In this document: positions 1 to 64,000 of the stretch, piece after piece
Numbering within the stretch: the first letter of the stretch is position 1
How the letters are laid out: every line of letters begins with the position of its first letter
NCBI RefSeq assembly: GCF_026427715.1
Contig: NZ_CP107558.1
Location: 595,001-659,000, forward strand
DNA: 64,000 nucleotides
Direction: 5' to 3'
Source of the DNA: Methylocystis sp. MJC1
GTDB taxonomy: Bacteria > Pseudomonadota > Alphaproteobacteria > Rhizobiales > Beijerinckiaceae
Position numbers and translations under genes: made by a program
Notes under the pieces: generated by a model
Seen by the model: the letters and a program-made list of their open reading frames with translations, nothing else
What the model was told of the DNA's origin: nothing
The model's database searches: none

Positions 1-431
1 TCGTCATCCGCCATCACGCGATAATGGCAGGCGAGCGCCAGCTCGAAAGCGCCGCCCAGGCACACGCCGTTGATGGCGATGGCGAAGGGCTTGCCGCAGG
101 TTTCGAGCTTTCGATAGAGCAGCGAGAGCTTGCGCGAATTTTCGAAGAAGAGCTTGTTGGCGACTTCCTCGCCTTGCTCCTTCAGCGCCTTGGCGTATTG
201 CGCCGCGCCCTGTTGCAGCATGGAAAGATCGGCGCCGCCCGAGAAGGCGCTCTTGCCCGAGGCGATGACGCAACCCTTGATGTCGGCGTTGTTGACCACG
301 GCGTCGATGACAGAGTCGAGCTCCGCCATCACTTCCGGGTTGATGACGTTCATCGAGCGGCCAGGCATGTCCCAGGTAAGGAGCGCAACGCCGTCGGCGC
401 CGGTCTCGAAGCGGAAATTGGCGAGGTTCAT
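1..431 (-). CDS. Enoyl-CoA hydratase (crotonase) domain protein, N-terminal part only; probable FadB/FadJ-type fatty oxidation complex subunit
   Basis: The minus strand opens at an ATG at 431 and runs off the window edge after 143 complete codons. The visible part is a crotonase fold: a nucleotide-type SGGADLSML stretch at residues 64-72 and NGVCLGGAFE at 121-130, whose final Glu130 aligns with the catalytic Glu of FadB hydratase domains. Crotonases hydrate trans-2-enoyl-CoA in beta-oxidation. It is the last visible gene of a minus-strand run after acyl-CoA dehydrogenase and thiolase, the usual alphaproteobacterial order for a bifunctional hydratase/3-hydroxyacyl-CoA dehydrogenase. The dehydrogenase half would lie outside the window, so fusion is inferred. 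Confidence 0.85.
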   Translation of the reverse strand, partial: MNLANFRFETGADGVALLTWDMPGRSMNVINPEVMAELDSVIDAVVNNADIKGCVIASGKSAFSGGADLSMLQQGAAQYAKALKEQGEEVANKLFFENSRKLSLLYRKLETCGKPFAIAINGVCLGGAFELALACHYRVMADD

Positions 432-451
432 TGTTTCGCTCCCAAAAGATC

Positions 452-567
452 TGTTCGACTCCCTCTCCCGCTCGCGGGAGAGGGTCGCCCCGCGAAGCGG
501 GGTCGGGTGAGGGCCCTCATCCGTCATGCCTTCGGCATGACACCTTCTTCCGCGCGCGGGAGAAGGA
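452..567. repeat. Intercistronic palindromic repeat, copy 1
   Basis: The gap between the thiolase and the crotonase gene is filled by back-to-back hairpins: a perfect CCCTCTCCCGC/GCGGGAGAGGG stem at 461-484, then a CCCCGC/GCGGGG stem at 487-501, then a GTCATGCC/GGCATGAC stem near 524-541, and an outer GCGGGAGAAGG end. The same order of modules is found at 1803-1940 between the thiolase and the dehydrogenase. It looks like a mobile REP/MITE-like element that also sits inside the transcript. Confidence 0.8.
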
Positions 568-575
568 GGGGCGCG

Positions 576-1784
576 TCAAACCCGCTCGATAATCGTCGCA
601 GTTCCCATTCCCGCGCCGATGCAAAGCGTCACGAGCGCCGTTCCCTTGCCCGTGCGCTCCAATTCGTCGATCGCCGTGCCGACGAGCATGGCGCCGGTCG
701 CGCCGAGCGGATGGCCCATCGCGATGGCGCCGCCGTTCGGATTCACTTTCGCGGGGTCGAGATCGAAGGCTTGCAGGTAGCGCAGCACGACGGCGGCGAA
801 AGCCTCGTTGATTTCGATGAGGTCGATGTCGTCGAGCGTCATCCCTGAGCGTTCGAGCACCTTCTTCGTCACGTCCACGGGGCCGGTCAGCATGATCGCG
901 GGTTCGGAGCCGATATTGGCGAAGGCGCGAATGCGGGCGCGAGGCTTCAGACCAAGTTTTTCGCCGGCTTCCTTCGAGCCGACGAGAACGGCGGCTGCGC
1001 CGTCGACGATGCCCGAAGAATTGCCGGCGTGATGCACGTAGTTCAGCTTTTCGATCGCCGGATAGGCCTGGATCGCCACCGCGTCGAAGCCGCCCTGCTC
1101 GGCGAAGAAGCCGAAGGAGGGCTTCAGCGCCGCGAGCGACTGCATATTGGTGTCCGGCCGCATATGCTCGTCGCGGTCGAGGATGGTGAGGCCGTTAACG
1201 TCCTTCACCGGCACGACGGATTTCGCGAAGCGGCCTTCCGTCCAGGCGGTCGCGGCGCGCTTTTGCGACTCGACGGCAAAGGCGTCGACGTCGTCGCGCG
1301 TAAAACCGTATTTCGTCGCGATGAGATCGGCCGAGACGCCCTGCGGCATGAAATAAGAGGGAATGGCGATGGTCGGATCGACTGGCCAGGCGCCGCCTGA
1401 GGCGCCGATGCCGACACGGCTCATGCTCTCGACGCCGCCGCCGATGGTGAGATCGTGCTGGCCCGACATGATTTCGCCAGCCGCGAAATTCACCGAGTCG
1501 AGGCCGGAGGCGCAGAAGCGGTTGATCTGCACGCCGGGCACTTTGTACGAATAGCCTGAGGCGATTGCCGAAGCGCGCGCAATGTCGCCGCCTGCTTCTC
1601 CAACAGGGTCGACGCAACCGAGAATAACGTCGTCGACCTCGGCGCCGGCAAGGTTGTTGCGCTCCTTGATCGCGGTCAGCGCCGTATTGGCGAGGCCGAG
1701 CGAGGAGACCTCATGCAGCGAACCATCCGGCTTGCCGCGCCCGCGCGGCGTGCGAACGGCGTCGTAGATATAGGCTTCGGGCAT
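576..1784 (-). CDS. Acetyl-CoA C-acetyltransferase / 3-ketoacyl-CoA thiolase
   Basis: This 402-residue protein has the full thiolase signature set: nucleophilic Cys91 in NRFCASGLD, the GHPLG box with His358, and the C-terminal Cys388 in LCIGAGMG. Length is normal for the family. It cleaves 3-ketoacyl-CoA with CoA as the last step of beta-oxidation, or condenses acetyl-CoA in reverse. The ATG at 1784 is preceded by an AAGAGGAAA-type ribosome site. It lies between the acyl-CoA dehydrogenase upstream and the crotonase-domain gene downstream, all on the minus strand, which supports degradation rather than a dedicated PHA role, although biosynthetic use cannot be excluded. Confidence 0.95.
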
Positions 1785-1799
1785 GATGTTTCCTCTTTC

Positions 1800-1945
1800 T
1801 TATCGCTTTCCCCTCTCCCGCTTGCGGGAGAGGGTGGCCCTCGCGTGCGCGAGGGTCGGGTGAGGGCCCTCATCCATCATGCCATGAGTCATCTCAAAGA
1901 AGCTTGCGGCATGACGCCTTCTCCCGCGAGCGGGAGAAGGGATTC
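1800..1945. repeat. Intercistronic palindromic repeat, copy 2
   Basis: This fills the gap between the acyl-CoA dehydrogenase and thiolase genes. It repeats the plan of copy 1: CCCTCTCCCGC/GCGGGAGAGGG hairpin, a second short hairpin, the shared GGGTGAGGGCCCTCATCC block, a GTCAT-type arm, and a terminal CTTCTCCCGCGAGCGGGAGAAGG hairpin-like end. The central part is longer than in copy 1. Confidence 0.8.
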
Positions 1946-1951
1946 GCTTGC

Positions 1952-3745
1952 TTAAAACATCTCCGGCGCCAGTGACATCATCGTGTCGGCGCCGCTCACG
2001 ATGCGCGCGAGGCGCAAGCTCGTCTCGGGGAGCATGCGCTCCATATAGAAGCGCGCGGTCGTCAGCTTCGCCTCCATCAGCGCTGCAGTCTCGGGCTCGC
2101 GCGCTTTCTTCTCCATCGCCGCGGCGGCGATCTTCACCCACATCAAAGCGAGCGCGACGCGGCCCAGCAGATGCATATAATCATAGGACGCCGCTCCGGC
2201 GTTGTCGGGCTTCGCCATGGCGTTCTGCATCAGCCACATGGAGGCCTTCTGCAGATCGGCGAGCGCCGCCTGCGCGGGCGCGACATAGGGCTTCATCGCT
2301 TCATTGGCGCTATGGCCGCCCAAAAGCTCCGCGCCTTCCTTGAAGAAAGCCATGATGGCGCGCCCGCCCTCGCGCGGCAGCTTGCGGCCGACGAGGTCGA
2401 GCGCCTGAATGCCATTGGCGCCCTCGTAGATCATGGCGATGCGCGCGTCGCGCACGAATTGCTCCATGCCCCATTCACGAATATAGCCATGCCCGCCGAA
2501 GACCTGTTGCGCCTTCACGGCGTTCTCGAAGCCGACGTCGGCGAGCATGCCTTTCAAAACCGGCGTCATCAGGCCCAGGCGATCGTCCGCCGCCTGTCGC
2601 GCCGCCCGATCGTCGGAGCGATGCGCAATGTCGCTGTCGAGCGCGGCCGAGAGCGCCAAAGCGCGCGCCGCCTCGTTGAAGGCCTTGATCTCGAGCAGCA
2701 TGCGCCGCACGTCGGGGTGCACGATGATGGGGTCGGCTTTCTTGTCCGGATATTGCGGGCCCGTCAGCGCGCGGCCCTGCAGGCGCTCCTTGGCGTAGGC
2801 GAGCGCGTTTTGATACGCGACCTCGGACTGCGCGAGCCCCTGCATGGCGACGCCGAGCCGCGCCTCGTTCATCATCACGAACATGGCGTTGAGGCCGCGA
2901 TTGGCCTCGCCGATGAGATAGCCCGTCGCGCCGTCGTAATTCATCACGCAAGTGGCGTTGCCGTGAATGCCCATCTTTTCTTCGATGGAGCCGCAGGAGA
3001 CGCCGTTGCGTTGCCCAAGCGACCCGTCGGCGTTCACCAGCACCTTCGGCGCGATGAAGAGCGAGATGCCCTTCACGCCGGCCGGCGCGCCCTCGATTCG
3101 CGCCAGCACGAGGTGGATGATGTTCTCGGAAAGATCGTGCTCGCCAGCGGAGATGAAAATCTTCTGGCCGGTGATGGCGTAGGAGCCGTCTGCGCGCGGG
3201 ACCGCCTTGGTGGTGAGGAGCCCCAGATCCGTGCCGCATTGCGGCTCGGTCAGATTCATCGTGCCGGTCCAGCGGCCTTCGATCATCGCCGGCGCATAGA
3301 GCTTCTTTAGCTCCTGCGAGCCATGCGTGAGCAGCGCCGCCAGCGCCCCCTGGGTGAGCCCCGGATACATCGCGAAGGCCATGTTCGCCGAGGAGGCGAA
3401 TTCGCTCATGGCCATGGTGAGCGTGTAAGGCAGCGCCTGGCCGCCAAATTCCGGCGGCGCGGAGAGGCCGATCCAGCCCCCGCCGGCATAAGCCTCGAAA
3501 GCCGGTTTGAAGCCTGCGGGCGTCGTGACGCTCCCGTCCGGATGGCGCTTGCAGCCATTGGCGTCGCCGGATTGGTTGAGCGGCGCGAGAACCTCTTCGC
3601 AGAGCCTACCCGCTTCGCCGAGAATTTGGCCCACCAACTCGGGCGAGGCGTCCGCGAAGCCTTCCAGATTGCCGAAACGTTGAATGTTCAGAACGTCGTT
3701 GAGGAGAAACAGCGTGTCGTCGACGGGCGCTTTATAGCTCGGCAT
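1952..3745 (-). CDS. Acyl-CoA dehydrogenase, long (about 600 aa) FadE-like type
   Basis: The 597-residue product has the acyl-CoA dehydrogenase middle and C-terminal signatures: LTEPQCGTDLGL near residue 165, a GEHDLSENI FAD-pocket stretch, and QQVFGGHGYIREWGMEQFVRDARI with the arginine/glutamate region typical of the large class. A further C-terminal domain of about 120 residues follows, as in the acetyl-CoA-dehydrogenase-like C-terminal family. It oxidises acyl-CoA to enoyl-CoA with electrons passing to ETF. I chose ATG 3745 over an upstream in-frame start because AGGAG lies 6 bases before it and homology begins at MPSYKAPVDD. First gene of the operon. Confidence 0.93.
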   Translation of the reverse strand: MPSYKAPVDDTLFLLNDVLNIQRFGNLEGFADASPELVGQILGEAGRLCEEVLAPLNQSGDANGCKRHPDGSVTTPAGFKPAFEAYAGGGWIGLSAPPEFGGQALPYTLTMAMSEFASSANMAFAMYPGLTQGALAALLTHGSQELKKLYAPAMIEGRWTGTMNLTEPQCGTDLGLLTTKAVPRADGSYAITGQKIFISAGEHDLSENIIHLVLARIEGAPAGVKGISLFIAPKVLVNADGSLGQRNGVSCGSIEEKMGIHGNATCVMNYDGATGYLIGEANRGLNAMFVMMNEARLGVAMQGLAQSEVAYQNALAYAKERLQGRALTGPQYPDKKADPIIVHPDVRRMLLEIKAFNEAARALALSAALDSDIAHRSDDRAARQAADDRLGLMTPVLKGMLADVGFENAVKAQQVFGGHGYIREWGMEQFVRDARIAMIYEGANGIQALDLVGRKLPREGGRAIMAFFKEGAELLGGHSANEAMKPYVAPAQAALADLQKASMWLMQNAMAKPDNAGAASYDYMHLLGRVALALMWVKIAAAAMEKKAREPETAALMEAKLTTARFYMERMLPETSLRLARIVSGADTMMSLAPEMF

Positions 3746-3980
3746 CAAAGGCTCCTTGCAGATTCCCCAGAGCCGGGTGGCCCCGACTCGGGGGAGGGAC
3801 GCCGTTCGCGTCTTAGGTAGAGGGGGCCGCCGGTCCGCGCAATAGGACATGAACGCAGCTCAAAACGGCTTTGAGGGAATGTCTAATTCAGCGATCTTAT
3901 CCGCAGCTGAGCGATTCGCTTGCTCGAGCCGATCAGATTTGTGTGACCTGAGTGCGCGCGCCCTCGACGCCCAGACTGCG

Positions 3981-3997
3981 GTTAACGGCTTATTTAC
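3981..3997. promoter_or_regulatory. Possible CtrA-type site upstream of the PodJ-like gene
   Basis: TTAA at 3982-3985, seven bases, then TTTA at 3993-3996, one mismatch from the alphaproteobacterial CtrA consensus TTAA-N7-TTAA. It sits about 130 bases before the PodJ-like start. A short match of this kind occurs by chance, so the assignment rests mainly on the gene it precedes. Confidence 0.3.
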
Positions 3998-4002
3998 CTT
4001 GA

Positions 4003-4039
4003 TTGACGGAAAGTCGCCGTCAACGACGCCGCGGCGTCG
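4003..4039. promoter_or_regulatory. Two palindromes upstream of the PodJ-like gene
   Basis: An inverted repeat TTGACGG/CCGTCAA (4003-4023) is followed at once by a perfect 16-bp palindrome CGACGCCGCGGCGTCG (4024-4039). Both lie about 90-125 bases before the start codon, in the otherwise gene-free 3746-4128 gap. They could be operator sites or 5-prime-UTR structure; no T-tract follows. Confidence 0.35.
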
Positions 4040-4128
4040 AGCGTAAAGCGCGATTCGCGCGGTCCCTGCGTCGGTTCTCCTAGTTCCTCTCGAGCTATCC
4101 GTCAGTCGGATCCGCCGGACATAGACTT

Positions 4129-7100
4129 ATGAGCAAGGGTCTTTCCCGCAAATACCGTGGTCCCGATTACGATGCGCGCGACGCCGCTCGCGCTGAGGCG
4201 CGCCGTTCGGGAAAAAGCCTCGGCGACTGGCTCGACGACGCGATCCGGGAGCCCGCCCAGGATGACGACGAGAACGAACTCGATTCGGACGAGGGCGATC
4301 GTCTGGAGGAAATCACTCGCCGCCTCGCCCGCCCGAGCGGCGAGCGCCGTCGTGAACGCGACGATTTCCGTCAGCCGCGTCGTTGGCGGGACGACGTCGA
4401 TGATATGCGCGCTTCCTCTCGACGGCGTCGAGAAGACGCCTTCGAGGAGGATGAGGAACGCGCGCCCCGGGAACGCGACGGCGTTGCATCCCGTGAGCGC
4501 CTTGAGCGGGAACCGGTCGGGCGGCGGCCGCGCGACGAGCGGCGCTTGGATGCGGAGGCCATCGTCGCCGAGGCGACGGAGGTGGTCGAGCGCCGCGTCG
4601 CGGCCAGCGAGCGCCACGCGGCGCGCGCCTTCGAAAACCTCGCCGATCTGATCAAGCGCGGCCAGCGCAGCGGCGAAAGCGTCGCGATCAAGCGTGCGGT
4701 TTCCGCTTTCGCTGAACGCGCCGACGCCAGCGAGCGTCAGACCGCGCGCGCTTTGAAGAATCTCACGGGCATGCTGGAGCAGCATCAGCGTGGGCGCGAA
4801 ACCGCGGAGGAAGGGCTTGCCTATCTTGCCGAACGACTCGGACGCATCGAGTCGCGGCTTGCCGAGCAGCCCTCTTCGAATGTGAGCGTGCGGCCGATCC
4901 GCTCGGCCTTGGCGCGGCTGGAATCGCGGCTCGATCGTCTGGCGAGCCCCGAACGCGACGCGGATGTCGAAGCGGCGTTGAGCGGCCTGGATCGCCGCCT
5001 CGACGATATTTCGCGTCGCCTCGAGAACGAGCAAGCGGCGCCTGCCGCGCCGGCGGCAAACGCCGCGATGAGCGGCGCTAGTTCCGCCGCCTTGGAGCAG
5101 GGTCTGCGCTCGGGTCAGCAACTTCCCCGCCGGCCCCTCGTCGACGCCATCGCCGAGATTACACAGCGCCAGCGCGTCCTCGACGAGTCCGTCGCGCCGC
5201 CCGCGCCCCCGGCGCCGGCTCCCGCGATGGAGCTTTGGGAAGGCGAACCGCCCGCCAAGCGCTTCGCCGCGCTGACCGCCTCGCTCGAAACCCTGTTGCA
5301 GCAAATGGAAAGCCTTCGCCAGCAGGGCGGAGAGCGCGCCGACCAGCAGCTGGTGACGATGCGGCAGGTCGAGGGGCTGCGCCGCGAAATCGAGGAAATG
5401 TCGCGGGCCGTCGGCGATCTCGCGCCGCGCGCCTCCGTCGCCGCCGTCGAGGCGGCGCTGCGCGATCTTTCGCGCCGCATCGAGACGCAGCGGGATCGCG
5501 GCGTCGCAGAGGACCTTCTGGCGCCGGCCGAGCGGATCGCGGGAGAGCTGCGGTCCGTCGTGAAGGAGCTCGATCCGAGCCCGATCCTGCGCAGCCTCGA
5601 CGCGGACATTCAGGCGATTGGCCGTCGGCTCGACGCCATGCAGCAGCCCGACGCCGCCGACATGGCGGCGATCCATCAGCTTTCGGCGCAAGCGCGTGAG
5701 ATCAAGGACCAGCTTGCCGCCATGGCGGCGCGGCCGCTGCCGCTCGAAAAGCTCGAAACCCGGCTTTTCGATCTGACACAGCGCGTCGACGGGCTGGCGC
5801 ATGCGAGCGCTGGTCCGGCGCAAGCCGCCGCCGCCCTGGACATGGGCGAATTGGTGCGGTCGATCCGCTCGATCGTCGCTTCGGAAACCAGCACGAGCTT
5901 CGAGACCTTCAACAGCCGTCTCGAATATCTCGCGGGCAAATTCGACGAAGCCGTTCTCAGCGCGGGCGCCAAGCGCTTCGACGAGCTGGGGCAGCGCATC
6001 GATGCGCTCGGCCGTACGCTTGGCGAACGGATTGAAGGCGTCGCCGCTCAAAAGCCCACCGACACAGCGGCGCTCGAGCAGTTGATCGCCAATCTGGGCC
6101 GTAAGGTCGACTCCGTCCTCGACGACCGGCCGCATGCGCCCGGTTTCGAGGAGCTTGGCCGCAAGCTCGAGCGCCTGGAAAAGCGTTTCGATCCGGCGGA
6201 GATGGCGGCGCGTCCCGTCGCCGATCGGCAATTCGCCGAACTGGCGCAACGCATCGACGTCGTGCGCGAAACCGCGGCGCAGAGTCTCGACCGCAGCGCG
6301 CCCGACAATCCTCAGCTGGACGAGATCGCCCAACGTCTCGAGCGCATGCAGAGCGCGCTCGCGCAGCGCGCCGAGGAGTCCTATCGCGTCGAGGCGCAGC
6401 ACAAGGACCTCACGGCGCTGGTCGAGCAGCTCGCCACGCGCATGAATCAGGCGCTCGATCCGCGCGGCGACGCAGAGGCGTTGAAGGCCCTCGAACGCCA
6501 GATCGGCGCCCTGTCGCAGCGCCTCGACCGCAGCGATCGCAACGGCGCGGCGCTAGCGGGCGTCGAAACGCGGATCGCCGCACTCGTCGCGCAGATGGAG
6601 GACACGAAGGCGGCGACGACGCTCGCGGCCGAAGAAGCGGTGCGCCGCGCCACGCAGGATATTCTGCGTCAGGCGAACCCCGCGCCGGGCGCGCTTCGGG
6701 AAGCGCTGGAGCGAGAGCTTTCAGACATCCGCAAGGCGCAGGATGAAGCCGGCGAGCGCACGCATGAGACCTTGCTCGCCGTGCACGAAACGCTGGAGCG
6801 CGTCGTCGATCGTCTGGCGATGTTCGAGGACGAGCTGACCGAAATTCGCGCCGAAGCGCCGACCGCCGCGCAATTCTCCGCCCCCGCCGCATCCCCGCGT
6901 CGCGGCGATGCGCGCGCGCCGGAGCTTGCTGTCGAGCCGCGCTCGGCTCCCCGTGCGGGCTCGGGCGACGACGAAAATCTGATGGATTTGCTGGTGCCGC
7001 CAGGCGCCCCGCGCCCGCCGCGCCGTGAGCCCGGATTTGCGTCGCCCAGCGCCAAGCCGGAGAGGTCCGAGCCGGTTCAGACCGACTTTATCGCGGCCGC

Positions 7101-8292
7101 GCGCCGGGCGGCGCAGCAGGCGGCTATGGACGCCGAGACGGCCGAAAAGGCCCAGCAGGCGCGGCGCGCGTCTGGCCGGCAGGCAAGCGCGTCGGCTGCG
7201 GAGCAGAACCAGGCCAAGGGGGGCTTGGTCGGGGCCATTCAGGAACGTAAGCGTCCGCTACTCCTCGGCCTCGGCGCGCTGGTGCTGCTCATCGGCGCCT
7301 ATCAGATCGCGCGCGTCGGCATTCAAAGCGCAGACGTCAACGCTCATGCCAATCACGAGATGAGCGAAGCGGATCCGGTCGGCGCGGAAACAGCGCCGAG
7401 CGCCGAGGCCCCGTCCGCCGCGCCGGTCGAGTCGGCTCCGGCGGCTAAAGCTGGAACGCCCGCCGAGCCCGCCCGCGCGCCCGAGACGCCGAAAGCGCCG
7501 CCGCCGCCGCGCATGATTGCGCCGCATACCGAAAACAAGCCTGTCGACCCGACCCCGGTCGGATCGATCTCCAGTCCGAATCCGCTGTCGGCGCCCGACG
7601 CCATCGGCGTCATCAAATCCTTGGCGCAGCAAGGCATGCCGGCGGCGCAATATGAGCTGGCGGTTCGCTATGCCGACGGACGCGGCGTCGCGCGCGACGC
7701 AAAAACCGCTGCGGAGTGGTTCGAGAAGGCGGCGAGCCAAGGCCTGGCGCCGGCGCTATACCGGCTCGGCTCCTTCTATGAGAAGGGGGTAGGCGTCGAG
7801 CGCGACTATGCGCGCGCCCGCAAATACTACCTTTCCGCCGCCGAGGCCGGCAACGCTCGCGCCATGCACAATCTCGCGGTGCTGCTTGCCGAGGGTGGGG
7901 ACGGCGGCAAGCCGGATTACCCCGCGGCCTCGGGATGGTTCCACAAGGCGGCGGAATATGGCGTGCGCGACAGCCAGTATAATCTGGCGATCCTTTACGC
8001 TCGGGGGCTCGGCGTCACGCAGAGCCTTACCCAGTCCTATTTGTGGTTCTCCGCAGCAGCGGAGCAGGGCGACGCCGACGCCGGCAAGAAACGCGACGAG
8101 GTTGCCGCGCGGCTCGACTCGAAGGAGCTTGCGACCGCCAAATCCCTGGCGGCGGGTTTCCACGCCAAAGAGCCCGTTCGCGAGGCCAATGACGTTCTGC
8201 CGCCCAAGGGCGGCTGGGAGAGCGTCAAGGATCCGAGCGCCGCGAAGGGCGGGACGAAGCCAGCACAAAAGGCTAAACTGTCCGCGATTTGA
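4129..8292 (+). CDS. PodJ-like polar localisation factor: coiled-coil, one membrane segment, Sel1 repeats
   Basis: A 1387-residue protein with a charged N-terminus (YRGPDYDARDAARAEARRSGKSLGDWLDDAI), about 900 residues of heptad-like coiled coil rich in Arg, Glu, Leu and Ala, a single hydrophobic segment (PLLLGLGALVLLIGAYQIA, about 1041-1060), a Pro/Ala linker, and four to five Sel1 repeats (about 1160-1340; A-x-Y-x-L-x-x-x-Y-x-x-G). This order matches rhizobial and Caulobacter PodJ, which marks a cell pole and recruits division and adhesion factors, with the Sel1 part in the periplasm. No C-terminal peptidoglycan-binding domain is visible, a difference from Caulobacter PodJ. Monocistronic. 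Confidence 0.75.
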   Translation: MSKGLSRKYRGPDYDARDAARAEARRSGKSLGDWLDDAIREPAQDDDENELDSDEGDRLEEITRRLARPSGERRRERDDFRQPRRWRDDVDDMRASSRRRREDAFEEDEERAPRERDGVASRERLEREPVGRRPRDERRLDAEAIVAEATEVVERRVAASERHAARAFENLADLIKRGQRSGESVAIKRAVSAFAERADASERQTARALKNLTGMLEQHQRGRETAEEGLAYLAERLGRIESRLAEQPSSNVSVRPIRSALARLESRLDRLASPERDADVEAALSGLDRRLDDISRRLENEQAAPAAPAANAAMSGASSAALEQGLRSGQQLPRRPLVDAIAEITQRQRVLDESVAPPAPPAPAPAMELWEGEPPAKRFAALTASLETLLQQMESLRQQGGERADQQLVTMRQVEGLRREIEEMSRAVGDLAPRASVAAVEAALRDLSRRIETQRDRGVAEDLLAPAERIAGELRSVVKELDPSPILRSLDADIQAIGRRLDAMQQPDAADMAAIHQLSAQAREIKDQLAAMAARPLPLEKLETRLFDLTQRVDGLAHASAGPAQAAAALDMGELVRSIRSIVASETSTSFETFNSRLEYLAGKFDEAVLSAGAKRFDELGQRIDALGRTLGERIEGVAAQKPTDTAALEQLIANLGRKVDSVLDDRPHAPGFEELGRKLERLEKRFDPAEMAARPVADRQFAELAQRIDVVRETAAQSLDRSAPDNPQLDEIAQRLERMQSALAQRAEESYRVEAQHKDLTALVEQLATRMNQALDPRGDAEALKALERQIGALSQRLDRSDRNGAALAGVETRIAALVAQMEDTKAATTLAAEEAVRRATQDILRQANPAPGALREALERELSDIRKAQDEAGERTHETLLAVHETLERVVDRLAMFEDELTEIRAEAPTAAQFSAPAASPRRGDARAPELAVEPRSAPRAGSGDDENLMDLLVPPGAPRPPRREPGFASPSAKPERSEPVQTDFIAAARRAAQQAAMDAETAEKAQQARRASGRQASASAAEQNQAKGGLVGAIQERKRPLLLGLGALVLLIGAYQIARVGIQSADVNAHANHEMSEADPVGAETAPSAEAPSAAPVESAPAAKAGTPAEPARAPETPKAPPPPRMIAPHTENKPVDPTPVGSISSPNPLSAPDAIGVIKSLAQQGMPAAQYELAVRYADGRGVARDAKTAAEWFEKAASQGLAPALYRLGSFYEKGVGVERDYARARKYYLSAAEAGNARAMHNLAVLLAEGGDGGKPDYPAASGWFHKAAEYGVRDSQYNLAILYARGLGVTQSLTQSYLWFSAAAEQGDADAGKKRDEVAARLDSKELATAKSLAAGFHAKEPVREANDVLPPKGGWESVKDPSAAKGGTKPAQKAKLSAI

Positions 8293-8414
8293 GCGGTATG
8301 AAGGACGCCAGCCGTCAAGTTTTCGCCGCTCATTGCGGTTAATCGACGCCTGACGCATAACGTCGCGACGTCGCGGGCTTTTAGGGCCCGTGGCCGCTTC
8401 TTGGGAGAATCGGG

Positions 8415-8696
8415 ATGAGAAAGACCACCGCCGCGATCCTCGCCGTTTCGGCGATCGGGGCTTTGACGCTTGCGGCCGCGCCGGCCCGGGCCGATTCGGC
8501 TGGCGCCGCTGTGGCCGCCGGCATCGGCGGCTTCGCGCTCGGCGCCATTGCTGGCGGCGCGCTGGCCCAGCCGGCTCCGCCGCCGCCCGTCTATTACGCC
8601 CCGCCGCCTCCGCCGCGCTGCTGGGTCGAGCGCCGCCCGGTCTTCGACGAATATGGCGTCGAAATCGGCTCGCGTCCGCGCCGCATCTGCGAATAA
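8415..8696 (+). CDS. Small secreted Gly/Ala- and Pro-rich protein
   Basis: A 93-residue protein with a classical signal peptide (MRKTTAAILAVSAIGALTLAAAPARA, cleavage after ARA), a glycine/alanine hydrophobic stretch (AAGIGGFALGAIAGGALA), a proline run with tyrosines, and a C-terminal CWVERRPVFDEYGVEIG...RRIC segment holding two cysteines that could pair. GGGAG lies 6 bases before the ATG. Short proteins of this layout are common in Rhizobiales and have no known function. A strong terminator lies about 190 bases downstream. Confidence 0.7.
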   Translation: MRKTTAAILAVSAIGALTLAAAPARADSAGAAVAAGIGGFALGAIAGGALAQPAPPPPVYYAPPPPPRCWVERRPVFDEYGVEIGSRPRRICE

Positions 8697-8747
8697 GCGA
8701 CCCTGCGAATAACGCCATTTCCGTTTGAGCAGCTCGCATTGGGGGGT

Positions 8748-8850
8748 GTCATTCCCAGCGGGCTGAAAGCCCGACCGGGAATCCCGAGCCGCAAAGCGCT
8801 GGTTTTGCTCTGGATTCCTGATCGATTGCTTTGCGAGCGTCGGTAATGAC
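8748..8850. repeat. Dispersed GTCATTCCC...GGAATGAC repeat, copy 1
   Basis: The element begins GTCATTCCC, contains the hairpin GCGGGCTGAAAGCCCG, the phrase CTCTGGATTCC, and ends with GGTAATGAC. It shares this plan with copies at 24379-24484, 32728-32829 and 34554-34656 and a half copy at 60068-60104. All lie between genes. The ends are inverted with respect to each other. Confidence 0.8.
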
Positions 8851-8883
8851 ACCGAACCAATCAAGCGGAATCTCATAAAAGAG

Positions 8884-8930
8884 GCAGAGCGCCGGACCGC
8901 CGCACGCGGTCCGGCGCTCTGCTTCTATTT
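8884..8930 (+). terminator. Strong intrinsic terminator
   Basis: A perfect 17-bp stem (8884-8900 with 8906-8922), 5-base loop, followed by TTCTATTT on the plus strand. It closes the small secreted gene transcript and insulates the orphan gene starting at 8989. Confidence 0.85.
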
Positions 8931-8988
8931 ATGGCACGTCGGTTGCTCGTTCTTCGCCGCACCAATTCCAATGGCGAAGAGTACCCAC

Positions 8989-9579
8989 ATGACGAGCATT
9001 CTCGATACCGCCTTCAAGACCCTCGAGGAGCAGGGCCGCCTTCTCAACGCAGTCCTCAAGGGCCCCACGGAAAAGCCCGGCCGTTATGGCTTTCGTGGCG
9101 AATTGGCGCTCATTTTCGCGGAGACGCTCGCCGATGAAAAGCGCCCGCCGGAGCGTTCGGTTGATCAGGTGATTGCCATCGCGAATGTCGGAGAACCGAC
9201 AATTCCGTTCTTCGCTTGTTATCTTCATTCCTTCGAATGGCTGACGAACCTCGCCGAGGTGACGAAGGGCCTGTTCTCGCCCGAGGGGAAGTATTTCATT
9301 TTCTGCAACAACATCGACCTCCTCGCCAAATATGAGGTCGAGATCGACGGCATTACCTATAATGTGCTGCCGATCGACGAGGCGACGGTCTATAACGAGG
9401 TGCTCGAGCTGCTCTACCTGGAGAAGGGCGACCTCAAGAAGCTCTCGACCGCCGGCAAGACCGACGCCATCGCCGACGCCGCGCTGGGCTTCAACGCCAA
9501 ATATGATGTCATCAGCTACGCCCAGGGCGTGGAGCGCATGGGGCCGGTCCGCAACAGAAACGCGAATCGCCCGGTGTAA
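8989..9579 (+). CDS. Conserved-looking protein of unknown function, 196 aa
   Basis: I do not recognise this family. The product is soluble, acidic and moderately aromatic, with no signal peptide or clear membrane helix. Notable parts are an AANVGEPTIPFFACYLHSFEW-like region near residues 65-85, a central KYFIFCNNIDLL stretch and an acidic Leu-rich EATVYNEVLELLYLEKGDLKKL segment. Codon use matches the neighbourhood. ATG 8989 is preferred to ATG 8971 because GAAGAG lies about 8 bases before it and nothing purine-rich precedes 8971. It is flanked by terminators on both sides, so it is probably a single-gene unit whose promoter must lie in the short stretch 8931-8988. Confidence 0.7.
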   Translation: MTSILDTAFKTLEEQGRLLNAVLKGPTEKPGRYGFRGELALIFAETLADEKRPPERSVDQVIAIANVGEPTIPFFACYLHSFEWLTNLAEVTKGLFSPEGKYFIFCNNIDLLAKYEVEIDGITYNVLPIDEATVYNEVLELLYLEKGDLKKLSTAGKTDAIADAALGFNAKYDVISYAQGVERMGPVRNRNANRPV

Positions 9580-9623
9580 CGCACCGAACCAATCAGGCTG
9601 ATCTTGTAACTTCAAATAAGCTC

Positions 9624-9651
9624 GACGCCGGCGAGTTTCCTCGCCGGCGTC
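9624..9651. terminator. Hairpin between convergent genes, possible bidirectional terminator
   Basis: A perfect 12-bp stem GACGCCGGCGAG with a TTTC loop lies between the convergent orphan gene and the P-type ATPase, overlapping the ATPase stop codon. The flanking T-richness is weak on both strands (GCTTATTTG on the minus side), so efficiency is uncertain. Confidence 0.6.
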
Positions 9652-12600
9652 ACGCCGGCGCATGGCCTGTGGGGCGAGCCTTTTGCTTATGGGGCTTTCG
9701 CGCTGCCGTCGCCTTTTGCAGCTCTGTGACGAGGAAGGGCGCCAGCGCGGCGGCTAGGGCGACGGCGCCATCCATGATGCTCATCGGCGCAACGCCGAGG
9801 AGCCGCCGTATCGGCGGCAACGCCGAGATTGCCGCCTGGGTGACGAGGGAGCCGGCGACGACGCCCATGAGCAGCCGGTTGGGGGGGAGCTCTCTACTGA
9901 AGGCGCCATGCTCCCGCGACCGGCAGGCCAAAGCGTGCAGCAGCTGGGCGGCGACGATGTTGGTGAAGCAGATCGTGCGCGCGCGCGGCGACGCGCCATA
10001 TCTCCAGACGCCGTAGAGATAGGAGCCGAAGGAGGACGCCGTGATCAATCCGGCGTCGCGGCCAAGGGCGGGCGCCGAGCGTGCGTCGATGATATTCTCA
10101 TGCGCCGTCATGGGCGGCGCGCGAAGGACGTCGCTATGCGGCGGCTCGAGGCCTAGCGCGAGGGCCGGCGCGACGTCAGTCACGAGGTTGATCCACAAGA
10201 GCTGGGCCGGCGTCAGCGGCTGTCCGAGGCCCGCAGCCGGCGCGATCAGCATCAGCAGGATCTCGCTCATATTAGTTGCCAGAAGATAACGGATGGCGCG
10301 TCGGATATTGGCGTGCGTTGCGCGCCCCTGTTCGATCGCGGGGATCAGCGACTGAAGCCTGTCGTCCTGCAAGACGATGTGCGCCACGTCGCGCGCCGCC
10401 TCGCTGCCGCTCAATCCCATGGCGACGCCGATATTCGCGGCTTTCAGCGCGGGGCTGTCATTGACCCCGTCGCCCGTCATTGCGACGACTCGTCCCGAGC
10501 GCTGCAAAGCCTCGACGATTTCGAGCTTTTGGCCCGGCGTGACGCGCGCGAAAACATGGGGAGGCTGGCGCTGGTGGTCGGGCGCCGCTTTCAAATCCGC
10601 AATCGCGTCGGAGTCGACGATGCGCAGCTCGCCATTGCCGAGATCGAGGGCGCGCGCAACCGCCTCGGCGGTTTTCCGCTGATCGCCCGTGATCATGACG
10701 GGGCTGACGCCGGCGCGGCGCAAGGTAGCGAGAAGCTCGGCGACGCCGGGACGCAGCGGGTCAGCGAGGCCGATCAGCCCCAGGAATATCAGTGCGCCGG
10801 CTGGCGGCGCGTCGCCTGCGAATTCCTGATAGGCGGCGCCCAGCACGCGCTGGCCCGCGCCAGCGAGCCGGGCGTTTTCCGTCTCGACATCGGCGCGCAG
10901 CGCATTGGTCATCTCGATCGCCTCGCGACTCATCAGGATGCGGTTGCAAAGAGCGAGGACTTCTTCGGGACTTCCCTTGACCGCGGCAATCGTCGTCCCG
11001 CGCGATGTTTTGTGAAGGGTCGTCATGAAGAGCTGACGCTCGGTTCGATAGGAAACGCGCTCGAGCGGATAAGCGCGGCGCAGCTGCGCAACGTCGATGC
11101 CCGCGTCTTCCGAGAATCCGAGCAGCGCCGCCTCCGTCGCGGAAGGCGGTCCATTGCTCATGTGTTCTTCGCCGGGCGTCGGCGCCTCGTTGCACAAGGC
11201 GACGATCTGCGCCAATTTTTCCAACCAGGGAACGGCGTCGAGGCGGATGGGCGCCTTGGAGTCGTCGCATATGCGATCGTCCGCGCTATGATAGACGCGA
11301 CCACCGCAGCTGATCTCGGCGACGGACATTCGGTTGAACGTTAACGTTCCCGTCTTGTCGAGACACACGACCTCGACCGATGCAAGCGTCTCGACCGCGT
11401 CGAGACGGCGGATCAGCACATGGTGGCGGCGCATTTCCCTGACGCCGAGCGCGAGCGTCGTCGTTGCGAGAGTCGGCAGGCCTTCGGGGACGGCGGCGAC
11501 AGCCAGAGCGACAGCGTTTTTCAACGTGGCGAAAAAGCCATAGCCTCGCAATAATCCGACGAAAAAGACGGCGACGCAGGCGCCGCTGGCGATCAAGGTG
11601 AGCTGCCGCCCAAGACGGCCCAACTGCTTCTGCAAAGGGGTTTCCGGCGCATTGGCGAGGGAAAGGAAGCTTTGCAGCCGCCCGATCTCGGTGGCCGCGC
11701 CCGTGGCGACGACCGCCGCCAGCCCGCTGCCGCCCGTGACCGCCGACCCGCGATAGACGATGTTCGTGCGATCCGCGAGCGCGACATCCACACAAAGAGG
11801 CTGCGGCAATTTCTGCACAGGCGCGCTTTCGCCGGTCAGCGTGGCTTCGTTGACCATCAAACCGTCCGCGGCGAGCACCCGCGCATCGGCTGCGATGATA
11901 ACGCCGGGGCGCAGCTCCAGCACATCGCCCGGTACGGCGCTTTCGATGGATATTGTCTGACTTTTTCCCTCTCGGATAACCGGAACGCCGCTGTCGAAAG
12001 GCTGCGAAAGCGCACGCACGGCGCGCTCGGCGCGACTTTCCGTGACAAAGCCGATCCCGGCGTTGAGCGCCACAACCGACAGCACGACCACGGCGTCGGC
12101 GCCGCCGCCGGTAAAAAGAGACAAAGCGGCGGCGCCAATGAGCAGCGCGACGGGGAGGCTCTTGAATTGCTCGAGCAGGATTTCCATCCGGGCGCGGCCG
12201 GGGATGGTCGGGAGCGCGTTTTCCCCGTAACGCCGCAGCCGGCTCTCGAAGGCTTTGATCGACAGCCCTTTCGTAGAGCTGCGCAGTCGCTTCAGCGCTT
12301 CGTCGACCCCTAGCAAATGCCACGGGGCCGGACGCGGCTGTCCGCCCTTGGGCTCGAGCCGACCCGCGCGGTAGCGGGCGAGCGCGTCTTCGATGATGTC
12401 GGTGATCCGCGCATTCGTAAGCTTGGGGTCGAAGATGACGAGCAGCGTTCCCGTTGCGGTGCTGGCGCTTGCCTCCTTGACCGCGCGCCCGCTTCTGAGC
12501 GCGCCTTCCAATGCGCGCTTCAGCTGCTGGCCTCCCTTTAGGCCCGGCACGCGCACTCGGAGGCGCCCCGGCACAACGGCATGGAGGAGGGTCAGTTCGT

Positions 12601-12679
12601 CGTGGCGCAGGGGCGCAAGCGGTTCGGCCGTCAACGTCGGCTTGCCCCGAGGGATTTCTTGACGGCGCCGGACGGCCAA
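9650..12679 (-). CDS. P2-type cation-transporting ATPase with HMA-like N-terminal domain
   Basis: A 1009-residue P-type ATPase. An N-terminal ferredoxin-like domain (about 30-105) begins VPGRLRVRV (36-44) and lacks any CxxC metal site. The actuator loop TLTGES, phosphorylation site DKTGTLT (Asp441) and hinge MTGDGVNDSPALKAA are intact. TM4 reads AAVPEGLP (Glu399), TM5 has ATNMSEI and TM6 has QLLWINLVTD, so the Asn, Glu, Asn and Asp positions of a SERCA/PMR1-like site are kept. That is P2-type, not the CPx signature of P1B heavy-metal pumps, suggesting Ca or Mn, with substrate inferred only. The start is TTG 12679, overlapping the upstream HMA-like gene by 49 bases. Last gene of a three-gene minus-strand operon. 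Confidence 0.88.
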   Translation of the reverse strand: MAVRRRQEIPRGKPTLTAEPLAPLRHDELTLLHAVVPGRLRVRVPGLKGGQQLKRALEGALRSGRAVKEASASTATGTLLVIFDPKLTNARITDIIEDALARYRAGRLEPKGGQPRPAPWHLLGVDEALKRLRSSTKGLSIKAFESRLRRYGENALPTIPGRARMEILLEQFKSLPVALLIGAAALSLFTGGGADAVVVLSVVALNAGIGFVTESRAERAVRALSQPFDSGVPVIREGKSQTISIESAVPGDVLELRPGVIIAADARVLAADGLMVNEATLTGESAPVQKLPQPLCVDVALADRTNIVYRGSAVTGGSGLAAVVATGAATEIGRLQSFLSLANAPETPLQKQLGRLGRQLTLIASGACVAVFFVGLLRGYGFFATLKNAVALAVAAVPEGLPTLATTTLALGVREMRRHHVLIRRLDAVETLASVEVVCLDKTGTLTFNRMSVAEISCGGRVYHSADDRICDDSKAPIRLDAVPWLEKLAQIVALCNEAPTPGEEHMSNGPPSATEAALLGFSEDAGIDVAQLRRAYPLERVSYRTERQLFMTTLHKTSRGTTIAAVKGSPEEVLALCNRILMSREAIEMTNALRADVETENARLAGAGQRVLGAAYQEFAGDAPPAGALIFLGLIGLADPLRPGVAELLATLRRAGVSPVMITGDQRKTAEAVARALDLGNGELRIVDSDAIADLKAAPDHQRQPPHVFARVTPGQKLEIVEALQRSGRVVAMTGDGVNDSPALKAANIGVAMGLSGSEAARDVAHIVLQDDRLQSLIPAIEQGRATHANIRRAIRYLLATNMSEILLMLIAPAAGLGQPLTPAQLLWINLVTDVAPALALGLEPPHSDVLRAPPMTAHENIIDARSAPALGRDAGLITASSFGSYLYGVWRYGASPRARTICFTNIVAAQLLHALACRSREHGAFSRELPPNRLLMGVVAGSLVTQAAISALPPIRRLLGVAPMSIMDGAVALAAALAPFLVTELQKATAARKPHKQKARPTGHAPA

Positions 12680-13122
12680 TCGCGCAGGGCTTCTCCCGCA
12701 TACCAGAGAAGGGTCAGGCCAGGGGGCCCTATATTGCCGCGCGCCAGCTGGGCGATCCCAAAGACAAGCAGCGCCAGAACAACGGAGGCGCGCGCGTCCT
12801 CGCCTGTCAGGCGCGTGAAGGAAGCGCTGATAGCCTCGAGCCGCTCGCGCATTTTTTCGAGATCCAAACCTGCGGCCGGCGCCGAGCCTTTGATTTCGAA
12901 CGGCGCGTCCGCGCCGATCGCGCTCAACGCCTCCGCTACCCTTTCACCCTGCAAGAGAATGCTCGACGTGCTGGCGTTGGCTTTTGCCTCGACGCCCGGA
13001 ATTCGCTCCAGCCATTTCGAAGCATGGGCGAAAAAGCTCCTGTCGCCGCGCCGCTCAGGTATCTTCAATCGAATCCTGGAAGGCGTCTTGTGAACGACAT
13101 AGGCGTCGGGCCTCTCAGCCAT
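12631..13122 (-). CDS. HMA-like protein with two C-terminal membrane helices
   Basis: A 163-residue protein. Residues 8-80 look like a degenerate heavy-metal-associated fold starting HKTPSRIRLKIPERRGDRSFF; no CxxC is present. Two hydrophobic segments follow (about 112-126 and 132-146) joined by LARGN (126-130). The gene at 54621 encodes a clear paralogue sharing TP-x-R-h-R-L, RGDRSFF and LARGN at nearly the same positions. AGGAAGG precedes the ATG at 13122, and the start overlaps the end of the DUF5132-like gene by 8 bases, so translation is probably coupled. Function unknown; likely works with the adjacent ATPase. Confidence 0.8.
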   Translation of the reverse strand: MAERPDAYVVHKTPSRIRLKIPERRGDRSFFAHASKWLERIPGVEAKANASTSSILLQGERVAEALSAIGADAPFEIKGSAPAAGLDLEKMRERLEAISASFTRLTGEDARASVVLALLVFGIAQLARGNIGPPGLTLLWYAGEALRDWPSGAVKKSLGASRR

Positions 13123-13435
13123 GGACCTTCCTCTCAGGCTCGTGAGAGGACTTCGCGCCGAATGGCACGACATGCTCCTCGGCCCCGTCGCCATTGGCTG
13201 CGACGCTCCGCTCTTCTTCGAGCTCGTTCTGAACTTCGGCAACGACGTCGCTCATCGTCTCGGTGATCTCGCCGACGACGCCCCGCGCCCGCTCGAACAA
13301 GCGGAACCCCGCGCGCACCGCGCCTTTGGCGAGGGAATTCGTCTTTCCGTCCTCACGACGCAACAGGGTGGCGGTGGCGGCGCCGGCCGCCCCGGCAGCC
13401 AATGCGAGCATGAGACTGCGACCGATGTGCGCCAT
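13115..13435 (-). CDS. DUF5132-like small membrane-anchored protein
   Basis: A 106-residue protein with one N-terminal hydrophobic segment (RSLMLALAAGAAGAATATLL), then SLAKGAVRAGF, a helix ending in VVAEVQNELEEER, and a His-containing hydrophilic tail. The gene at 55298 encodes a paralogue with the same LAKGA/VAKGA, G-x-x-x-(Y/F)ER and (D)(L/V)VAE-x-x-x-ELE landmarks. GGGAG lies 7 bases before the ATG. It is first in the operon DUF5132-like, HMA-like, ATPase. The family name is from memory and the role is unknown. Confidence 0.72.
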   Translation of the reverse strand: MAHIGRSLMLALAAGAAGAATATLLRREDGKTNSLAKGAVRAGFRLFERARGVVGEITETMSDVVAEVQNELEEERSVAANGDGAEEHVVPFGAKSSHEPERKVHG

Positions 13436-13631
13436 GGCGATCTCCCAAAAATCGAGCCCGGCGCCGAAGTCTTTCCTTTCGGCGCCTTATTTTCGAAGCG
13501 GGCGGCGGATAGTGAGTGATAGAGCCGCATAGCCGCCCATCAAGCGCCGCCGCAGGCAAGTTGCGCGAATGGAACGGGCGGAGATCGCGGCGGCGAATGA
13601 AAAACAACCCTTATTGGGCTACCCTTCCCGC

Positions 13632-14807
13632 ATGAAGGCGAATCACCTCCTCCTGGCCTCGGCCGCGCTTCTCCTCCTTGCGGGTCCCGCCCGCGCGGAA
13701 TGGTCTTCCTGTCTCTCGGGCCTGCGTCACGCGGCGGCGGGCGCAGGCGTCAGCCAGCAGACGATCGCATCGGCGACGAACGGCCTGGAGCCCAATGACG
13801 CCGTGAGCTTCATGGACAAGCAGCCGGAGTTCACGACCCCGGTCTGGGATTATGTCGCCGGCCTCGTCGACGAGGAGCGCGTCGAGGAAGGACGCGCGAT
13901 GCTGCATAAAAACGGCCATGCGCTGCAGTCGGCGGAGGCGCATTACGGCGTCGACCCGGCGACCGTCGTCGCGGTGTGGGGCGTCGAGAGCGATTTCGGC
14001 AAGAGCTTCGGCAAGCGCCCGGTCGTGCAGTCGCTGGCGACGCTCGCCTGCGAGGCCCCGCGCCGCAACGATTATTGGCGCAAGGAATTCGTGGCCGCGC
14101 TCAAGATTTTGGACAGCGGCGACATTCGCGCCGACGAGTTCATCGGCTCCTGGGCCGGCGCCTTCGGCCACACGCAATTCATGCCGTCGACCTTCCTGGG
14201 CACGGCTGTCGATCTTGATGGCGACGGGCGTCGCAATATTGCGAGCTCGGCCGCCGACTCTCTGGGCTCCACCGCCAATTATCTCAGAAAGAGCGGCTGG
14301 CGCTCAGGCGAGCGCTGGGGCTTCGAAGTGCGTCTGCCCGATGGCTATTCCGGCCCCTCCGGCCGTAGCCATAAGCAGCCGATGTCCTTCTGGGAGTCGC
14401 GCGGAATCACTCGCCTCGACGGGAGCGGGCTGGGCGGCGGAACCGCGGGCCTGCTGCTGCCGGCGGGCCGCAACGGTCCGGCCTTTCTCGTGACCAAGAA
14501 TTTCGACGCGGTCTATGCCTATAACGCGGCTGAATCCTACGCGCTCGCCATCTGCGTGCTCTCCGACCGGCTGCGCGGGCGTCCAGGCATTCAGACGCCC
14601 TGGCCCACGGATGATCCGGGCCTGTCGCGGGCGGAGCGGCGGGAGCTGCAGTCGCTTCTCATCCGCGCGGGCTATGAGGTCGGCGACCCCGACGGCGTGA
14701 TCGGGACCAAGACGAAGGAAGCGATCGCCGACTATCAGGGCCGCGTCGGCCTGGCCCGCAACGGCAGGGCGAGTTTGAAGGTCCTGCAGGCGCTGCGCGG
14801 GCGCTGA
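13632..14807 (+). CDS. Lytic murein transglycosylase, MltB/SltB type, with peptidoglycan-binding domain
   Basis: 391 residues: signal peptide (MKANHLLLASAALLLLAGPARA), transglycosylase domain with catalytic Glu119 in AVWGVESDFG, family motifs GSWAGAFGHTQFMPSTF and DLDGDGRRNI, and a C-terminal peptidoglycan-binding domain (about 325-390; LQSLLIRAGYEVGDPDGVIGTKTKEAIADYQ). It cleaves the MurNAc-GlcNAc bond in the periplasm to give 1,6-anhydro ends. ATG 13632 is chosen because it begins the signal peptide; the in-frame ATG at 13569 would put a hydrophilic extension before it. No lipobox, so it is soluble unlike enterobacterial MltB. Confidence 0.93.
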   Translation: MKANHLLLASAALLLLAGPARAEWSSCLSGLRHAAAGAGVSQQTIASATNGLEPNDAVSFMDKQPEFTTPVWDYVAGLVDEERVEEGRAMLHKNGHALQSAEAHYGVDPATVVAVWGVESDFGKSFGKRPVVQSLATLACEAPRRNDYWRKEFVAALKILDSGDIRADEFIGSWAGAFGHTQFMPSTFLGTAVDLDGDGRRNIASSAADSLGSTANYLRKSGWRSGERWGFEVRLPDGYSGPSGRSHKQPMSFWESRGITRLDGSGLGGGTAGLLLPAGRNGPAFLVTKNFDAVYAYNAAESYALAICVLSDRLRGRPGIQTPWPTDDPGLSRAERRELQSLLIRAGYEVGDPDGVIGTKTKEAIADYQGRVGLARNGRASLKVLQALRGR

Positions 14808-14859
14808 CAACGGACCGCGAAGCCTTCCGGCCGCCTGGCGCTGGGTTTCTCTGGGAAAT

Positions 14860-14886
14860 GCGAGCCCTGAAGGCTCGCGCTCCAGG
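14860..14886 (+). terminator. Hairpin downstream of the transglycosylase gene
   Basis: GCGAGCC (14860-14866) pairs with GGCTCGC (14872-14878) around CTGAA, between convergent genes. The same CTTCAG-cored hairpin recurs near 38850-38867, so it may be a repeat unit used as a terminator. No clear T-tract. Confidence 0.45.
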
Positions 14887-14892
14887 GTCTCT

Positions 14893-16053
14893 TTAAATGG
14901 CTTCCGCCCCTTTACGAGACGAAGACAAAAGCTGGGGCGCCTCCTCCTTGGCGGCGGCCTTTTCCGGCGTCGTCGAGGCGATTTCTTCCGCGACCCAGGC
15001 GCTCCCAACCTCCCAGACGACGGCGAGCACGACCGGCCCGACGAAAAGGCCGGCGACGCCGTGGGCGAGCACGCCGCCAATCACGCCGATGAAAATGATC
15101 GGGATCGGCGTCGAGAGCCCGTGTGCGAAGATGAAGGGCTTCAGCACATTGTCCATGTAATTGACGCTGAGCATGCAAATCGTCAGGCCAATCGCGCCGG
15201 GCGTTGAAAGATTCGTCCAGGCCCAGAAAACTACTGGCGCGACGATCAGCAGCGGCCCGATCTGAATAATGCCGAGCACCAGAATGGCGATGGACAGCAG
15301 ATTGGCGCCCGGGACATTGGCAAGATACATGCCCAGGCCACCGATCACCGCCTGCATGATCGAGAGGCCCATCACGCCGCGCGAGACGGCGTTGATCGTG
15401 GCGCCCGCGAGGCTGAGATATTTTTCGCCGTTCGCCGGATCGATGCGCCGCGCCAAGGCCCGGATGCCGATCATGAGCTGGTTCGCATAGGCGAGCAAAA
15501 AGCCCGAGAGAATCACCGACAAAAGGAATTTCAGCGTGCCGACGCCGGCATTGCGGGCCATGTCCAACAGATATTCGCCGACAGGCTTGAGCTCCGGCAG
15601 GATCTGCGCGAGCGCGCTTTTGAGATTGGTCGAGGCGAGTTCCCAAAATGCGTGGATTTGCGCGCCGATGATCGGCCAGCTCTTGATCGATTCCGGCGGC
15701 GGCGGGACGGCAATGTCGCCATTATTCAAGCCGGCGATCACGCCTTTGACCGGGTCGATGACGCCGACGCCCATCCATGTCACGGGGCCGATGACCAGGA
15801 ACAACGCTGCGGCGGTGATCAGCGCGGCGGCGATCGTGCTCCGGTCGCCGAGCCAGGACGAGAGTTTGTCGAAGAGGGGAAAGAGCGCAACGGCGACAAC
15901 GACGCTCCAGACGATCATCGCCCCGAAGGGCTGGATGATGACGAAGGTCCAATAGATCAGGAAGCCGATCACGAAGAGCCGGATCGACAATTCGATGAAA
16001 ATTGCGTTGAAACGCCCTTGGGCGGGATTGAAGATGTTCGTCTCGTCAGCCAC
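14893..16053 (-). CDS. AI-2E family (UPF0118) membrane transporter
   Basis: From a GTG at 16053 the product has 386 residues with about eight hydrophobic segments: a pair at the N-terminus (LSIRLFVIGFLIYWTFVII, FGAMIVWSVVVAVALFPLF), one further, a long extramembrane region, then a C-terminal cluster. Family landmarks ILVLGIIQIGPLLIV and FIGVIGGVLAHGVAGLFVGPVVLAVVWE are clear. The family includes the AI-2 exporter TqsA and sodium/proton antiporters, so substrate is open. An upstream open frame to 16326 is Arg-rich and unlike the family. GTG 16053 (CAGGG about 9 bases before) fits the usual 350-390 length. Confidence 0.85.
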   Translation of the reverse strand: MADETNIFNPAQGRFNAIFIELSIRLFVIGFLIYWTFVIIQPFGAMIVWSVVVAVALFPLFDKLSSWLGDRSTIAAALITAAALFLVIGPVTWMGVGVIDPVKGVIAGLNNGDIAVPPPPESIKSWPIIGAQIHAFWELASTNLKSALAQILPELKPVGEYLLDMARNAGVGTLKFLLSVILSGFLLAYANQLMIGIRALARRIDPANGEKYLSLAGATINAVSRGVMGLSIMQAVIGGLGMYLANVPGANLLSIAILVLGIIQIGPLLIVAPVVFWAWTNLSTPGAIGLTICMLSVNYMDNVLKPFIFAHGLSTPIPIIFIGVIGGVLAHGVAGLFVGPVVLAVVWEVGSAWVAEEIASTTPEKAAAKEEAPQLLSSSRKGAEAI

Positions 16054-16486
16054 GCGGTAAACCCTGTGATGTGCTGCGTCGCGGCGGAGAGTGGACGCGT
16101 GTTGCTCGTATGGCAAGGGGCGCCCGTTCCTTTTGACGGTAAACGCAGCGACCGCCTTTTTCCTCGCGCGGTCAACGCATTCGCCGCCGCGCCCCCGTCG
16201 CCGGTAAGCATAATAGGATATGTCGAAAACGAGCGGGGACGCCTCCGCAAAGCGAGGCCCGCGCGTGAAACGGCGTTTATTTCCCGCCTTCTCCGCATAT
16301 CTGGCGCCGCGCTTCCGCCAATCCAATCGTTACAAAGCGCCTCAAATGCGGGTGGTCACGGCAACCACTGCGTTACGGGCGCATGATACCGCCGTGCACA
16401 GCTAACGTTGAGCCGAGGCTGCGATTGTTTCGCGGCCGATGAAAGTGGCTCACGGCATTCTCGTGACCGGACAGGAGCTATTTCGT
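16054..16486. other. Divergent intergenic region
   Basis: A 433-base gap between the leftward AI-2E transporter and the rightward 84-residue gene, so it must hold promoters for both. CATATCCTATTATGC on the minus strand (around 16207-16220) has a TATTAT hexamer that could serve as a -10. I see no hairpin terminator, repeat or small gene I can support. Confidence 0.4.
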
Positions 16487-16741
16487 ATGGCAGAGATCGA
16501 CGAGGCCGAGGCCGCCCATGGTCCCGAAAGCGATCTCGCAAAGCTGGAGCAGGCGCTGGTAGAAGCGCATTACCTCGGCCTGTCCTTGCGGGCGCTGGCC
16601 GGGAACCGCAACTTCCGCTATGCGGCGATTACCGTCTCTATCGCAGAATTGCTGATCGGCTGGGCTCGGTTCGTCGGAGAGCGCCTTCAGCAGGGCGAGA
16701 ATCCATTCGTCGCGGACCCCGGCCCTCGCAGAAAGGAATAA
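16487..16741 (+). CDS. Small protein of unknown function, 84 aa
   Basis: From ATG 16487 with AGGAG about 9 bases before it, the product is MAEIDEAEAAHGPESD... with a central amphipathic ALVEAHYLGLSLRALAGNRNFRYAAITVSIAELLIGWARFVGERL region, possibly one membrane-associated helix, and a charged C-terminus. No domain recognised. The ORF opens earlier at 16439, but the ribosome site favours 16487. It precedes rnd by 70 bases in the same direction. Confidence 0.6.
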   Translation: MAEIDEAEAAHGPESDLAKLEQALVEAHYLGLSLRALAGNRNFRYAAITVSIAELLIGWARFVGERLQQGENPFVADPGPRRKE

Positions 16742-16811
16742 TGGCGGATTTTCGACATGCGCCGGCCTTTTCGAATAGGATGGGGAAAGTCTTCCTAACG
16801 AATCAGGCGCT

Positions 16812-17426
16812 ATGACCATCAGACTGCACCAAGGCGACCTCCCGTCGGCGGCCGCGATATCGCCCATCGTCGCCATCGACACCGAAACGCTGGGCCTCAA
16901 TCCGCATCGCGACCGGCTGTGTCTGGTCCAGCTTTCCTTCGGCGACGGCGACGCGGAACTGGTCCAGATCGCCAAGGGCCAGACCAGCGCGCCCAATCTG
17001 GTGCGGCTCCTCACCGACCCGAACGTGCTGAAGCTATTCCATTTCGGGCGGTTCGACCTGGCCATTCTCGCCAAGACCTTCGGCGTCATGCCGTCGCCGG
17101 TCTATTGCACCAAGATCGCCTCCAAGCTCATCCGCACCTATACCGATCGGCATGGTCTGAAGGATCTCGTACGTGAGCTGGCCGGCGTCGAGATTTCAAA
17201 GCAGCAGCAGTCGTCCGACTGGGGCGCGGCGACCCTGACGGACGCCCAGCAGGCCTACGCCGCCTCCGACGTGCTCTACCTGCATCAGCTCAAAGAGAAG
17301 CTCGATGCGATGCTGGCGCGCGAGGGGCGGACCGATCTCGCCCAGGCTTGTTTCGATTTCCTGCCGGCGCGCGCGCAGCTCGATATCGCGGGCTGGCCCG
17401 AGACGGACATCTTTTCCCATGAGTGA
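16812..17426 (+). CDS. rnd: Ribonuclease D, short single-domain form
   Basis: 204 residues with DEDDy exonuclease motifs: Exo I VAIDTETLGL (about 20-29), Exo II LFHFGRFDLAI (about 75-85), and Exo III with Tyr in ASDVLYLHQL (about 153-162). It trims 3-prime ends of tRNA and other structured RNAs. It lacks the HRDC domains of E. coli RNase D, as is usual for alphaproteobacterial versions of about 205 aa. It heads a run with lptC and lptA, a conserved alphaproteobacterial gene order. Confidence 0.92.
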   Translation: MTIRLHQGDLPSAAAISPIVAIDTETLGLNPHRDRLCLVQLSFGDGDAELVQIAKGQTSAPNLVRLLTDPNVLKLFHFGRFDLAILAKTFGVMPSPVYCTKIASKLIRTYTDRHGLKDLVRELAGVEISKQQQSSDWGAATLTDAQQAYAASDVLYLHQLKEKLDAMLAREGRTDLAQACFDFLPARAQLDIAGWPETDIFSHE

Positions 17427-17473
17427 AGCGCCGGCGCCTCGAATTCGCCACCCCGCCGCCCGATGATCCAGGG

Positions 17474-18250
17474 ATGAGCAACAGCGACGCCGCCGACGCG
17501 AGGCAGGCCCCGGCTCCTGGCGGCACTTCGTCGCCCGGGAAGGGCCGGCGCGCGCCTCCGCCGCCGCCGGGCGGCCGAGACCGGCTCGCCGCCCTGACCG
17601 CCCGCCGCGAAAGCGCCTTTCCCGAGGCCCTGCGCCATACAGCCCGCGTCACGCGGCTGCGGCGCTGGATTCTTTGGGGCGTCGGCGGCACGGTCGGCCT
17701 TGTTGCGCTCGGGCTCGTCGCAAGCTCCCTGCGTTTTTTGCCCATCGATCTCAGCCTGTCGCGCATCGCCCTCAAGGGCACGCGCATCGTGATCGAGACG
17801 CCAAAGCTCGTCGGTTATCGCAAGGACGGCAAACCCTACGAAATCCGGGCGCGGGTCGGCGTGCAGGACATTACGACGCCGGAGCTTTTTAATCTCGACG
17901 GCCTCGATGTGCGCGTCGAAACAGAGGGCGTAGCGCCCGTTGTGCTCACCGCGGCCAAGGCCCTCTATAGCGCGAAGGACGACCGCGCCGATATGAGCGG
18001 CGGCGTGGCCATCTTCGATAAGAAGAATTTCGACATGCGGATGGAGTCCGCCGCCATGGATTTCAGGGCGAGCATGATGACCTCGGATAAGCCGGTCACT
18101 CTCAAGATAGACGGCGGGCAGGTTGTTGCCGACTCGGTTGAGTTTGCGCAAAAAGAGCGCCGCGCGAGCTTCTCCGGCAATGTACGCTCTGTGCTTTACG
18201 GCGAGGACGGGCCGCCGGCCCAGGCAAGCGAGCCGCACGCGGCCCAGTGA
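17474..18250 (+). CDS. lptC: LPS export protein LptC
   Basis: About 258 residues: a cytoplasmic Pro-rich N-terminus, one membrane anchor (RRWILWGVGGTVGLVALGLVASSL), then a periplasmic beta-jellyroll of the LptA/C superfamily (LVGYRKDGKPYEIRA, SGGVAIFDKKNFDMRMESAAMDF, SGNVRSVL). It couples the LptBFG transporter to the LptA bridge. The start is uncertain: ATG 17474 is used here, but a GTG at 17423 overlaps the rnd stop (GTGA) and would suit translational coupling. Confidence 0.85.
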   Translation: MSNSDAADARQAPAPGGTSSPGKGRRAPPPPPGGRDRLAALTARRESAFPEALRHTARVTRLRRWILWGVGGTVGLVALGLVASSLRFLPIDLSLSRIALKGTRIVIETPKLVGYRKDGKPYEIRARVGVQDITTPELFNLDGLDVRVETEGVAPVVLTAAKALYSAKDDRADMSGGVAIFDKKNFDMRMESAAMDFRASMMTSDKPVTLKIDGGQVVADSVEFAQKERRASFSGNVRSVLYGEDGPPAQASEPHAAQ

Positions 18251-18257
18251 GACAAGC

Positions 18258-18803
18258 ATGAAACGTCAGACAATCTTTGCCGGCCTTGCCGCGCTGTTCA
18301 TCGCCGCGTCGGCGGCGCCCGTCGCCGCCAAGGGCCGTTCGGGCGGCGTGCTACCAGGGGCCACCGCCAAGGACCCGCTCAATATTGACGCAGGGAAGCT
18401 CGACTATTTCGACCAGGAGCAGAAGCTCATCTATTCTGGCAGCGTGATCGTCACCAATGGCCCTTCGACGCTGAAGGCCACGCGCCTCACCATCTTCCTC
18501 GAGGGCAAGGGCGCGCCGGGCGGCGCGAACAGCAACGACCGCGTGAAGCATATCGAGGCCGACGGGCCCGTGACGCTCGTCTCGAAGGATCAAATCGGCA
18601 CGGGCGACCACGGCAGCTACGACAAGGCCGAGAGCAAGGTCTATCTCTCCGGCAATGTGACGCTGACGCAGGGCGACAATATCGTGAAAGGCGACAGGCT
18701 CGTTTACGACGTGACGAGCGGGATGGCGACCGTGCAGGGCGGCAATGCGCAAGGCGGGCGGGTGCGCTCCACCTTCACGCCCGGTTCCGCCAAGGGGCAG
18801 TGA
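18258..18803 (+). CDS. lptA: LPS transport periplasmic protein LptA
   Basis: 181 residues: signal peptide (MKRQTIFAGLAALFIAASAAPVAA) then an OstA-like beta-jellyroll with KLDYFDQEQKLIYSGSVIVT, ADGPVTLVSKDQIGTGDHGSYD and VYLSGNVTLTQGDNIVKGDRLVYD, the classical repeated strand pattern. It carries LPS across the periplasm from LptC to LptD. The gene lies 7 bases after lptC. lptB, which commonly follows in this class, is not next: an opposing gene begins 1 base away. Confidence 0.93.
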   Translation: MKRQTIFAGLAALFIAASAAPVAAKGRSGGVLPGATAKDPLNIDAGKLDYFDQEQKLIYSGSVIVTNGPSTLKATRLTIFLEGKGAPGGANSNDRVKHIEADGPVTLVSKDQIGTGDHGSYDKAESKVYLSGNVTLTQGDNIVKGDRLVYDVTSGMATVQGGNAQGGRVRSTFTPGSAKGQ

Positions 18804-18804
18804 C

Positions 18805-19302
18805 TCACTCCGGCGCCAGCGCTTCCTTATGGAGGAGGCCGAGCATGCCGCGCCGCTTGGCCTCGTAATAATAGCCGCCGGCGTAGAGCCGGATCGCGCG
18901 CGTTTCGCTCCCACCCGAGAGCTTATAGGCGTTGGCGAGATAAGGCACGGCGTAGGTGAGGTTGGTCTCGGCGTCGAGCAGCCCGTGCGCCGGGCCTGAA
19001 TAGCCCATGCCCTTGGCGGTATCGTGCCGGATTTGCATCAAGCCCCAATAGGGGCCGTGGCGGGCGGCCGGATTGTAATTGCTCTCACGCCGCACCGAGC
19101 GATGGATGAGTGATTCGGGAATATCGTAGATCCGCGCGAAATGGGCGATGCGGGCGTGGAGCGCATCCTTGCCGGTCAGCGCCGTCTCCGGGCGGGGCTC
19201 ATTGACGTAGGATTCTGGGGCGGAGGCGACTGGCGATTCCGTCTGGACGCATCCGGCGAGGACGAGAGCCGCCAAGGTCGCGGCACAGGTCATTGACTTC
19301 AT
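18805..19302 (-). CDS. SLT-domain lytic transglycosylase lipoprotein
   Basis: 165 residues with a lipoprotein signal (lipobox LAGC, Cys18) and an SLT fold starting at about residue 50: catalytic Glu73 in RRESNYNP, then GPYWGLMQIRHDTAKGMGY and the C-terminal AIRLYAGGYYYEAKR. It should act on peptidoglycan from the membrane. Small SLT lipoproteins like this are common in Rhizobiales. It converges on lptA with a 1-base gap and is transcribed alone. Confidence 0.9.
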   Translation of the reverse strand: MKSMTCAATLAALVLAGCVQTESPVASAPESYVNEPRPETALTGKDALHARIAHFARIYDIPESLIHRSVRRESNYNPAARHGPYWGLMQIRHDTAKGMGYSGPAHGLLDAETNLTYAVPYLANAYKLSGGSETRAIRLYAGGYYYEAKRRGMLGLLHKEALAPE

Positions 19303-19611
19303 TCAATACATTCCCTCGATGCGCCCCCGTGAATCTCAATCCGGCTAGCTCGCCACGTCGAGATGGCGAAATCGTGGCGGTAGGCGGGGAGCCTGTGGAC
19401 AAGCTGAACGGCGGCCATGTGCGCGACCGCACCGTGGCTTAGTAAACAAAGCGTCATCTTGATCGTGTTCGTAGCAATTATTTCAGGGGCAAATCGAGGG
19501 GGCTCATGTTTTCAGGAGAAATTTCAGGGATATCGGCCCGGCCGCTCCTGGCGGTCGGGCCTTTCGATCCCGCCGGCGTCGACTAGCTTCTTCCTTCAAG
19601 GAAGAGGGCGA
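19303..19611. other. Divergent intergenic region
   Basis: About 309 bases separate the SLT lipoprotein gene (leftward) from the DUF3175 gene (rightward). It must contain both promoters. The stretch 19445-19520 is locally AT-richer than its surroundings, but I can identify no consensus promoter, operator or small gene. Confidence 0.4.
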
Positions 19612-19902
19612 ATGGCGCGCCGGGACGACAAGAAGGCTTACTGGTCGAACGAGGTCACGCGCCACAGCAATGCGCTCGATCTCGAACCGGGCGTCTTTAC
19701 GCAAGATGACCCCGAGGAGATCGCTCAGTCGCTGAAACGGTCGGCGGAGGCGAGCACGCGCCGCAAGGCGACGCCATTTCGATCGGCTATGTCGATGCTC
19801 ACCTTTTATATCAACCGCGCCGGCAAGGATTTGGCCCCGGAGCGGCGGCATGTCCTGGAGGCGGCGAAGGACAAGTTGCGCCAGGCGTTCGGGAGAAAGT
19901 AA
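19612..19902 (+). CDS. DUF3175 family protein
   Basis: 96 residues beginning MARRDDKKAYWSNEVTRHSNALDLEPGVFTQDDPEEIAQSLKRSAE, a layout I recognise as DUF3175: W-S-x-x-V-T-x-x-S-x-A-L-D-L-E-x-x-V-F near the N-terminus and a C-terminal SMLTFYINRAGKDL-x-x-R helix. Highly charged, cytoplasmic, function unknown. GGAAGAGG lies just before ATG 19612; a longer frame upstream is unlikely to be used. Confidence 0.8.
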   Translation: MARRDDKKAYWSNEVTRHSNALDLEPGVFTQDDPEEIAQSLKRSAEASTRRKATPFRSAMSMLTFYINRAGKDLAPERRHVLEAAKDKLRQAFGRK

Positions 19903-19964
19903 CCGGACGATCTGCGCGAGGCGGGCGCGACCCAGCTCAGGCGGACAATTGATGAAATCTTGGA

Positions 19965-19994
19965 AATGACCTATTTTCCGTCAAAATAGTCATT
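19965..19994. promoter_or_regulatory. Inverted repeat, probable toxin-antitoxin operator
   Basis: AATGACCTATTTT and AAAATAGTCATT form a near-perfect inverted repeat separated by 5 bases, 13 bases before the antitoxin start. It is strikingly AT-rich against the surroundings and has the form of an autoregulatory operator of a Phd/VapB-type locus. Confidence 0.65.
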
Positions 19995-20007
19995 TTAGCG
20001 AGCGGCC

Positions 20008-20133
20008 ATGTCGAGCTATCCGATTGCAAAAGCTAAGGAACAGCTGTCTCGCCTCGTAGATGAAGCATTGAGCGGCGAGACGGTGACCATTACGCGCCAT
20101 GGCAAGCCGGTTGTGAAACTGCGACCAAGCTAA
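20008..20133 (+). pseudogene. Phd/YefM-type antitoxin, truncated to the DNA-binding N-terminus
   Basis: The 41-codon frame MSSYPIAKAKEQLSRLVDEALSGETVTITRHGKPVVKLRPS matches the N-terminal half of Phd/YefM antitoxins (IAKAKEQLSRLVDEALSGE, TITRHGKPV). The usual C-terminal toxin-binding tail is missing: a TAA follows RPS and the next codons belong to a toxin. The DNA-binding part and operator are intact, so it might still repress. Too short for automatic ORF calls. Confidence 0.75.
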
Positions 20134-20277
20134 TCCGATTTCGCAACCAAGCTCTCGGCGCAGGACGCTCTACATCTCGCGATCGCTTGTAACCGAGAGC
20201 ATCATCTCGTGACTTTCGACCTGCGCCTCGCTGAGGCGGCGCGCGTAAAATCGGTCAGCATGGTTTTACCCGGCTAG
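20134..20277 (+). pseudogene. PIN-domain (VapC-type) toxin remnant, C-terminal 47 residues
   Basis: Directly after the antitoxin stop and in the same frame the DNA reads LSAQDALHLAIACNREHHLVTFDLRLAEAARVKSV then MVLPG and TAG. This is the C-terminal third of a PIN-domain nuclease: the D-A-L-H-L-A-I-A helix and LVTFDLRLAEAA with the acidic active-site strand. The N-terminal two thirds and the first acidic residues are absent, so it cannot be active. One deletion that joined the antitoxin N-terminus to the toxin C-terminus explains the structure. Confidence 0.75.
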
Positions 20278-20331
20278 CGCAGGAATTCGCTGAACGGGCA
20301 AGCGCGTGCCGCGCTCGCCGTCAGCGCAAGC

Positions 20332-21984
20332 TTACCTTGCAAACTTCTTGTATTTCAGCCGGTGCGGGATGACGCTGTCGATGCCGAGGCGGCGTTTCTT
20401 GTCTTCCTCGTAATCGGCGAAGTTCCCCTCGAACCACTCCACATGAGAGTCGCCCTCATAGGCGAGGATATGCGTGGCGATGCGGTCGAGGAAGAAGCGA
20501 TCATGCGAGATGATGACGGCGCAGCCGGCAAAATCCACGAGGGCTTCCTCGAGCGCGCGCAGCGTGTCGACGTCGAGATCGTTGGTCGGTTCGTCGAGCA
20601 GCAGGACATTGGCGCCGCTCTTGAGCATTTTGGCGAGATGCACGCGGTTGCGCTCGCCGCCTGAGAGCTGGCCGACTTTTTTCTGCTGGTCGGAGCCCTT
20701 GAAGTTGAAGGCCCCGCAATAGGCGCGGGAGTTGATCTCGCGCTTGCCGAGATAGATCACCTCATTGCCTTCGGAGATCTCTTCCCAGACGGTCTTGTTG
20801 GCGTGCAACGCGTCGCGCGACTGGTCGACATAACCGAGCTGCACGCTGTCGCCGATCGCGATCGTTCCTTTGTCGGGCTTTTCCTGGCCCGTGATCATAC
20901 GGAAGAGCGTGGTCTTGCCGGCGCCGTTCGGGCCGATCACTCCGACGATGCCGCCCGGCGGCAGTTTGAAGGAGAGATCGTCGATCAGGAGGTTTTCCCC
21001 GAACCCCTTGGTGATGTGCTCGAAGTCGATGACATTGCCGCCGAGGCGCTCCGCCACGGGAATGACGATCTGCGCGGTTGTCGGGGCCTTGTCGCTCTGC
21101 TTGGCGACGAGCTCCTCATAGCGCTGAATGCGCGCCTTGCTCTTCGCCTGGCGGGCCTTGGGCGAGGAGGCGATCCACTCGCTTTCGGCTTCGAGCGCGC
21201 GCTGCCGGGCCTTGTCTTCAGAAGACTCCTGCATGAGGCGCTTCTGCTTCTGCTTCAGCCAGCTGGTGTAATTTCCCTCGTAGGGAATGCCGCGGCCGCG
21301 ATCGAGTTCGAGAATCCAGCCGGTGACATTGTCGAGGAAGTAGCGGTCGTGGGTGACGATCAGGATCGCGCCCGGATAATTGCGCAAATGTCCTTCGAGC
21401 CAGTTCACCGTCTCGGCGTCGAGATGGTTCGTCGGCTCGTCGAGCAGCAGCATGTCCGGCTGCTCGAGCAGCAGGCGGCAAAGCGCCACGCGGCGCCGTT
21501 CGCCGCCCGAGAGCTTGGTGACGTCGGCGTCGTCGGGCGGGCAGCCGAGCGCGTCCATGGCCTGATCGACCTGGCTGTCCAGGTCCCACAGGCCCTTGGC
21601 CTCGATCTCGTCCTGGAGCTTCGTCATCTCGTCGGCGGTCTCGTCAGAATAATTCATGGCGAGATCATTGTAGCGATCGAGAACGGCCTTCTTCTCGGCG
21701 ACGCCGAGCATGACGTTGTCGCGCGCGGTGAGCGCCGCATCGAGATGCGGCTCCTGCGGCAGATAGCCGACGCGCGCGCCTTCGGCGACGAAGCCTTCGC
21801 CGGTGTATTCCTTGTCTATGCCGGCCATGATGCGCAGCAGGGTCGACTTACCCGCGCCGTTGACGCCGAGGACGCCGATCTTGGCGTCCGGGTAGAAGGA
21901 GAGATGAATATTGTCCAAGACCTTCTTTCCGCCAGGATAGGTCTTGGTGAGGCCCTGCATGTGGTAGATGAACTGGCGCGCCAT
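20332..21984 (-). CDS. ettA: Energy-dependent translational throttle protein EttA (ABC-F)
   Basis: 550 residues with two ABC domains and no membrane part. Walker [10 protein letters not shown] near 40 and GPNGAGKTT near 354, signatures [16 protein letters not shown] and [16 protein letters not shown], and Walker [13 protein letters not shown] and [12 protein letters not shown] are complete. The linker and arm region fit EttA, which binds the ribosomal E site and gates elongation by ATP/ADP ratio. ATG 21984 with GAGG five bases before it is preferred to an in-frame TTG at 21996. Monocistronic. Confidence 0.95.
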
Positions 21985-22121
21985 ATCGCCTCGCAACGAG
22001 AGAAGTTGGCGCCGTGTTTAGAGCATTTTCGCGCCCATGGGGAGGGGCTGCGCGCGGCCTGCATCGGCGGTTCATGATGAACTCCCGGTCGGGCGCTGGG
22101 CTCGACCGGGATGGCAGAGCG

Positions 22122-22805
22122 TCAAGGCGTCCGCATGAAGCCCATGACCGTCGCGCTGAGCGTGCTGCCGGTGAGGACGAGCGTGGCGCCCAAGGCGAGC
22201 AGCGCGCAGAGATTCAGCGTCAGATCGTTGACATTGCCGGCCAAGGCAAGAATCCCGAGCACGATTGCGGCCAGCCCCGCGAGCGCCTGCAACGCCGCCG
22301 AGCCCGAAGCCATTTCGCTTGCGAGCATTTCGCCGCCGATGAGCGACTGCCCCGACGTCATCGCCTGCATGCGCGAGGCGCGGCGCAGCAGGAAGAGATG
22401 CCAGACAGCGTTGCTGCTCAGGACGAGCGCCGTGCCGTAAGCGATGACGGCCACGGGCATGAGCACGCCCGAATTAATGCCCAGCAAGGCCAGAATGCCG
22501 AGCACGATGCCGGCAGCGCCGACCAGGAAGACGACCGCCAGGCTGTTGCCGCCGAACTGCTCGGCGGTAAAGCCTCTCGTCTCGGCGGGAAAGGCGATCT
22601 GCGCATATTCGGAGACCATGGCGCCGCCCTGGATGAGAAGCGCGACTCCGAAGACGATGGTCGCGATGGCAGTCATGTAGACGGGCGCGATATTGACCAG
22701 GCCGCAGACGGCCAGGACGATTGTCGCGACGCCGCCGATAGCGTCGATCAAGCCGCCGTAAGCGACCGCATTTTCATGCGTGGCGACCTCTCGGGTGATG
22801 GACAT
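22122..22805 (-). CDS. Multi-spanning membrane protein of unknown function
   Basis: 227 residues with about six hydrophobic segments and an internal two-fold look: GGLIDAIGGVATIVLAVCGLVNIAP... and LQALAGLAAIVLGILALAGNVN. Small, Ala/Gly/Val-rich, no charged motif inside the membrane that would suggest a transporter class. GGAG lies 8 bases before ATG 22805; an upstream in-frame start at 22892 adds a low-complexity tail and is unlikely. Confidence 0.7.
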   Translation of the reverse strand: MSITREVATHENAVAYGGLIDAIGGVATIVLAVCGLVNIAPVYMTAIATIVFGVALLIQGGAMVSEYAQIAFPAETRGFTAEQFGGNSLAVVFLVGAAGIVLGILALLGINSGVLMPVAVIAYGTALVLSSNAVWHLFLLRRASRMQAMTSGQSLIGGEMLASEMASGSAALQALAGLAAIVLGILALAGNVNDLTLNLCALLALGATLVLTGSTLSATVMGFMRTP

Positions 22806-22971
22806 TTCTTTACTCCGGCCATGGCCCCCGGGGCCGGTAGCTAGCGCCATATTAAAGGCCAGCAAGCAGAGCGTTCCTTGCTGAAGGGCCATTGTTGCAT
22901 TTTGTGCGGCGGGCGTCCTAAGCCGGCATTCATAGGCGGAGCAATGAAAGCCTGCTTAGGTTTCTTATTTT

Positions 22972-23018
22972 GCAGGATTAGCTGCGGAAAACCGGTTTCC
23001 ACTTTTCCGCAATCCTGC
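22972..23018. repeat. Palindromic element with GCGGAAAACCGGTTTCC core
   Basis: GCAGGATT (22972-22979) pairs with AATCCTGC (23011-23018), enclosing GCGGAAAA / TTTTCCGC arms and the core ACCGGTTTCC. From memory, elements with this core are scattered through Rhizobiales genomes. It lies 38 bases before purD, so it is probably in or near its promoter. Confidence 0.7.
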
Positions 23019-23055
23019 TTAGAAGCGAGCGTTGGTTCAAACGGGCGGAGCGCGC

Positions 23056-24336
23056 ATGAACATTCTTCTCATCGGATCGGGCGGTCGCGAGCACGCTATC
23101 GCCAATGCGCTGGCGAAGAGCCCGCTGCTCACCCGCCTATATATCGCGCCCGGCAATCCGGGGACCGAGCGGGTGGGCGAGAATATCGATCTCGACGCCG
23201 GGGATCACGGCGCGGTTATCCGCTTCTGCCGCGAGATGGGAATTGCGCTCGTCGTGGTGGGGCCGGAGCAGCCCTTGATCGGCGGGCTCGTGGACGCGCT
23301 GGCGCGCGCCGAAATTCTGGCCTTCGGGCCGACGCAGGCGGCCGCGCAGCTCGAGGGCTCCAAGGGCTTCACCAAGGATCTCTGCCGCGAATATGGCATT
23401 CCCACCGCGGCCTATGAGCGCTTCGCCGACAAGGACAAAGCGCTTGCCTATCTGCGCGAGAAGGGCGCGCCCATCGTCGTGAAGGCCGATGGCCTCGCAG
23501 CGGGCAAGGGCGTCGTCGTGGCGCAGACGCTGGAGGAGGCCGAGCGCGCCGTGGAGGCGATGTTCGCGGGGCTCTTCGGCCGTTCGGGCGCCGAGGTGGT
23601 GGTTGAGGAATTCCTCGAAGGCGAGGAGGCGTCCTTCTTCGCGATTTGCGACGGGGCCCGCGCGGCGCCTTTCGCCACGGCGCAGGACCACAAGCGCGTC
23701 GGCGACGGCGATACGGGGCCGAACACCGGCGGCATGGGCGCTTATTCCCCGGCCTCCGTCGTGACGCCGGATATCGAGCGCCGCGTCATGGCGGAGATCA
23801 TCGAGCCCACGATGCGCGCCATGCAGGAGAAGGGCGCGCCCTTTACCGGGGTGCTCTACGCCGGATTGATGCTGACGACGGAGGGGCCGAAGCTCATCGA
23901 ATACAACAACCGCTTCGGCGATCCGGAAGCGCAGGTCATCCTGCCGCGACTGGAGGATGATTTGCTGTCGATCATGCTCGCCGCAGCGCGCGGGGCGCTC
24001 CCCGAGGCGCGCCCGCATTTCTCCGACCGCGTGGCCCTCGCCGTGGTGCTCGCGGCGAAGGGCTATCCAGGCACGCCTTTGACCGGCTCGGAAATTCGCG
24101 GCGTCGCAAACGCTGAGGCAATGGCGGACGTCATCGTCACGCACGCCGGCACGCGCCTGGAGGGCGAGCGGCTGCTTGCTGCGGGCGGCCGCGTGCTGAA
24201 TGTCACCGCGCTCGGCGAAAGCGTCTCGGAGGCGCAGGCCAAAGCCTATGCGGCGGTCGATGCCATCCAATGGCCGGGCGGCTTTTGCCGTCGCGATATC
24301 GGCTGGCGCGAGGTCGCGCGGGAGCAGCGCTGCTGA
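23056..24336 (+). CDS. purD: Phosphoribosylamine-glycine ligase
   Basis: 426 residues. N-terminal [22 protein letters not shown]-grasp motifs [16 protein letters not shown] and [17 protein letters not shown], and the diagnostic [23 protein letters not shown] followed by [20 protein letters not shown]. It makes GAR from 5-phosphoribosylamine, glycine and ATP in purine synthesis. GGAG lies 7 bases before ATG 23056. Length and motif order are normal. Confidence 0.97.
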
Positions 24337-24378
24337 TTGATCAGCGAGTTTAGAGCAAACCCGCTCGCATTGGGGATT

Positions 24379-24484
24379 GTCATTCCCGGCGGGCTGAAAG
24401 CCCGACCGGGAATCCAGAGCCACAAGAGCACTGATTCTGCTCTGGATTCCCGATCGCTCGCGCTTTGCGAGCGTCGGGAATGAC
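24379..24484. repeat. Dispersed GTCATTCCC...GGAATGAC repeat, copy 2
   Basis: Begins GTCATTCCCGGCGGGCTGAAAGCCCG and ends CGAGCGTCGGGAATGAC, with two TCTGGATTCC/GGAATCCAGA blocks and a GCGAGC...GCTTTGCGAGC core. It lies between the convergent purD and the 148-residue gene and may serve as a terminator for either. Confidence 0.85.
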
Positions 24485-24561
24485 GGAGGAATATTCGAGA
24501 GGTCTATATCACACAGCGGTGCAACGCCGCGTCGTCGCAGCGCTCACCGTCCGCCGCCTTC

Positions 24562-25008
24562 TTATTCGAAGTTCATCTGGAAGGTGGTGATGGTGCGGTC
24601 GAAAGAGTCGACAGGGATATAGCAGAAGGCGTTAGTGGCGACCGGCGCTTCCTTGCAGTGCGAATGGTTGCCGTCCCATTCGTAGCCGGCTTCCTTCATG
24701 CAGCCCGTGATGGCGCGGTGTAGGATCGACGGATCGGCGCCCTGGCGCGCTTCGGGATGGGCGCTTTCCGCATCGAGCTCGCAAAGAGAGGTTTTGAGTT
24801 GCTGCTCTTTGAGGAAGCCGACGGAGCTGCCGTAAAGGATGATCTCCAGCGCGCCGAGAATCAGCGCGCCTCCGGCAAGAGAGGCCACCGCGTAGCGGGC
24901 GTCCTTGAGAAAGCGGATGTTGATGAAATAAAGACCGCCCGCAGCCAGAAGGCCGCAACCGATAATGAGGGCGAAGGGAACGAGAAAGACGGCGAGGTCT
25001 TGGTTCAT
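24562..25008 (-). CDS. Membrane protein of unknown function with cysteine-rich C-terminal part
   Basis: 148 residues: two membrane helices (LAVFLVPFALIIGCGLLAAGGLYF and YAVASLAGGALILGALEIILYG), then a soluble tail of about 80 residues with four cysteines (SLCELDAES, GCMKEAGYEWDGNHSHCKEAP, NAFCYIPVDSF) that could form two disulfides outside the membrane. No family recognised. AAGGAGGAGT precedes the ATG, a strong ribosome site. Confidence 0.7.
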   Translation of the reverse strand: MNQDLAVFLVPFALIIGCGLLAAGGLYFINIRFLKDARYAVASLAGGALILGALEIILYGSSVGFLKEQQLKTSLCELDAESAHPEARQGADPSILHRAITGCMKEAGYEWDGNHSHCKEAPVATNAFCYIPVDSFDRTITTFQMNFE

Positions 25009-25198
25009 AACAATACTCCTCCTTCTTGCACCGGCGATCGATCAGATCGCGGTCACGACAAAAGCAGGAGTCATCAGCCTTTCCGGCGGTTAAGGGGGCA
25101 CCCCATCCCCTCGGCGCGGCGATTGTCTCGCCCACGCTCAATGCGAGTGACCTTAGCCTCGATTCCGGCGCAGCGTCAATCGCTCCGAACTAAGTCAA

Positions 25199-25573
25199 TT
25201 ACGAAAATTGCCGCAGGAGCCATAGGCCGGTGATCAGCCCCGCCACGGACAGGCCAACCGACGCGGCCACATAGAGAGTCGCCACCGCCATCTCGCCGCG
25301 TTCATACAGCAAAACGGCCTCCAGCGAGAAGGTCGAGAAGGTCGTGAAGCCGCCGAGGATGCCGGTCGTGAGGAACAGGCGCCACTGCTGGGGAGAGTCG
25401 CCCTTCAAGGCGAAATAGCCGATGATCGCGCCCATCAGGGCCGAACCCAGGACGTTGATCGCCAGGGTCCCGAAGGGAAAACTCGAGCTGGTCACGCGAG
25501 CGACCAGCAGGTTGACCCCGTGACGCGCGGCGGCGCCCAATCCTCCGCCGAGAAAGACGATGAGAAAGCCCAT
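25199..25573 (-). CDS. crcB: Fluoride ion channel/exporter CrcB (Fluc)
   Basis: 124 residues with four membrane helices and the Fluc landmarks GGGLGAAARHGVNLL, FGTLAINVLGSALMG (conserved Asn) and GILGGFTTFSTFSLE (fluoride-track Phe and Thr/Ser residues). It releases fluoride from the cytoplasm as a dual-topology dimer. ATG 25573 has GGAG about 11 bases before it; a GTG three codons earlier is too close to that site. It follows the TPM genes by 57 bases. No fluoride riboswitch structure is visible upstream. Confidence 0.92.
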   Translation of the reverse strand: MGFLIVFLGGGLGAAARHGVNLLVARVTSSSFPFGTLAINVLGSALMGAIIGYFALKGDSPQQWRLFLTTGILGGFTTFSTFSLEAVLLYERGEMAVATLYVAASVGLSVAGLITGLWLLRQFS

Positions 25574-25630
25574 AGCGACCACGTCTCCAGATGCATGCGA
25601 AAAATCCGTGGTCGCAATAACAGCTCAGGT

Positions 25631-26239
25631 TCAACTCACATAGACCTTATCCGGCAGTTCGTCGCCTTCTTCTCCGGGGGGCGCGGCGCGTGCGAGCAGG
25701 CGTGCGCATTCGTCGATCGTTACGACGAAACCTTCCGCGCAGCGGCGTTGCGCGAGGCAGGTCAGCAAGGGCTCGAGCGCCGCCTTCCATTCCGCGTCGG
25801 AGATTTTACCGTTCAGTCCCTCGTCGGCGATGATGCGGGCGTAATGCTCAGCGAAGGAGACGAAGATCAGCACGCCCGTGCGGCCTTTGGTGCCCGATAT
25901 GCCCCGGGAAAAAAACTGCTCGATCGCCACCCGCTCGGCGCGGCGCTTCTTGACGAGGCGCGGGGTGAGCGCAAGCCGGATCGGCGGCCAGGAGACGATG
26001 AGCGCCGAAACGATGAAGACGCCGATCTGCGCGGCGTAGATCGTCTTGGCGGAAAGATCAGTGAATTCGGCGAGCGGCCAGGGCGAGACGAGCGCGAAAA
26101 AGGCGGCCCAGAGCGGCGGCACATAGGCGTAGTCCGATGCGCGGCGCGCCAAAGCGCAGACGATTTCGCCGGAGGTTTTCTGCTCCGCCTTGCCGATTGC
26201 CTGGGCGATTGCGTCGAGGTCTTGCTCCGTCAGCAGCAT
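25631..26239 (-). CDS. TPM-domain protein with two membrane helices
   Basis: 202 residues: a TPM_phosphatase-like fold opening LTEQDLDAIAQAIGKAEQKTSGEIVCALARRASDYA, two membrane helices (PPLWAAFFALVSPWPLAEF and TIYAAQIGVFIVSALIVSW), and the second half of the TPM fold (TGVLIFVSFAEHYARIIADEGLNGKISDAEW). This class has TPM interrupted by membrane segments. The start overlaps the stop of the preceding TPM gene (TGATG), so the two are translationally coupled. Confidence 0.85.
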   Translation of the reverse strand: MLLTEQDLDAIAQAIGKAEQKTSGEIVCALARRASDYAYVPPLWAAFFALVSPWPLAEFTDLSAKTIYAAQIGVFIVSALIVSWPPIRLALTPRLVKKRRAERVAIEQFFSRGISGTKGRTGVLIFVSFAEHYARIIADEGLNGKISDAEWKAALEPLLTCLAQRRCAEGFVVTIDECARLLARAAPPGEEGDELPDKVYVS

Positions 26240-27057
26240 CACCAATCTCCCGAGGCGCCGCCGCCGCCGGACGAGCCGCCGCCGCCCGAGAAACTGTCGA
26301 AGCCGCCGCCGTCGCCGCCGCCCCACGAAGAGCCGCCGCCAAAAGAGCCGCCGTCGCCCCAGTCGCCGCGGCTCGGCGGCAGGATGACGATCGGCGGGCC
26401 GCCGCGGCGATAGTGGCGGTAATCCTTCGGACGTCCGGCGCTTCGCGCCATCATGATGAAGATGAAAACGAAGAGCGCGAAGATGAGCAGGGGAAGAAGT
26501 TCGTCGACCATCGAGGGCGCAGGCGCAGCCTTCTTCACCCATTCCGCCGAGTCGCCGCTCAGGATTTCGATGATCCCTTCGACGCCGCGCTCGATCCCGG
26601 CGCCATAGTCGCCCGCCTTGAATTTCGGCGCGACGGCGCTGGCGAGGATCACCTTGGAGAGCGCGTCGGTCAGCGTGCCTTCCAGCCCATAGCCGACCTC
26701 GATGCGCATTTTGCGCTCGCTGGGCGCCACGAGGAAAAGGACGCCATTGTTCTTTTTGGCTTCGCCCAGCTTCCAGGCGCGAAAGAGGCCGTTGGCGTAG
26801 GTCTCGATGTCATAGCCGTCGAGCGTCTTGATTGTCGCGACGACGAGCTGGATGCTGGATTTGTCTTCGAGGTCCTTGAGCTTCGTTAGCAGGCTGGCGC
26901 GCGTCGCCTCGGGGATGACGCCGGCCTGATCGACGATGCGGCCGGTGAGCGCCGGATAATTCGGGGCGGCCAAGGCCAGCGCCGCGAAAAGGCAGAAGAC
27001 GAAGACGAGAAAGCCCCGCAGCACCAAGGTCCGAGACGCAAGGGCCGGCGCGTTCAT
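26239..27057 (-). CDS. TPM-domain (YgcG-like) secreted/membrane-anchored protein
   Basis: 272 residues: signal peptide (LRGFLVFVFCLFAALALAAP), TPM domain with LTGRIVDQAGVIPEATRASL, SIQLVVATIKTLDGYDIETYANGLFRAWKLG and KNNGVLFLVAPSERKMRIEVGYGLEG, a membrane helix (LLPLLIFALFVFIFIMMA), then a Gly/Ser tail ending GGGASGDW. This is the standard YgcG plan; TPM proteins have been linked to photosystem repair and envelope quality control elsewhere, but the role here is unknown. It begins 1 base after zur ends. Confidence 0.88.
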   Translation of the reverse strand: MNAPALASRTLVLRGFLVFVFCLFAALALAAPNYPALTGRIVDQAGVIPEATRASLLTKLKDLEDKSSIQLVVATIKTLDGYDIETYANGLFRAWKLGEAKKNNGVLFLVAPSERKMRIEVGYGLEGTLTDALSKVILASAVAPKFKAGDYGAGIERGVEGIIEILSGDSAEWVKKAAPAPSMVDELLPLLIFALFVFIFIMMARSAGRPKDYRHYRRGGPPIVILPPSRGDWGDGGSFGGGSSWGGGDGGGFDSFSGGGGSSGGGGASGDW

Positions 27058-27058
27058 G

Positions 27059-27487
27059 TCAGGCGCCGGCGCAGCGGGCGCAGCGGCCGGCGATCTCCAC
27101 GACGCGCGTGCGCGCCTTGAAGCCCGCTTCGCTGGTGAGCGCGGAAAGCTCGCGGGCGAGGCCGGGCGAGGTCGCCTCTTTCACCTCGCCGCATTCCTCG
27201 CAAATGAGAAACACCACCGGCTCCTCGGCGCCGTGGCAATGGCCGCAGACGACGAAGGCGTTCTTGGATTCGAGCCGATGCGCCAGGCCATTGTCGAGGA
27301 GAAAAGCGAGAGCGCGATAGACCGAGACGGGGGCCGGCCGCTTGCCGTCTGCGCTCGCCATGAGATCGATCATCTCATAGGCGCCGACGGGCCGGTTGGC
27401 TTCGACGAGAATGTCGAGCGCGCGACGGCGCGCGGGGGTGAGCCCCGCGATGGTTTTGGCCGTATCTTGCGGCGGATGGCTGCTCAT
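27059..27487 (-). CDS. zur: Zinc uptake regulator Zur, Fur family
   Basis: 142 residues: winged helix with TPARRRALDILVEANRPVGAYEMIDLM and PVSVYRALAFLLDNGLAHRLES, then the metal core. Structural zinc cysteines are seen as C96-x2-C99 and C136-x2-C139, with CGHCH at 81-85 typical of Zur rather than Fur or PerR. It represses zinc uptake genes when zinc is bound. Unusually it is followed by two TPM genes and crcB rather than znuABC. Confidence 0.9.
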   Translation of the reverse strand: MSSHPPQDTAKTIAGLTPARRRALDILVEANRPVGAYEMIDLMASADGKRPAPVSVYRALAFLLDNGLAHRLESKNAFVVCGHCHGAEEPVVFLICEECGEVKEATSPGLARELSALTSEAGFKARTRVVEIAGRCARCAGA

Positions 27488-27532
27488 GACGTCATTGTAG
27501 CGGCCCGCCGGGCGAAAGACGAGGCCGCGCCG

Positions 27533-28027
27533 TCACGGCTTGGCGCAGGCCGCGACGAATTTCGTCACCTTCTCGGCGGCGCCCTTCAGCGGCGCAGTCT
27601 GTTTGGAGGGACCGACGACCGCGACCAATGTCTCGCCCGTCGCCATCGCTTCGAAGATGGGGTCATTCGCCGGCAGCCGCCCTTCGAAGCTCGGCACGCC
27701 CGCTTCTTCATTCGGCAAAAGCTTGCCCGCGATTTTCGTCTGAACGTCGCCGATGGAAAGCGCCGCTGTGGCGCTCTTGCCGGGTTTGAGCTTCTCGCTC
27801 GTCTCGGAGACGAAGAAGGTCACGACGCCGCTCTTGGGCTTGCAGCGAAAGGCGCCGAAGCTGTCGTCCGTCTCGGGAACGCCGTAGTTGAGAAAGATCA
27901 AGTCTGGCTTCTTTTCCTCAAGACCCGAGAGGGTCCAAACCCGCTCGTCCTTGGCGGGCGCCGGGGCGCAGAGAATGAAAAAAGCGCAATTGGCCAGGGC
28001 AAATCTTGCAAGCGAGTTCCTGATCAC
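27533..28027 (-). CDS. Secreted protein of unknown function
   Basis: 164 residues from GTG 28027, with CAGGAGAAG just before it. A signal peptide (LARFALANCAFFILCAPAPAK) is followed by a beta-rich domain with FGAFRCKPKSGVVTFFVSETS and a C-terminal VTKFVAACAKP; two mature cysteines could pair. The layout resembles small periplasmic proteins of Rhizobiales with IalB-like folds, but I cannot assign it. Confidence 0.65.
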   Translation of the reverse strand: MIRNSLARFALANCAFFILCAPAPAKDERVWTLSGLEEKKPDLIFLNYGVPETDDSFGAFRCKPKSGVVTFFVSETSEKLKPGKSATAALSIGDVQTKIAGKLLPNEEAGVPSFEGRLPANDPIFEAMATGETLVAVVGPSKQTAPLKGAAEKVTKFVAACAKP

Positions 28028-28229
28028 GGGCTTCTCCTGGAGAGGGAAGGCAGAAACGGAAGCCTAGCGCAGTTCGACCCGCCTCGCTTGTGCTCTTTCG
28101 CACACCAAAGATCGCGGCTTCTGTCATCCCAAGCGGGCCGCTGACCACTCGCAACCCCAGGCCCAACGCTTGCGCGCGGCGGCGGCGGGCTTATAACGGC
28201 GCCGACCAAGCACCAATACCGAGCCCGAC

Positions 28230-29468
<1,239 letters not shown>

Positions 29469-29487
29469 TCAGACGAAGATAAGGCGG

Positions 29488-29513
29488 GCGCCTTCCCCCT
29501 TAGGGGAGGGCGC
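29488..29513 (+). terminator. Hairpin after argG
   Basis: GCGCCTTCCCC pairs imperfectly with GGGGAGGGCGC around CTTA, 20 bases after the argG stop. No downstream T-tract, so a weak or Rho-aided terminator is the best reading. Confidence 0.45.
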
Positions 29514-29621
29514 AGCGCATTCGGCGACGCGCTGCCGGCTCAAGGGTAGCGCGCGAAGCCAATAAATCGCCCGATAGTTTTTATGTAAGTCGCACGCCCG
29601 CAATTCTTTCGAGGCTCGTCA

Positions 29622-30209
29622 GTGACTGCGTCCAGGCTTCTGGTCTTTTTCACGCCCTTCGGCGCATCGAACCTCGTCTTGTCCGCCTGCGTCGGACTCG
29701 CCGCCGGGCTGTGGCTCGTCGGCCTGCGGCGGCCGGCCGCCGCTTTCATCTTTTCCGCCGGCCTGTGCGCGGCGCTGATCTCGGTGGGCAAGATCGTCTT
29801 CACCGCCATCCATGGTTTTGGAGAGCTTTACAGCCCCAGCGGGCATGCGGCGCTGGCCTGCTTCTTCTTCTGCTCGTTCGGCAGAATGGCGCAGACGACC
29901 CGGTCCCCGGCGGGTTACCTTTTTGCCGCCGCGTCCTGGTCGGTCGCTTTATTGGTGTTCTTCAATCGCTTCCTCGTGGGCGGCCACACTTTTCCCGATG
30001 CGGTCGTCGGCGCGTCGGTCGGACTGGCGTGTTCGGTTTTGTTTTTCCGTCTCGCCGGCCCGTTCGACGTCAAGGCGCGCCTCCAGGCGGTCGCGCCGAC
30101 GCTCGCCTTCACGGCCTCCGTCGCCAGCTATCTCGCTTTCGGCGCGAATATTTCGGAGCGCGCCTTGATGGAGGCCGCCTTCTGGCTCAGGGCAAATCTT
30201 GGCCTGTAG
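29622..30209 (+). CDS. PAP2-superfamily membrane phosphatase
   Basis: 195 residues from GTG 29622, with five to six membrane helices. PAP2 motif C2 appears as SPSGHAAL (about 73-80) and C3 as NRFLVGGHTFPDAV (Arg, His, Asp triad). Motif C1 (K-x6-RP) is not evident, so catalysis on lipid phosphates is likely but the C1 departure is unusual. Stands alone between argG and typA. Confidence 0.8.
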   Translation: MTASRLLVFFTPFGASNLVLSACVGLAAGLWLVGLRRPAAAFIFSAGLCAALISVGKIVFTAIHGFGELYSPSGHAALACFFFCSFGRMAQTTRSPAGYLFAAASWSVALLVFFNRFLVGGHTFPDAVVGASVGLACSVLFFRLAGPFDVKARLQAVAPTLAFTASVASYLAFGANISERALMEAAFWLRANLGL

Positions 30210-30509
30210 CGCGACGACTTATTCGCTCGCGGCGGCGACCGCCACTCTATTTCGCTGGAAGGGAGGCCGCCAACGAAAGGGGAGCATCGCGAGCCGCTCC
30301 CCATCGTAGTGGCGGGGCCCATCCAGGGTAGGAAATGAGCTAAACCCACGCTTGGAGCCCCCCAAGGCGCCCCTGCCTCGCCCTTTTCTATTCCCTTCGC
30401 CGCCCCGCTCCTGTAAAAGCCGCCGCATCGCAACATAAGTCGCCGCCGCGTCTTCCGGGCCAGTTCAAGCCTGACGGAACGGGTCGCGGCTGTTTAATCG
30501 AAAGCCGCC
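30210..30509. other. Intergenic region upstream of typA
   Basis: Exactly 300 bases without a supported gene between the PAP2 gene and typA. It should hold the typA promoter. Short GC-rich partial palindromes occur near 30240-30300, but no consensus promoter or terminator is clear to me. Confidence 0.4.
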
Positions 30510-32333
<1,824 letters not shown>

Positions 32334-32346
32334 GGGGCAGCTTAGG

Positions 32347-32376
32347 GGCGGGGCGCGCGCTGCGCCTTGCCCCGCC
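32347..32376 (+). terminator. Hairpin after typA
   Basis: GGCGGGGC (32347-32354) pairs with GCCCCGCC (32369-32376), 13 bases past the typA stop. The loop is GC-rich and no T-run follows. Confidence 0.4.
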
Positions 32377-32474
32377 GCCGATTAGCTCGACAAAGCGCCT
32401 GCGTCTCGGGCGCGGAAGAGAACGCCCGCCTATCCCATGCGTTCAATCAGCGTTCCTTGCACGGGAGCGCTGTC

Positions 32475-32720
32475 ATGCCCAAGCAATCGCCAGAACAGAA
32501 GAAAACCGTGAGCCGCGTCATGCACGAATACAAGCATGGCGAACTCGAGAGCGGCACAGGCAAAGAGGTGAAAAACCCCAGGCAGGCGATCGCCATCGCC
32601 CTGCATGAGGCCGGCGCCTCCAAGGAGGAAACCCCGCAAAAGAACGCAGAGAACCTCCGCAAGACCAAGGCGAAGGAACGCAGCGGCAAGACGGCTGAGG
32701 CGCGAAAGGACGGCGGTTAG
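32475..32720 (+). CDS. Small Lys-rich protein, DUF6496-like
   Basis: 81 residues: MPKQSPEQKKTVSRVMHEYKHGELESG, then GKEVKNPRQAIAIALHEAGASKEE and a Lys/Ala tail. The V-M-H-E-(F/Y)-K-x-G-x-L-x-S-G and N-P-x-Q-A-I-A-I-A-L-x-E-A-G-x-S landmarks are those of small stress-type proteins annotated DUF6496. Cytoplasmic, very hydrophilic. GGGAG 7 bases before the ATG. Short, but the motif match is strong. Confidence 0.82.
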   Translation: MPKQSPEQKKTVSRVMHEYKHGELESGTGKEVKNPRQAIAIALHEAGASKEETPQKNAENLRKTKAKERSGKTAEARKDGG

Positions 32721-32727
32721 CTTCTCT

Positions 32728-32829
32728 GTCATCCTCGACGCTCGCAAAGCGAGCGATCGGGGATCCAGGGCAACCCGCGCTATCTTGGCTCTGGATTCCC
32801 GATCAGGCCTGCGGCCTGTCAGGAATGAC
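32728..32829. repeat. Dispersed GTCATTCCC...GGAATGAC repeat, copy 3
   Basis: Starts GTCATCCTCGACGCTCGCAAAGC, contains GGGGATCCAGGG and CTCTGGATTCCCGATC, and ends TGTCAGGAATGAC. It begins 8 bases after the DUF6496-like stop and lies between convergent genes. Confidence 0.85.
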
Positions 32830-32861
32830 AAGTCCCAATGCCAGTCGTTCAAACCATCTTG

Positions 32862-33287
32862 TTACGGCCGAATGTAGAGATAGCCGTCGCGCTGCAATTC
32901 CGCGAGACGGACCGTGCCGGCTTCGACGATCTGAAAGCCGGGCGTTAAATCCTTTTCTTCCATATTGTGCCCGCGCAAGGCGACGGCGCAGATGTAGGGC
33001 GTCATCCCACGCTTCGAGAGACCCGCGAAGCGCTCCTGCGTGACGCCCGACCCCTCGCGATGGAACGCGCGGACGGCGGGGCCGTGCACGACGAGGGCGA
33101 GAGTCGTCGGGCCGGCTGCGTGCTCATAATGCACGCGCATATTGTGCAGGACGAAGTCGGCCTTCTCGAAATTCGAGAGATGATAGACCACCTTCATCGG
33201 CGCGCGTTCCTCGCCCGCCGCCCGCGCAACGCCGAACCAGCCGGTCGCCGCCACTAAAGCCCCCTGAAAAACGCCGCGTCTATCCAT
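32862..33287 (-). CDS. DsrE/DsrF-like family protein with signal sequence
   Basis: 141 residues: an RR-containing N-terminal signal (MDRRGVFQGALVAATGWFGVARA) that could be Tat- or Sec-type, then a DsrE-like alpha/beta domain (KVVYHLSNFEKADFVLHNMRVHYEHA, LALVVHGPAVRAFH, GMTPYICAVALRGHNM, VEAGTVRLAELQRDGYLYIRP). Proteins of this plan are in the DsrE/DsrF/TusD-like superfamily; the cysteine in PYICAVAL sits where sulfur-relay cysteines do. Substrate unknown. Confidence 0.8.
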   Translation of the reverse strand: MDRRGVFQGALVAATGWFGVARAAGEERAPMKVVYHLSNFEKADFVLHNMRVHYEHAAGPTTLALVVHGPAVRAFHREGSGVTQERFAGLSKRGMTPYICAVALRGHNMEEKDLTPGFQIVEAGTVRLAELQRDGYLYIRP

Positions 33288-33360
33288 GTGCGCCAGCCCT
33301 CATGCGAGAAAAGAAAACTATGGCATAGTCCGTGAAACGTCAGAAGCTGGGGAGGGGCGC

Positions 33361-34524
33361 GTGCGATTTTTAAGATTTGTCGTGGCGATGAGCGCGGCGG
33401 TTGTGTCCTTTGTCGCTCGTGCCGACGAGCCCTCGCGTATCGAGAAGATGATCGCCACGCAGGGCAAGCTCTGCTTCGCGAGGGTCTATGACGGCGCCCA
33501 TCTCGCCGCGCATCCGCGCCAGAAGGTCGAGCGGCTGTTTTTCATGATCGGCAAGGACAAGGCCGCGACCTATTGGGAGGACCCCAATCTGCGCCACAGC
33601 GAGGAAAGCCCGCATAAGCACGCCAATCCGGAAGCGGACGCCTCCAACCGCGACACGACCCATGTCGCGGCGCTCGTCACCCTTCGCGGCGCCAAGAAGC
33701 CGGAGAACGTCTCAGGCTGGTGCTACAAAAACGATTACGACAACAAGTCGAAAGCCAGCCTGCAATGCGGCGGCGAATGCGATCGCCATATCGGCGGGCT
33801 CCGAGCGGAGGACGATGCGCATATGATCTTGGATGGGGTGGGAGCCGACCTTCTGATGGATCCCGAGGAAGGGGAGTCGGATAGCGCCGCAACGAAGCTC
33901 GGCTCCGACGATAGAAGCTTCCGTCTGGAGCAGAGGCCGATCGAGGAATGCGTTGCGGAGGCGAACAAGACCAATTCGCCCTATGCCCGCCTGGGTGCGC
34001 CGCTGCGCGAGCGGCTCACGCCCGAGGTTCCGTTTTGCTATGGCCGCGATTACTCGGCCGAGCATCTGGCCTCGCATCCGCAGCAGCAGACGGTTTCCGT
34101 GCGCGTGTGGCGTGACGAAAAGCAAATCGATGCGGACCGCGCGAAAAAGCTGTTGCCCGACTGGCCGGACGGCGCGAGCGTCTCGGCTTCGGTGACGACG
34201 CGAAAGAACGGCAAGCCTGCGACGCTGAAATATAGCTGCACGCCATTCGAGGATCAGTGGGAATGCAGCGCCACCTTCTGCAAGACGGGCAGTGAGGCGG
34301 ATTGCGCGCCGCAAGACATCGAGAACGCCAAGGCCACAGGCTGCACAACCGGCGAGTCGCGCACAATCTATCTGCGGCGCGGCGAGAAAGGCGTGATGAC
34401 GCTCGGCGCCCCCAATATGGGCCTGCAGCTCGAAGCCTATTGCGGGCAAGAGAAGAAGACGCAGAGCGACGACAAGGTCTATCGTCTGGAGTCCATGCCG
34501 CTCTCAGCTTGCGAGGGGCGTTAA
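33361..34524 (+). CDS. Secreted protein with tandem duplicated domain, unknown function
   Basis: 387 residues from GTG 33361, with GGGGAGGGG before it. A signal peptide (FLRFVVAMSAAVVSFVARADE) is followed by two related halves: KLCFARVYDGAHLAAHPRQKVERLF (about 31-55) and PFCYGRDYSAEHLASHPQQQTVSVRV (about 223-248) align, sharing C-(F/Y)-x-R-x-Y-x-x-x-H-L-A-x-H-P. Each half carries paired cysteines (GWCYKNDY, LQCGGECD; KYSCTPFEDQWECSATFC). The family is not one I recognise; likely a periplasmic disulfide-stabilised protein. Confidence 0.7.
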   Translation: MRFLRFVVAMSAAVVSFVARADEPSRIEKMIATQGKLCFARVYDGAHLAAHPRQKVERLFFMIGKDKAATYWEDPNLRHSEESPHKHANPEADASNRDTTHVAALVTLRGAKKPENVSGWCYKNDYDNKSKASLQCGGECDRHIGGLRAEDDAHMILDGVGADLLMDPEEGESDSAATKLGSDDRSFRLEQRPIEECVAEANKTNSPYARLGAPLRERLTPEVPFCYGRDYSAEHLASHPQQQTVSVRVWRDEKQIDADRAKKLLPDWPDGASVSASVTTRKNGKPATLKYSCTPFEDQWECSATFCKTGSEADCAPQDIENAKATGCTTGESRTIYLRRGEKGVMTLGAPNMGLQLEAYCGQEKKTQSDDKVYRLESMPLSACEGR

Positions 34525-34553
34525 TGCGAGCGGATTCTCTCACGTGGTTCACT

Positions 34554-34656
34554 GTCATTCCCGACGCCCGCAAAGCGGGCGATCGGGAATCCAGGGCAAA
34601 CCAACGCTGTTTTGGCTCTGGATTCCCGATCGGGCCTCCGGCCCGTCGGGAATGAC
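34554..34656. repeat. Dispersed GTCATTCCC...GGAATGAC repeat, copy 4
   Basis: The cleanest copy: GTCATTCCCGACGCCCGC...GATCGGGAATCCAGGG, a central ACGCTG spacer, CTCTGGATTCCCGATC and CCGTCGGGAATGAC. The ends are perfect inverted repeats. It lies between convergent genes. Confidence 0.88.
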
Positions 34657-34671
34657 CCACCGCAGGTCACG

Positions 34672-35019
34672 TCACTTCACCGCTTCGAACTGCTCCAGCG
34701 CGAGTTCCGCCTGTTCGGTCGCCTTGGCAATGCGTTTATCGGAGTTCGTGCCTTTGGCAAGCTTCACCGCCTTGCGCATGAGCTTGATGCCCTTGCGGAT
34801 CTCGTCGACGGGCGTCTGCCAGACGGCGCTGCGGGCGCGGTCGATCGCTTCGTCGGCGTGCTCGACGAAAGAGCCGGCCTGAAGCTGCTTGCCCGCCGCA
34901 ATGGCTTCCTTGGTTTCGGCAATCGCGTCCTCAAGGTAAGCGGGGTCGGCGACGGCCGGTTGCGCGAAGACTCCGATGCCCATGCTCAAAGCAATGATGG
35001 TTAACCAGCGCGACAACAT
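34672..35019 (-). CDS. Small periplasmic helical protein, SMBP-like
   Basis: 115 residues: signal peptide (LTIIALSMGIGVFAQPAVA) then repeated amphipathic helices (YLEDAIAETKEAIAAGKQLQAGSFVEHADEAIDRA, DEIRKGIKLMRKAVKLAKGTN, AKATEQAELALEQFEAV). This resembles the small metal-binding protein family, but only one His is present, so metal binding is doubtful. Monocistronic. Confidence 0.65.
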   Translation of the reverse strand: MLSRWLTIIALSMGIGVFAQPAVADPAYLEDAIAETKEAIAAGKQLQAGSFVEHADEAIDRARSAVWQTPVDEIRKGIKLMRKAVKLAKGTNSDKRIAKATEQAELALEQFEAVK

Positions 35020-35098
35020 TCTTTGCCCTCCTCGAGCGGCGATGTCTGGAAATGCGTTTCGCTAATAGCGCTTATTTTTGCCTCGGCCTCAACCGCGC

Positions 35099-36121
35099 TC
35101 AAATCTGTTCGAGCGCCGCCATCAATGCGACGAGGTCCTGCGGCAGGTCGCTCTCGAACATCATCTCCTCGCTCGTGATCGGATGTTCGAAGCCGAGCGT
35201 CGCCGCGTGGAGCGCCTGGCGGCCGAGCCTTTCCACCGCCGTGCGCGCCTCTTCGGGGAGCTTAGCGACCTTGGTCTTGAAGCCCGCGCCATAGGTCGCG
35301 TCGCCGATCAGCGGATGGCCGATATGCGACATATGAACGCGGATTTGGTGCGTGCGACCTGTTTCGAGCTGGCAGCGGATCAGCGACGCGACGCCATAAT
35401 CGGCGATCTTTTCCCAATGGGTGATCGCCTCGCGTCCCCGCGACTCCGGCACAACGGCCATGCGCTCGCGCTGGATCGAATGGCGGCCGAGATAGGTTTC
35501 GATCGTCCCATGCGCGCGGTCGGGGACGCCCCAGACGAAGGCGAGATATTCGCGCGTGAGCGAGAGCGTGCGGCCATGGTCGGCGAAAAGCGCCGAGAGG
35601 CCATGATGCGCAGCGTCGGTTTTGGCGACAACGAGCAGGCCTGTCGTGTCCTTGTCGATGCGATGCACGATGCCGGGCTTCTTCACGCCGCCGACGCCCG
35701 AAAGGCTTTCCCCGCAATGGGCGATGAGGGCGTTGACCAGCGTGCCGCTCTCATGTCCGCTCGCGGGATGCACGACGAGCCCCGCCGGCTTGTCGATGAC
35801 GATGAGATGCGCGTCCTCATAGACGATATTGAGCGCGATATCCTCGGCCTGGGGTTCGGCGGGGGCGGGCGGCGGCACGTCGAGCGTCACGGAGTCGCCA
35901 GCCGACAGCTTCTTTGCCGGATCATTTATCGCTGCGCCGCGAAGCGTGACGCGCCCTTCCTCGATCAGCGCCTTGATGCGGCTGCGGGAGAGATGCGCCG
36001 CGACGAGCTCCGGCCGTTCCGCCAGATAGCGATCGAGCCGCCCACCGCTCTCGCCTTCGCTGACGAAAAAGTCGAAGCGTTCGCCTTCTGCGTCATTTTG
36101 CTGAATTTCATCCGCCGTCAT
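35099..36121 (-). CDS. rluD: RluA-family 23S rRNA pseudouridine synthase, RluD type
   Basis: 340 residues: an S4 RNA-binding domain at the N-terminus (GGRLDRYLAERPELVAAHLSRSRIKALIEEGRV) and an RluA catalytic domain with HRIDKDTTGLLVVAK, catalytic Asp156, then RTHQIRVHMSHIGHPLIGD. The S4 domain and length fit RluD, which modifies helix 69 of 23S rRNA. Divergent from the flavoprotein gene with a 78-base shared promoter region. Confidence 0.92.
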   Translation of the reverse strand: MTADEIQQNDAEGERFDFFVSEGESGGRLDRYLAERPELVAAHLSRSRIKALIEEGRVTLRGAAINDPAKKLSAGDSVTLDVPPPAPAEPQAEDIALNIVYEDAHLIVIDKPAGLVVHPASGHESGTLVNALIAHCGESLSGVGGVKKPGIVHRIDKDTTGLLVVAKTDAAHHGLSALFADHGRTLSLTREYLAFVWGVPDRAHGTIETYLGRHSIQRERMAVVPESRGREAITHWEKIADYGVASLIRCQLETGRTHQIRVHMSHIGHPLIGDATYGAGFKTKVAKLPEEARTAVERLGRQALHAATLGFEHPITSEEMMFESDLPQDLVALMAALEQI

Positions 36122-36199
36122 ATAAAGTTTACTTCCGCTTGCTGGGGGCCCGTGCTAACTGGGGCGCGACAAAACGCCGGTCAAGAAGCGTGACAAGAG

Positions 36200-37561
36200 A
36201 TGGGACAAATCCATCCCCGATTCGCATTTTCCGCCGCCGTTCGCGTGGAGGCCGCTCACATTAACGCCGCCGCCGCTCCGTTCTGCGCTGTGATCGGCGC
36301 CGGGCCCGCCGGGCTTTTCGCCGCCGAGATGCTCGCCCGCGCTGGCGCGCGCGTGGTCATCTATGAGCACAAGCCGAGCCCCGCGCGCAAATTTCTCATG
36401 GCTGGCCGTGGCGGGCTCAATATCACGCATAGCGAAAATCTCGAGCGATTCATCTCGCGCTACGGCGCGGCGGCGAAGCGCCTCGGGCCATATGTGCGGG
36501 CTTTTCCGCCCCAGGCGCTTCGCGATTTCTGCGCCGAGCTCGGCGAGGCGACTTTCGTCGGCAGCAGCGGCCGCGTCTTTCCGGCGAGCTTCAAGGCGTC
36601 GCCTTTGCTGCGTGGCTGGCTCGGGCGCCTCGCCCAGCTCGGCGTGACCATTGCTTTGCGTCACTCCTTCCTGGGCTTTGCCCAAGACGGGACTCTACGG
36701 CTGAGAGGTCCTGACGGACATGAAGTCTCCCGGGCGGCCGGCGCCGTGGTGCTGGCGCTGGGCGGCGCCTCCTGGCCGAAGCTCGGCTCCGAGGGGGGCT
36801 GGGTCGGCCTCTTGAAAGCCACAGGGATCGAGGTGACGCCGCTATCAGCGGCAAACAGCGGCGCGCTTGTCCGTTGGAGCCCGATCTTCCGCGCGGATTT
36901 CGAGGGCCAGCCGATCAAGACCGTCCTGCTCCGCCATGGCGAGGCGACGGCGCGCGGCGATATGGTCGTGACGGCCAAGGGGCTCGAGGGCGGGCCGGTC
37001 TACGCGCTCTCCTCGCGCCTGCGCGAGGCGACGACAAAGGGCGCGACGGCGCTTCTCGTTGATCTGCGCCCCGACACCAGCCAAGTCTGCCTTGCCCGCA
37101 AGCTGTCGCGTCGTCCGCCGAAACAGTCTCACGCGACCTTCCTGCGCCGCGCCGGCTTCTCAAAGGCCGAGATCGGCCTGCTGCGCGAGGCGCAGCCGGA
37201 GGGCTTGCCGCGAGACGCCGAGGCCCTGGCCACGCTGATCAAGAACGCGCCGCTCACGGTCACAGGAGTCGCCGGGCTGGAGCGCGCCATTTCAACGGCG
37301 GGCGGCGTCGTCTTCGAGGAACTCGACGCCGACCTCATGCTCAAGAAAATGCCGGGCGTCTTCCTTGCGGGGGAAATGCTCGACTATGACGCGCCGACGG
37401 GCGGCTATCTGCTTCAGGCGGCTTTCGCCACGGGGCGCGCCGCGGGCAGGGGCGCCGCCCGCTATCTGGGCTTGCTAGGCGTGGCCGATCAGGCGGGCTT
37501 ATCGCCGAGCCATTTGCCGAATTCGCGCGCGCCCGAGGCGTCGAACAAATACAGCGTATAA
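36200..37561 (+). CDS. HI0933-like flavoprotein, TIGR03862 type
   Basis: 453 residues: N-terminal FAD-binding Rossmann motif AVIGAGPAGLFAAEMLARAGARVVIYEH, HI0933 signature KFLMAGRGGLNITHSE, and C-terminal GVFLAGEMLDYDAPTGGYLLQAAFATGRAAG closing the FAD site. A predicted NAD(P)/FAD-dependent oxidoreductase with unknown substrate. The last 73 bases overlap the 3-prime end of the convergent DUF411 gene, so the C-terminus shown may be longer than essential. Confidence 0.9.
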   Translation: MGQIHPRFAFSAAVRVEAAHINAAAAPFCAVIGAGPAGLFAAEMLARAGARVVIYEHKPSPARKFLMAGRGGLNITHSENLERFISRYGAAAKRLGPYVRAFPPQALRDFCAELGEATFVGSSGRVFPASFKASPLLRGWLGRLAQLGVTIALRHSFLGFAQDGTLRLRGPDGHEVSRAAGAVVLALGGASWPKLGSEGGWVGLLKATGIEVTPLSAANSGALVRWSPIFRADFEGQPIKTVLLRHGEATARGDMVVTAKGLEGGPVYALSSRLREATTKGATALLVDLRPDTSQVCLARKLSRRPPKQSHATFLRRAGFSKAEIGLLREAQPEGLPRDAEALATLIKNAPLTVTGVAGLERAISTAGGVVFEELDADLMLKKMPGVFLAGEMLDYDAPTGGYLLQAAFATGRAAGRGAARYLGLLGVADQAGLSPSHLPNSRAPEASNKYSV

Positions 37562-37962
37562 AGCTCCGGCGGACCCATCTCCATGCCCGGCGAGCCCATC
37601 GGCATGCCGGGCGCGGCGACGCCCGTGATCTTCGGGCGGTCTTTCAGCAGCTGGACGACGGCCTGCGGCGGCACATGGCCTTCGATGACGTAGCCGTCCA
37701 GCTCGGCGGTGTGGCAGGAGGCCATTTGCTCCGGCACGCCGAGCCTGGCTTTCACGGCGCTCATGTCGGGCTCTTTGATCTCTTCCACAACAAATCCCGC
37801 CGCCCGCATGCGCTCGGCCCAGCCGCCGCAGCAACCGCAGGTCGGGCTCTTGTGCACGATCATCTTCTTGCCGTCCTCCGCGCGCGCGGCGCCGGAGAGA
37901 AGCGCGCCAGCGGCGGCGCCGAGAAAGAGCGTCGCCTGACGACGCGACAATTTGAGCGGCAC
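37489..37962 (-). CDS. DUF411 periplasmic metal-binding protein
   Basis: 157 residues from GTG 37962 with AAGGA 8 bases before. A twin-arginine-like signal (LSRRQATLFLGAAAGALLSGAARA) is followed by the DUF411 domain: KMIVHKSPTCGCCGGWAERMRAAGF, with the CGCC metal site, ASCHTAELDGYVIEGHVPP and a Met-rich PGMPMGSPGMEMGPPE region suited to copper. Homologues are linked to copper resistance. The LTxxQ-like gene at 38087 is nearby and divergent. Confidence 0.9.
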   Translation of the reverse strand: MPLKLSRRQATLFLGAAAGALLSGAARAEDGKKMIVHKSPTCGCCGGWAERMRAAGFVVEEIKEPDMSAVKARLGVPEQMASCHTAELDGYVIEGHVPPQAVVQLLKDRPKITGVAAPGMPMGSPGMEMGPPELYTLYLFDASGAREFGKWLGDKPA

Positions 37963-38086
37963 GGTCGGAGTCCTTCGTCTGGTTGGGTTTCAAGCTGAAG
38001 ATAGCGCGACATTACCGAACTTTAAATTGCCGAGCGCCGGCTGAGACGAAACAATCCGCGACGTGGACAGTCATTTAGGACATATC

Positions 38087-38617
38087 ATGCGTCGTTCTCT
38101 TCTTGTTATCGTCACGGCCCTGACTCTCTGCGGCGCGACCGCCGTCGCGCAAGCGGCGAACGCCGAGCCATTCGTTCGCCCCCACCACGTTTCCGTGCAG
38201 GACATCGCCGCCTTTGCCGATGCCCGCATCGCCGCATTAAAGGCGGGTCTCCAACTCAAGCCCGATCAGGAGAAGAACTGGCCTGCGCTGGAGACGGCGC
38301 TGCGCGAGATCGCCAAGACCCGCGTCGCCCATTTCGAGGAATGGCGCGACAAGGCGCCGCCCTCTCTCGAATCGGATCCCCTCGGCGCCCTGCGCCAGCG
38401 GGCGCAACATATGGCCGCACGCGCCGGCGAATTGGATAAGGTCGCCGCCGCCGCCAAGCCGCTCTACGACAATCTCGACGAGGCGCAGAAGCGCCGCTTC
38501 GGCGCGCTCGTCCACGCGGCGATCAAAACGCATATGGGCCACATGGGCGGCCACATGGGTGGCGTGGAGCATATGGGCGGCAGGGGACCGGGAGAGTTCG
38601 GCGCCGGTCTGGATTGA
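38087..38617 (+). CDS. Spy/CpxP-like periplasmic protein with His/Met tail
   Basis: 176 residues: signal peptide (MRRSLLVIVTALTLCGATAVAQA), then a helical domain with LQLKPDQEKNWPALE in place of LTxxQ, AHFEEWRDKAPPSL, LDEAQKRRFGALVHAA, the second LTxxQ-type copy (LDEAQK), and a tail HMGHMGGHMGGVEHMGG. Spy-like proteins are periplasmic chaperones; the Met/His tail suggests copper or silver binding. AGGA is 7 bases before ATG 38087. Confidence 0.85.
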   Translation: MRRSLLVIVTALTLCGATAVAQAANAEPFVRPHHVSVQDIAAFADARIAALKAGLQLKPDQEKNWPALETALREIAKTRVAHFEEWRDKAPPSLESDPLGALRQRAQHMAARAGELDKVAAAAKPLYDNLDEAQKRRFGALVHAAIKTHMGHMGGHMGGVEHMGGRGPGEFGAGLD

Positions 38618-38628
38618 TTGGCGAAAGG

Positions 38629-38873
38629 CGTCTGAAGACGCGCGCATACTGCTGACAAAGTGGCGTTGACGCCCCTCGTGCTTCAAGACGCCTGCTGCGC
38701 AGGCTCCTCAGCATGAGGGTCCTCTGCATCTGCGCCGAACACTTAGGCCTCATCCTGAGGAGCTCGCGTCTCGAAGGACGAGGCCGCCTCGCAGGTTTGT
38801 CAACAAACCGAGCGCGTCTGAAGACGCGCGGTCCAATTCACGGAGCGCGAGCCTTCAGGCTCGCATTTTCACC
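38629..38873. repeat. Cluster of short inverted repeats (CTTCAG-cored hairpins and CCTCATCCTGAGGAG type)
   Basis: Two GCGTCTGAAGACGC hairpins (near 38630 and 38816), a GCGAGCCTTCAGGCTCGC hairpin near 38848-38867, and an element carrying CCTCATCCTGAGGAGC...CGTCTCGAAGGACGAGG, a repeat of the type widespread in Rhizobiales. They fill the gap before the creatininase gene, whose promoter would have to lie among or beyond them. Confidence 0.75.
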
Positions 38874-38895
38874 GCAACCGGGCTTTAATCGGCCC

Positions 38896-39693
38896 ATGCT
38901 GCCCTCTTGCTTCTGGTCCGAGCTTTCCCTGCGCGACATACGCGCGCATGACATGTCTGGCGTCATCGCCGTGCTGCCCATCGCCGCCGTCGAGCAGCAT
39001 GGGCCGCATCTGCCGCTCGGCGTCGACGCCATGATCATGGAGGGGTGCATCGAGCGCGTCGCGGCGCGTCTGCCCGAAGACCTCGACGCCGTCTTCCTGC
39101 CGATGCAGAGCGTCGGCGTCTCGCTCGAGCATCGCGACTTCCCCGGCTCCTTATGGCTGTCGCACGAGACGGCCTCTCGAATGCTCCTCGACATCGCCGA
39201 AGGCGTCGCGCGCGCCGGCGTGAAGAAGCTCGTGCTGATGAATTCTCATGGCGGCAATTCGGCGCTGATCTCCACCGTCGCGCTCGACTTGCGGGCGCAT
39301 TTCGGCCTTCTCGCCGTCACCTGCTCCTGGGCGCGCTTTGGCTATCCCGACGGGCTCTTCTCGGCGCAGGAGCAACGCCACGGCATTCATGGCGGCGAGA
39401 TCGAGACCTCGCTCATGCTCGCCTTCCGGCCCGAATTGGTCGACATGGGGCGCGCCAAGAACTTCCCGCCGGCGACGCTCGATTTCGAGCGCGACTTCGC
39501 CTGGCTGCGCGCCGATCGGCCGGCGGGCTTCGGCTGGCTGACGCAGGATCTGTCGCCCTCGGGCGCCATGGGCGACGCCTCCCGGGCGACGGCCGAAAAG
39601 GGCGAGGCGACGGCGGATTATTGGGCGACGGCTTTCATCGAATTGCTGCGCGATGTGGAGGCTTTCGATCTCGCGCGCCTGAAGAACGAATAG
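38896..39693 (+). CDS. Creatininase-family protein
   Basis: 265 residues with the family's metal-binding motifs: PIAAVEQHGPHLPLGVDAMIMEG (Glu, His, Asp ligands, about 30-52), LMNSHGGNSALISTVALDL (about 114-132) and HGGEIETSLMLAF (Glu ligand, about 163-175). Members hydrolyse creatinine or related cyclic amides, or act in cofactor maturation (MftE-like, ArfB-like); the substrate here cannot be told. No partner genes of mycofactocin or F420 pathways are near. Confidence 0.88.
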   Translation: MLPSCFWSELSLRDIRAHDMSGVIAVLPIAAVEQHGPHLPLGVDAMIMEGCIERVAARLPEDLDAVFLPMQSVGVSLEHRDFPGSLWLSHETASRMLLDIAEGVARAGVKKLVLMNSHGGNSALISTVALDLRAHFGLLAVTCSWARFGYPDGLFSAQEQRHGIHGGEIETSLMLAFRPELVDMGRAKNFPPATLDFERDFAWLRADRPAGFGWLTQDLSPSGAMGDASRATAEKGEATADYWATAFIELLRDVEAFDLARLKNE

Positions 39694-39761
39694 CGGCGTC
39701 ACGAAGACGGCCGTTTCACGCAAGGCGGCGTAAATAGGCTCCGCCGCGAGGAGTCTCCCCG

Positions 39762-40619
39762 ATGAGCGTCGAGAAGATCGCGCCGCTGCCGCCAGTGACC
39801 ACGGATGCGCAGAGCCTGCGCGTCGCCAATCGGGCGCCGGCGCCGCCGGCGGCTTCCGCTGCCGCGCCGTCGCCGACAGCCGGCGCGCCGGCTGAGGGAA
39901 TGTCGCATCTTTTCGACAGCCTCGTTCTGCCCTTGCCGGACATCAAGACCGGCGAGGACCGCCTGCTTTCGGCCGCCGTCGCCAAGGCCTCCTATGCGCA
40001 GGAGACCTCCCGGCCGATGATCGCGGAGCTGCGCGACGGCCGGCTGACCGAAGAGTCGATTCTGCGCGAGGCCGAGACATTGCTGCGCAACGCCGCGGAG
40101 GATCGCGGCGTCCCCGTGCGCCGGCTAATCGAGTCGGCGTATCAAATCCCGCTCGATCGGCTGCCGTCGGAAAATTCGCCTCAGTCTGTCTATGCGCTCA
40201 AAGGGCGTATCCCGGCCTATGACGCCAACGGCGGCGTGCGCTTATTCGATCTTTACCTGGCGCGAATAGACGCCGAGCGGTGGGAGGCCACGGTATTCCC
40301 GCATGAGCTGGCGCAAGGCGGTCCGGCCTTTCCCTATCCCACGCGGACAATCGATACCTATCGCCTGCTCATCGACCCCGGCGCGGGGCTCGTTCTCGCC
40401 AGCGTCATGGAGCAAATGATGCCGCGCCCCGTCGTGCGGCCGTCCGACACGCCTATTCTTTCCCCCACGGCCCTGCGCGGCATGGTGATCGCGGCCGTTC
40501 TCGCGGCGATCGCGCTGCTGCTGGCCAATCTGTTTTCCTGGCGTATTGCGGCGCTTTTCGCCGCTGCTGCGTTCGGCTTCCTGGCGCGCGTCCTCTTCGA
40601 GCGGAAGCCACGCTCCTAG
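39762..40619 (+). CDS. Tail-anchored protein of unknown function
   Basis: 285 residues: an Ala/Pro-rich N-terminus (RAPAPPAASAAAPSPTAGAPAEG), a soluble domain of about 180 residues, and a C-terminal pair of hydrophobic segments (LRGMVIAAVLAAIALLLANLF, WRIAALFAAAAFGFLARVLF). No enzyme motif is visible. GAGGAG precedes the ATG. It sits about 100 bases before the CHASE-MscS gene, which may share a transcript. Confidence 0.65.
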   Translation: MSVEKIAPLPPVTTDAQSLRVANRAPAPPAASAAAPSPTAGAPAEGMSHLFDSLVLPLPDIKTGEDRLLSAAVAKASYAQETSRPMIAELRDGRLTEESILREAETLLRNAAEDRGVPVRRLIESAYQIPLDRLPSENSPQSVYALKGRIPAYDANGGVRLFDLYLARIDAERWEATVFPHELAQGGPAFPYPTRTIDTYRLLIDPGAGLVLASVMEQMMPRPVVRPSDTPILSPTALRGMVIAAVLAAIALLLANLFSWRIAALFAAAAFGFLARVLFERKPRS

Positions 40620-40725
40620 CGGGCAGGCGCCGCCGCACGACTCCCTCCGAACGGCTTGAGCTTTAGAATTCTTTTAGCTAGGCGATAGGCTTTGTTTACT
40701 CAGTTTGGGTCGGAGTCAGAGAAGA

Positions 40726-43446
40726 ATGGATAAGCAAAACGCGGCTGAGGGAGCCCGAACGACCTCGCTCTGGCAACCGGCGTTAGCGGCTTTGGCGGTT
40801 GCGCTGGCCCTGGTCGTCGCGGCGGCCTTCGCCGAACGGATCGACCGTAATGGCTGGCTGGAGAAGCAGCGCGACGAAGCGGTCGCTGATTTGGAGGCGA
40901 TGAGCAGCGGGGCGACGCGGGATCTGACGCAAAAGGTCGCCGTCGTGCAGGGCCTCAGCGCATTGGTCGGCGCCAATCCGAACATCGACCAGCAAGCATA
41001 TTCGAATTACATCCGCCCGTTCATCCGCGAGAATCCAGACCTGCGCCGGGTTTTCCTCGTGAAGAACGGAAAGGTGGCGCGGATCGAGCCCTTCACCGAA
41101 AACCGCGCCGCGCTCGACCGGATCGAGACGCATATCCTGGCGTCCGATCCTTCTGTGGCGCGGTCGATCGAAAAGGGAACGCCCGCTCTCGTCGGCCCCT
41201 TCGCGTTACGCGACGGCGAGCCGGGCTTGCTCTATGCGCGTCCCGTTTTCACTGAAGGATCTCCGGGTCCTGGCGCCAAACCCGCTTTCGTCGGCATAAC
41301 TCTCGAAGCCGGACCGGCCGTAGAATGCAAATTCGGTCTTTGCGAGCCGCGCCCGAAATATCGCATCGCGATGAAGATCTTTGTCGATCAGCAATATCGC
41401 GGCATGTTGCGCGGCGAGCCGGGTCTCTTCGACGCTGCCGGACAGCCAGCGCTTACGGCCGTGCGCTTCCCCGGCGTGCGGATCGAGATCGCCGCCCTGC
41501 CTTCTGACGGATGGAACCAGGACTCGCCCAATCGGTGGGCCATCCGCGGCCTTGCGCTTCTTCTTTCCCTCTTTTGCGGAACGGTCGCCTTTGTTTGGCT
41601 GCGCGGCGCGGCCGGCTTGCCGCTCGGCAGCCGCCTGTGGGCTTTTGGGGCGTCTGCTTCCGTGTTTCTGGTTCTCCTCGGGCTGGCGACGATCCTCGAT
41701 CGGCTGGAAGTGAGCCGCGCGGCAGGCGCCTCTCGCGACGCCACGCAGAAGGAACTCGGCCTCGTCACCAGCCGTGCGACGCGCGACGTGACGGAAGAGC
41801 TCTCGGTCAGCAGCAATCTTTCGGCCTTTGTGTCGGCGCATCCGGATTTCTCCGATGCCGAGTTCCGCCAATTCGCCCAACGGCTCCGGCGCGGGAATCC
41901 GGACGTCATATCGATTCGCCTCGCGCGCGGCGGCAAGATCAGCCACGTCGAGCCTCCCGATTCGATCGATCCGGCGCTGATCGGCCACGATCTGGCCCAT
42001 TCCGCCGCCGACGCGGCCGCGAACCAACGGGCCTTGGAGACCGGGCTCCCCGTGTTCTCCGGCCCGGTCAACATGCCCAACGGCGATCAGGCGTTCCTCT
42101 ATCGGCGTCCCGTGTTCCTTGGGGATCAAGGGCCGTCGCGCGACAATTTCTGGGGCTTCGCCACGGTGCTGATCGATCGCAAGGCGCTCGTCTGCCGCCT
42201 GGGCGTTTGCGCTGAGCCGCAGAAATACCGCTTCGCCATGCGGTTGGAGCAGGATGGGACGGCGCAACCGGCTTTTCAGGGCGATCAGAAACTTTTCGAC
42301 GAGGGATCGGACGCGCTGGAGACGGCGGTGCGCCTCCCCGGAGCGCAGATCGACATTGCCGCCGTTCCGTTCGAGGGGTGGTCCGGCGGCGCCGATCGCC
42401 GCTGGCTTATTTGGACGCTGGCGATCCCCTTCGCCTTCACATCCGCCGGCGCCCTGCTGTTCGTCTTCGCCCGCTGGCCAGAGGCCAGCTTACGCGTCCT
42501 GGTCGGGCTGGCGGCTTTCGCCGGCGGCAATATTGCGGCTTATCTCGCGCCCGACATCGAAGCGCTCGTCAAGGCGACGGGGCTCGGCGTCGAAAAAGCG
42601 GTTTGGCCGAGCATCGTCGCCTGGATCGCCTTTGCTTGCGCCTACACGTTCAATTCCTGGCTCGAAGGGCACGTCTGGAAAGCGGTCGCGGATTCTGCCG
42701 ACCCGCAGCGCGCGCCGGCGATATTGCGGTCGGTCGTTTCCTTCCTGATCTATGGCGTGGCCCTGCTGTGGGCCGGCCATTTTTTGTTCGGCCTGGATTT
42801 GCAAGGCGTGGGGCTGACATCCGGGCTCGTCGGGATCGTGGTCGGTTTCGCTGTCCAGAAACTCATTCTCGACTTCTTCGCGGGCGTCATGATCGGCATG
42901 GAGAAGCCTTTCGTGCTCGGCGACTGGATCGAGATTTCGAGAGGCGAGATTCGCGGCATGGTCACAGAGATGACCTGGCGCACCACGACGATCCGCACGA
43001 CCTCGCCGGACTATGTGATGGTGCCCAACTCGGTGCTCGCCGGGGCGACGATCGTCAATCGCTCCCGTCCGGCCTCTTGGTCGGAGTCAACCATCATTGT
43101 CTCGACCTTCGCCGGCGTTCCGACCGCTCTTATTCGCAAGGCGCTGGAAGAGGCGATCGACGCCGCGCTTCCCCAAATCGACAACATCAGCCGCGAAAAG
43201 GCTCCCCGTGTCGAGGTCTACGACAGCAGGGAAGGCCAAATTCAATATATCCTGCGCTTCTATGTTCACTTCGGGCTGAAGAGCGACGCCCCGGCGAGAA
43301 GCGCTTTGCTGGCCGCGATCCAAACCGCTTTCGACGCTCATGGCGTCGAATTCGCTTGGGGTAGAACGGGCCGCCCCGAAAAGAAAACGCCGGCGCTTAA
43401 CGGCGACGGCGCGATGAAGCCGGTCGGCGCTTTCGAGCTTGGCTAA
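40726..43446 (+). CDS. MscS-type mechanosensitive channel with two CHASE-like sensor domains
   Basis: 906 residues. Segments in order: TM (about 16-38), CHASE-like domain (about 60-265; NYIRPFIRENPDLRRVFLVKNGKVARIEPF...), TM pair (about 271-325), a second CHASE-like domain (about 345-555; RQFAQRLRRGNPDVISIRLARGGKISHVEPP), further TMs (about 563-640), and an MscS core (about 665-780: GLTSGLVGIVVGFAVQKLILDFFAGVMIGMEKPFVLGDWIEI) with the C-terminal beta and vestibule part. Both CHASE halves share RYRIAM/KYRFAM and LCEP/VCAEP landmarks, so they arose by duplication. CHASE domains usually sit on kinases and cyclases; coupling two to a channel pore is unusual. GAGAAGA precedes ATG 40726. Confidence 0.85.
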   Translation: MDKQNAAEGARTTSLWQPALAALAVALALVVAAAFAERIDRNGWLEKQRDEAVADLEAMSSGATRDLTQKVAVVQGLSALVGANPNIDQQAYSNYIRPFIRENPDLRRVFLVKNGKVARIEPFTENRAALDRIETHILASDPSVARSIEKGTPALVGPFALRDGEPGLLYARPVFTEGSPGPGAKPAFVGITLEAGPAVECKFGLCEPRPKYRIAMKIFVDQQYRGMLRGEPGLFDAAGQPALTAVRFPGVRIEIAALPSDGWNQDSPNRWAIRGLALLLSLFCGTVAFVWLRGAAGLPLGSRLWAFGASASVFLVLLGLATILDRLEVSRAAGASRDATQKELGLVTSRATRDVTEELSVSSNLSAFVSAHPDFSDAEFRQFAQRLRRGNPDVISIRLARGGKISHVEPPDSIDPALIGHDLAHSAADAAANQRALETGLPVFSGPVNMPNGDQAFLYRRPVFLGDQGPSRDNFWGFATVLIDRKALVCRLGVCAEPQKYRFAMRLEQDGTAQPAFQGDQKLFDEGSDALETAVRLPGAQIDIAAVPFEGWSGGADRRWLIWTLAIPFAFTSAGALLFVFARWPEASLRVLVGLAAFAGGNIAAYLAPDIEALVKATGLGVEKAVWPSIVAWIAFACAYTFNSWLEGHVWKAVADSADPQRAPAILRSVVSFLIYGVALLWAGHFLFGLDLQGVGLTSGLVGIVVGFAVQKLILDFFAGVMIGMEKPFVLGDWIEISRGEIRGMVTEMTWRTTTIRTTSPDYVMVPNSVLAGATIVNRSRPASWSESTIIVSTFAGVPTALIRKALEEAIDAALPQIDNISREKAPRVEVYDSREGQIQYILRFYVHFGLKSDAPARSALLAAIQTAFDAHGVEFAWGRTGRPEKKTPALNGDGAMKPVGAFELG

Positions 43447-43461
43447 GCTAGGGGCGGCGCC

Positions 43462-45024
43462 TCAGGTTCCCGACGGCGCCGTCCAGGGATAGGTCCAGGT
43501 CTCCGTCAGCGTGCGACCGTTCGCGCGCAGGAAGAGCCGCAGATCCGCGGTGTCGCCCGGTTTCACCGAGACGTCGAAGAGCGCCCGCAGCCCGTCGATA
43601 TGTTGATTGGCCGTCACGCTCGCGCGCAGCACACGGCCGGAAGAGGTGGAGGCGACCGCTTCGACCTGCGCCGGATCGGAAACATAGTAGCTGAGGTCGC
43701 CGCCGGCAAAGTCCACGAGAAAACGCCTTGCGCCGGGATTGTTCGGCTCGGACGAGCCGAGCGCCCGCGCCGGCGCCTCGAAGGTATGGACGACGCGACC
43801 GTTCGGCGCGAGGCGCGGCATGTCGAGCCCGGCGGTGACGCGGTAGGCGAAGGAGAAGGGCTTGTCGGGCTCGGGGGGCGTCGCGGGCGCCCAGCTCGCC
43901 ACGATATTGTCGTTGGTTTCGTCCGGGGTCGGCAGCTCGATGAGCTCGACGCGGCCCTCGCCCCAATCGCCGACAGGCTCGACGAAATAGCTCGGCCGGT
44001 TCTGATAGGCGAGGTCGAGGTCCTGATAGGATTCGAAGGTGCGGTCGCGCTGCAGCAGGCCGAATCCGCGCGGATCGCGATCTAGAAAAGACGACATGCG
44101 TTCGCGCGCCGGATTGCCCAGCGGGCGCCAGAGCCACTCGTCCGAGCCGGTGCGAACGAGCAGCCCGTCGGAATCATGCAGCTCGTCGCGGAAGCCGTCG
44201 CGCACGCGGCGGTCGTTTTCGCCGGTGAGATACATCGAGGTGAGCGGCGCAAGGCCGAACTTCACGCCCGCACGGCGCGGAAACAGCGTCGCCTGCACGT
44301 CGAGCGTGCTTTCCTGCCCGACCGTGAGATCGAAGCGATAGGCCCCCGTCGCCGCTTCGCCGTCGAGCAAAGCGTAGATCGTGATGTGGTTGTTGCCCGA
44401 AACCGGCGTCTCCACCCAGAACTCGCGGAAGAAGGGGAAGGTCTCCCGGCTCGTGCCCGCTTCGACGCAGAGCGCGCGGGCCGAGAGGCCATATTGCTGA
44501 TCGCGACCGAGGAAGCGGAAATAGCTCGCTCCCAGAAACGAGATCGCCTCATCCTCGACGTGCGGATCATTGACAGGGAAATGCAGGCGGAAGCCGGCGA
44601 AGCCGGTGTTGACCGCGGGCGACTTGTCGAGCTTCAGCCTGCCATAGTCGAACATGGCGGGCGAATAGGGAATCGGCGCGGCGATGCCGTCGCGGATCGT
44701 GTTGATCGTGACGGCGCGGCGGTAGAGGAAGCCCAGGTGAAAGGTCTGGAGCCGGAAGCCGCCGGTGAGATTGGAAAACAGCGCGTGGTCCGGCTTGTAG
44801 CGGATGTCGCGCCACGTGTCGTACTCGAGCGCATTGAAAGGGTCGGGCAGGCGTGGCGTCGCATCTTCGAAAGGCGCCCGGGCGAGACCGCGCGCGCGCG
44901 CCACGACTTCGTCGAAGCCGAATTTCGGAGCGGGGCTTTGGCTCTGCCCGTAGGCGGGAAAGGCGATCTGCGCGCCTGACGCGGCCAAGGCGCCGATCAT
45001 TTGGCGCCGGGTGATGTTCATCAT
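43462..45024 (-). CDS. Periplasmic glucan biosynthesis protein, OpgG/OpgD (MdoG) family
   Basis: 520 residues. A twin-arginine signal (NITRRQMIGALAASGAQIAFPAYG) favours the OpgD branch over Sec-exported OpgG. The mature part has family landmarks FGFDEVVARARGLARAPF, WRDIRYKPDHALF, GFLYRRAVTINTIRDG, GASYFRFLGRDQQYGLSARALCVEAG and FLDRDPRGFGLLQRDRTFESYQD. The family shapes osmoregulated periplasmic glucans. No opgH glucosyltransferase gene is adjacent in the window. Confidence 0.92.
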   Translation of the reverse strand: MMNITRRQMIGALAASGAQIAFPAYGQSQSPAPKFGFDEVVARARGLARAPFEDATPRLPDPFNALEYDTWRDIRYKPDHALFSNLTGGFRLQTFHLGFLYRRAVTINTIRDGIAAPIPYSPAMFDYGRLKLDKSPAVNTGFAGFRLHFPVNDPHVEDEAISFLGASYFRFLGRDQQYGLSARALCVEAGTSRETFPFFREFWVETPVSGNNHITIYALLDGEAATGAYRFDLTVGQESTLDVQATLFPRRAGVKFGLAPLTSMYLTGENDRRVRDGFRDELHDSDGLLVRTGSDEWLWRPLGNPARERMSSFLDRDPRGFGLLQRDRTFESYQDLDLAYQNRPSYFVEPVGDWGEGRVELIELPTPDETNDNIVASWAPATPPEPDKPFSFAYRVTAGLDMPRLAPNGRVVHTFEAPARALGSSEPNNPGARRFLVDFAGGDLSYYVSDPAQVEAVASTSSGRVLRASVTANQHIDGLRALFDVSVKPGDTADLRLFLRANGRTLTETWTYPWTAPSGT

Positions 45025-45489
45025 CTTCGATTACCGAAGCAGCGCTTGTTTTCTGCATCTGCATGTGCAGCGCGCGGCTAAAGCTGCTCTAGCGTTAACG
45101 CCCCGGTTGCGCAAGCCGTTGCCTCTCCCGCGCTCGCGGGGCGCCGCCTCGACTACGCTGCGCCATGGCCGAAAAAATTCCCGACAAAGGTCAAAAAAGG
45201 CTTGTGTCGGACCGAAAAGGGCGTATCTACAGCCTTGCCCAAATCGCACGTGCCTGTGGTCGTGTGTCGGTCGGCGGGGATCCGGACAAGAGGCCGGTTA
45301 ACCACCGTTAAAAAAACCGGCAGCCGGAGGCGAACCGGCGAACTCCGCTCTCAGCGGAGGATCGCGACTTAAAGCAACGACGGACCGGGCTTTTTTGGTC
45401 TCTGTCAGCCCTCCAAAGGCCGACTTACCGAAGAGGCTTGTCTTTCTTGCCGGGCGTGCGGAAAGGGTTCTTCCCCTTCCAATCGAGGC
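45025..45489. other. Intergenic region upstream of the leader
   Basis: The left two thirds of a 693-base gap between divergent opgG/opgD-like and decarboxylase genes. It should contain both promoters. Visible items are a palindromic GGTTAACCACCGTTAA at about 45297-45312, a run of A after it, and an AGGACCGGGCTTTTTTGGTCTC segment at about 45384-45404 that could be a short hairpin or attenuator. No small gene is supported. Confidence 0.4.
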
Positions 45490-45717
45490 TGTTCTGATAC
45501 CGAGCGACATGCGTCTGTGCGCGTGTTTTTCGTTGTCCGACTGGCCGACGGCGCATCACCGGATTGTTCGCGCGCAAGCGTGGCGATCCTGGATTGCTGG
45601 CGCATTCAACCGTCGTCGCGTCTCCACCACGCGCGCGAGGGAACGGCGTCGTGCATCCGCCGAAGCAACTTGGTTCCTGGCGCGGCTCGACCCGCGCCCT
45701 TCGAAGGGGATGCCGCA
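45490..45717 (+). ncRNA. Structured 5-prime leader of ornithine decarboxylase, probable speF element
   Basis: A long leader directly before an ornithine decarboxylase-type gene in an alphaproteobacterium is the known setting of the speF RNA element (described by Corbino and colleagues for alphaproteobacteria; recalled, not searched). Hairpins are visible: GGCGCGG (45679-45685) with CCGCGCC (45692-45698), and a perfect 12-base palindrome CCCTTCGAAGGG (45697-45708) that contains the ribosome site and shares bases with the first stem, so the two stems exclude each other. Confidence 0.55.
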
Positions 45718-46863
45718 ATGACCGACCGTATCCAAGAATTCCTCGCCGAGCGCCGCCGCGGCGGCCGCGACACGGGTCCCTGCCTCGTCGTCGATCTCGA
45801 TGTCGTGCGCGAGAACTATCTCGGCTTCGCCAAATCGCTGCCCGACACGCGCGTCTTCTACGCCGTGAAGGCCAATCCGGCGCCGGAAGTGCTCTCGCTG
45901 CTCGCGTCGCTGGGCTCCTGCTTCGACACGGCCTCGCTCGTCGAGATCGAGCAGGCGCTCGCCGCCGGCGCTACGCCTGATCGCATCTCCTTCGGCAATA
46001 CGATCAAGAAGGAGCGCGACATTGCGCGCGCCTTCGAGTTCGGCATCCGCCTCTTTGCGGTCGATTGCGTCGAGGAAGTCGAGAAGATCGCGCGCGCCGC
46101 GCCGGGCTCGAAAGTGTTCTGCCGCATCCTCTGCGACGGCTCGGGCGCCGAATGGCCGCTGTCGCGCAAATTCGGCTGCGTCCCGGAGATGGCGACGCGC
46201 GTGCTGGAACATGCGCATCGCCTGGGCCTGCAGGCCTATGGCGTCTCCTTCCATGTCGGCTCGCAGCAGACCGACCCGCGCAAGTGGGACGGCGCGCTGA
46301 AGTCGGCGGCCGACATTTTCCGTGATCTCGCTGAGCGCGGCATCAATATTCAGATGGTCAATCTCGGCGGCGGTTTCCCGACGAAATATCTGAAGAACGT
46401 GCCGGCGGTGAAACAGTATGGCAACGCCATCTTCCGCGCGTTGTCGAAGCATTTCGGCAACCGCATTCCGGAGACGATCATCGAGCCGGGCCGCGGCATG
46501 GTGGGCAACGCCGGGATCATCGAGGCGGAAATCGTGCTGATCTCGAAGAAGTCGGAAGCCGAGGGCGAGCTGCGCTGGGTCTACCTCGACATCGGTAAGT
46601 TCAACGGCCTCGCTGAGACGATCGACGAGATGATCCGCTACCCGATTCGCACGGAAGCGGACGGCGCGCCGACCGAGCCTTGCGTCATCGCGGGCCCGAG
46701 CTGCGATTCGGTGGACGTGCTCTATGAGAAGGCGCCCTATGCGCTGCCGATTTCGCTCGAGATCGGCACGAAGGTGCTGATCGAGGGAACGGGAGCCTAT
46801 ACGACCACCTATTCGGCAGTCGGCTTCAACGGCTTCCCGCCGCTCGAGACCTTCATCATCTGA
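45718..46863 (+). CDS. Type III PLP-dependent ornithine (or lysine/ornithine) decarboxylase
   Basis: 381 residues of the alanine-racemase-fold ODC family. PLP lysine Lys51 in FYAVKANPAPEVL, the GSCFDTASLVEIE stretch, GVSFHVGSQQTDP, LGGGFP and CVIAGPSCDSVDVLYEK with the catalytic Cys. It makes putrescine from ornithine, or cadaverine if lysine is accepted. AAGGGGA 6 bases before ATG 45718; an in-frame frame from 45517 belongs to the leader. Upstream speF-like leader suggests polyamine- or ornithine-sensitive control. Confidence 0.92.
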   Translation: MTDRIQEFLAERRRGGRDTGPCLVVDLDVVRENYLGFAKSLPDTRVFYAVKANPAPEVLSLLASLGSCFDTASLVEIEQALAAGATPDRISFGNTIKKERDIARAFEFGIRLFAVDCVEEVEKIARAAPGSKVFCRILCDGSGAEWPLSRKFGCVPEMATRVLEHAHRLGLQAYGVSFHVGSQQTDPRKWDGALKSAADIFRDLAERGINIQMVNLGGGFPTKYLKNVPAVKQYGNAIFRALSKHFGNRIPETIIEPGRGMVGNAGIIEAEIVLISKKSEAEGELRWVYLDIGKFNGLAETIDEMIRYPIRTEADGAPTEPCVIAGPSCDSVDVLYEKAPYALPISLEIGTKVLIEGTGAYTTTYSAVGFNGFPPLETFII

Positions 46864-46886
46864 GCGATTCGTCGCTCGACTCGCAA

Positions 46887-46966
46887 CGTCATGGCCGGGC
46901 TCATCCCGGCCATCCACGCCAGCGCGATCTCGCATCGCGTGGATGGATGCGCGCGTGGGCATGACG
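46887..46966. repeat. CGTCATGGCCGGGCT-type dispersed repeat
   Basis: Contains CGTCATGGCCGGGCTCATCCCGGCCATCCACG and a downstream ATGGATGCGCGCGTGGGCATGAC, ends inverted to each other. From memory this kind of element is scattered in Rhizobiales. It follows the decarboxylase stop by 24 bases and could act as its terminator. Confidence 0.75.
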
Positions 46967-47105
46967 CTCGAAAGAACATGATCCCATCCCGCAGACGCAT
47001 GCGTCTGCGGAGCGAGATCGAAATCCTAGTAAAACCAGTCCCGTACGGCGGGCGCGTCGCCACGCGCCAGGCGCGAGGGTCGCTTGTCCTCTGAGGGAGG
47101 AACAG

Positions 47106-47699
47106 ATGACCTTTAACCTTCACACCGACCTCTTCGCGCCCATCGCAGCCCCCGTGGCGCTGCCGAGCGCGTCCTTTGCGATTCGCGAAGAGACGGCGGC
47201 GGATGTCGGCGCGCGCGAAGCCCTGCTCGACGCCGCTTTCGGACCCGCGCGATTCCTCAAGACCTGCGAAAGGCTGCGCGAGGGGCATGTGCCCGCAGAG
47301 GGGCTGGCGCTTGTCGCCAGGGACGATGAGGGCGAGCTGCTCGCGACGATTCGCTTGTGGCCGGTCTTCGCCGGCGGACGCCGTCCGGCGCTGCTGCTCG
47401 GCCCGCTGGCGGTCGCCGAGCACGCCCGCTCGCTGGGGCTCGGCGGCGAGATGATGCGCGCGTCTCTGGATCGTGCGACGGCGCTCGGCCATAGCGCGGT
47501 GCTGCTTGTCGGCGACGAACCCTACTATCGTCGCTTCGGCTTCGAGCGCCGCTTCACCGAGGAGCTGACGCTACCGGGCCCGGTGGAGCGTGCGCGCTTT
47601 CTGGGGCTGGAACTAATCCCGGGCGCGCTCGAAGGCGCCAGGGGCCGCGTGAGCGCGGCGCCTGCCGAGGCGCCGCTGACGCTCCCGCGCGCGGCCTAG
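47106..47699 (+). CDS. GNAT-family N-acetyltransferase
   Basis: 197 residues: GNAT core with FAIREETAADVGAREALLDAAF, LLLGPLAVAEHARSLGLGGEMMRASL (acetyl-CoA pyrophosphate loop R/Q-x-x-G-x-G/A form) and LVGDEPYYRRFGFERR. The YYRRFGF end resembles YhbS-type members. Substrate unknown. GAGGGAGGAAC precedes the ATG. The stop overlaps the end of the convergent PAP2 gene by 4 bases. Confidence 0.88.
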   Translation: MTFNLHTDLFAPIAAPVALPSASFAIREETAADVGAREALLDAAFGPARFLKTCERLREGHVPAEGLALVARDDEGELLATIRLWPVFAGGRRPALLLGPLAVAEHARSLGLGGEMMRASLDRATALGHSAVLLVGDEPYYRRFGFERRFTEELTLPGPVERARFLGLELIPGALEGARGRVSAAPAEAPLTLPRAA

Positions 47700-48301
47700 A
47701 AAAGCGCGAGCGCGTAAGTCGACAGCGGGAAGGCGAGGCCGAGGCCGAGCGCTATGCCGGCGATGACGTCGCTCGGATAGTGATGCGCTGTCGCGATCCG
47801 CGACCAGGCCATGGAGATCACGAGGACCACCGCGGAAGCGCTCATCGCCGGCCACGCAAGGACGATCGGCGCCAGCACGCCGGTCAGCGTCATGGCGTGG
47901 CCACTCGGGAAGGAGTGCTCGTCCAGCGTCTTCAGCAGCGACGGCAGGCGCTGATCGACATGGAAGGGGCGCTTGCGGCAAAAGCGGCGCTTGATGATCG
48001 GATAGAGAATGTGCAGCAGCGCGGCGTTGGCGGCGGCGAGCAGCACGACATGCCAGCCCCGCCAGCCGAGCCCGAGGAAGACGATGGTGAGGAGGATCGG
48101 ATAGATCCAGCCATTGCCGAGCTTGCTCACGCCAATGGCGAGAAAGCGGATAGCCTTGGGCCGCGCCGAGCGGGAGAAGAGGTGAACGGCGGCAAGATCA
48201 GCGTCCAGAAGACGTTGCAGCCATTGGCCGGAGAGGCCGGTTTGCGGGAGGGATGACGCATCGCGCGTCAGCTTCGCCGCTAGATCCGTCGTAAACGCCA
48301 T
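47696..48301 (-). CDS. PAP2-superfamily phosphatase
   Basis: 201 residues with all three PAP2 motifs: C1 KRRFCRKRPF, C2 FPSGHAMT and C3 SRIATAHHYPSDVIAG. Six predicted membrane helices. Likely a lipid-phosphate phosphatase such as an undecaprenyl-pyrophosphate or phosphatidate phosphatase, acting at the outer face of the inner membrane. Confidence 0.9.
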   Translation of the reverse strand: MAFTTDLAAKLTRDASSLPQTGLSGQWLQRLLDADLAAVHLFSRSARPKAIRFLAIGVSKLGNGWIYPILLTIVFLGLGWRGWHVVLLAAANAALLHILYPIIKRRFCRKRPFHVDQRLPSLLKTLDEHSFPSGHAMTLTGVLAPIVLAWPAMSASAVVLVISMAWSRIATAHHYPSDVIAGIALGLGLAFPLSTYALALF

Positions 48302-48423
48302 GACGCAAGGCTAGGGATATTGCGCTGCGTTTTCGCGACGTTGCGACTGCGTTTGCGTGACGGTTGGATTGAGCTTGCATGACGGCGCTGTGATGGTTCA
48401 GTGACAGCGTGGCCGTATCACTC

Positions 48424-48504
48424 CGTCATTGCGAGGAGCAAAGCGACGAAGCAATCCAGGGCCGTGATGTGGCTCTGGAGTGCTTCGCTCCGCTCGCAAT
48501 GACG
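48424..48504. repeat. CGTCATTGCGAGGAG-type dispersed repeat
   Basis: CGTCATTGCGAGGAGCAAAGCGACGAAGCAATCCAG and its inverted complement GGAGTGCTTCGCTCCGCTCGCAATGACG form the two ends, with GGCCGTGATGTGGCTC between. From memory this is a common proteobacterial repeat. It ends just past the aminopeptidase stop, suiting a terminator use. Confidence 0.85.
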
Positions 48505-48514
48505 GTTTCTCCGC

Positions 48515-50329
48515 TCAAATCGCCTGCGTCGCCTCTCTCAGCCACCGGCGCGTCTTGGCGTCCAATAGCGGCGAGAGCGTCTTGCGCACATAAGCGTGAT
48601 AGGCGTTGAGCCAGGCGCTCTCTTCGACGTTCATCAACTTCGGCTCGATGCAGTTCAAATCGAAAGGCGCGAGCGTGATGCTCTCGAAGCCATACATTTC
48701 GCGCTCGGCGCCGGCGATCTCACGCTTTTCTACGATGATGAGATTTTCGAGCCTGATTCCATATTCGCCGGCGCGGTAATAGCCGGGCTCATTCGAGAGG
48801 ATCATGCCGGGCTGCAAGGGCGTCGCGCCCATCTTGGAAATGCGCTGCGGCCCCTCGTGCACGGAAAGATATGAGCCGACGCCATGGCCGACGCCATGAT
48901 CGAAATCGAGCCCCGCCTCCCACAAATAACGCCGCGCGAAAGCGTCGAGCTGCGCGCCCGTGACGCCTTTGGGAAACACCGCCCGCGCAATGGCGATATG
49001 GCCCTTGAGCACGCGGGTGAAATGATCCTTCAATTGCTTCGAGGCGCGGCCGACGACGACCGTGCGCGTTACATCCGTCGTGCCGTCGATATATTGCGCG
49101 CCGCTGTCGATGAGATAGACGCCCTTGCCGATCTTGAGATTGCTTTTCTCGGTCACGCGATAATGCGGGATCGCCGCATGCTCGCCGAAGGCGGAGATCG
49201 TCGGGAAGGAAATGTCGCGCAGATCGCCGCTCTCGCGGCGGAAGGTCTCCGCGGCTTCGGCCGCTGTGATTTCGGTGAGCGCGCCCTTGGGCGCCGCTTC
49301 GGCGAACCAGGCGAGGAAGCGCGTCAGCGCGGCGCCGTCGCGGATATGCGCTTCGCGCGCGCCGGCGAGCTCGGCTTTGTTCTTGATGGCCTTTGGCAGC
49401 GCCGCGGGGTCGTCGGTCACGCGTGGCTTGCCGCCGGCGGCGCGCAGCGTCTCGACGAGCTTCACGGGCGCAGTGGCGGCGTCGAACATCACCGTCTCGC
49501 CACACTTGCCGGCTTCCGTCAGATCGCTGATCAGCTCGGAGGGGGCGCGCAGCGCAAGGAATTTTTCCAGAGCGGCGCGCGTTTTCGCGTCGAGCTTGGC
49601 GTCGTCGACGTAAAGCGCCGGCGCGCCTTCCTTGGGCAGAAGCGCGAAAGCGAGGACAATTGGCGTATGCGCCACATCCGCGCCGCGTATGTTGAACGCC
49701 CAGCAGATGGCGTGCGGATCGGACATCAGCGCCGCGTCGGCGCCCTTGAGCGCCTCGCGCAGCTTCTTGATTTTGGAGGCGGCCGTTTCGCCCGCACAGC
49801 GCGCGGGATGGATGGCGACAGGCCCCACGGGCTCGCTCGGGCGATCGGCCCAAAGCGCGTCGATCGGATTGGCGTCGAGCGGGACGAGCGCGATCTTCTT
49901 GCCCTCGACCGCCTTGGCGAAGCGCTCGATCTGGCCGCTCGTATGCACCCAGGGATCATAGCCGATGCGGGCGCTCTCGCGCGCATGCTCCGCGAGCCAT
50001 TGCGAAGGCGCGGTCTCAGAGATGTCGACGGGCGTGATGATCTTGCCGTCGATCTCCTGGCGCACCTGGATCACATAGCGCCCATCGACGAAGATCGCCG
50101 CTTCCTGCGCGAGAACCACGGCGAATCCGGCGGAGCCGGTGAAGCCTGTCAGCCAGGCGAGGCGCTCGGCGCTTTTGGGCACATATTCGTTCTGATGCGC
50201 GTCGGCGCGCGGAACGAGGAAGCCGTCGAGGTTTTGGCGCGCGAGTTCCTCGCGCAGCGCGGCGATCCGCGTGGCGCTGTCATGCGAGGAGGAGGCGTCG
50301 GCGAAGGATTGGAATTTTGCTTCGAACAT
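48515..50329 (-). CDS. Xaa-Pro aminopeptidase (M24B)
   Basis: 604 residues, the three-domain aminopeptidase P. Two creatinase-like domains precede an M24 domain with metal-site motifs IDSGAQYIDGTTDVTRT (two Asp), HGVGHGVGSYLSVHEGP (His), ILSNEPGYY (Glu) and LENLIIVE (Glu). It removes an N-terminal residue before proline. The long form is typical of alphaproteobacteria. Confidence 0.94.
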   Translation of the reverse strand: MFEAKFQSFADASSSHDSATRIAALREELARQNLDGFLVPRADAHQNEYVPKSAERLAWLTGFTGSAGFAVVLAQEAAIFVDGRYVIQVRQEIDGKIITPVDISETAPSQWLAEHARESARIGYDPWVHTSGQIERFAKAVEGKKIALVPLDANPIDALWADRPSEPVGPVAIHPARCAGETAASKIKKLREALKGADAALMSDPHAICWAFNIRGADVAHTPIVLAFALLPKEGAPALYVDDAKLDAKTRAALEKFLALRAPSELISDLTEAGKCGETVMFDAATAPVKLVETLRAAGGKPRVTDDPAALPKAIKNKAELAGAREAHIRDGAALTRFLAWFAEAAPKGALTEITAAEAAETFRRESGDLRDISFPTISAFGEHAAIPHYRVTEKSNLKIGKGVYLIDSGAQYIDGTTDVTRTVVVGRASKQLKDHFTRVLKGHIAIARAVFPKGVTGAQLDAFARRYLWEAGLDFDHGVGHGVGSYLSVHEGPQRISKMGATPLQPGMILSNEPGYYRAGEYGIRLENLIIVEKREIAGAEREMYGFESITLAPFDLNCIEPKLMNVEESAWLNAYHAYVRKTLSPLLDAKTRRWLREATQAI

Positions 50330-50384
50330 GAAGCAAAGCTAGTTCGTGAAGGGATCATGAGCAATGGTTTGTCGTCGCCGCAAG

Positions 50385-50512
50385 CGCCCCCTCCCTGTCC
50401 CTCCCCCGCGATCCGCGGGAGAGGGGACGCTCGCGATTAGCATCGTCAATGAAGGCTGCAATCTGCTCCCGCTCCAGCGATAGCGGGGGAGGGCTGGGGA
50501 GGGGGCTATCGC
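50385..50512. repeat. GC-rich palindromic repeat related to the 452/1800 family
   Basis: CCCCCTCCCTGTCCCTCCCCCGCG with GCGGGAGAGGGGAC, then CTGCTCCCGCTCCAGCGATAGCGGGGGAGGGCTGGGGAGGGGG. The CTCCC/GGGAG stems and overall size fit the intercistronic elements at the left end of the window, though the order of modules is less clear. Lies between aminopeptidase P and a GNAT gene. Confidence 0.65.
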
Positions 50513-50997
50513 AACCGCAGCGCCATCAGCGCCTCGCCGAGATAATCGCCGTCGCCGAGCTTCGCCGCATGGGGCTCGACGCCATAGGTCTCGAAACCCC
50601 AGCGTTCGTAGAATCGCTTCGCTCGCGGGTTCTCATTGACGACTGTCAGCGTGACGATCTCCACCCGAGCGCGGGCCTGTTCGATCAGCGCTTCCATCAG
50701 CCTGTCGGCCGCGCCCGAGCCACGATGCGCCGCGCGCAGATACATGCCCCAGAGCAGCGCCTTGTGACCCAACTTCGCGCCCGAGAAAAAGGCCAGCCCT
50801 GCGGCGCCCGCAAGCGCGTCGCCGGCGAAGTAGCCGACGACGAAATCGCGCTCCAGCCGAGCCGCCTTCTCTGCAGCTCCGCCGCCCGCCTCGTCCTGCG
50901 GGGCATAGCGAAAGCAGCGCGGCTCGAGGCGGAAGGCCTCCAACCGCAGATGATGGAACGCCTCCGCATCCGCAGCGCGGAGGCGGCGGATCGTCAC
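50506..50997 (-). CDS. GNAT-family N-acetyltransferase
   Basis: 163 residues from GTG 50997. GNAT landmarks: VTIRRLRAADAEAFHHLRLEAF, LLWGMYLRAAHRGSGAADRLMEALIEQA and TLTVVNENPRAKRFYERWGFETYGVEPHA. The start overlaps the prmA stop (GTGA), so the pair is coupled. Ribosomal protein modification is possible given the partner, but substrate is unknown. Confidence 0.88.
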   Translation of the reverse strand: MTIRRLRAADAEAFHHLRLEAFRLEPRCFRYAPQDEAGGGAAEKAARLERDFVVGYFAGDALAGAAGLAFFSGAKLGHKALLWGMYLRAAHRGSGAADRLMEALIEQARARVEIVTLTVVNENPRAKRFYERWGFETYGVEPHAAKLGDGDYLGEALMALRLR

Positions 50998-51896
50998 CGC
51001 GCGCCGCCGCGTCTCAACACCAGCGTCGCCCAGCCGTCGATGTCGCCGCGTTCGGCGAGCGAAAAGCCCTGGGAGCGATAGGCCGAGAGAACGCCGGCCA
51101 CGTCGCGGGCGAGGAGGCCCGAGAGCACCAGCTCCGCCCCCGGCGCTGCGGCTGCGGCGATGGACGGCGCGAGCAGCCGCAAGGGCTTCGCCAAAATATT
51201 CGCGAGGATGAGGTCGTATTTTCCGACGATGGCTTCATGGCGCAGCCCCACGGCCACGACCGGCCGCACATAGGCGCCGGCGTTATTGGCCACCGCATTG
51301 GCGCGGGCCGTTTCGACCGCGACAGGGTCGATGTCGCCGCAGGCCACAGGCTGATGCAGGAGCTTGGCCGCCGCGATCGCCAGCACGCCCGTCCCGGTGC
51401 CGACGTCGAGCACGCGGCGGGGGCGGCGGCGTTTCAAAACGCGATCCAGCGCGCGGAGACACCCTAGCGTGGTGCCGTGGTGGCCGGTGCCGAAGGCGAG
51501 CGCCGCCTCGATCTCGACGCCGATGTCATTCGCTCGCACCCGCTCACGATCGTGCGAGCCATGCACCAGCACGCGGCCGGCGCGCACCGGCTCGAGCCCG
51601 GCGAGCGATTTCTGAACCCAGTCTTCCTTGGCGATCTCGGAGAATTCTGCGCGCGCGGCGGTCTCGGCGTCGGCCACCACCTCGATCAGCGCGCGGATTT
51701 CATCTTCGTCGGGCGCATCAGCGAAATAGACCTCGACCGTCCAGACTGGGCCGTCGTCGACCTCGAAGGCGCCGGCGGCTGTCTCGGTGGGGTCGAACGT
51801 CTCGACGATGATGTCCGCGACGGCGCGGGCGCGCCGCTCGTCCGTGGAGAGGCGCAGCACATGGCTGGCGCCGTTGGGGGGAAGGCCTTCGAGCAT
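50994..51896 (-). CDS. prmA: Ribosomal protein L11 methyltransferase
   Basis: 300 residues. SAM motif VLDVGTGTGVLAIAAAKLL and PrmA-specific AFGTGHHGTTLGCLRAL, DIDPVAVETARANA, DLILANILAKPL. It trimethylates L11. The N-terminal substrate-recognition domain is present. First of a two-gene unit with a GNAT gene. Confidence 0.95.
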   Translation of the reverse strand: MLEGLPPNGASHVLRLSTDERRARAVADIIVETFDPTETAAGAFEVDDGPVWTVEVYFADAPDEDEIRALIEVVADAETAARAEFSEIAKEDWVQKSLAGLEPVRAGRVLVHGSHDRERVRANDIGVEIEAALAFGTGHHGTTLGCLRALDRVLKRRRPRRVLDVGTGTGVLAIAAAKLLHQPVACGDIDPVAVETARANAVANNAGAYVRPVVAVGLRHEAIVGKYDLILANILAKPLRLLAPSIAAAAAPGAELVLSGLLARDVAGVLSAYRSQGFSLAERGDIDGWATLVLRRGGAR

Positions 51897-52022
51897 GAGG
51901 CGCGCTTAGCACGGCGAGCCGGGGCGCGTCACCTTTTGGAGGCGATATCGTCCTTCGTGGAATTCGCCTCGGCGCCAGGGGCATTGAGCCAGACTAACGC
52001 AAGCCCACTGTTTGCCTGCTGA

Positions 52023-52050
52023 CCCCGCGCGCCGTTAACGCGCCGCGGGG
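52023..52050. other. GC-rich hairpin in the prmA/GTPase divergent region
   Basis: CCCCGCG (52023-52029) pairs with CGCGGGG (52044-52050) and inner CGC/GCG pairs extend it around CGTTAAC. It lies about 125 bases upstream of both the rightward GTPase start and the leftward prmA start in the 51897-52173 gap. Confidence 0.4.
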
Positions 52051-52173
52051 CGCTTGCTGTCGCTAGAGGGGGCGCTCTGCGACTACCGCCACCGCGATGG
52101 CCCCCGCCGCGTTGCCGTCCTCCTTTCCCGCATCGCTCTCGCCCTGTATGGTCCCGCTCGTAAGGGAGCGGAA

Positions 52174-53163
52174 ATGACCGAAAAACTAACGGTTTGTCTC
52201 GTTGGGCCCAAGAAGGGCGGCAAGTCCTCGCTTCTGGCGTCGCTCGTCGATTGCGTCGCGCAGAGCGCCTTCGGCTATCCGCCCCGCTTGCGGCCGGCGC
52301 TGCAGCCGATCTCGCAGGCCGAGTTTGCCGCCGGGCCGGTCGACCTGCGTCGCGCCGATTTTTTCGCGGCCGAGAAGGGCGACTATGAGCGCCTTAAACA
52401 GGAATTCTCGGACGGCGGCGTCGCAACCGACACGCTGAACACCTACGAATATTATTTCCGCCTCTCGGTGAATGGCGAGGCGCCGCCCGAGGTCGTGACG
52501 CGCGGCCCCTGGTTGGTGGAGATCGTCGACTCGGCGGGCGAAATCGCCGCGCCGCCGGATGGCGCGGAGGTCGCCATTCTCAATGACGTGAAAGCCAAGC
52601 TCGCGCGTCAGATGCTGGAGGCCGATGCGCTGGTGATGGTGCTGCCGCTGGTGCGGCTCGAAGATTCAGCCTGGATGGGCGCGCTGGCGCGGCTCGTCGA
52701 CCGTCTCGCGCTCGCGCGTGAAAAGAAGCTCAAGCGCCTCGTCGTCGTCTTTTCGCAATATGAGCGGCTGTTCACGCGGCTCGGACCGAGCGCTTTCACC
52801 TATGCCTGTGATCCGGCCGTGGCGCTGCATGTCTTGCGCAAGTCGCTGCGCTCGGCGCAATGGCTCTCGCGGCTCAGGGCGCTGGAGGCCGTCGGCGTCT
52901 CGGTGCGCTACACGGTCTGCTCGGCTTACGGCTTCGCCAAACGCTTCCAGAACCCGAATATGGACCCGCATCAGCCCGGCGAGCGCCGCTTCCGCCGTCC
53001 CGGTCTCGAAGGCGCGCGCGTCCACAGCGAATATTGGCGGCCGTTTCTGACCGCCGAGCCCATTCTCTACGCCGCCCTCGGCCTCGACAGCGCCTTCACA
53101 TTCTCCCACATTCAAATCGACGCGCGGGAGGAGGAAATTCTGGCCGCCGCAATTCTCGCGTAA
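52174..53163 (+). CDS. P-loop GTPase, possibly of the DO-GTPase/TRAFAC conflict-associated type
   Basis: 329 residues. Walker A LVGPKKGGKSS (9-19), a long insertion with TYEYYFRLSVNG, then G3-like VEIVDSAGE with Asp119, and a switch-following helix KLARQMLEADALVMVLPL. The G4 position holds FSQYE (193-197) instead of NKxD, so guanine specificity is not obvious. Such divergent P-loop proteins appear in the GTPase-centred conflict systems described by Aravind and colleagues; assignment to that class is inferred. GGGAGCGGAA lies just before ATG 52174. The next gene resembles a GTPase-associated protein. Confidence 0.7.
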   Translation: MTEKLTVCLVGPKKGGKSSLLASLVDCVAQSAFGYPPRLRPALQPISQAEFAAGPVDLRRADFFAAEKGDYERLKQEFSDGGVATDTLNTYEYYFRLSVNGEAPPEVVTRGPWLVEIVDSAGEIAAPPDGAEVAILNDVKAKLARQMLEADALVMVLPLVRLEDSAWMGALARLVDRLALAREKKLKRLVVVFSQYERLFTRLGPSAFTYACDPAVALHVLRKSLRSAQWLSRLRALEAVGVSVRYTVCSAYGFAKRFQNPNMDPHQPGERRFRRPGLEGARVHSEYWRPFLTAEPILYAALGLDSAFTFSHIQIDAREEEILAAAILA

Positions 53164-53216
53164 TGATATTTTGCTATTTTTCGTAAAACGCAAAATGCGT
53201 TGCGAGGGCAAGGCTT

Positions 53217-53999
53217 ATGGCTAGGGGAGCGCCGTCTGGCGCCAGTGAGGCGGTCGTCACGTTTCATCGCCTGCATTACGGCAAGCTCGGCGAGGGCGAG
53301 GAGCGACGCATTCCCGCGTCCGAGGGCTATGCCGTCACGCGCCGTTCTGCGGGCCTCGATCGCGCCTGGGATCCGCATCTTTCGCCTTTGCGTCTGACGG
53401 GCCTGCGCCGATTCGAGCCGGACGCCATCGACATCGGAGCGCGCAGCGCCGGTTGCCTGGTGGCGCGGGCCGTTGGCGACAGCATGATTTTCATGCGCGC
53501 CCGCTTCCGGCCCGAGGATGGCGAGCGCGGCTCTGGGCGGCTGCATCAACAGGCGGCGATCCTGGTCGGCTCCTTCGAATCCTTTCGCGGGCATCCGGCT
53601 GGCTGCCTCTCCATCGCGGCGCATGATTTGCGGGCGTTGCCCGATCTCGCGAGCGAGGGCGCGGCCGTGCGGCTGAACGAGGCGCCGCTCCGCTGGCGGG
53701 TCTCGCGGCCAGATCCCGAAGGCGTGCGCCGCATTTTGGAGCGCGCGCCCTGGGCCTTTCCAATGCTCGAAACGCTGCTCGACGGCGCAGATAATTGCGC
53801 CGACGCCTGCCGCGACTTCGGCGCTCGCGACTTCCCCGATGAAGGCGCTTTCCTCGCCGCCGTGGGCTTCGTGCTGGAGCTCCTGCCGTCGGCCTATCCA
53901 CGCTGGCGCGACGTCAGCGTCGTTTCGGGCCTCGCCAATCCGTTGCCGGGCCTTTGCCTGCGTTATGTCCCGTCCCTGGGACGAGCGCAGGCGGCGTGA
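53217..53999 (+). CDS. GTPase-associated protein, GAP1-N-like, partner of the upstream GTPase
   Basis: 260 residues. The N-terminal TFHRLHYGKLGEGEERRIPASEGYAVTRRSAGLD (about 15-48) has the shape of GAP1-N domains (short Tyr-Gly strand, then a region ending S-x-G-L), which accompany P-loop GTPases in predicted conflict or membrane-linked systems. The rest is alpha/beta with LHQQAAILVGSFESFRGHPAGCLSIAAHDLRALPDL and a Cys-containing ADNCADACRDFGAR stretch. No nuclease motif is visible. It begins 53 bases after the GTPase stop, same strand. Domain call is from memory and tentative. Confidence 0.55.
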   Translation: MARGAPSGASEAVVTFHRLHYGKLGEGEERRIPASEGYAVTRRSAGLDRAWDPHLSPLRLTGLRRFEPDAIDIGARSAGCLVARAVGDSMIFMRARFRPEDGERGSGRLHQQAAILVGSFESFRGHPAGCLSIAAHDLRALPDLASEGAAVRLNEAPLRWRVSRPDPEGVRRILERAPWAFPMLETLLDGADNCADACRDFGARDFPDEGAFLAAVGFVLELLPSAYPRWRDVSVVSGLANPLPGLCLRYVPSLGRAQAA

Positions 54000-54095
54000 T
54001 CGCCCGGATCGGAGGGATGCGCCAAAGAAATGTCATGCAGGTGTAATTTTATCAGGCTAAGTATTTGTACCACCAACACTAAAGTCGGCTGCCAG

Positions 54096-54473
54096 ATGGT
54101 CCTTCACCTGCACCATGTTCCGGGACGACTGCGGGTCTGCCTCGCCAAGCTCATCGGCGACTCGCGCGCGATTATCCCCCTTCATTCGGCGTTGCTTGCC
54201 GTTCCCGGCGTGAGATCGGCTTCGATCAACGCCCACACCGGCAGCGTGACGGTGCTTTATCACCGAAACGACTTCGACCTGGAGGCGTTTTGGGGAACGT
54301 TGCGGCGGCAGGGTTGTCTCAGCGACCCGTCGACCGCCGAGCCCGCCGTTTCATCCAGGCGAGATTCCGTGGCGGCAGGCGCGGCCTCCGCTGTTGGCGA
54401 AGCGCTGGCCTCTGCGGTCGTCAAGCACCTTTTCGACCGTTCGGCGCTCTCGCTGGTCAAATTGCTGGTCTGA
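54096..54473 (+). CDS. HMA-like small protein, arginine-motif type
   Basis: 125 residues from ATG 54096. An HMA-like ferredoxin fold opens HHVPGRLRVCLAKL (7-20) and continues AVPGVRSASINAHTGSVTVLYH, the beta-alpha-beta pattern of heavy-metal domains without CxxC. A hydrophobic Ala-rich end (AAGAASAVGEALASAVVKHLF) may bind membrane. The PGRLRV start matches the N-terminus of the P2-type ATPase at 9650-12679. It begins a second HMA/DUF5132 cluster. No strong ribosome site is seen. Confidence 0.72.
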   Translation: MVLHLHHVPGRLRVCLAKLIGDSRAIIPLHSALLAVPGVRSASINAHTGSVTVLYHRNDFDLEAFWGTLRRQGCLSDPSTAEPAVSSRRDSVAAGAASAVGEALASAVVKHLFDRSALSLVKLLV

Positions 54474-54620
54474 TCGCGAGCAGCTCGATCCTTTGAGATA
54501 AATCGCTCGCCCGGGCGCCCGCGCGCCGCTCTTGAATGCGCGTTTGGCGCAACTATCGTTTCATCGACAGATCGCCTCGCCCGGAGAAGAAGGCGTCGGC
54601 GCCTATTCGGGAGACGCGCC

Positions 54621-55160
54621 ATGACGGACAATCATGGATTTCACGTCGCGCACGCCACGCCTCGGCGGCTACGACTCCAGGCGCCGCACAAACGCGGCGA
54701 TCGTTCATTTTTCCGGTCCGTGCAAGACCAGCTGTCGCAATGGCCGGATGTCGAGCGCGTGGACGTCAATCCGTTTTCCACGAGCGTCGTGATCCATTCT
54801 TCGGACGCCAAAGCGGTAATGAACTTGCTCGAGTCGAGCGGCATGCTGCGGGTGATCGAAGCTCTCGCGCCGGCCCATGAGGCCGAGCTGGAACGCCGCC
54901 CGCCGAAACCAACGCAGGGCAGGCCGGACGCGCAAATCCAGCAATGGAGCCGCGGCCGCGTCAATGTGGCGCGTATCTCGGTTTTTGCCGTTGTGGGGGT
55001 GAGCGTCGCAATCAAGCTGGCGCGCGGCAACAATGTCGCCGCGGCGGCCATGGTGCTGCTCTATGGCGGCCGGGCGGCGCAACGCTGGTTGGGTTCCCGT
55101 CAGGGCGGGAAGCGCGCCGCCGCACCTTTCGTCCGGCCTCTGCTACCATCGGGCGGGTGA
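54621..55160 (+). CDS. HMA-like protein with two C-terminal membrane helices, paralogue of 12631-13122
   Basis: 179 residues. HATPRRLRLQAPHKRGDRSFF (11-31) aligns with the paralogue's HKTPSRIRLKIPERRGDRSFF at the same positions, and LARGN (133-137) again joins two hydrophobic segments (about 118-133 and 139-150). The insert before the membrane part is longer and charged (HEAELERRPPKPTQGRPDAQIQQWSRGR). GGGAG is 7 bases before the ATG. Function unknown. Confidence 0.78.
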   Translation: MTDNHGFHVAHATPRRLRLQAPHKRGDRSFFRSVQDQLSQWPDVERVDVNPFSTSVVIHSSDAKAVMNLLESSGMLRVIEALAPAHEAELERRPPKPTQGRPDAQIQQWSRGRVNVARISVFAVVGVSVAIKLARGNNVAAAAMVLLYGGRAAQRWLGSRQGGKRAAAPFVRPLLPSGG

Positions 55161-55198
55161 GGGAGCAGACTTTGCCGCTTCTGCGGAGTTCCGGCTAA

Positions 55199-55222
55199 CT
55201 CAAAGATTTTGAGAGTATTTTT
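55199..55222 (+). terminator. Weak AT-rich terminator-like hairpin
   Basis: CTCAAA (55199-55204) pairs with TTTGAG (55208-55213) around GAT and is followed by AGTATTTTTTA. Only 6 bp, and it is within the cluster, so it might instead modulate expression of the DUF5132-like gene that follows. Confidence 0.4.
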
Positions 55223-55297
55223 TATACACGGCTTTCCCTTGAAGGCGCGATGCGAATGCGCACATGACCCCCCGATGACACCCTAGAGGAGGACGGC

Positions 55298-55594
55298 ATG
55301 GCCCTGTTCGAAGATCTCATGGAAGAAGCATTGGGACCCGTGGCGATCGGCATTGGGGCGCTTCTCGTCGTTCCGGCGTTGTTCCCCTCGGTCGGGCGCG
55401 CGCTGCGGCCGGTAGCCAAGGGAGCGATCAAAACCGGCATCTCCGTCTATGAGAGGACTGTCTCCACCATAGCCGAGGCGACAGGCGATCTTGTTGCGGA
55501 GGCGCGTTCCGAGCTCGAGAGCGAGTCGCACCAAGTCGCGGGCCCGCAGCGTCACGAGCCGGCTCACGGGCACGCCCACGCGCCGGCCGGCTGA
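55298..55594 (+). CDS. DUF5132-like protein, paralogue of 13115-13435
   Basis: 98 residues: one hydrophobic segment (LGPVAIGIGALLVVPALFPSVG), then ALRPVAKGAIKTGISVYERTVSTIAEATGDLVAEARSELESES and a tail of His/Ala/Pro repeats (GHAHAPAG, HEPAHGH). The VAKGA, (Y/F)ER and DLVAE-x-x-x-ELE landmarks match the 13115 gene. AGAGGAGGACGG precedes the ATG, a strong ribosome site. Last of the second cluster, which has no ATPase. Confidence 0.75.
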   Translation: MALFEDLMEEALGPVAIGIGALLVVPALFPSVGRALRPVAKGAIKTGISVYERTVSTIAEATGDLVAEARSELESESHQVAGPQRHEPAHGHAHAPAG

Positions 55595-55655
55595 TCGGAT
55601 TGCACTAAGCAAAATGCTGGCCGAGGGCGCTCAGATCGCCGTCGGCTGAGCCTTT

Positions 55656-56741
55656 TTACATCCGCGCGACGACGACGAGACGGCGCACGTCGCCGCGCTT
55701 ATAGGCCTGTAGAAAAGCGTTGTAGTCTCGGAAGGAGACGCAGCCATTCGAGTCGCCGTTTGGACCCAGCATGAAGGTATGGGCAAGGAGACCGGCGCGC
55801 CCATAGATGTTGTTTCCGCCGACGGGCGTGAGCCGAAGCGCCTCCACGCCGTGGAACAACGCCTCGCGCGGCGAAAGGGCGTAGATGCTCGGCGGGGTCG
55901 GGCCCTTCATCCGAATATGCACAAATCTCGGGTCGTCGAGATGCTGGCCGAGGCCGGAATGCGCCTCCAGCTTGGTCCCGTCCGGCATGTAAACCGTGTG
56001 GGCGGAAATGTCGTAGACCGCCGTGCCGGCGCCGGGGCGAGCCGCCGCGGTCGATTGAGCGGGGACGGAGGGCGCGACCGCGCTGGTCAGGCCGCCAAAG
56101 AGGCCGCCGGTCGTTTCCTGGGGAGCATAGGCTAAAGCCTGGGTCTGCCCCGGAGCGGCGACCGCCTGCTGCTGTCGGCGCGCGCCGCGGCCCAAGGCGG
56201 GCTGGGGCTGGGCAGCCTGCTGCTGCTCGGCGCCGGCGCCGCCGAAAACCTTTTCGAAGAAGCTGCGGTTGTCCGCCGGCGCGGGCGCCGGCTCGCTCGG
56301 CAGCGCCGCTTGGCGCATGGGCGCCGGCTCGGACGCGTGGCTCATGGAATTTTTTAGCTCGGCCGGGCGACGCGGCGGCAATGGCGCGCCCTCTTCCTCG
56401 GCGCCCTGGGCTATGTCGGAGGGCGTCGGCTCGACGTTGTCACGAGGCGCGGCCGACTCGATCTTGGCGTCAAGCGCGGCGGACTGTTCCAGCGCGGGCG
56501 CCGTCGCCGTGGCGCTGCGCGCCCAGGGGCCGAGCCCCACCACCATTGGGCCATAGGGATTGGGGCCGGGCGTCGGCTGCGCGGCCTCAGCGAGGACCGG
56601 GGCGGGCGTCGGCCGCTGCGGAAGTTCATGCCAAGCGGCGAAAAAGCCCGCGGACAGCGCGCCCGCGCCCAGCACCGTATAAGCGAGCGGCCGGCCATGG
56701 TCGCGTGACAACATGCCATGTAGCGTATGGGTTTTCTTCAA
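55656..56741 (-). CDS. DUF2778/Tlde1-like L,D-transpeptidase-fold protein, copy A
   Basis: 361 residues. An N-terminal membrane anchor (AYTVLGAGALSAGFFAAW), a long Pro/Ala/Gln-rich linker, and a C-terminal DUF2778 domain: ISAHTVYMPDGTKLEAHSGLGQHLDDPRFVHI, PSIYALSPREALFHGVEALRLTPV, and AHTFMLGPNGDSNGCVSFRDYNAFL with the His-Cys catalytic pair of L,D-transpeptidase-fold enzymes. Tlde1 effectors cleave or exchange peptidoglycan stems; here it may be a resident wall enzyme. The start is a TTG at 56741 with GGGGG nearby; an ATG at 56714 is an alternative. Confidence 0.82.
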   Translation of the reverse strand: MKKTHTLHGMLSRDHGRPLAYTVLGAGALSAGFFAAWHELPQRPTPAPVLAEAAQPTPGPNPYGPMVVGLGPWARSATATAPALEQSAALDAKIESAAPRDNVEPTPSDIAQGAEEEGAPLPPRRPAELKNSMSHASEPAPMRQAALPSEPAPAPADNRSFFEKVFGGAGAEQQQAAQPQPALGRGARRQQQAVAAPGQTQALAYAPQETTGGLFGGLTSAVAPSVPAQSTAAARPGAGTAVYDISAHTVYMPDGTKLEAHSGLGQHLDDPRFVHIRMKGPTPPSIYALSPREALFHGVEALRLTPVGGNNIYGRAGLLAHTFMLGPNGDSNGCVSFRDYNAFLQAYKRGDVRRLVVVARM

Positions 56742-56977
56742 CGTCCGCCCCCGAAAGGATCGCCGGCGCGCGCCACCTGCGGCTTTCGGAGTCCGACTGC
56801 AACCGAATCGACACCCCAGCCAGGAACTTGGCGCGCGCTATAGCGCCATGGCAACACTTTGGAAAAGCATCACGGCCTTGCTTGGGCTCAATTCGGGCGA
56901 ATTCTTGGCCGTAAACAGGCTCTTCGGGGAACGGGGCCGGAGCGGAACGGGCGGGAATATCTCGCCCAGTCAGTGCC

Positions 56978-58072
56978 TTAGAGGTGGGAGACCACCGCGA
57001 GGCGCCGGATTTCGCCTCTCTTATAGGCGTTGAGGAAGGCCTCATAGTCGCGGAAGGAGACGCATCCGTTCGAGTCGCCGTTGGGACCGAGCATGTAAGT
57101 ATGCGCCAGCAATCCGGCGCGATTGTAGATCGCCCCGCCGCCGCCCACAGGATTGAGCCGCAGCGCCTCCACGCCATGGAACAGCGCCTCGCGCGGCCTC
57201 AGGTCATAAAGATGCGGCGGAGTCGGCCCCCTCATGCGCAGATGCACATAGCGGGGGTCGTCGAGGTGCTCGCGCAGGCCGGAATGGGCCTCCAGCCGCT
57301 GGCCGCTCGGCATGTAAACCGTGCGGGCGGAAATGTCGTAGACGGCCGTGTAGCGGTCGAAGCGCGCGCTCGGATTCGACGGCGCCACGGCGCTATGCAG
57401 CCCGCCGAAAAGCCCGACCGGATCGGAAGGGTTGGCATAGGCCATGGCCTCGCGGCGATTTGCTGACCCCGGCCCGGCGGCCTGCGGCGCGCCGCCGAAA
57501 AGCCGCTCGAAGAAGCCGCGGTTGTCCGCCGGAGCCGCCGGAACGGCGGTGGCGCCCTCGAGGCGCGATATCCGGCGCGGCGCCGGTTCCTGCCGGGCGG
57601 CGAGAGGTTGCTCCTTCGGCGCCGCCGGCAGCAGCGCGGCCGAGAGCTCCGTCGGCCGATGGGGCGGGGTCGGGACATCCACCGTGACATGGGGAGGCTC
57701 GACGATCGTTGCGACGCCGGCGTTTCTAAGCTCAGAGGGGCGCGCCGGCGGCGTCGGCGGCTCGGGGGTCCTCGCCAAAGGCGCGGGCGTCGCAGCCTCG
57801 GCCTCCGCCACGAAACGATACTGCGGCTTCGAGCGGGCCTCACGCGGCGCGAAGGCGCTCGTCGCATGCGGGCCAATGTCGGAGAGATAAGAGCCGCGCA
57901 GGCCAATATTGTTCACGCCTGCGGCCTCAGCCTCGGGCGCCGGGTCGATGGGCGACTGCGGAAAGAGCAGGGCGCCTGCCAGGAGGCAGATGCTTATCGC
58001 CCCGAGCGCCGGAACGATCCGGCGGAGTTCTCGGGACGAAAAAACGCGAGGATACTGAACCATGTTACGCAT
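56978..58072 (-). CDS. DUF2778/Tlde1-like L,D-transpeptidase-fold protein, copy B
   Basis: 364 residues and a tandem paralogue of the adjacent gene: membrane anchor (IVPALGAISICLLAGALLFP), Pro-rich linker with PPTPPARPSEL and PTPPHRPTEL, and a near-identical C-terminal domain (EAHSGLREHLDDPRYVHLRMRGPTPPHLYDLRPREALFHGVEALRLNPV, AHTYMLGPNGDSNGCVSFRDYEAFL). The two domains are far more alike than the linkers, as expected for a recent duplication of a secreted enzyme. ATG 58072. Confidence 0.83.
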   Translation of the reverse strand: MRNMVQYPRVFSSRELRRIVPALGAISICLLAGALLFPQSPIDPAPEAEAAGVNNIGLRGSYLSDIGPHATSAFAPREARSKPQYRFVAEAEAATPAPLARTPEPPTPPARPSELRNAGVATIVEPPHVTVDVPTPPHRPTELSAALLPAAPKEQPLAARQEPAPRRISRLEGATAVPAAPADNRGFFERLFGGAPQAAGPGSANRREAMAYANPSDPVGLFGGLHSAVAPSNPSARFDRYTAVYDISARTVYMPSGQRLEAHSGLREHLDDPRYVHLRMRGPTPPHLYDLRPREALFHGVEALRLNPVGGGGAIYNRAGLLAHTYMLGPNGDSNGCVSFRDYEAFLNAYKRGEIRRLAVVSHL

Positions 58073-58253
58073 GGTTCGACGCTAGCGCCGGGAACTTTCG
58101 GAATGGTTGCCAAGCCCTTTCCGCTCAACCAGGCTTTTGGCTTAAATTGAGACGATCTCCGCGCGCCGACGCGCCCATTGACCACGCGGCGCGACAACCG
58201 TAACTGCTTCGTCGCAAGATCCGGCGGATGGGTTGCGGCAAGGGGTTTGGGAT

Positions 58254-59237
58254 ATGAGCGCCAATCAAAGCAAGGAAACTGCCGCCGCGAACGCGTCTCC
58301 GCGCGATCGCGGGGCTGCCGACTATCTCTCCCCCACGCGCTCCTTCCAGGGCCTGATTCTCACGCTGCAGAATTACTGGGCGGCGCAGGGGTGCGTCATT
58401 TTGCAGCCCTATGACATGGAGATGGGCGCGGCGACCTTTCATCCGGGGACCACGCTGCGCGCGCTCGGCCCCAAGCCCTGGCGCGCCGCTTATGCGCAGC
58501 CATGTCGGCGGCCCAAGGACGGGCGCTATGGCGAGAACCCAAATCGTGTGCAGCATTATTATCAGTTCCAGGTGATCCTGAAGCCGTCGCCGCCGAATCT
58601 GCAGGAGCTGTATCTTGGCTCGCTCGCCGCCATCGGCCTCGACGCCCGGCTGCATGACATTCGTTTCGTCGAGGACGACTGGGAGAGCCCGACGCTCGGG
58701 GCCTGGGGACTCGGCTGGGAGTGCTGGTGCGACGGCATGGAAGTCTCGCAGTTTACCTATTTCCAGCAGGTCGCCGGCTTCGAATGCGCGCCGGTCGCGG
58801 GCGAGCTGACCTATGGGCTCGAGCGCCTCGCCTGCTATCTGCAGGGCGTGGACAGCATCATGGAGCTGAATTTCAACGGCCGCGACGGCGACGAGAGGGT
58901 CACCTACGCCGACGTCTTCCTGCAGGCCGAGCAGGAATATTCCCGCCACAATTTCGAGGCCGCTGATACGGCGAAGCTTTTCGAGAATTTCAAGGACGCC
59001 GAGGCCGAGTGCCGGCGCCTCCTCGATTTCGGCGCGGGCTCGGGCGATGAAATGCACCGCATGGCGCTGCCGGCCTATGACCAGTGCATTAAGGCGAGCC
59101 ACGCCTTCAATCTGCTCGATGCGCGCGGCGTGATCTCGGTGACCGAGCGCCAGAGCTATATTCTGCGCGTGCGCGAATTGGCCAAGGCCTGCGGCGCGGC
59201 TTGGCTGAAGACCGCTGGGGGCGGGGCCAACGCCTAA
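58254..59237 (+). CDS. glyQ: Glycyl-tRNA synthetase alpha subunit
   Basis: 327 residues, the class II catalytic subunit of the alpha2beta2 enzyme: [79 protein letters not shown] and [38 protein letters not shown] are diagnostic. It follows a short in-frame extension; ATG 58254 is used. glyS, its usual downstream partner, is not next. Confidence 0.96.
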
Positions 59238-59521
59238 GACGACGTCGCGAGGCCTTCCTTTTCTCCAAATATTGCCCACGCTCCTGCGCGCGCCCGATGG
59301 CGCTCGCCGGTGGCTTTGCCTCGGCTTGAAACAGGAGCTTGACCCTCCCATTTCGTAATGAGCGTCGTCGTCCGGCATGTGTGTTGGCGCACATTCTGTC
59401 GGCCCTATGCGAGGCATAAACGCGTCGAGACGGGTTGCCGTCTTGCGTCGCGCGGCAGGCGCGACGCGGGCGCGCCCGCCGGAGCCTTGTTCAGGAACCC
59501 GGGGTTTCGGCGGCGCGCGCC
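59238..59521. other. Intergenic region after glyQ
   Basis: About 285 bases between the glyQ stop and the promoter of the 59585 gene. I see no gene, clear terminator or known repeat. GC-rich low-complexity stretches occur around 59430-59490. Confidence 0.4.
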
Positions 59522-59555
59522 TTGACAGTGTACTGTGTTTGTTCTAATTGTGTTC
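59522..59555 (+). promoter_or_regulatory. Promoter with overlapping alphaproteobacterial LexA (SOS) box
   Basis: TTGACA (59522-59527) is a perfect -35; TCTAAT (59543-59548, 15-base spacing) or TAATTG (59545-59550, 17-base spacing) would serve as -10. GTTC (59541-59544), seven bases, GTTC (59552-59555) is the GTTC-N7-GTTC form of the alphaproteobacterial LexA site and covers the -10. It lies 30 bases before the next start codon. Confidence 0.6.
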
Positions 59556-59584
59556 TCGTTCTGCTCCCGCTTTGCAGGGTCGTC

Positions 59585-59965
59585 ATGCAACGCTACGCCT
59601 TTTCCCTTTCACGCGCCCGGCGGGCTGTTACCCCTCGCGGGCAAGAGCTCGATTCTCTCGCAGGGTCGGAGGCGCTACGCGGCCGCTTCTTTTCCTGGCG
59701 CGGCGCAACGGGGCGGCGTTACGTCTGTTCGGTGTTTCAGCGCGGCGAGGAGGGCTTTGTCTCCGACGTGGAGAGCGGCGCGCTCATTGGCGTCGCGCGC
59801 GACGGCGGAGTCTTGCGGCCTGTCTGCGTTCTCGCGGCCGGGGAGCGCCGCTCCCGCGATACGCTGGGCAGGCTGGCGCGCGAGCTTGGCGTGGCTGAAT
59901 GGCACGTGCATTTCTGCCCTGAGATCGAGGCGGTGCGCGATCTGGCCGGGTCGCTGCTGAATTGA
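59585..59965 (+). CDS. Small protein of unknown function, possibly SOS-regulated
   Basis: 126 residues from ATG 59585. No domain recognised. Basic N-terminus (MQRYAFSLSRARRAVTPRGQELD), central RYVCSVFQRGEEGFVSDVESGALIGVARDGG beta-rich part and C-terminal LARELGVAEWHVHFCPEIEAVRDLAGSLLN. A longer frame from 59435 would cover the promoter and is rejected. The overlapping LexA-type box suggests a role in the DNA damage response, such as a checkpoint or repair accessory protein. That role is inferred only. Confidence 0.6.
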   Translation: MQRYAFSLSRARRAVTPRGQELDSLAGSEALRGRFFSWRGATGRRYVCSVFQRGEEGFVSDVESGALIGVARDGGVLRPVCVLAAGERRSRDTLGRLARELGVAEWHVHFCPEIEAVRDLAGSLLN

Positions 59966-60067
59966 GTGCATGTCGCGTTGGTGGCGTTTGTCGCGTGCTT
60001 GGCTTTGATGAGGCGTTGCGTGGGCGTTCGTGCTGCTTGTTCGTGAGCGTGCCAGTCGGCGTTTGAA

Positions 60068-60104
60068 GTCATTCCCGGCGGGCTGAAAGCCCGACCGGGA
60101 ATCC
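60068..60104. repeat. Half copy of the GTCATTCCC...GGAATCC repeat
   Basis: GTCATTCCCGGCGGGCTGAAAGCCCGACCGGGAATCC matches the left half of the copy at 24379 base for base over this stretch. The right half is absent. It abuts the stop of the convergent ChaC-like gene. Confidence 0.8.
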
Positions 60105-60106
60105 TC

Positions 60107-60703
60107 TCAATGGCCGGGGTTCGCCCCGGCCTTTTTTTGCGCGGGGGCCGTGCGGCAGGAGCATTGGTCGAGCCGGCGGACGACTTCGGCAAGCTTGGCG
60201 TCATGAATGTCGAGCTGGAGCAGATGTTCGTATGTGTTCCGGACATAGGCCGGGTTGTCGCCGGCGAGCCCGAGCCCTTCGGCGATGAGCTTCGTCATCT
60301 CATCGTACGGTAGTCTCCCGGCATATTGGCAGTGGCTGCGGTCGACCACATAGGCCAAGGCGTTGACGCAGCCCCCCTCGGCGAAGCGGACGCCGACTGT
60401 TTTTTCCAGATAAACCGAGGTTACGAGCTCCCGCTCACGCAGGTAATCAACAGTCCTTTCCCGGTCTTTCGCGGCCACGCGGAAAGCCACCCCCTGGCAG
60501 GAGCCGCCCCGGTCGAGGCCAAGCACAAGCCCCGGACGCTCCGGCGTGCCGCGATGGACGTGGGAGAAGATGCAGAGAGAGCGGTGGTAGCCATGAACCC
60601 AGGCGAGGGCGCTTTCGACATAGTCGAAGCCTGGGCGCCACATCAGCGAGCCATAGCCGAAAACCCAAAGATCGCCGCCAGAAGCCGTCGCCGCCAAGCT
60701 CAT
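60107..60703 (-). CDS. ChaC-like gamma-glutamylcyclotransferase
   Basis: 198 residues from ATG 60703: WVFGYGSLMWRPGFDYVES opening the GGCT fold, GVAFRVAAKDRERTVDYLRERELVT, YAGRLPYDEMTKLIAEGLGLAGDNPAYVRNTYEHLLQLDIHD, with the catalytic Glu in the LREREL stretch. ChaC enzymes break glutathione into 5-oxoproline and Cys-Gly. A longer upstream frame to 60886 is Arg/Gly-rich and not homologous. Diverges from smc. Confidence 0.88.
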   Translation of the reverse strand: MSLAATASGGDLWVFGYGSLMWRPGFDYVESALAWVHGYHRSLCIFSHVHRGTPERPGLVLGLDRGGSCQGVAFRVAAKDRERTVDYLRERELVTSVYLEKTVGVRFAEGGCVNALAYVVDRSHCQYAGRLPYDEMTKLIAEGLGLAGDNPAYVRNTYEHLLQLDIHDAKLAEVVRRLDQCSCRTAPAQKKAGANPGH

Positions 60704-60916
60704 CCTCGAACGAGAGTTAGGATCATGAGGCCGTCGCGATTCACCTCGACGCCCCATTTTTCCGGCTGAATCCCTCCAGCGCAATAGGAAAATGGGGGCG
60801 CTTTCGCCGCCGCCGTAAGGCCCGCGAGATCGCTTCCCGAGGGCGCGCCGTTCTTCCCACAAGATATTGCGGGCGTTTCCTTGCATTCGTCATTCTTTTG
60901 TGGCGCATTTTTGCCT

Positions 60917-63900
60917 ATGAAATTCGAGCGCCTCAGACTTCTTGGCTTCAAGAGCTTCTGCGAGTCGGCCGACTTCCTGATCCAGCCGGGCCTCACCGGC
61001 GTGGTCGGGCCGAACGGTTGCGGCAAGTCGAATCTCGTCGAGGCCCTGCGCTGGGTCATGGGCGAAAACTCCTACAAAAACATGCGCGCGTCCGGCATGG
61101 ACGACGTGATCTTTTCGGGCGGCGGCTCCCGTCCGGCGCGCAATTTCGCAGAAGTGGGCCTCGTCCTCGACAATTCCGCCCGCCTGGCTCCGGCAGCCTT
61201 CAACGACGCCGACACGATCGAGGTCACCCGCCGCATCGAGCGCGAGCAGGGCTCGACCTATCGCGTCAATGGCAAGGAAGTCCGCGCCCGCGACGTGCAG
61301 CTCCTCTTCGCCGACGCCGCCACCGGCGCGCGCTCGCCCTCGCTGGTGCGCCAGGGCCAGATCGGCGAGATCATCTCCGCCAAGCCGCAGGCCCGCCGCC
61401 GCATTCTGGAGGACGCCGCCGGCGTCGCCGGTCTCCATACCCGCCGCCATGAGGCCGAGCTGCGGCTCAATGCGGCGTCCGAAAATCTCACGCGCCTCGA
61501 GGACGTCCTGAAACAGGTCGAGAGCCAGGGCGACAGCCTGCGCCGTCAGGCGCGCCAGGCCGCCCGCTACCGCGAGATCGCCGCCAAAATCCGCCAGAAC
61601 GAGGCGCTCGTCGCTTTGGTTTCCTATCAGATCGCCGCCGACAGTCTGCGCGACGCCGCAGCGAAGCTCGAAGCCGACATCGCCGATGTTCAAGCCCGCA
61701 CGCTGGAGCAGGCGGAGAGCGCGAAGTTTCAGGCCATCGCCGCGCATGAATTGCCGAAGCTGCGCGAGAAGGAGGCGGAAGCCGGCGCCGCCGTGCACCG
61801 TCTCGTCGCCGCGCGCCAGTCTCTCGAGGCCGATGAAGAGCGCGCCAAGCAGCGCATCTCGGAGCTTGCCCGCCAGATCGAGCAGTTTATGCGCGATCTC
61901 GAGCGCGAACGCGCGTTGATCGAGGACGCCGCCCAGGTGGCCGAACGGTTAGAGGAGGAGCGCGCCGAGCTGCTCGGCGCCGACACTTTCGACGGCGAGC
62001 GCGAGGCGGAAGCGAATGCCCGCCTTGCGGAGATCGAGGCGGCGCTGGTCGAGACCGAATCAGAACTCTCCGACGCGCAACAGCAGCTCGCCGGGGTCAA
62101 CGCCCGCCGGGCCTCGATCGAGTCGGCGTTGCGCGATGAAAATCAGCGCGTCGCGCGCTTCGAAGCGGAGCTCACCCGCCTCGATACGGAATTTGCCCTC
62201 ATCGCCGGCCAGGGCGGAGGCGCCGAAGAGGCTGAACGGCTCGCCGAAGCCTTCGAAATGGCGGTCGAAGCAGCCCACGCCGCCGACGAGGCCGCCCAAA
62301 TGGCGGAAGAGGCTCAGCGGGCGGCGCGCGACGCCGAATCCGCCGCTCGCCAGCCGGTGGAGCAGGCGGCGCTGAAGGCGCAGCGGCTGGAGACGGAAGT
62401 CCGCACGCTCGAAAATCTGCTCCAGTCCGGCTCGGGCGGGCTCTGGGCCCCCGTGGTCGAGAGCATGACAGTCGAGAAGGGCTATGAGACCGCGCTCGGG
62501 GCGGCGCTCGGCGACGATCTCGACGCCTCCGCCGAAACCTCCGCGCCCGCCCATTGGGCGGTCACCTCCAACATTGGCGATCCTGCGCTGCCGCCCGGGG
62601 TCCGCTCGCTCGGCGAGATGGTCGAGGCGCCGCCGGCGCTGCGCCGCCGTCTGGCGCAGATCGGCGTCGTTCTGCGCGCCGAGGGCGAAAGCCTGCGCAA
62701 GCTCTTGAAGCCCGGCCAGCGGCTCGTCTCCAAAGAGGGCGATCTGTGGCGCTGGGACGGCTTCACCCAGGCCGCCGAGGCTCCGACGCCGGCCGCCCGC
62801 CGTCTCGCCGAAAAGAACCGGCTCGAAGATCTGCGCACTGAGGCCGAACGCGCCCGCGCCCAAGCGGATGCGCTTGCCGAGGAGCTCGACGCCGCGCGCG
62901 AGGCCACCCGTCTCGCCGCCATGGCCGACGCCGAGGCTCGTGACGCCCAGCGTCGTTCCCGCGCTCAGCTCGAGGAGGCGCGTGAGCGCCACAGCGCGGC
63001 GGAGCGGCGTCTCGCACAGATCGGCCAGCGCCTCTCGGCGCTGGAGGAGGCCAAGGCCCACACGCTCGCCAATCGCGACGAGGCCGCGCAAAAGCGCGAC
63101 ACGCTTTGCGCGCAGCTCGATGCGCTGGAGGAGCCCGCGTCGCTCGCCGGCATGCTGGAGAGTCTGCGCTCTCGCGCCATGGTCGAGCGCGCCCAGGCGG
63201 GCGAGGCCCGCGCCGCGCTCACGAGCCTGCGCAACGAAGCGAGCGCCCGCGCCTCCCGCATCAACGCGATTGCCCGCGAGATCGCTTCCTGGGCGGAGCG
63301 GCGCGACCGCGCCCAGGATCGTCTCGGCGAATTGGAGGAACGCCTCGAATCGGCGCGCGAGGAGCAGGAGCGCCTCGCCGAATCGCCCGACGCCTTCCTC
63401 GAACAGCGCCGCGCGCTGATGAACGCGCTCGAAGACGCCGAAGCCGCCCGCCGCGCCGCCTCGGACGCCCGCGCCGAGGCCGAAACACGGCTCGCCGAAT
63501 CGGATCGCGCCGCGCGCGCCGCGCTCGACGCCATGAGCGCCGCCCGTGAGGCCAAGGCGCGCAGCGAAGCGCAATTGGAGGCGGCCAAACAACGCGCCGC
63601 CGACATAGAGCGCGCCATCCAGCACGATCTCGAAACGACCCCCGCCGCGCTTGCGGGCATCGCCGGCGTGAAGGAGGGTGACGAGCTTCCTGAGATTGCC
63701 GAGGTCGAAAAGCGGCTCGAAATTCTACGGGCTGATCGCGAGCGGCTCGGCGCTGTGAACCTGCGCGCCGAGGAAGAGCTCTCCGAGATCGATTCGACGC
63801 GCGACAAGATGATCGCCGAACGCGACGATCTTGCGGAAGCCATCAAGAAGCTGCGCGCCGCCATCGCCAGCCTCAACAAGGAAGGCCGCGAGCGCCTGCT

Positions 63901-64000
63901 CGCCGCCTTCGACAAGGTCAATGCGCATTTCAAGGAGCTGTTCACGATCCTCTTCGGCGGCGGCTCGGCGGAATTGCAGCTCGTCGAAAGCGACGATCCG
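60917..64000 (+). CDS. smc: Chromosome segregation protein SMC, 5-prime part
   Basis: 1028 complete codons to the window edge, so the end is missing. N-terminal [50 protein letters not shown] holds Walker A. The ABC R-loop and first coiled coil follow (about 170-490), then the hinge (about 500-640; [27 protein letters not shown]...), then the second coiled coil. The signature and Walker B of the C-terminal head should lie just past 64000 (family length about 1150). The condensin ATPase of chromosome organisation. Confidence 0.95.
   Translation, partial: [1028 protein letters not shown]

Follow-up and report, generated by a model that had tools for sequence, protein, structure and literature searches.

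A P2A-type ATPase with an N-terminal HMA_2 domain is encoded with two small proteins that look related to fez-like helpers in Methylocystis sp. MJC1

Results

Three overlapping genes on the minus strand

The window analysed here is a stretch of 64,000 nucleotides from Methylocystis sp. MJC1 (contig NZ_CP107558.1, positions 595,001 to 659,000), which contains an operon of three minus-strand genes, a DUF5132 gene followed by an HMA_2 gene and a P-type ATPase gene, with the following features:

13115..13435, minus strand: DUF5132 protein, 106 aa (PF17195, 32.6 bits, cut-off 25; hydropathy; GGGAG-like site before the ATG)
12631..13122, minus strand: HMA_2 gene, 163 aa (PF19991 HMA_2, 32.2 bits, cut-off 30)
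13066..13083, minus strand: PSRIRL, the arginine motif in the HMA_2 gene product, at residues 14-19 (sequence; model strand 16-20)
9650..12634, minus strand: P-type ATPase of the P2A (Ca2+) type carrying an HMA_2 domain at its N-terminus, 994 aa when read from the TTG (Pfam, NCBIfam; SPCA1 and LMCA1 closest among solved relatives; start placed by homology with P0002)
12368..12592, minus strand: HMA_2 domain at the N-terminus of the ATPase, spanning residues 15-89, with the motif PGRLRV at residues 22-27 (HMA_2, 26.6 bits; model; profile match)

Reading of the sequence confirmed the three open reading frames at the coordinates given in an earlier note on this DNA, as well as the 8-base overlap (13115-13122) that it had described between the DUF5132 and HMA_2 genes. 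The 49-base overlap that it had proposed between the HMA_2 gene and the ATPase depends on an upstream TTG at 12679, and an overlap of 4 bases (12631-12634) is more likely. The TTG at 12634, which overlaps the stop codon of the HMA_2 gene, yields an ATPase of 994 aa and is probably the start codon, because the homologue P0002 has the same length and a matching start.

By score, the operon proteins are members of HMA_2 (PF19991) and DUF5132 (PF17195), as had been suspected, except for the pump's own HMA_2 domain, which remained below the cut-off of 30 bits in the Pfam search and reached 30.6 bits in a genome search that included neighbours in frame. Neither family came with a described function in this analysis, which adds an HMA_2 domain fused to a P2 pump and the conserved neighbourhood. 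By its sequence and hydropathy, the DUF5132 protein crosses the membrane once and carries a charged tail: a single predicted transmembrane stretch (residues 7-25) is followed by a charged, probably helical region, with Glu and Ala making up 30% of the residues after 35; no C-terminal metal-binding motif was recognised in it by eye. The open-licence full-text literature yielded no paper on DUF5132, and open-licence searches returned nothing combining "HMA2 domain" with P-type ATPase, nothing relevant on combinations of DUF445, EcsC and P-type ATPase, and nothing joining ferrosome, calcium, P-type ATPase and organelle.

The pump falls in a separate clade of P2A ATPases

The ATPase contains the Pfam domains E1-E2, Cation_ATPase_N and Cation_ATPase_C in addition to the N-terminal HMA_2 domain, and its nearest folds are SPCA1, LMCA1 and SERCA. 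Ligand positions were placed by SERCA numbering: six of the seven SERCA-site residues are matched (E384, N788, E791, N816, T819 and D820) and the Ca2+ ligands of M4, M5 and M6 are all in place, while the M8 position of SERCA E908 is occupied by Gln, as in 45 of the 78 ordinary P2A pumps among the matches listed. Domain set, folds and ligands thus bear out the earlier assignment of the pump to P2 rather than P1B-6. The broad model TIGR01494 was the only NCBIfam model above its cut-off among the matches listed, and the cut-offs of the Ca2+ equivalogs TIGR01522 (549.7 versus 798.3) and TIGR01116 (499.7 versus 703.4) were not reached.

Sixteen HMA_2-tagged P2A pumps formed one clade, separate from the 78 ordinary P2A pumps among the matches listed, in none of which an HMA_2 domain, a DUF5132 neighbour or the arginine motif was found. 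The search of genome contigs with the ATPase returned at least 2 HMA_2-tagged and at least 78 ordinary pumps, the latter serving as a control and not as a survey. On this sequence evidence the pump belongs to a distinct HMA_2-tagged P2A clade with the Ca2+ ligands of M4-M6; it shares these ligands and the core fold with the P2A Ca2+-ATPases (SERCA, SPCA1/PMR1 and LMCA1) but differs from them in its extra N-terminal domain, its separate clade and the Gln at the M8 position. At the same-genus locus L109 the ATPase seemed truncated; this locus contains 5000 unread bases (N), and claims are therefore limited to its readable N-terminal part.

HMA_2 domains carry an arginine strand and no CxxC

The P-x-R-h-R-h pattern noted earlier is present in both the HMA_2 gene product (PSRIRL) and the ATPase (PGRLRV), and CxxC is absent from both. 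Among the HMA_2 stretches collected in the analysis, P-x-R-h-[RK]-h was found in 39 of 48, which is beyond chance, and CxxC in none of the 48. A slightly different arginine pattern occurred in 13 of the 16 HMA_2-tagged P2 pumps (first 140 residues scanned) and in 0 of the 78 ordinary P2A pumps among the matches listed (first 130 residues scanned).

The HMA_2 domain of the ATPase is predicted to consist of strands 15-18 and 24-28, helix 36-47, strands 52-58 and 63-68, and helix 74-89, and its profile matched that of the HMA_2 genes at 98.4%. The HMA_2 gene product has an N-terminal HMA-like domain followed by C-terminal hydrophobic helices, and the strand modelled at residues 16-20 covers its arginine motif. 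No NCBIfam family was found for this gene; a Foldseek search with its model found nothing at E up to 0.001, and in a second look CopZ-like chains ranked high, intermingled with RNA polymerase subunits. By sequence or model, then, HMA_2 domains have an HMA-like fold in which the metal loop is missing and the first core strand bears at least two arginines.

A second helper set and recurrence of the gene neighbourhood

The window holds a second helper set on the plus strand, beside which no ATPase was found:

54030..54473, plus strand: HMA_2 protein of the sort found in fez-like operons, 147 aa (PF19991, 30.6 bits, cut-off 30)
54621..55160, plus strand: HMA_2 protein, 179 aa, sharing 28% identity with the product of 12631-13122 (genome search: HMA_2, 27 bits, under the cut-off)
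55298..55594, plus strand: DUF5132 protein, 98 aa (PF17195, 34.5 bits, genome search)

DUF5132 is uncommon, being detected in 5 of 190 genomes of the class Alphaproteobacteria (3 above cut-off), 12 of 149 of the family Beijerinckiaceae (10 above cut-off) and 6 of 398 of the phylum Pseudomonadota (2 above cut-off), in genome sets that overlap. These gave 28 distinct places, including those of the genome itself, of which 24 were examined, four from the phylum set (19.0-24.1 bits) being left out; G033 and G162 (19.7 bits; frames of 553 and 556 aa) were then dropped because they did not match the DUF5132 profile made here, leaving 22. Within the fetched stretches, an HMA_2 gene lay near DUF5132 in 19 of the 22 places and a P-type ATPase in 15, so the three genes do recur together, and neither of the contrary outcomes named in the earlier note (HMA-like proteins unrelated to the Fez and HMA_2 families, or genes that are rarely neighbours) was seen. 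Microvirga and a Hyphomonadaceae MAG also carry relatives of the operon, relatives of the small genes adjoin two kinds of P1B pump as well, one of them with the HN motif, and solo DUF5132 genes with neither pump nor HMA_2 gene were found at L014, L113 and L116.

Comparison with ferrosome (Fez) operons and PacL/CtpC platforms

The ferrosome pump FezB is a P1B-6 ATPase, and the HN motif in TM6 is a mark of P1B-6 pumps. Nine fez-like loci found in this analysis (L123 and L146-L153) were used for comparison, and we infer from the HN motif, present in all nine pumps, from the six-ORF layout and from feoA near L123 that they correspond to published fez operons. Like the operon described here, they have an HMA_2-tagged pump, adjacent small HMA_2 and one-pass membrane genes, and the arginine strand without CxxC. 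A separate HMA_2 gene was present in five of the nine (L123, L146-L149) and was not found in L150-L153.

In profile comparisons, DUF5132 of the P2 clusters matched the small protein of fez-like operons at 94.4%, versus at most 0.98% in 40 block-preserving shuffles, HMA_2 matched at 98.4%, and DUF5132 of the P1B clusters matched the small protein at 69.7%. Counting against a fez link, solo-type DUF5132 gave just 2.5%, the DUF5132 profile made here matched just three of the nine loci (L123, L146 and L147) at E 0.01, four of the nine showed no separate HMA_2 gene, and the 8 fez-like matches represent 3 genera. Overall, the helpers of the operon look related to fez-like helpers by their profiles. 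The operon differs from fez operons in that its pump is of P2A type and not a P1B pump with the HN motif, that it has three genes and not six, and that DUF4405, the domain type of the FezC cytochrome, found no match in any of its three proteins at E up to 1; a weak DUF4405 match (E 0.018) is present in the first HMA_2 gene of L123, and FezC of Desulfovibrio magneticus is DUF4405-like according to an excerpt of PMC10979944.

A second parallel is offered by the PacL/CtpC metal efflux platforms, which excerpts of PMC9374683 and PMC13043812 associate with DUF1490, and with DUF6110 beside P1B-6 pumps. The likeness lies in a small one-transmembrane protein with a charged tail encoded together with a P-type ATPase, and in several sets per genome, while the operon differs in its extra HMA_2 gene, its P2A instead of P1B pump, and a small protein that Pfam assigns to DUF5132 and not to DUF1490 or DUF6110. 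Neither of the latter two matched the operon's DUF5132 protein at E up to 1, or three of its fez-like relatives at E up to 5. PacL scaffolds are marked by a single transmembrane stretch and a cytoplasmic tail rich in Glu and Ala, the two residues whose share after residue 35 of the operon's protein is given above.

Discussion

Our preferred reading, to which we give a probability of roughly 0.5, is that the operon encodes an exporter of the Ca2+ type, which two small Fez/PacL-like membrane helpers would keep in a membrane assembly. The pump would use ATP to export a Ca2+-like cation, most likely Ca2+ and possibly Mn2+ or a lanthanide, from the cytosol into the periplasm or the lumen of internal membranes. 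The pump's HMA_2 domain and the HMA_2 gene product may use the arginine strand to bind one another or some anionic partner (candidates being lipid head groups, phosphate and polyphosphate), and DUF5132 could oligomerise and gather pump and partner into a membrane patch, by analogy with PacL for CtpC.

It is conceivable, if rather doubtful, that the pump is an ordinary Ca2+ exporter whose HMA_2 domain and two small companions tune its amount or activity with no assembly being formed; the unremarkable P2A core and ligands agree with this, as do the solo DUF5132 genes, yet it leaves unexplained both the recurrence of the helper set beside P1B and HN-motif P1B pumps and the strict clade of HMA_2-tagged P2 pumps. 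We consider it unlikely that the helpers build a ferrosome-like compartment, with phosphate-rich vesicles (acidocalcisomes or lanthasomes) that the pump fills with Ca2+ or lanthanides. The profile link to fez-like operons would suit such a role, and export out of the cytosol is the direction required for vesicle filling; moreover, the genome encodes one H+-pyrophosphatase, a pump that, by an excerpt of PMC3198990, marks bacterial acidocalcisomes, and a lanthanide-holding acidocalcisome-like compartment is reported for Methylorubrum in an excerpt of PMC8969499. However, the pyrophosphatase gene lies away from the operon and is common in bacteria, and relatives of the operon are present in Microvirga and the Hyphomonadaceae MAG, so methylotrophy is not what unites them.

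A textbook ferrosome was rejected on the class of the pump, and an iron-storing variant of a true ferrosome, in which a P2 pump replaces FezB, seems highly improbable: the helper kinship and the fez-like sort of the 54030-54473 protein speak for it, but P2A Ca2+ ligands stand where P1B motifs would be expected, and the 10 P-type ATPases found in this genome were not seen to include one of HN type. The earlier suggestion of a related but distinct cation or iron system was thus partly right, in that the helpers look related to those beside HN-motif P1B pumps; its iron part found no support, since the pump is not FezB, its ligands are Ca2+-type and none of those 10 ATPases was seen to be of HN type. 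Metal-handing chaperones were rejected as the main idea for want of CxxC; that the HMA_2 domains nevertheless pass a heavy metal to the pump as metallochaperones, as the modelled HMA-like fold of the HMA_2 gene product could hint, is very improbable given the 48 stretches devoid of CxxC and a pump without P1B metal motifs. In its boldest form, which we regard as a long shot, the exporter-and-helper idea becomes a general kit for compartments or platforms (DUF5132 and HMA_2 genes with an HMA_2-tagged pump) swapped among pump classes, serving ferrosome-like iron stores with HN-motif P1B pumps and Ca2+ stores, or lanthanide stores in methylotrophs, with this P2A clade, so that the cation pump still missing from bacterial acidocalcisomes or lanthasomes would be the one encoded here.

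The joining of a Ca2+-type pump to relatives of the helpers found beside ferrosome-type iron pumps suggests that a single set of helpers is fitted by bacteria to pumps for different ions, and places such a pump with ferrosome-like helpers in a likely methanotroph. The analysis marks out a distinct HMA_2-tagged clade of P2A pumps and gives DUF5132 a first context and a testable role. If our reading is true, ferrosome-like helper proteins would not be iron-specific and one small kit would serve pumps of different ions, and the roles of small fez/PacL-like genes and the loading of bacterial ion stores would become testable with operons that are matched except for the pump.

The DUF5132-HMA_2-P2 pump operon

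The host is probably a methanotroph, since the closest relatives bearing a name among the matches listed in the protein searches and the genome scan belong to Methylocystis. The operon consists of three ORFs arranged head-to-tail on the minus strand of the window (13435-9650):

Gene 1, minus strand: DUF5132 protein of 106 residues (PF17195, 32.6 bits, cut-off 25)
Gene 2, minus strand: HMA_2 protein of 163 residues (32.2 bits, cut-off 30)
Gene 3, minus strand: P-type ATPase with Cation_ATPase_N, E1-E2, hydrolase and Cation_ATPase_C domains, preceded by an N-terminal HMA_2 domain

The HMA_2 domain of the ATPase scored 26.6 bits (cut-off 30), and 30.6 bits in the genome search with its neighbours in the frame. 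The operon described in the earlier note was upheld, including the 8-base overlap claimed there, with one correction concerning the ATPase start. Judging from the sequence, the ATPase most likely starts at TTG 12634, which gives a 4-base overlap at the HMA_2 stop codon and a product of 994 aa, the same length as the homologous pump P0002; because this start is likelier, the 49-base overlap reported before seems to be an effect of start choice.

Genomic neighbourhood of DUF5132

Whole-genome PF17195 searches yielded 22 DUF5132 places, two doubtful places having been removed. Within the fetched stretch, an HMA_2 gene was present at 19 of the 22 places and a P-type ATPase at 15 (8 P2 and 7 P1B), and the HMA_2-gene profile matched the N-termini of 12 of these 15 pumps, missing those of the window, L109 and L117. 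For pump and DUF5132 homologues known from proteins alone, a common contig is suggested in four cases by an identical value for the longest contig (28820, 644949, 3907646 and 4076007).

Layouts of DUF5132 loci (L-numbers denote fetched loci)
Layout a: DUF5132, HMA_2 and P2 pump in one run; window and L109 (same genus), with the variant L117, in which the HMA_2 gene follows the pump
Layout b: P2 pump, then S-adenosylmethionine synthetase, plus a DUF5132-HMA_2 pair in the opposite orientation; L013, L019, L020, L023, L119, L122
Layout c: DUF5132, HMA_2, P1B pump, EcsC; L108, L110, L111, L115, L118, L120
Layout d: helpers without a pump (HMA_2, HMA_2, DUF5132); window 54030-55594, plus strand, and L114 and L121 in genomes of family relatives

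The S-adenosylmethionine synthetase layout was found at 6 of 11 P2 loci and at none of the 7 P1B loci. It includes a third cluster of the window's genome (L013 7947-13163; G000:C1, about 2.066-2.071 Mb), where an HMA_2-tagged P2 pump is followed by a divergent second-copy synthetase, one of two such genes in this genome, and a convergent HMA_2-DUF5132 pair. A plasmid-borne version (L124 6921-13727, Microvirga sp. VF16 plasmid pMVF16-1), in a stretch devoid of annotated features, has two genes each for DUF5132 and HMA_2, together with DUF445 and an HMA_2-tagged P2 pump. EcsC follows the P1B pump in all six layout-c loci, with DUF445 next in three, and these pumps carry SNG where the HN motif would stand; by sequence, they are a further pump type sharing the same helpers.

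Directly behind the second helper set lies a Tlde1-domain protein (55659-56741, minus strand), which the adjoining ORF (56978-58072, minus strand) resembles by eye. Elsewhere, a solo DUF5132 gene (L014 7088-7363, plus strand) lies near a convergent ORF judged by eye to encode a PstB-like phosphate ABC ATPase.

A distinct clade of HMA_2-tagged P2 pumps

Sixteen P2 pumps (window, P0001-P0006, L013, L019, L020, L023, L024, L117, L119, L122 and L124), reached via N-terminus, DUF5132 neighbour or overall similarity, were compared with 78 ordinary P2A pumps of named genomes among the matches listed in the genome scan. In a FastTree analysis of 892 core columns, leaving out the N-terminal part, a branch with a support value of 100 separated the sixteen from the 78 ordinary pumps among the matches listed. 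The N-terminal-domain profile, itself built with 10 of the 16 pumps it then finds, matched 16/16 and none of the 78 ordinary pumps among the matches listed (E up to 10), and the arginine pattern occurred in 13 of the 16 versus 0/78. Neither DUF5132 (E under 1e-3) nor an HMA_2 gene (E under 0.02) was detected in the 78 ordinary-pump loci among the matches listed, 53 of which had 3 kb of flank available on both pump sides. As judged from these sequences, the HMA_2-tagged P2 pumps are a distinct clade.

Relationship to fez-like operons

Locus L123, in a same-family genome, contains a run of six ORFs. Two HMA_2 proteins, of which the first matches DUF4405 weakly (E 0.018), are followed by two small unknowns, then by a DUF5132-like protein (under the cut-off at 16.6 bits) and a P1B pump that has HMA_2 at its N-terminus; feoA is situated about 1.7 kb downstream. 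Where the HN motif is expected, this pump reads LHNGTT; the motif is described as characteristic of P1B-6 pumps in PMC9374683. A search of 199 genomes of the order found relatives of the DUF5132-like protein in 8, which belong to three genera; each of the 8 sits immediately upstream of a P1B pump that carries the HN motif and an N-terminal HMA_2 domain. Given the six-ORF run, these HN-motif pumps and the six fez genes reported for Rhodopseudomonas palustris CGA009 (PMC12016538), we named these operons fez-like; the likeness is one of gene layout and HN motif. Near another fez-like operon there is a FeoA-like ORF, recognized by eye (L148 5046-5378, minus strand).

In profile comparison, DUF5132 of the P2 clusters matched the fez-like small protein at 94.4% over 58 columns, against 0.2% for the reversed control and at most 0.98% in 40 shuffles keeping the transmembrane and tail blocks; DUF5132 of the P1B clusters reached 69.7% and solo DUF5132 2.5%. 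Between P2 and fez-like clusters, HMA_2 genes (the fez-like set including the window's 54030 gene) gave 98.4% and pump N-termini 94.4%, with 0.1% for the unrelated pair DUF5132 versus HMA_2. The Fez kinship proposed earlier is borne out for the helpers, by profile and as compared with fez-like operons, but not for the pump.

A possible ion store

Our full-text search of the open-licence literature found no published description of the HMA_2/DUF5132/P2-pump arrangement. An ion store would result if the pump exported into an internal membrane that is closed. Acidocalcisome-like organelles whose membrane contains H+-pyrophosphatase are described for Agrobacterium and Rhodospirillum (PMC3198990), and a lanthanide-holding compartment for Methylorubrum (PMC8969499). 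The window's genome has one H+-pyrophosphatase gene, distant from the operon, which would fit a putative store of Ca2+ or lanthanides.
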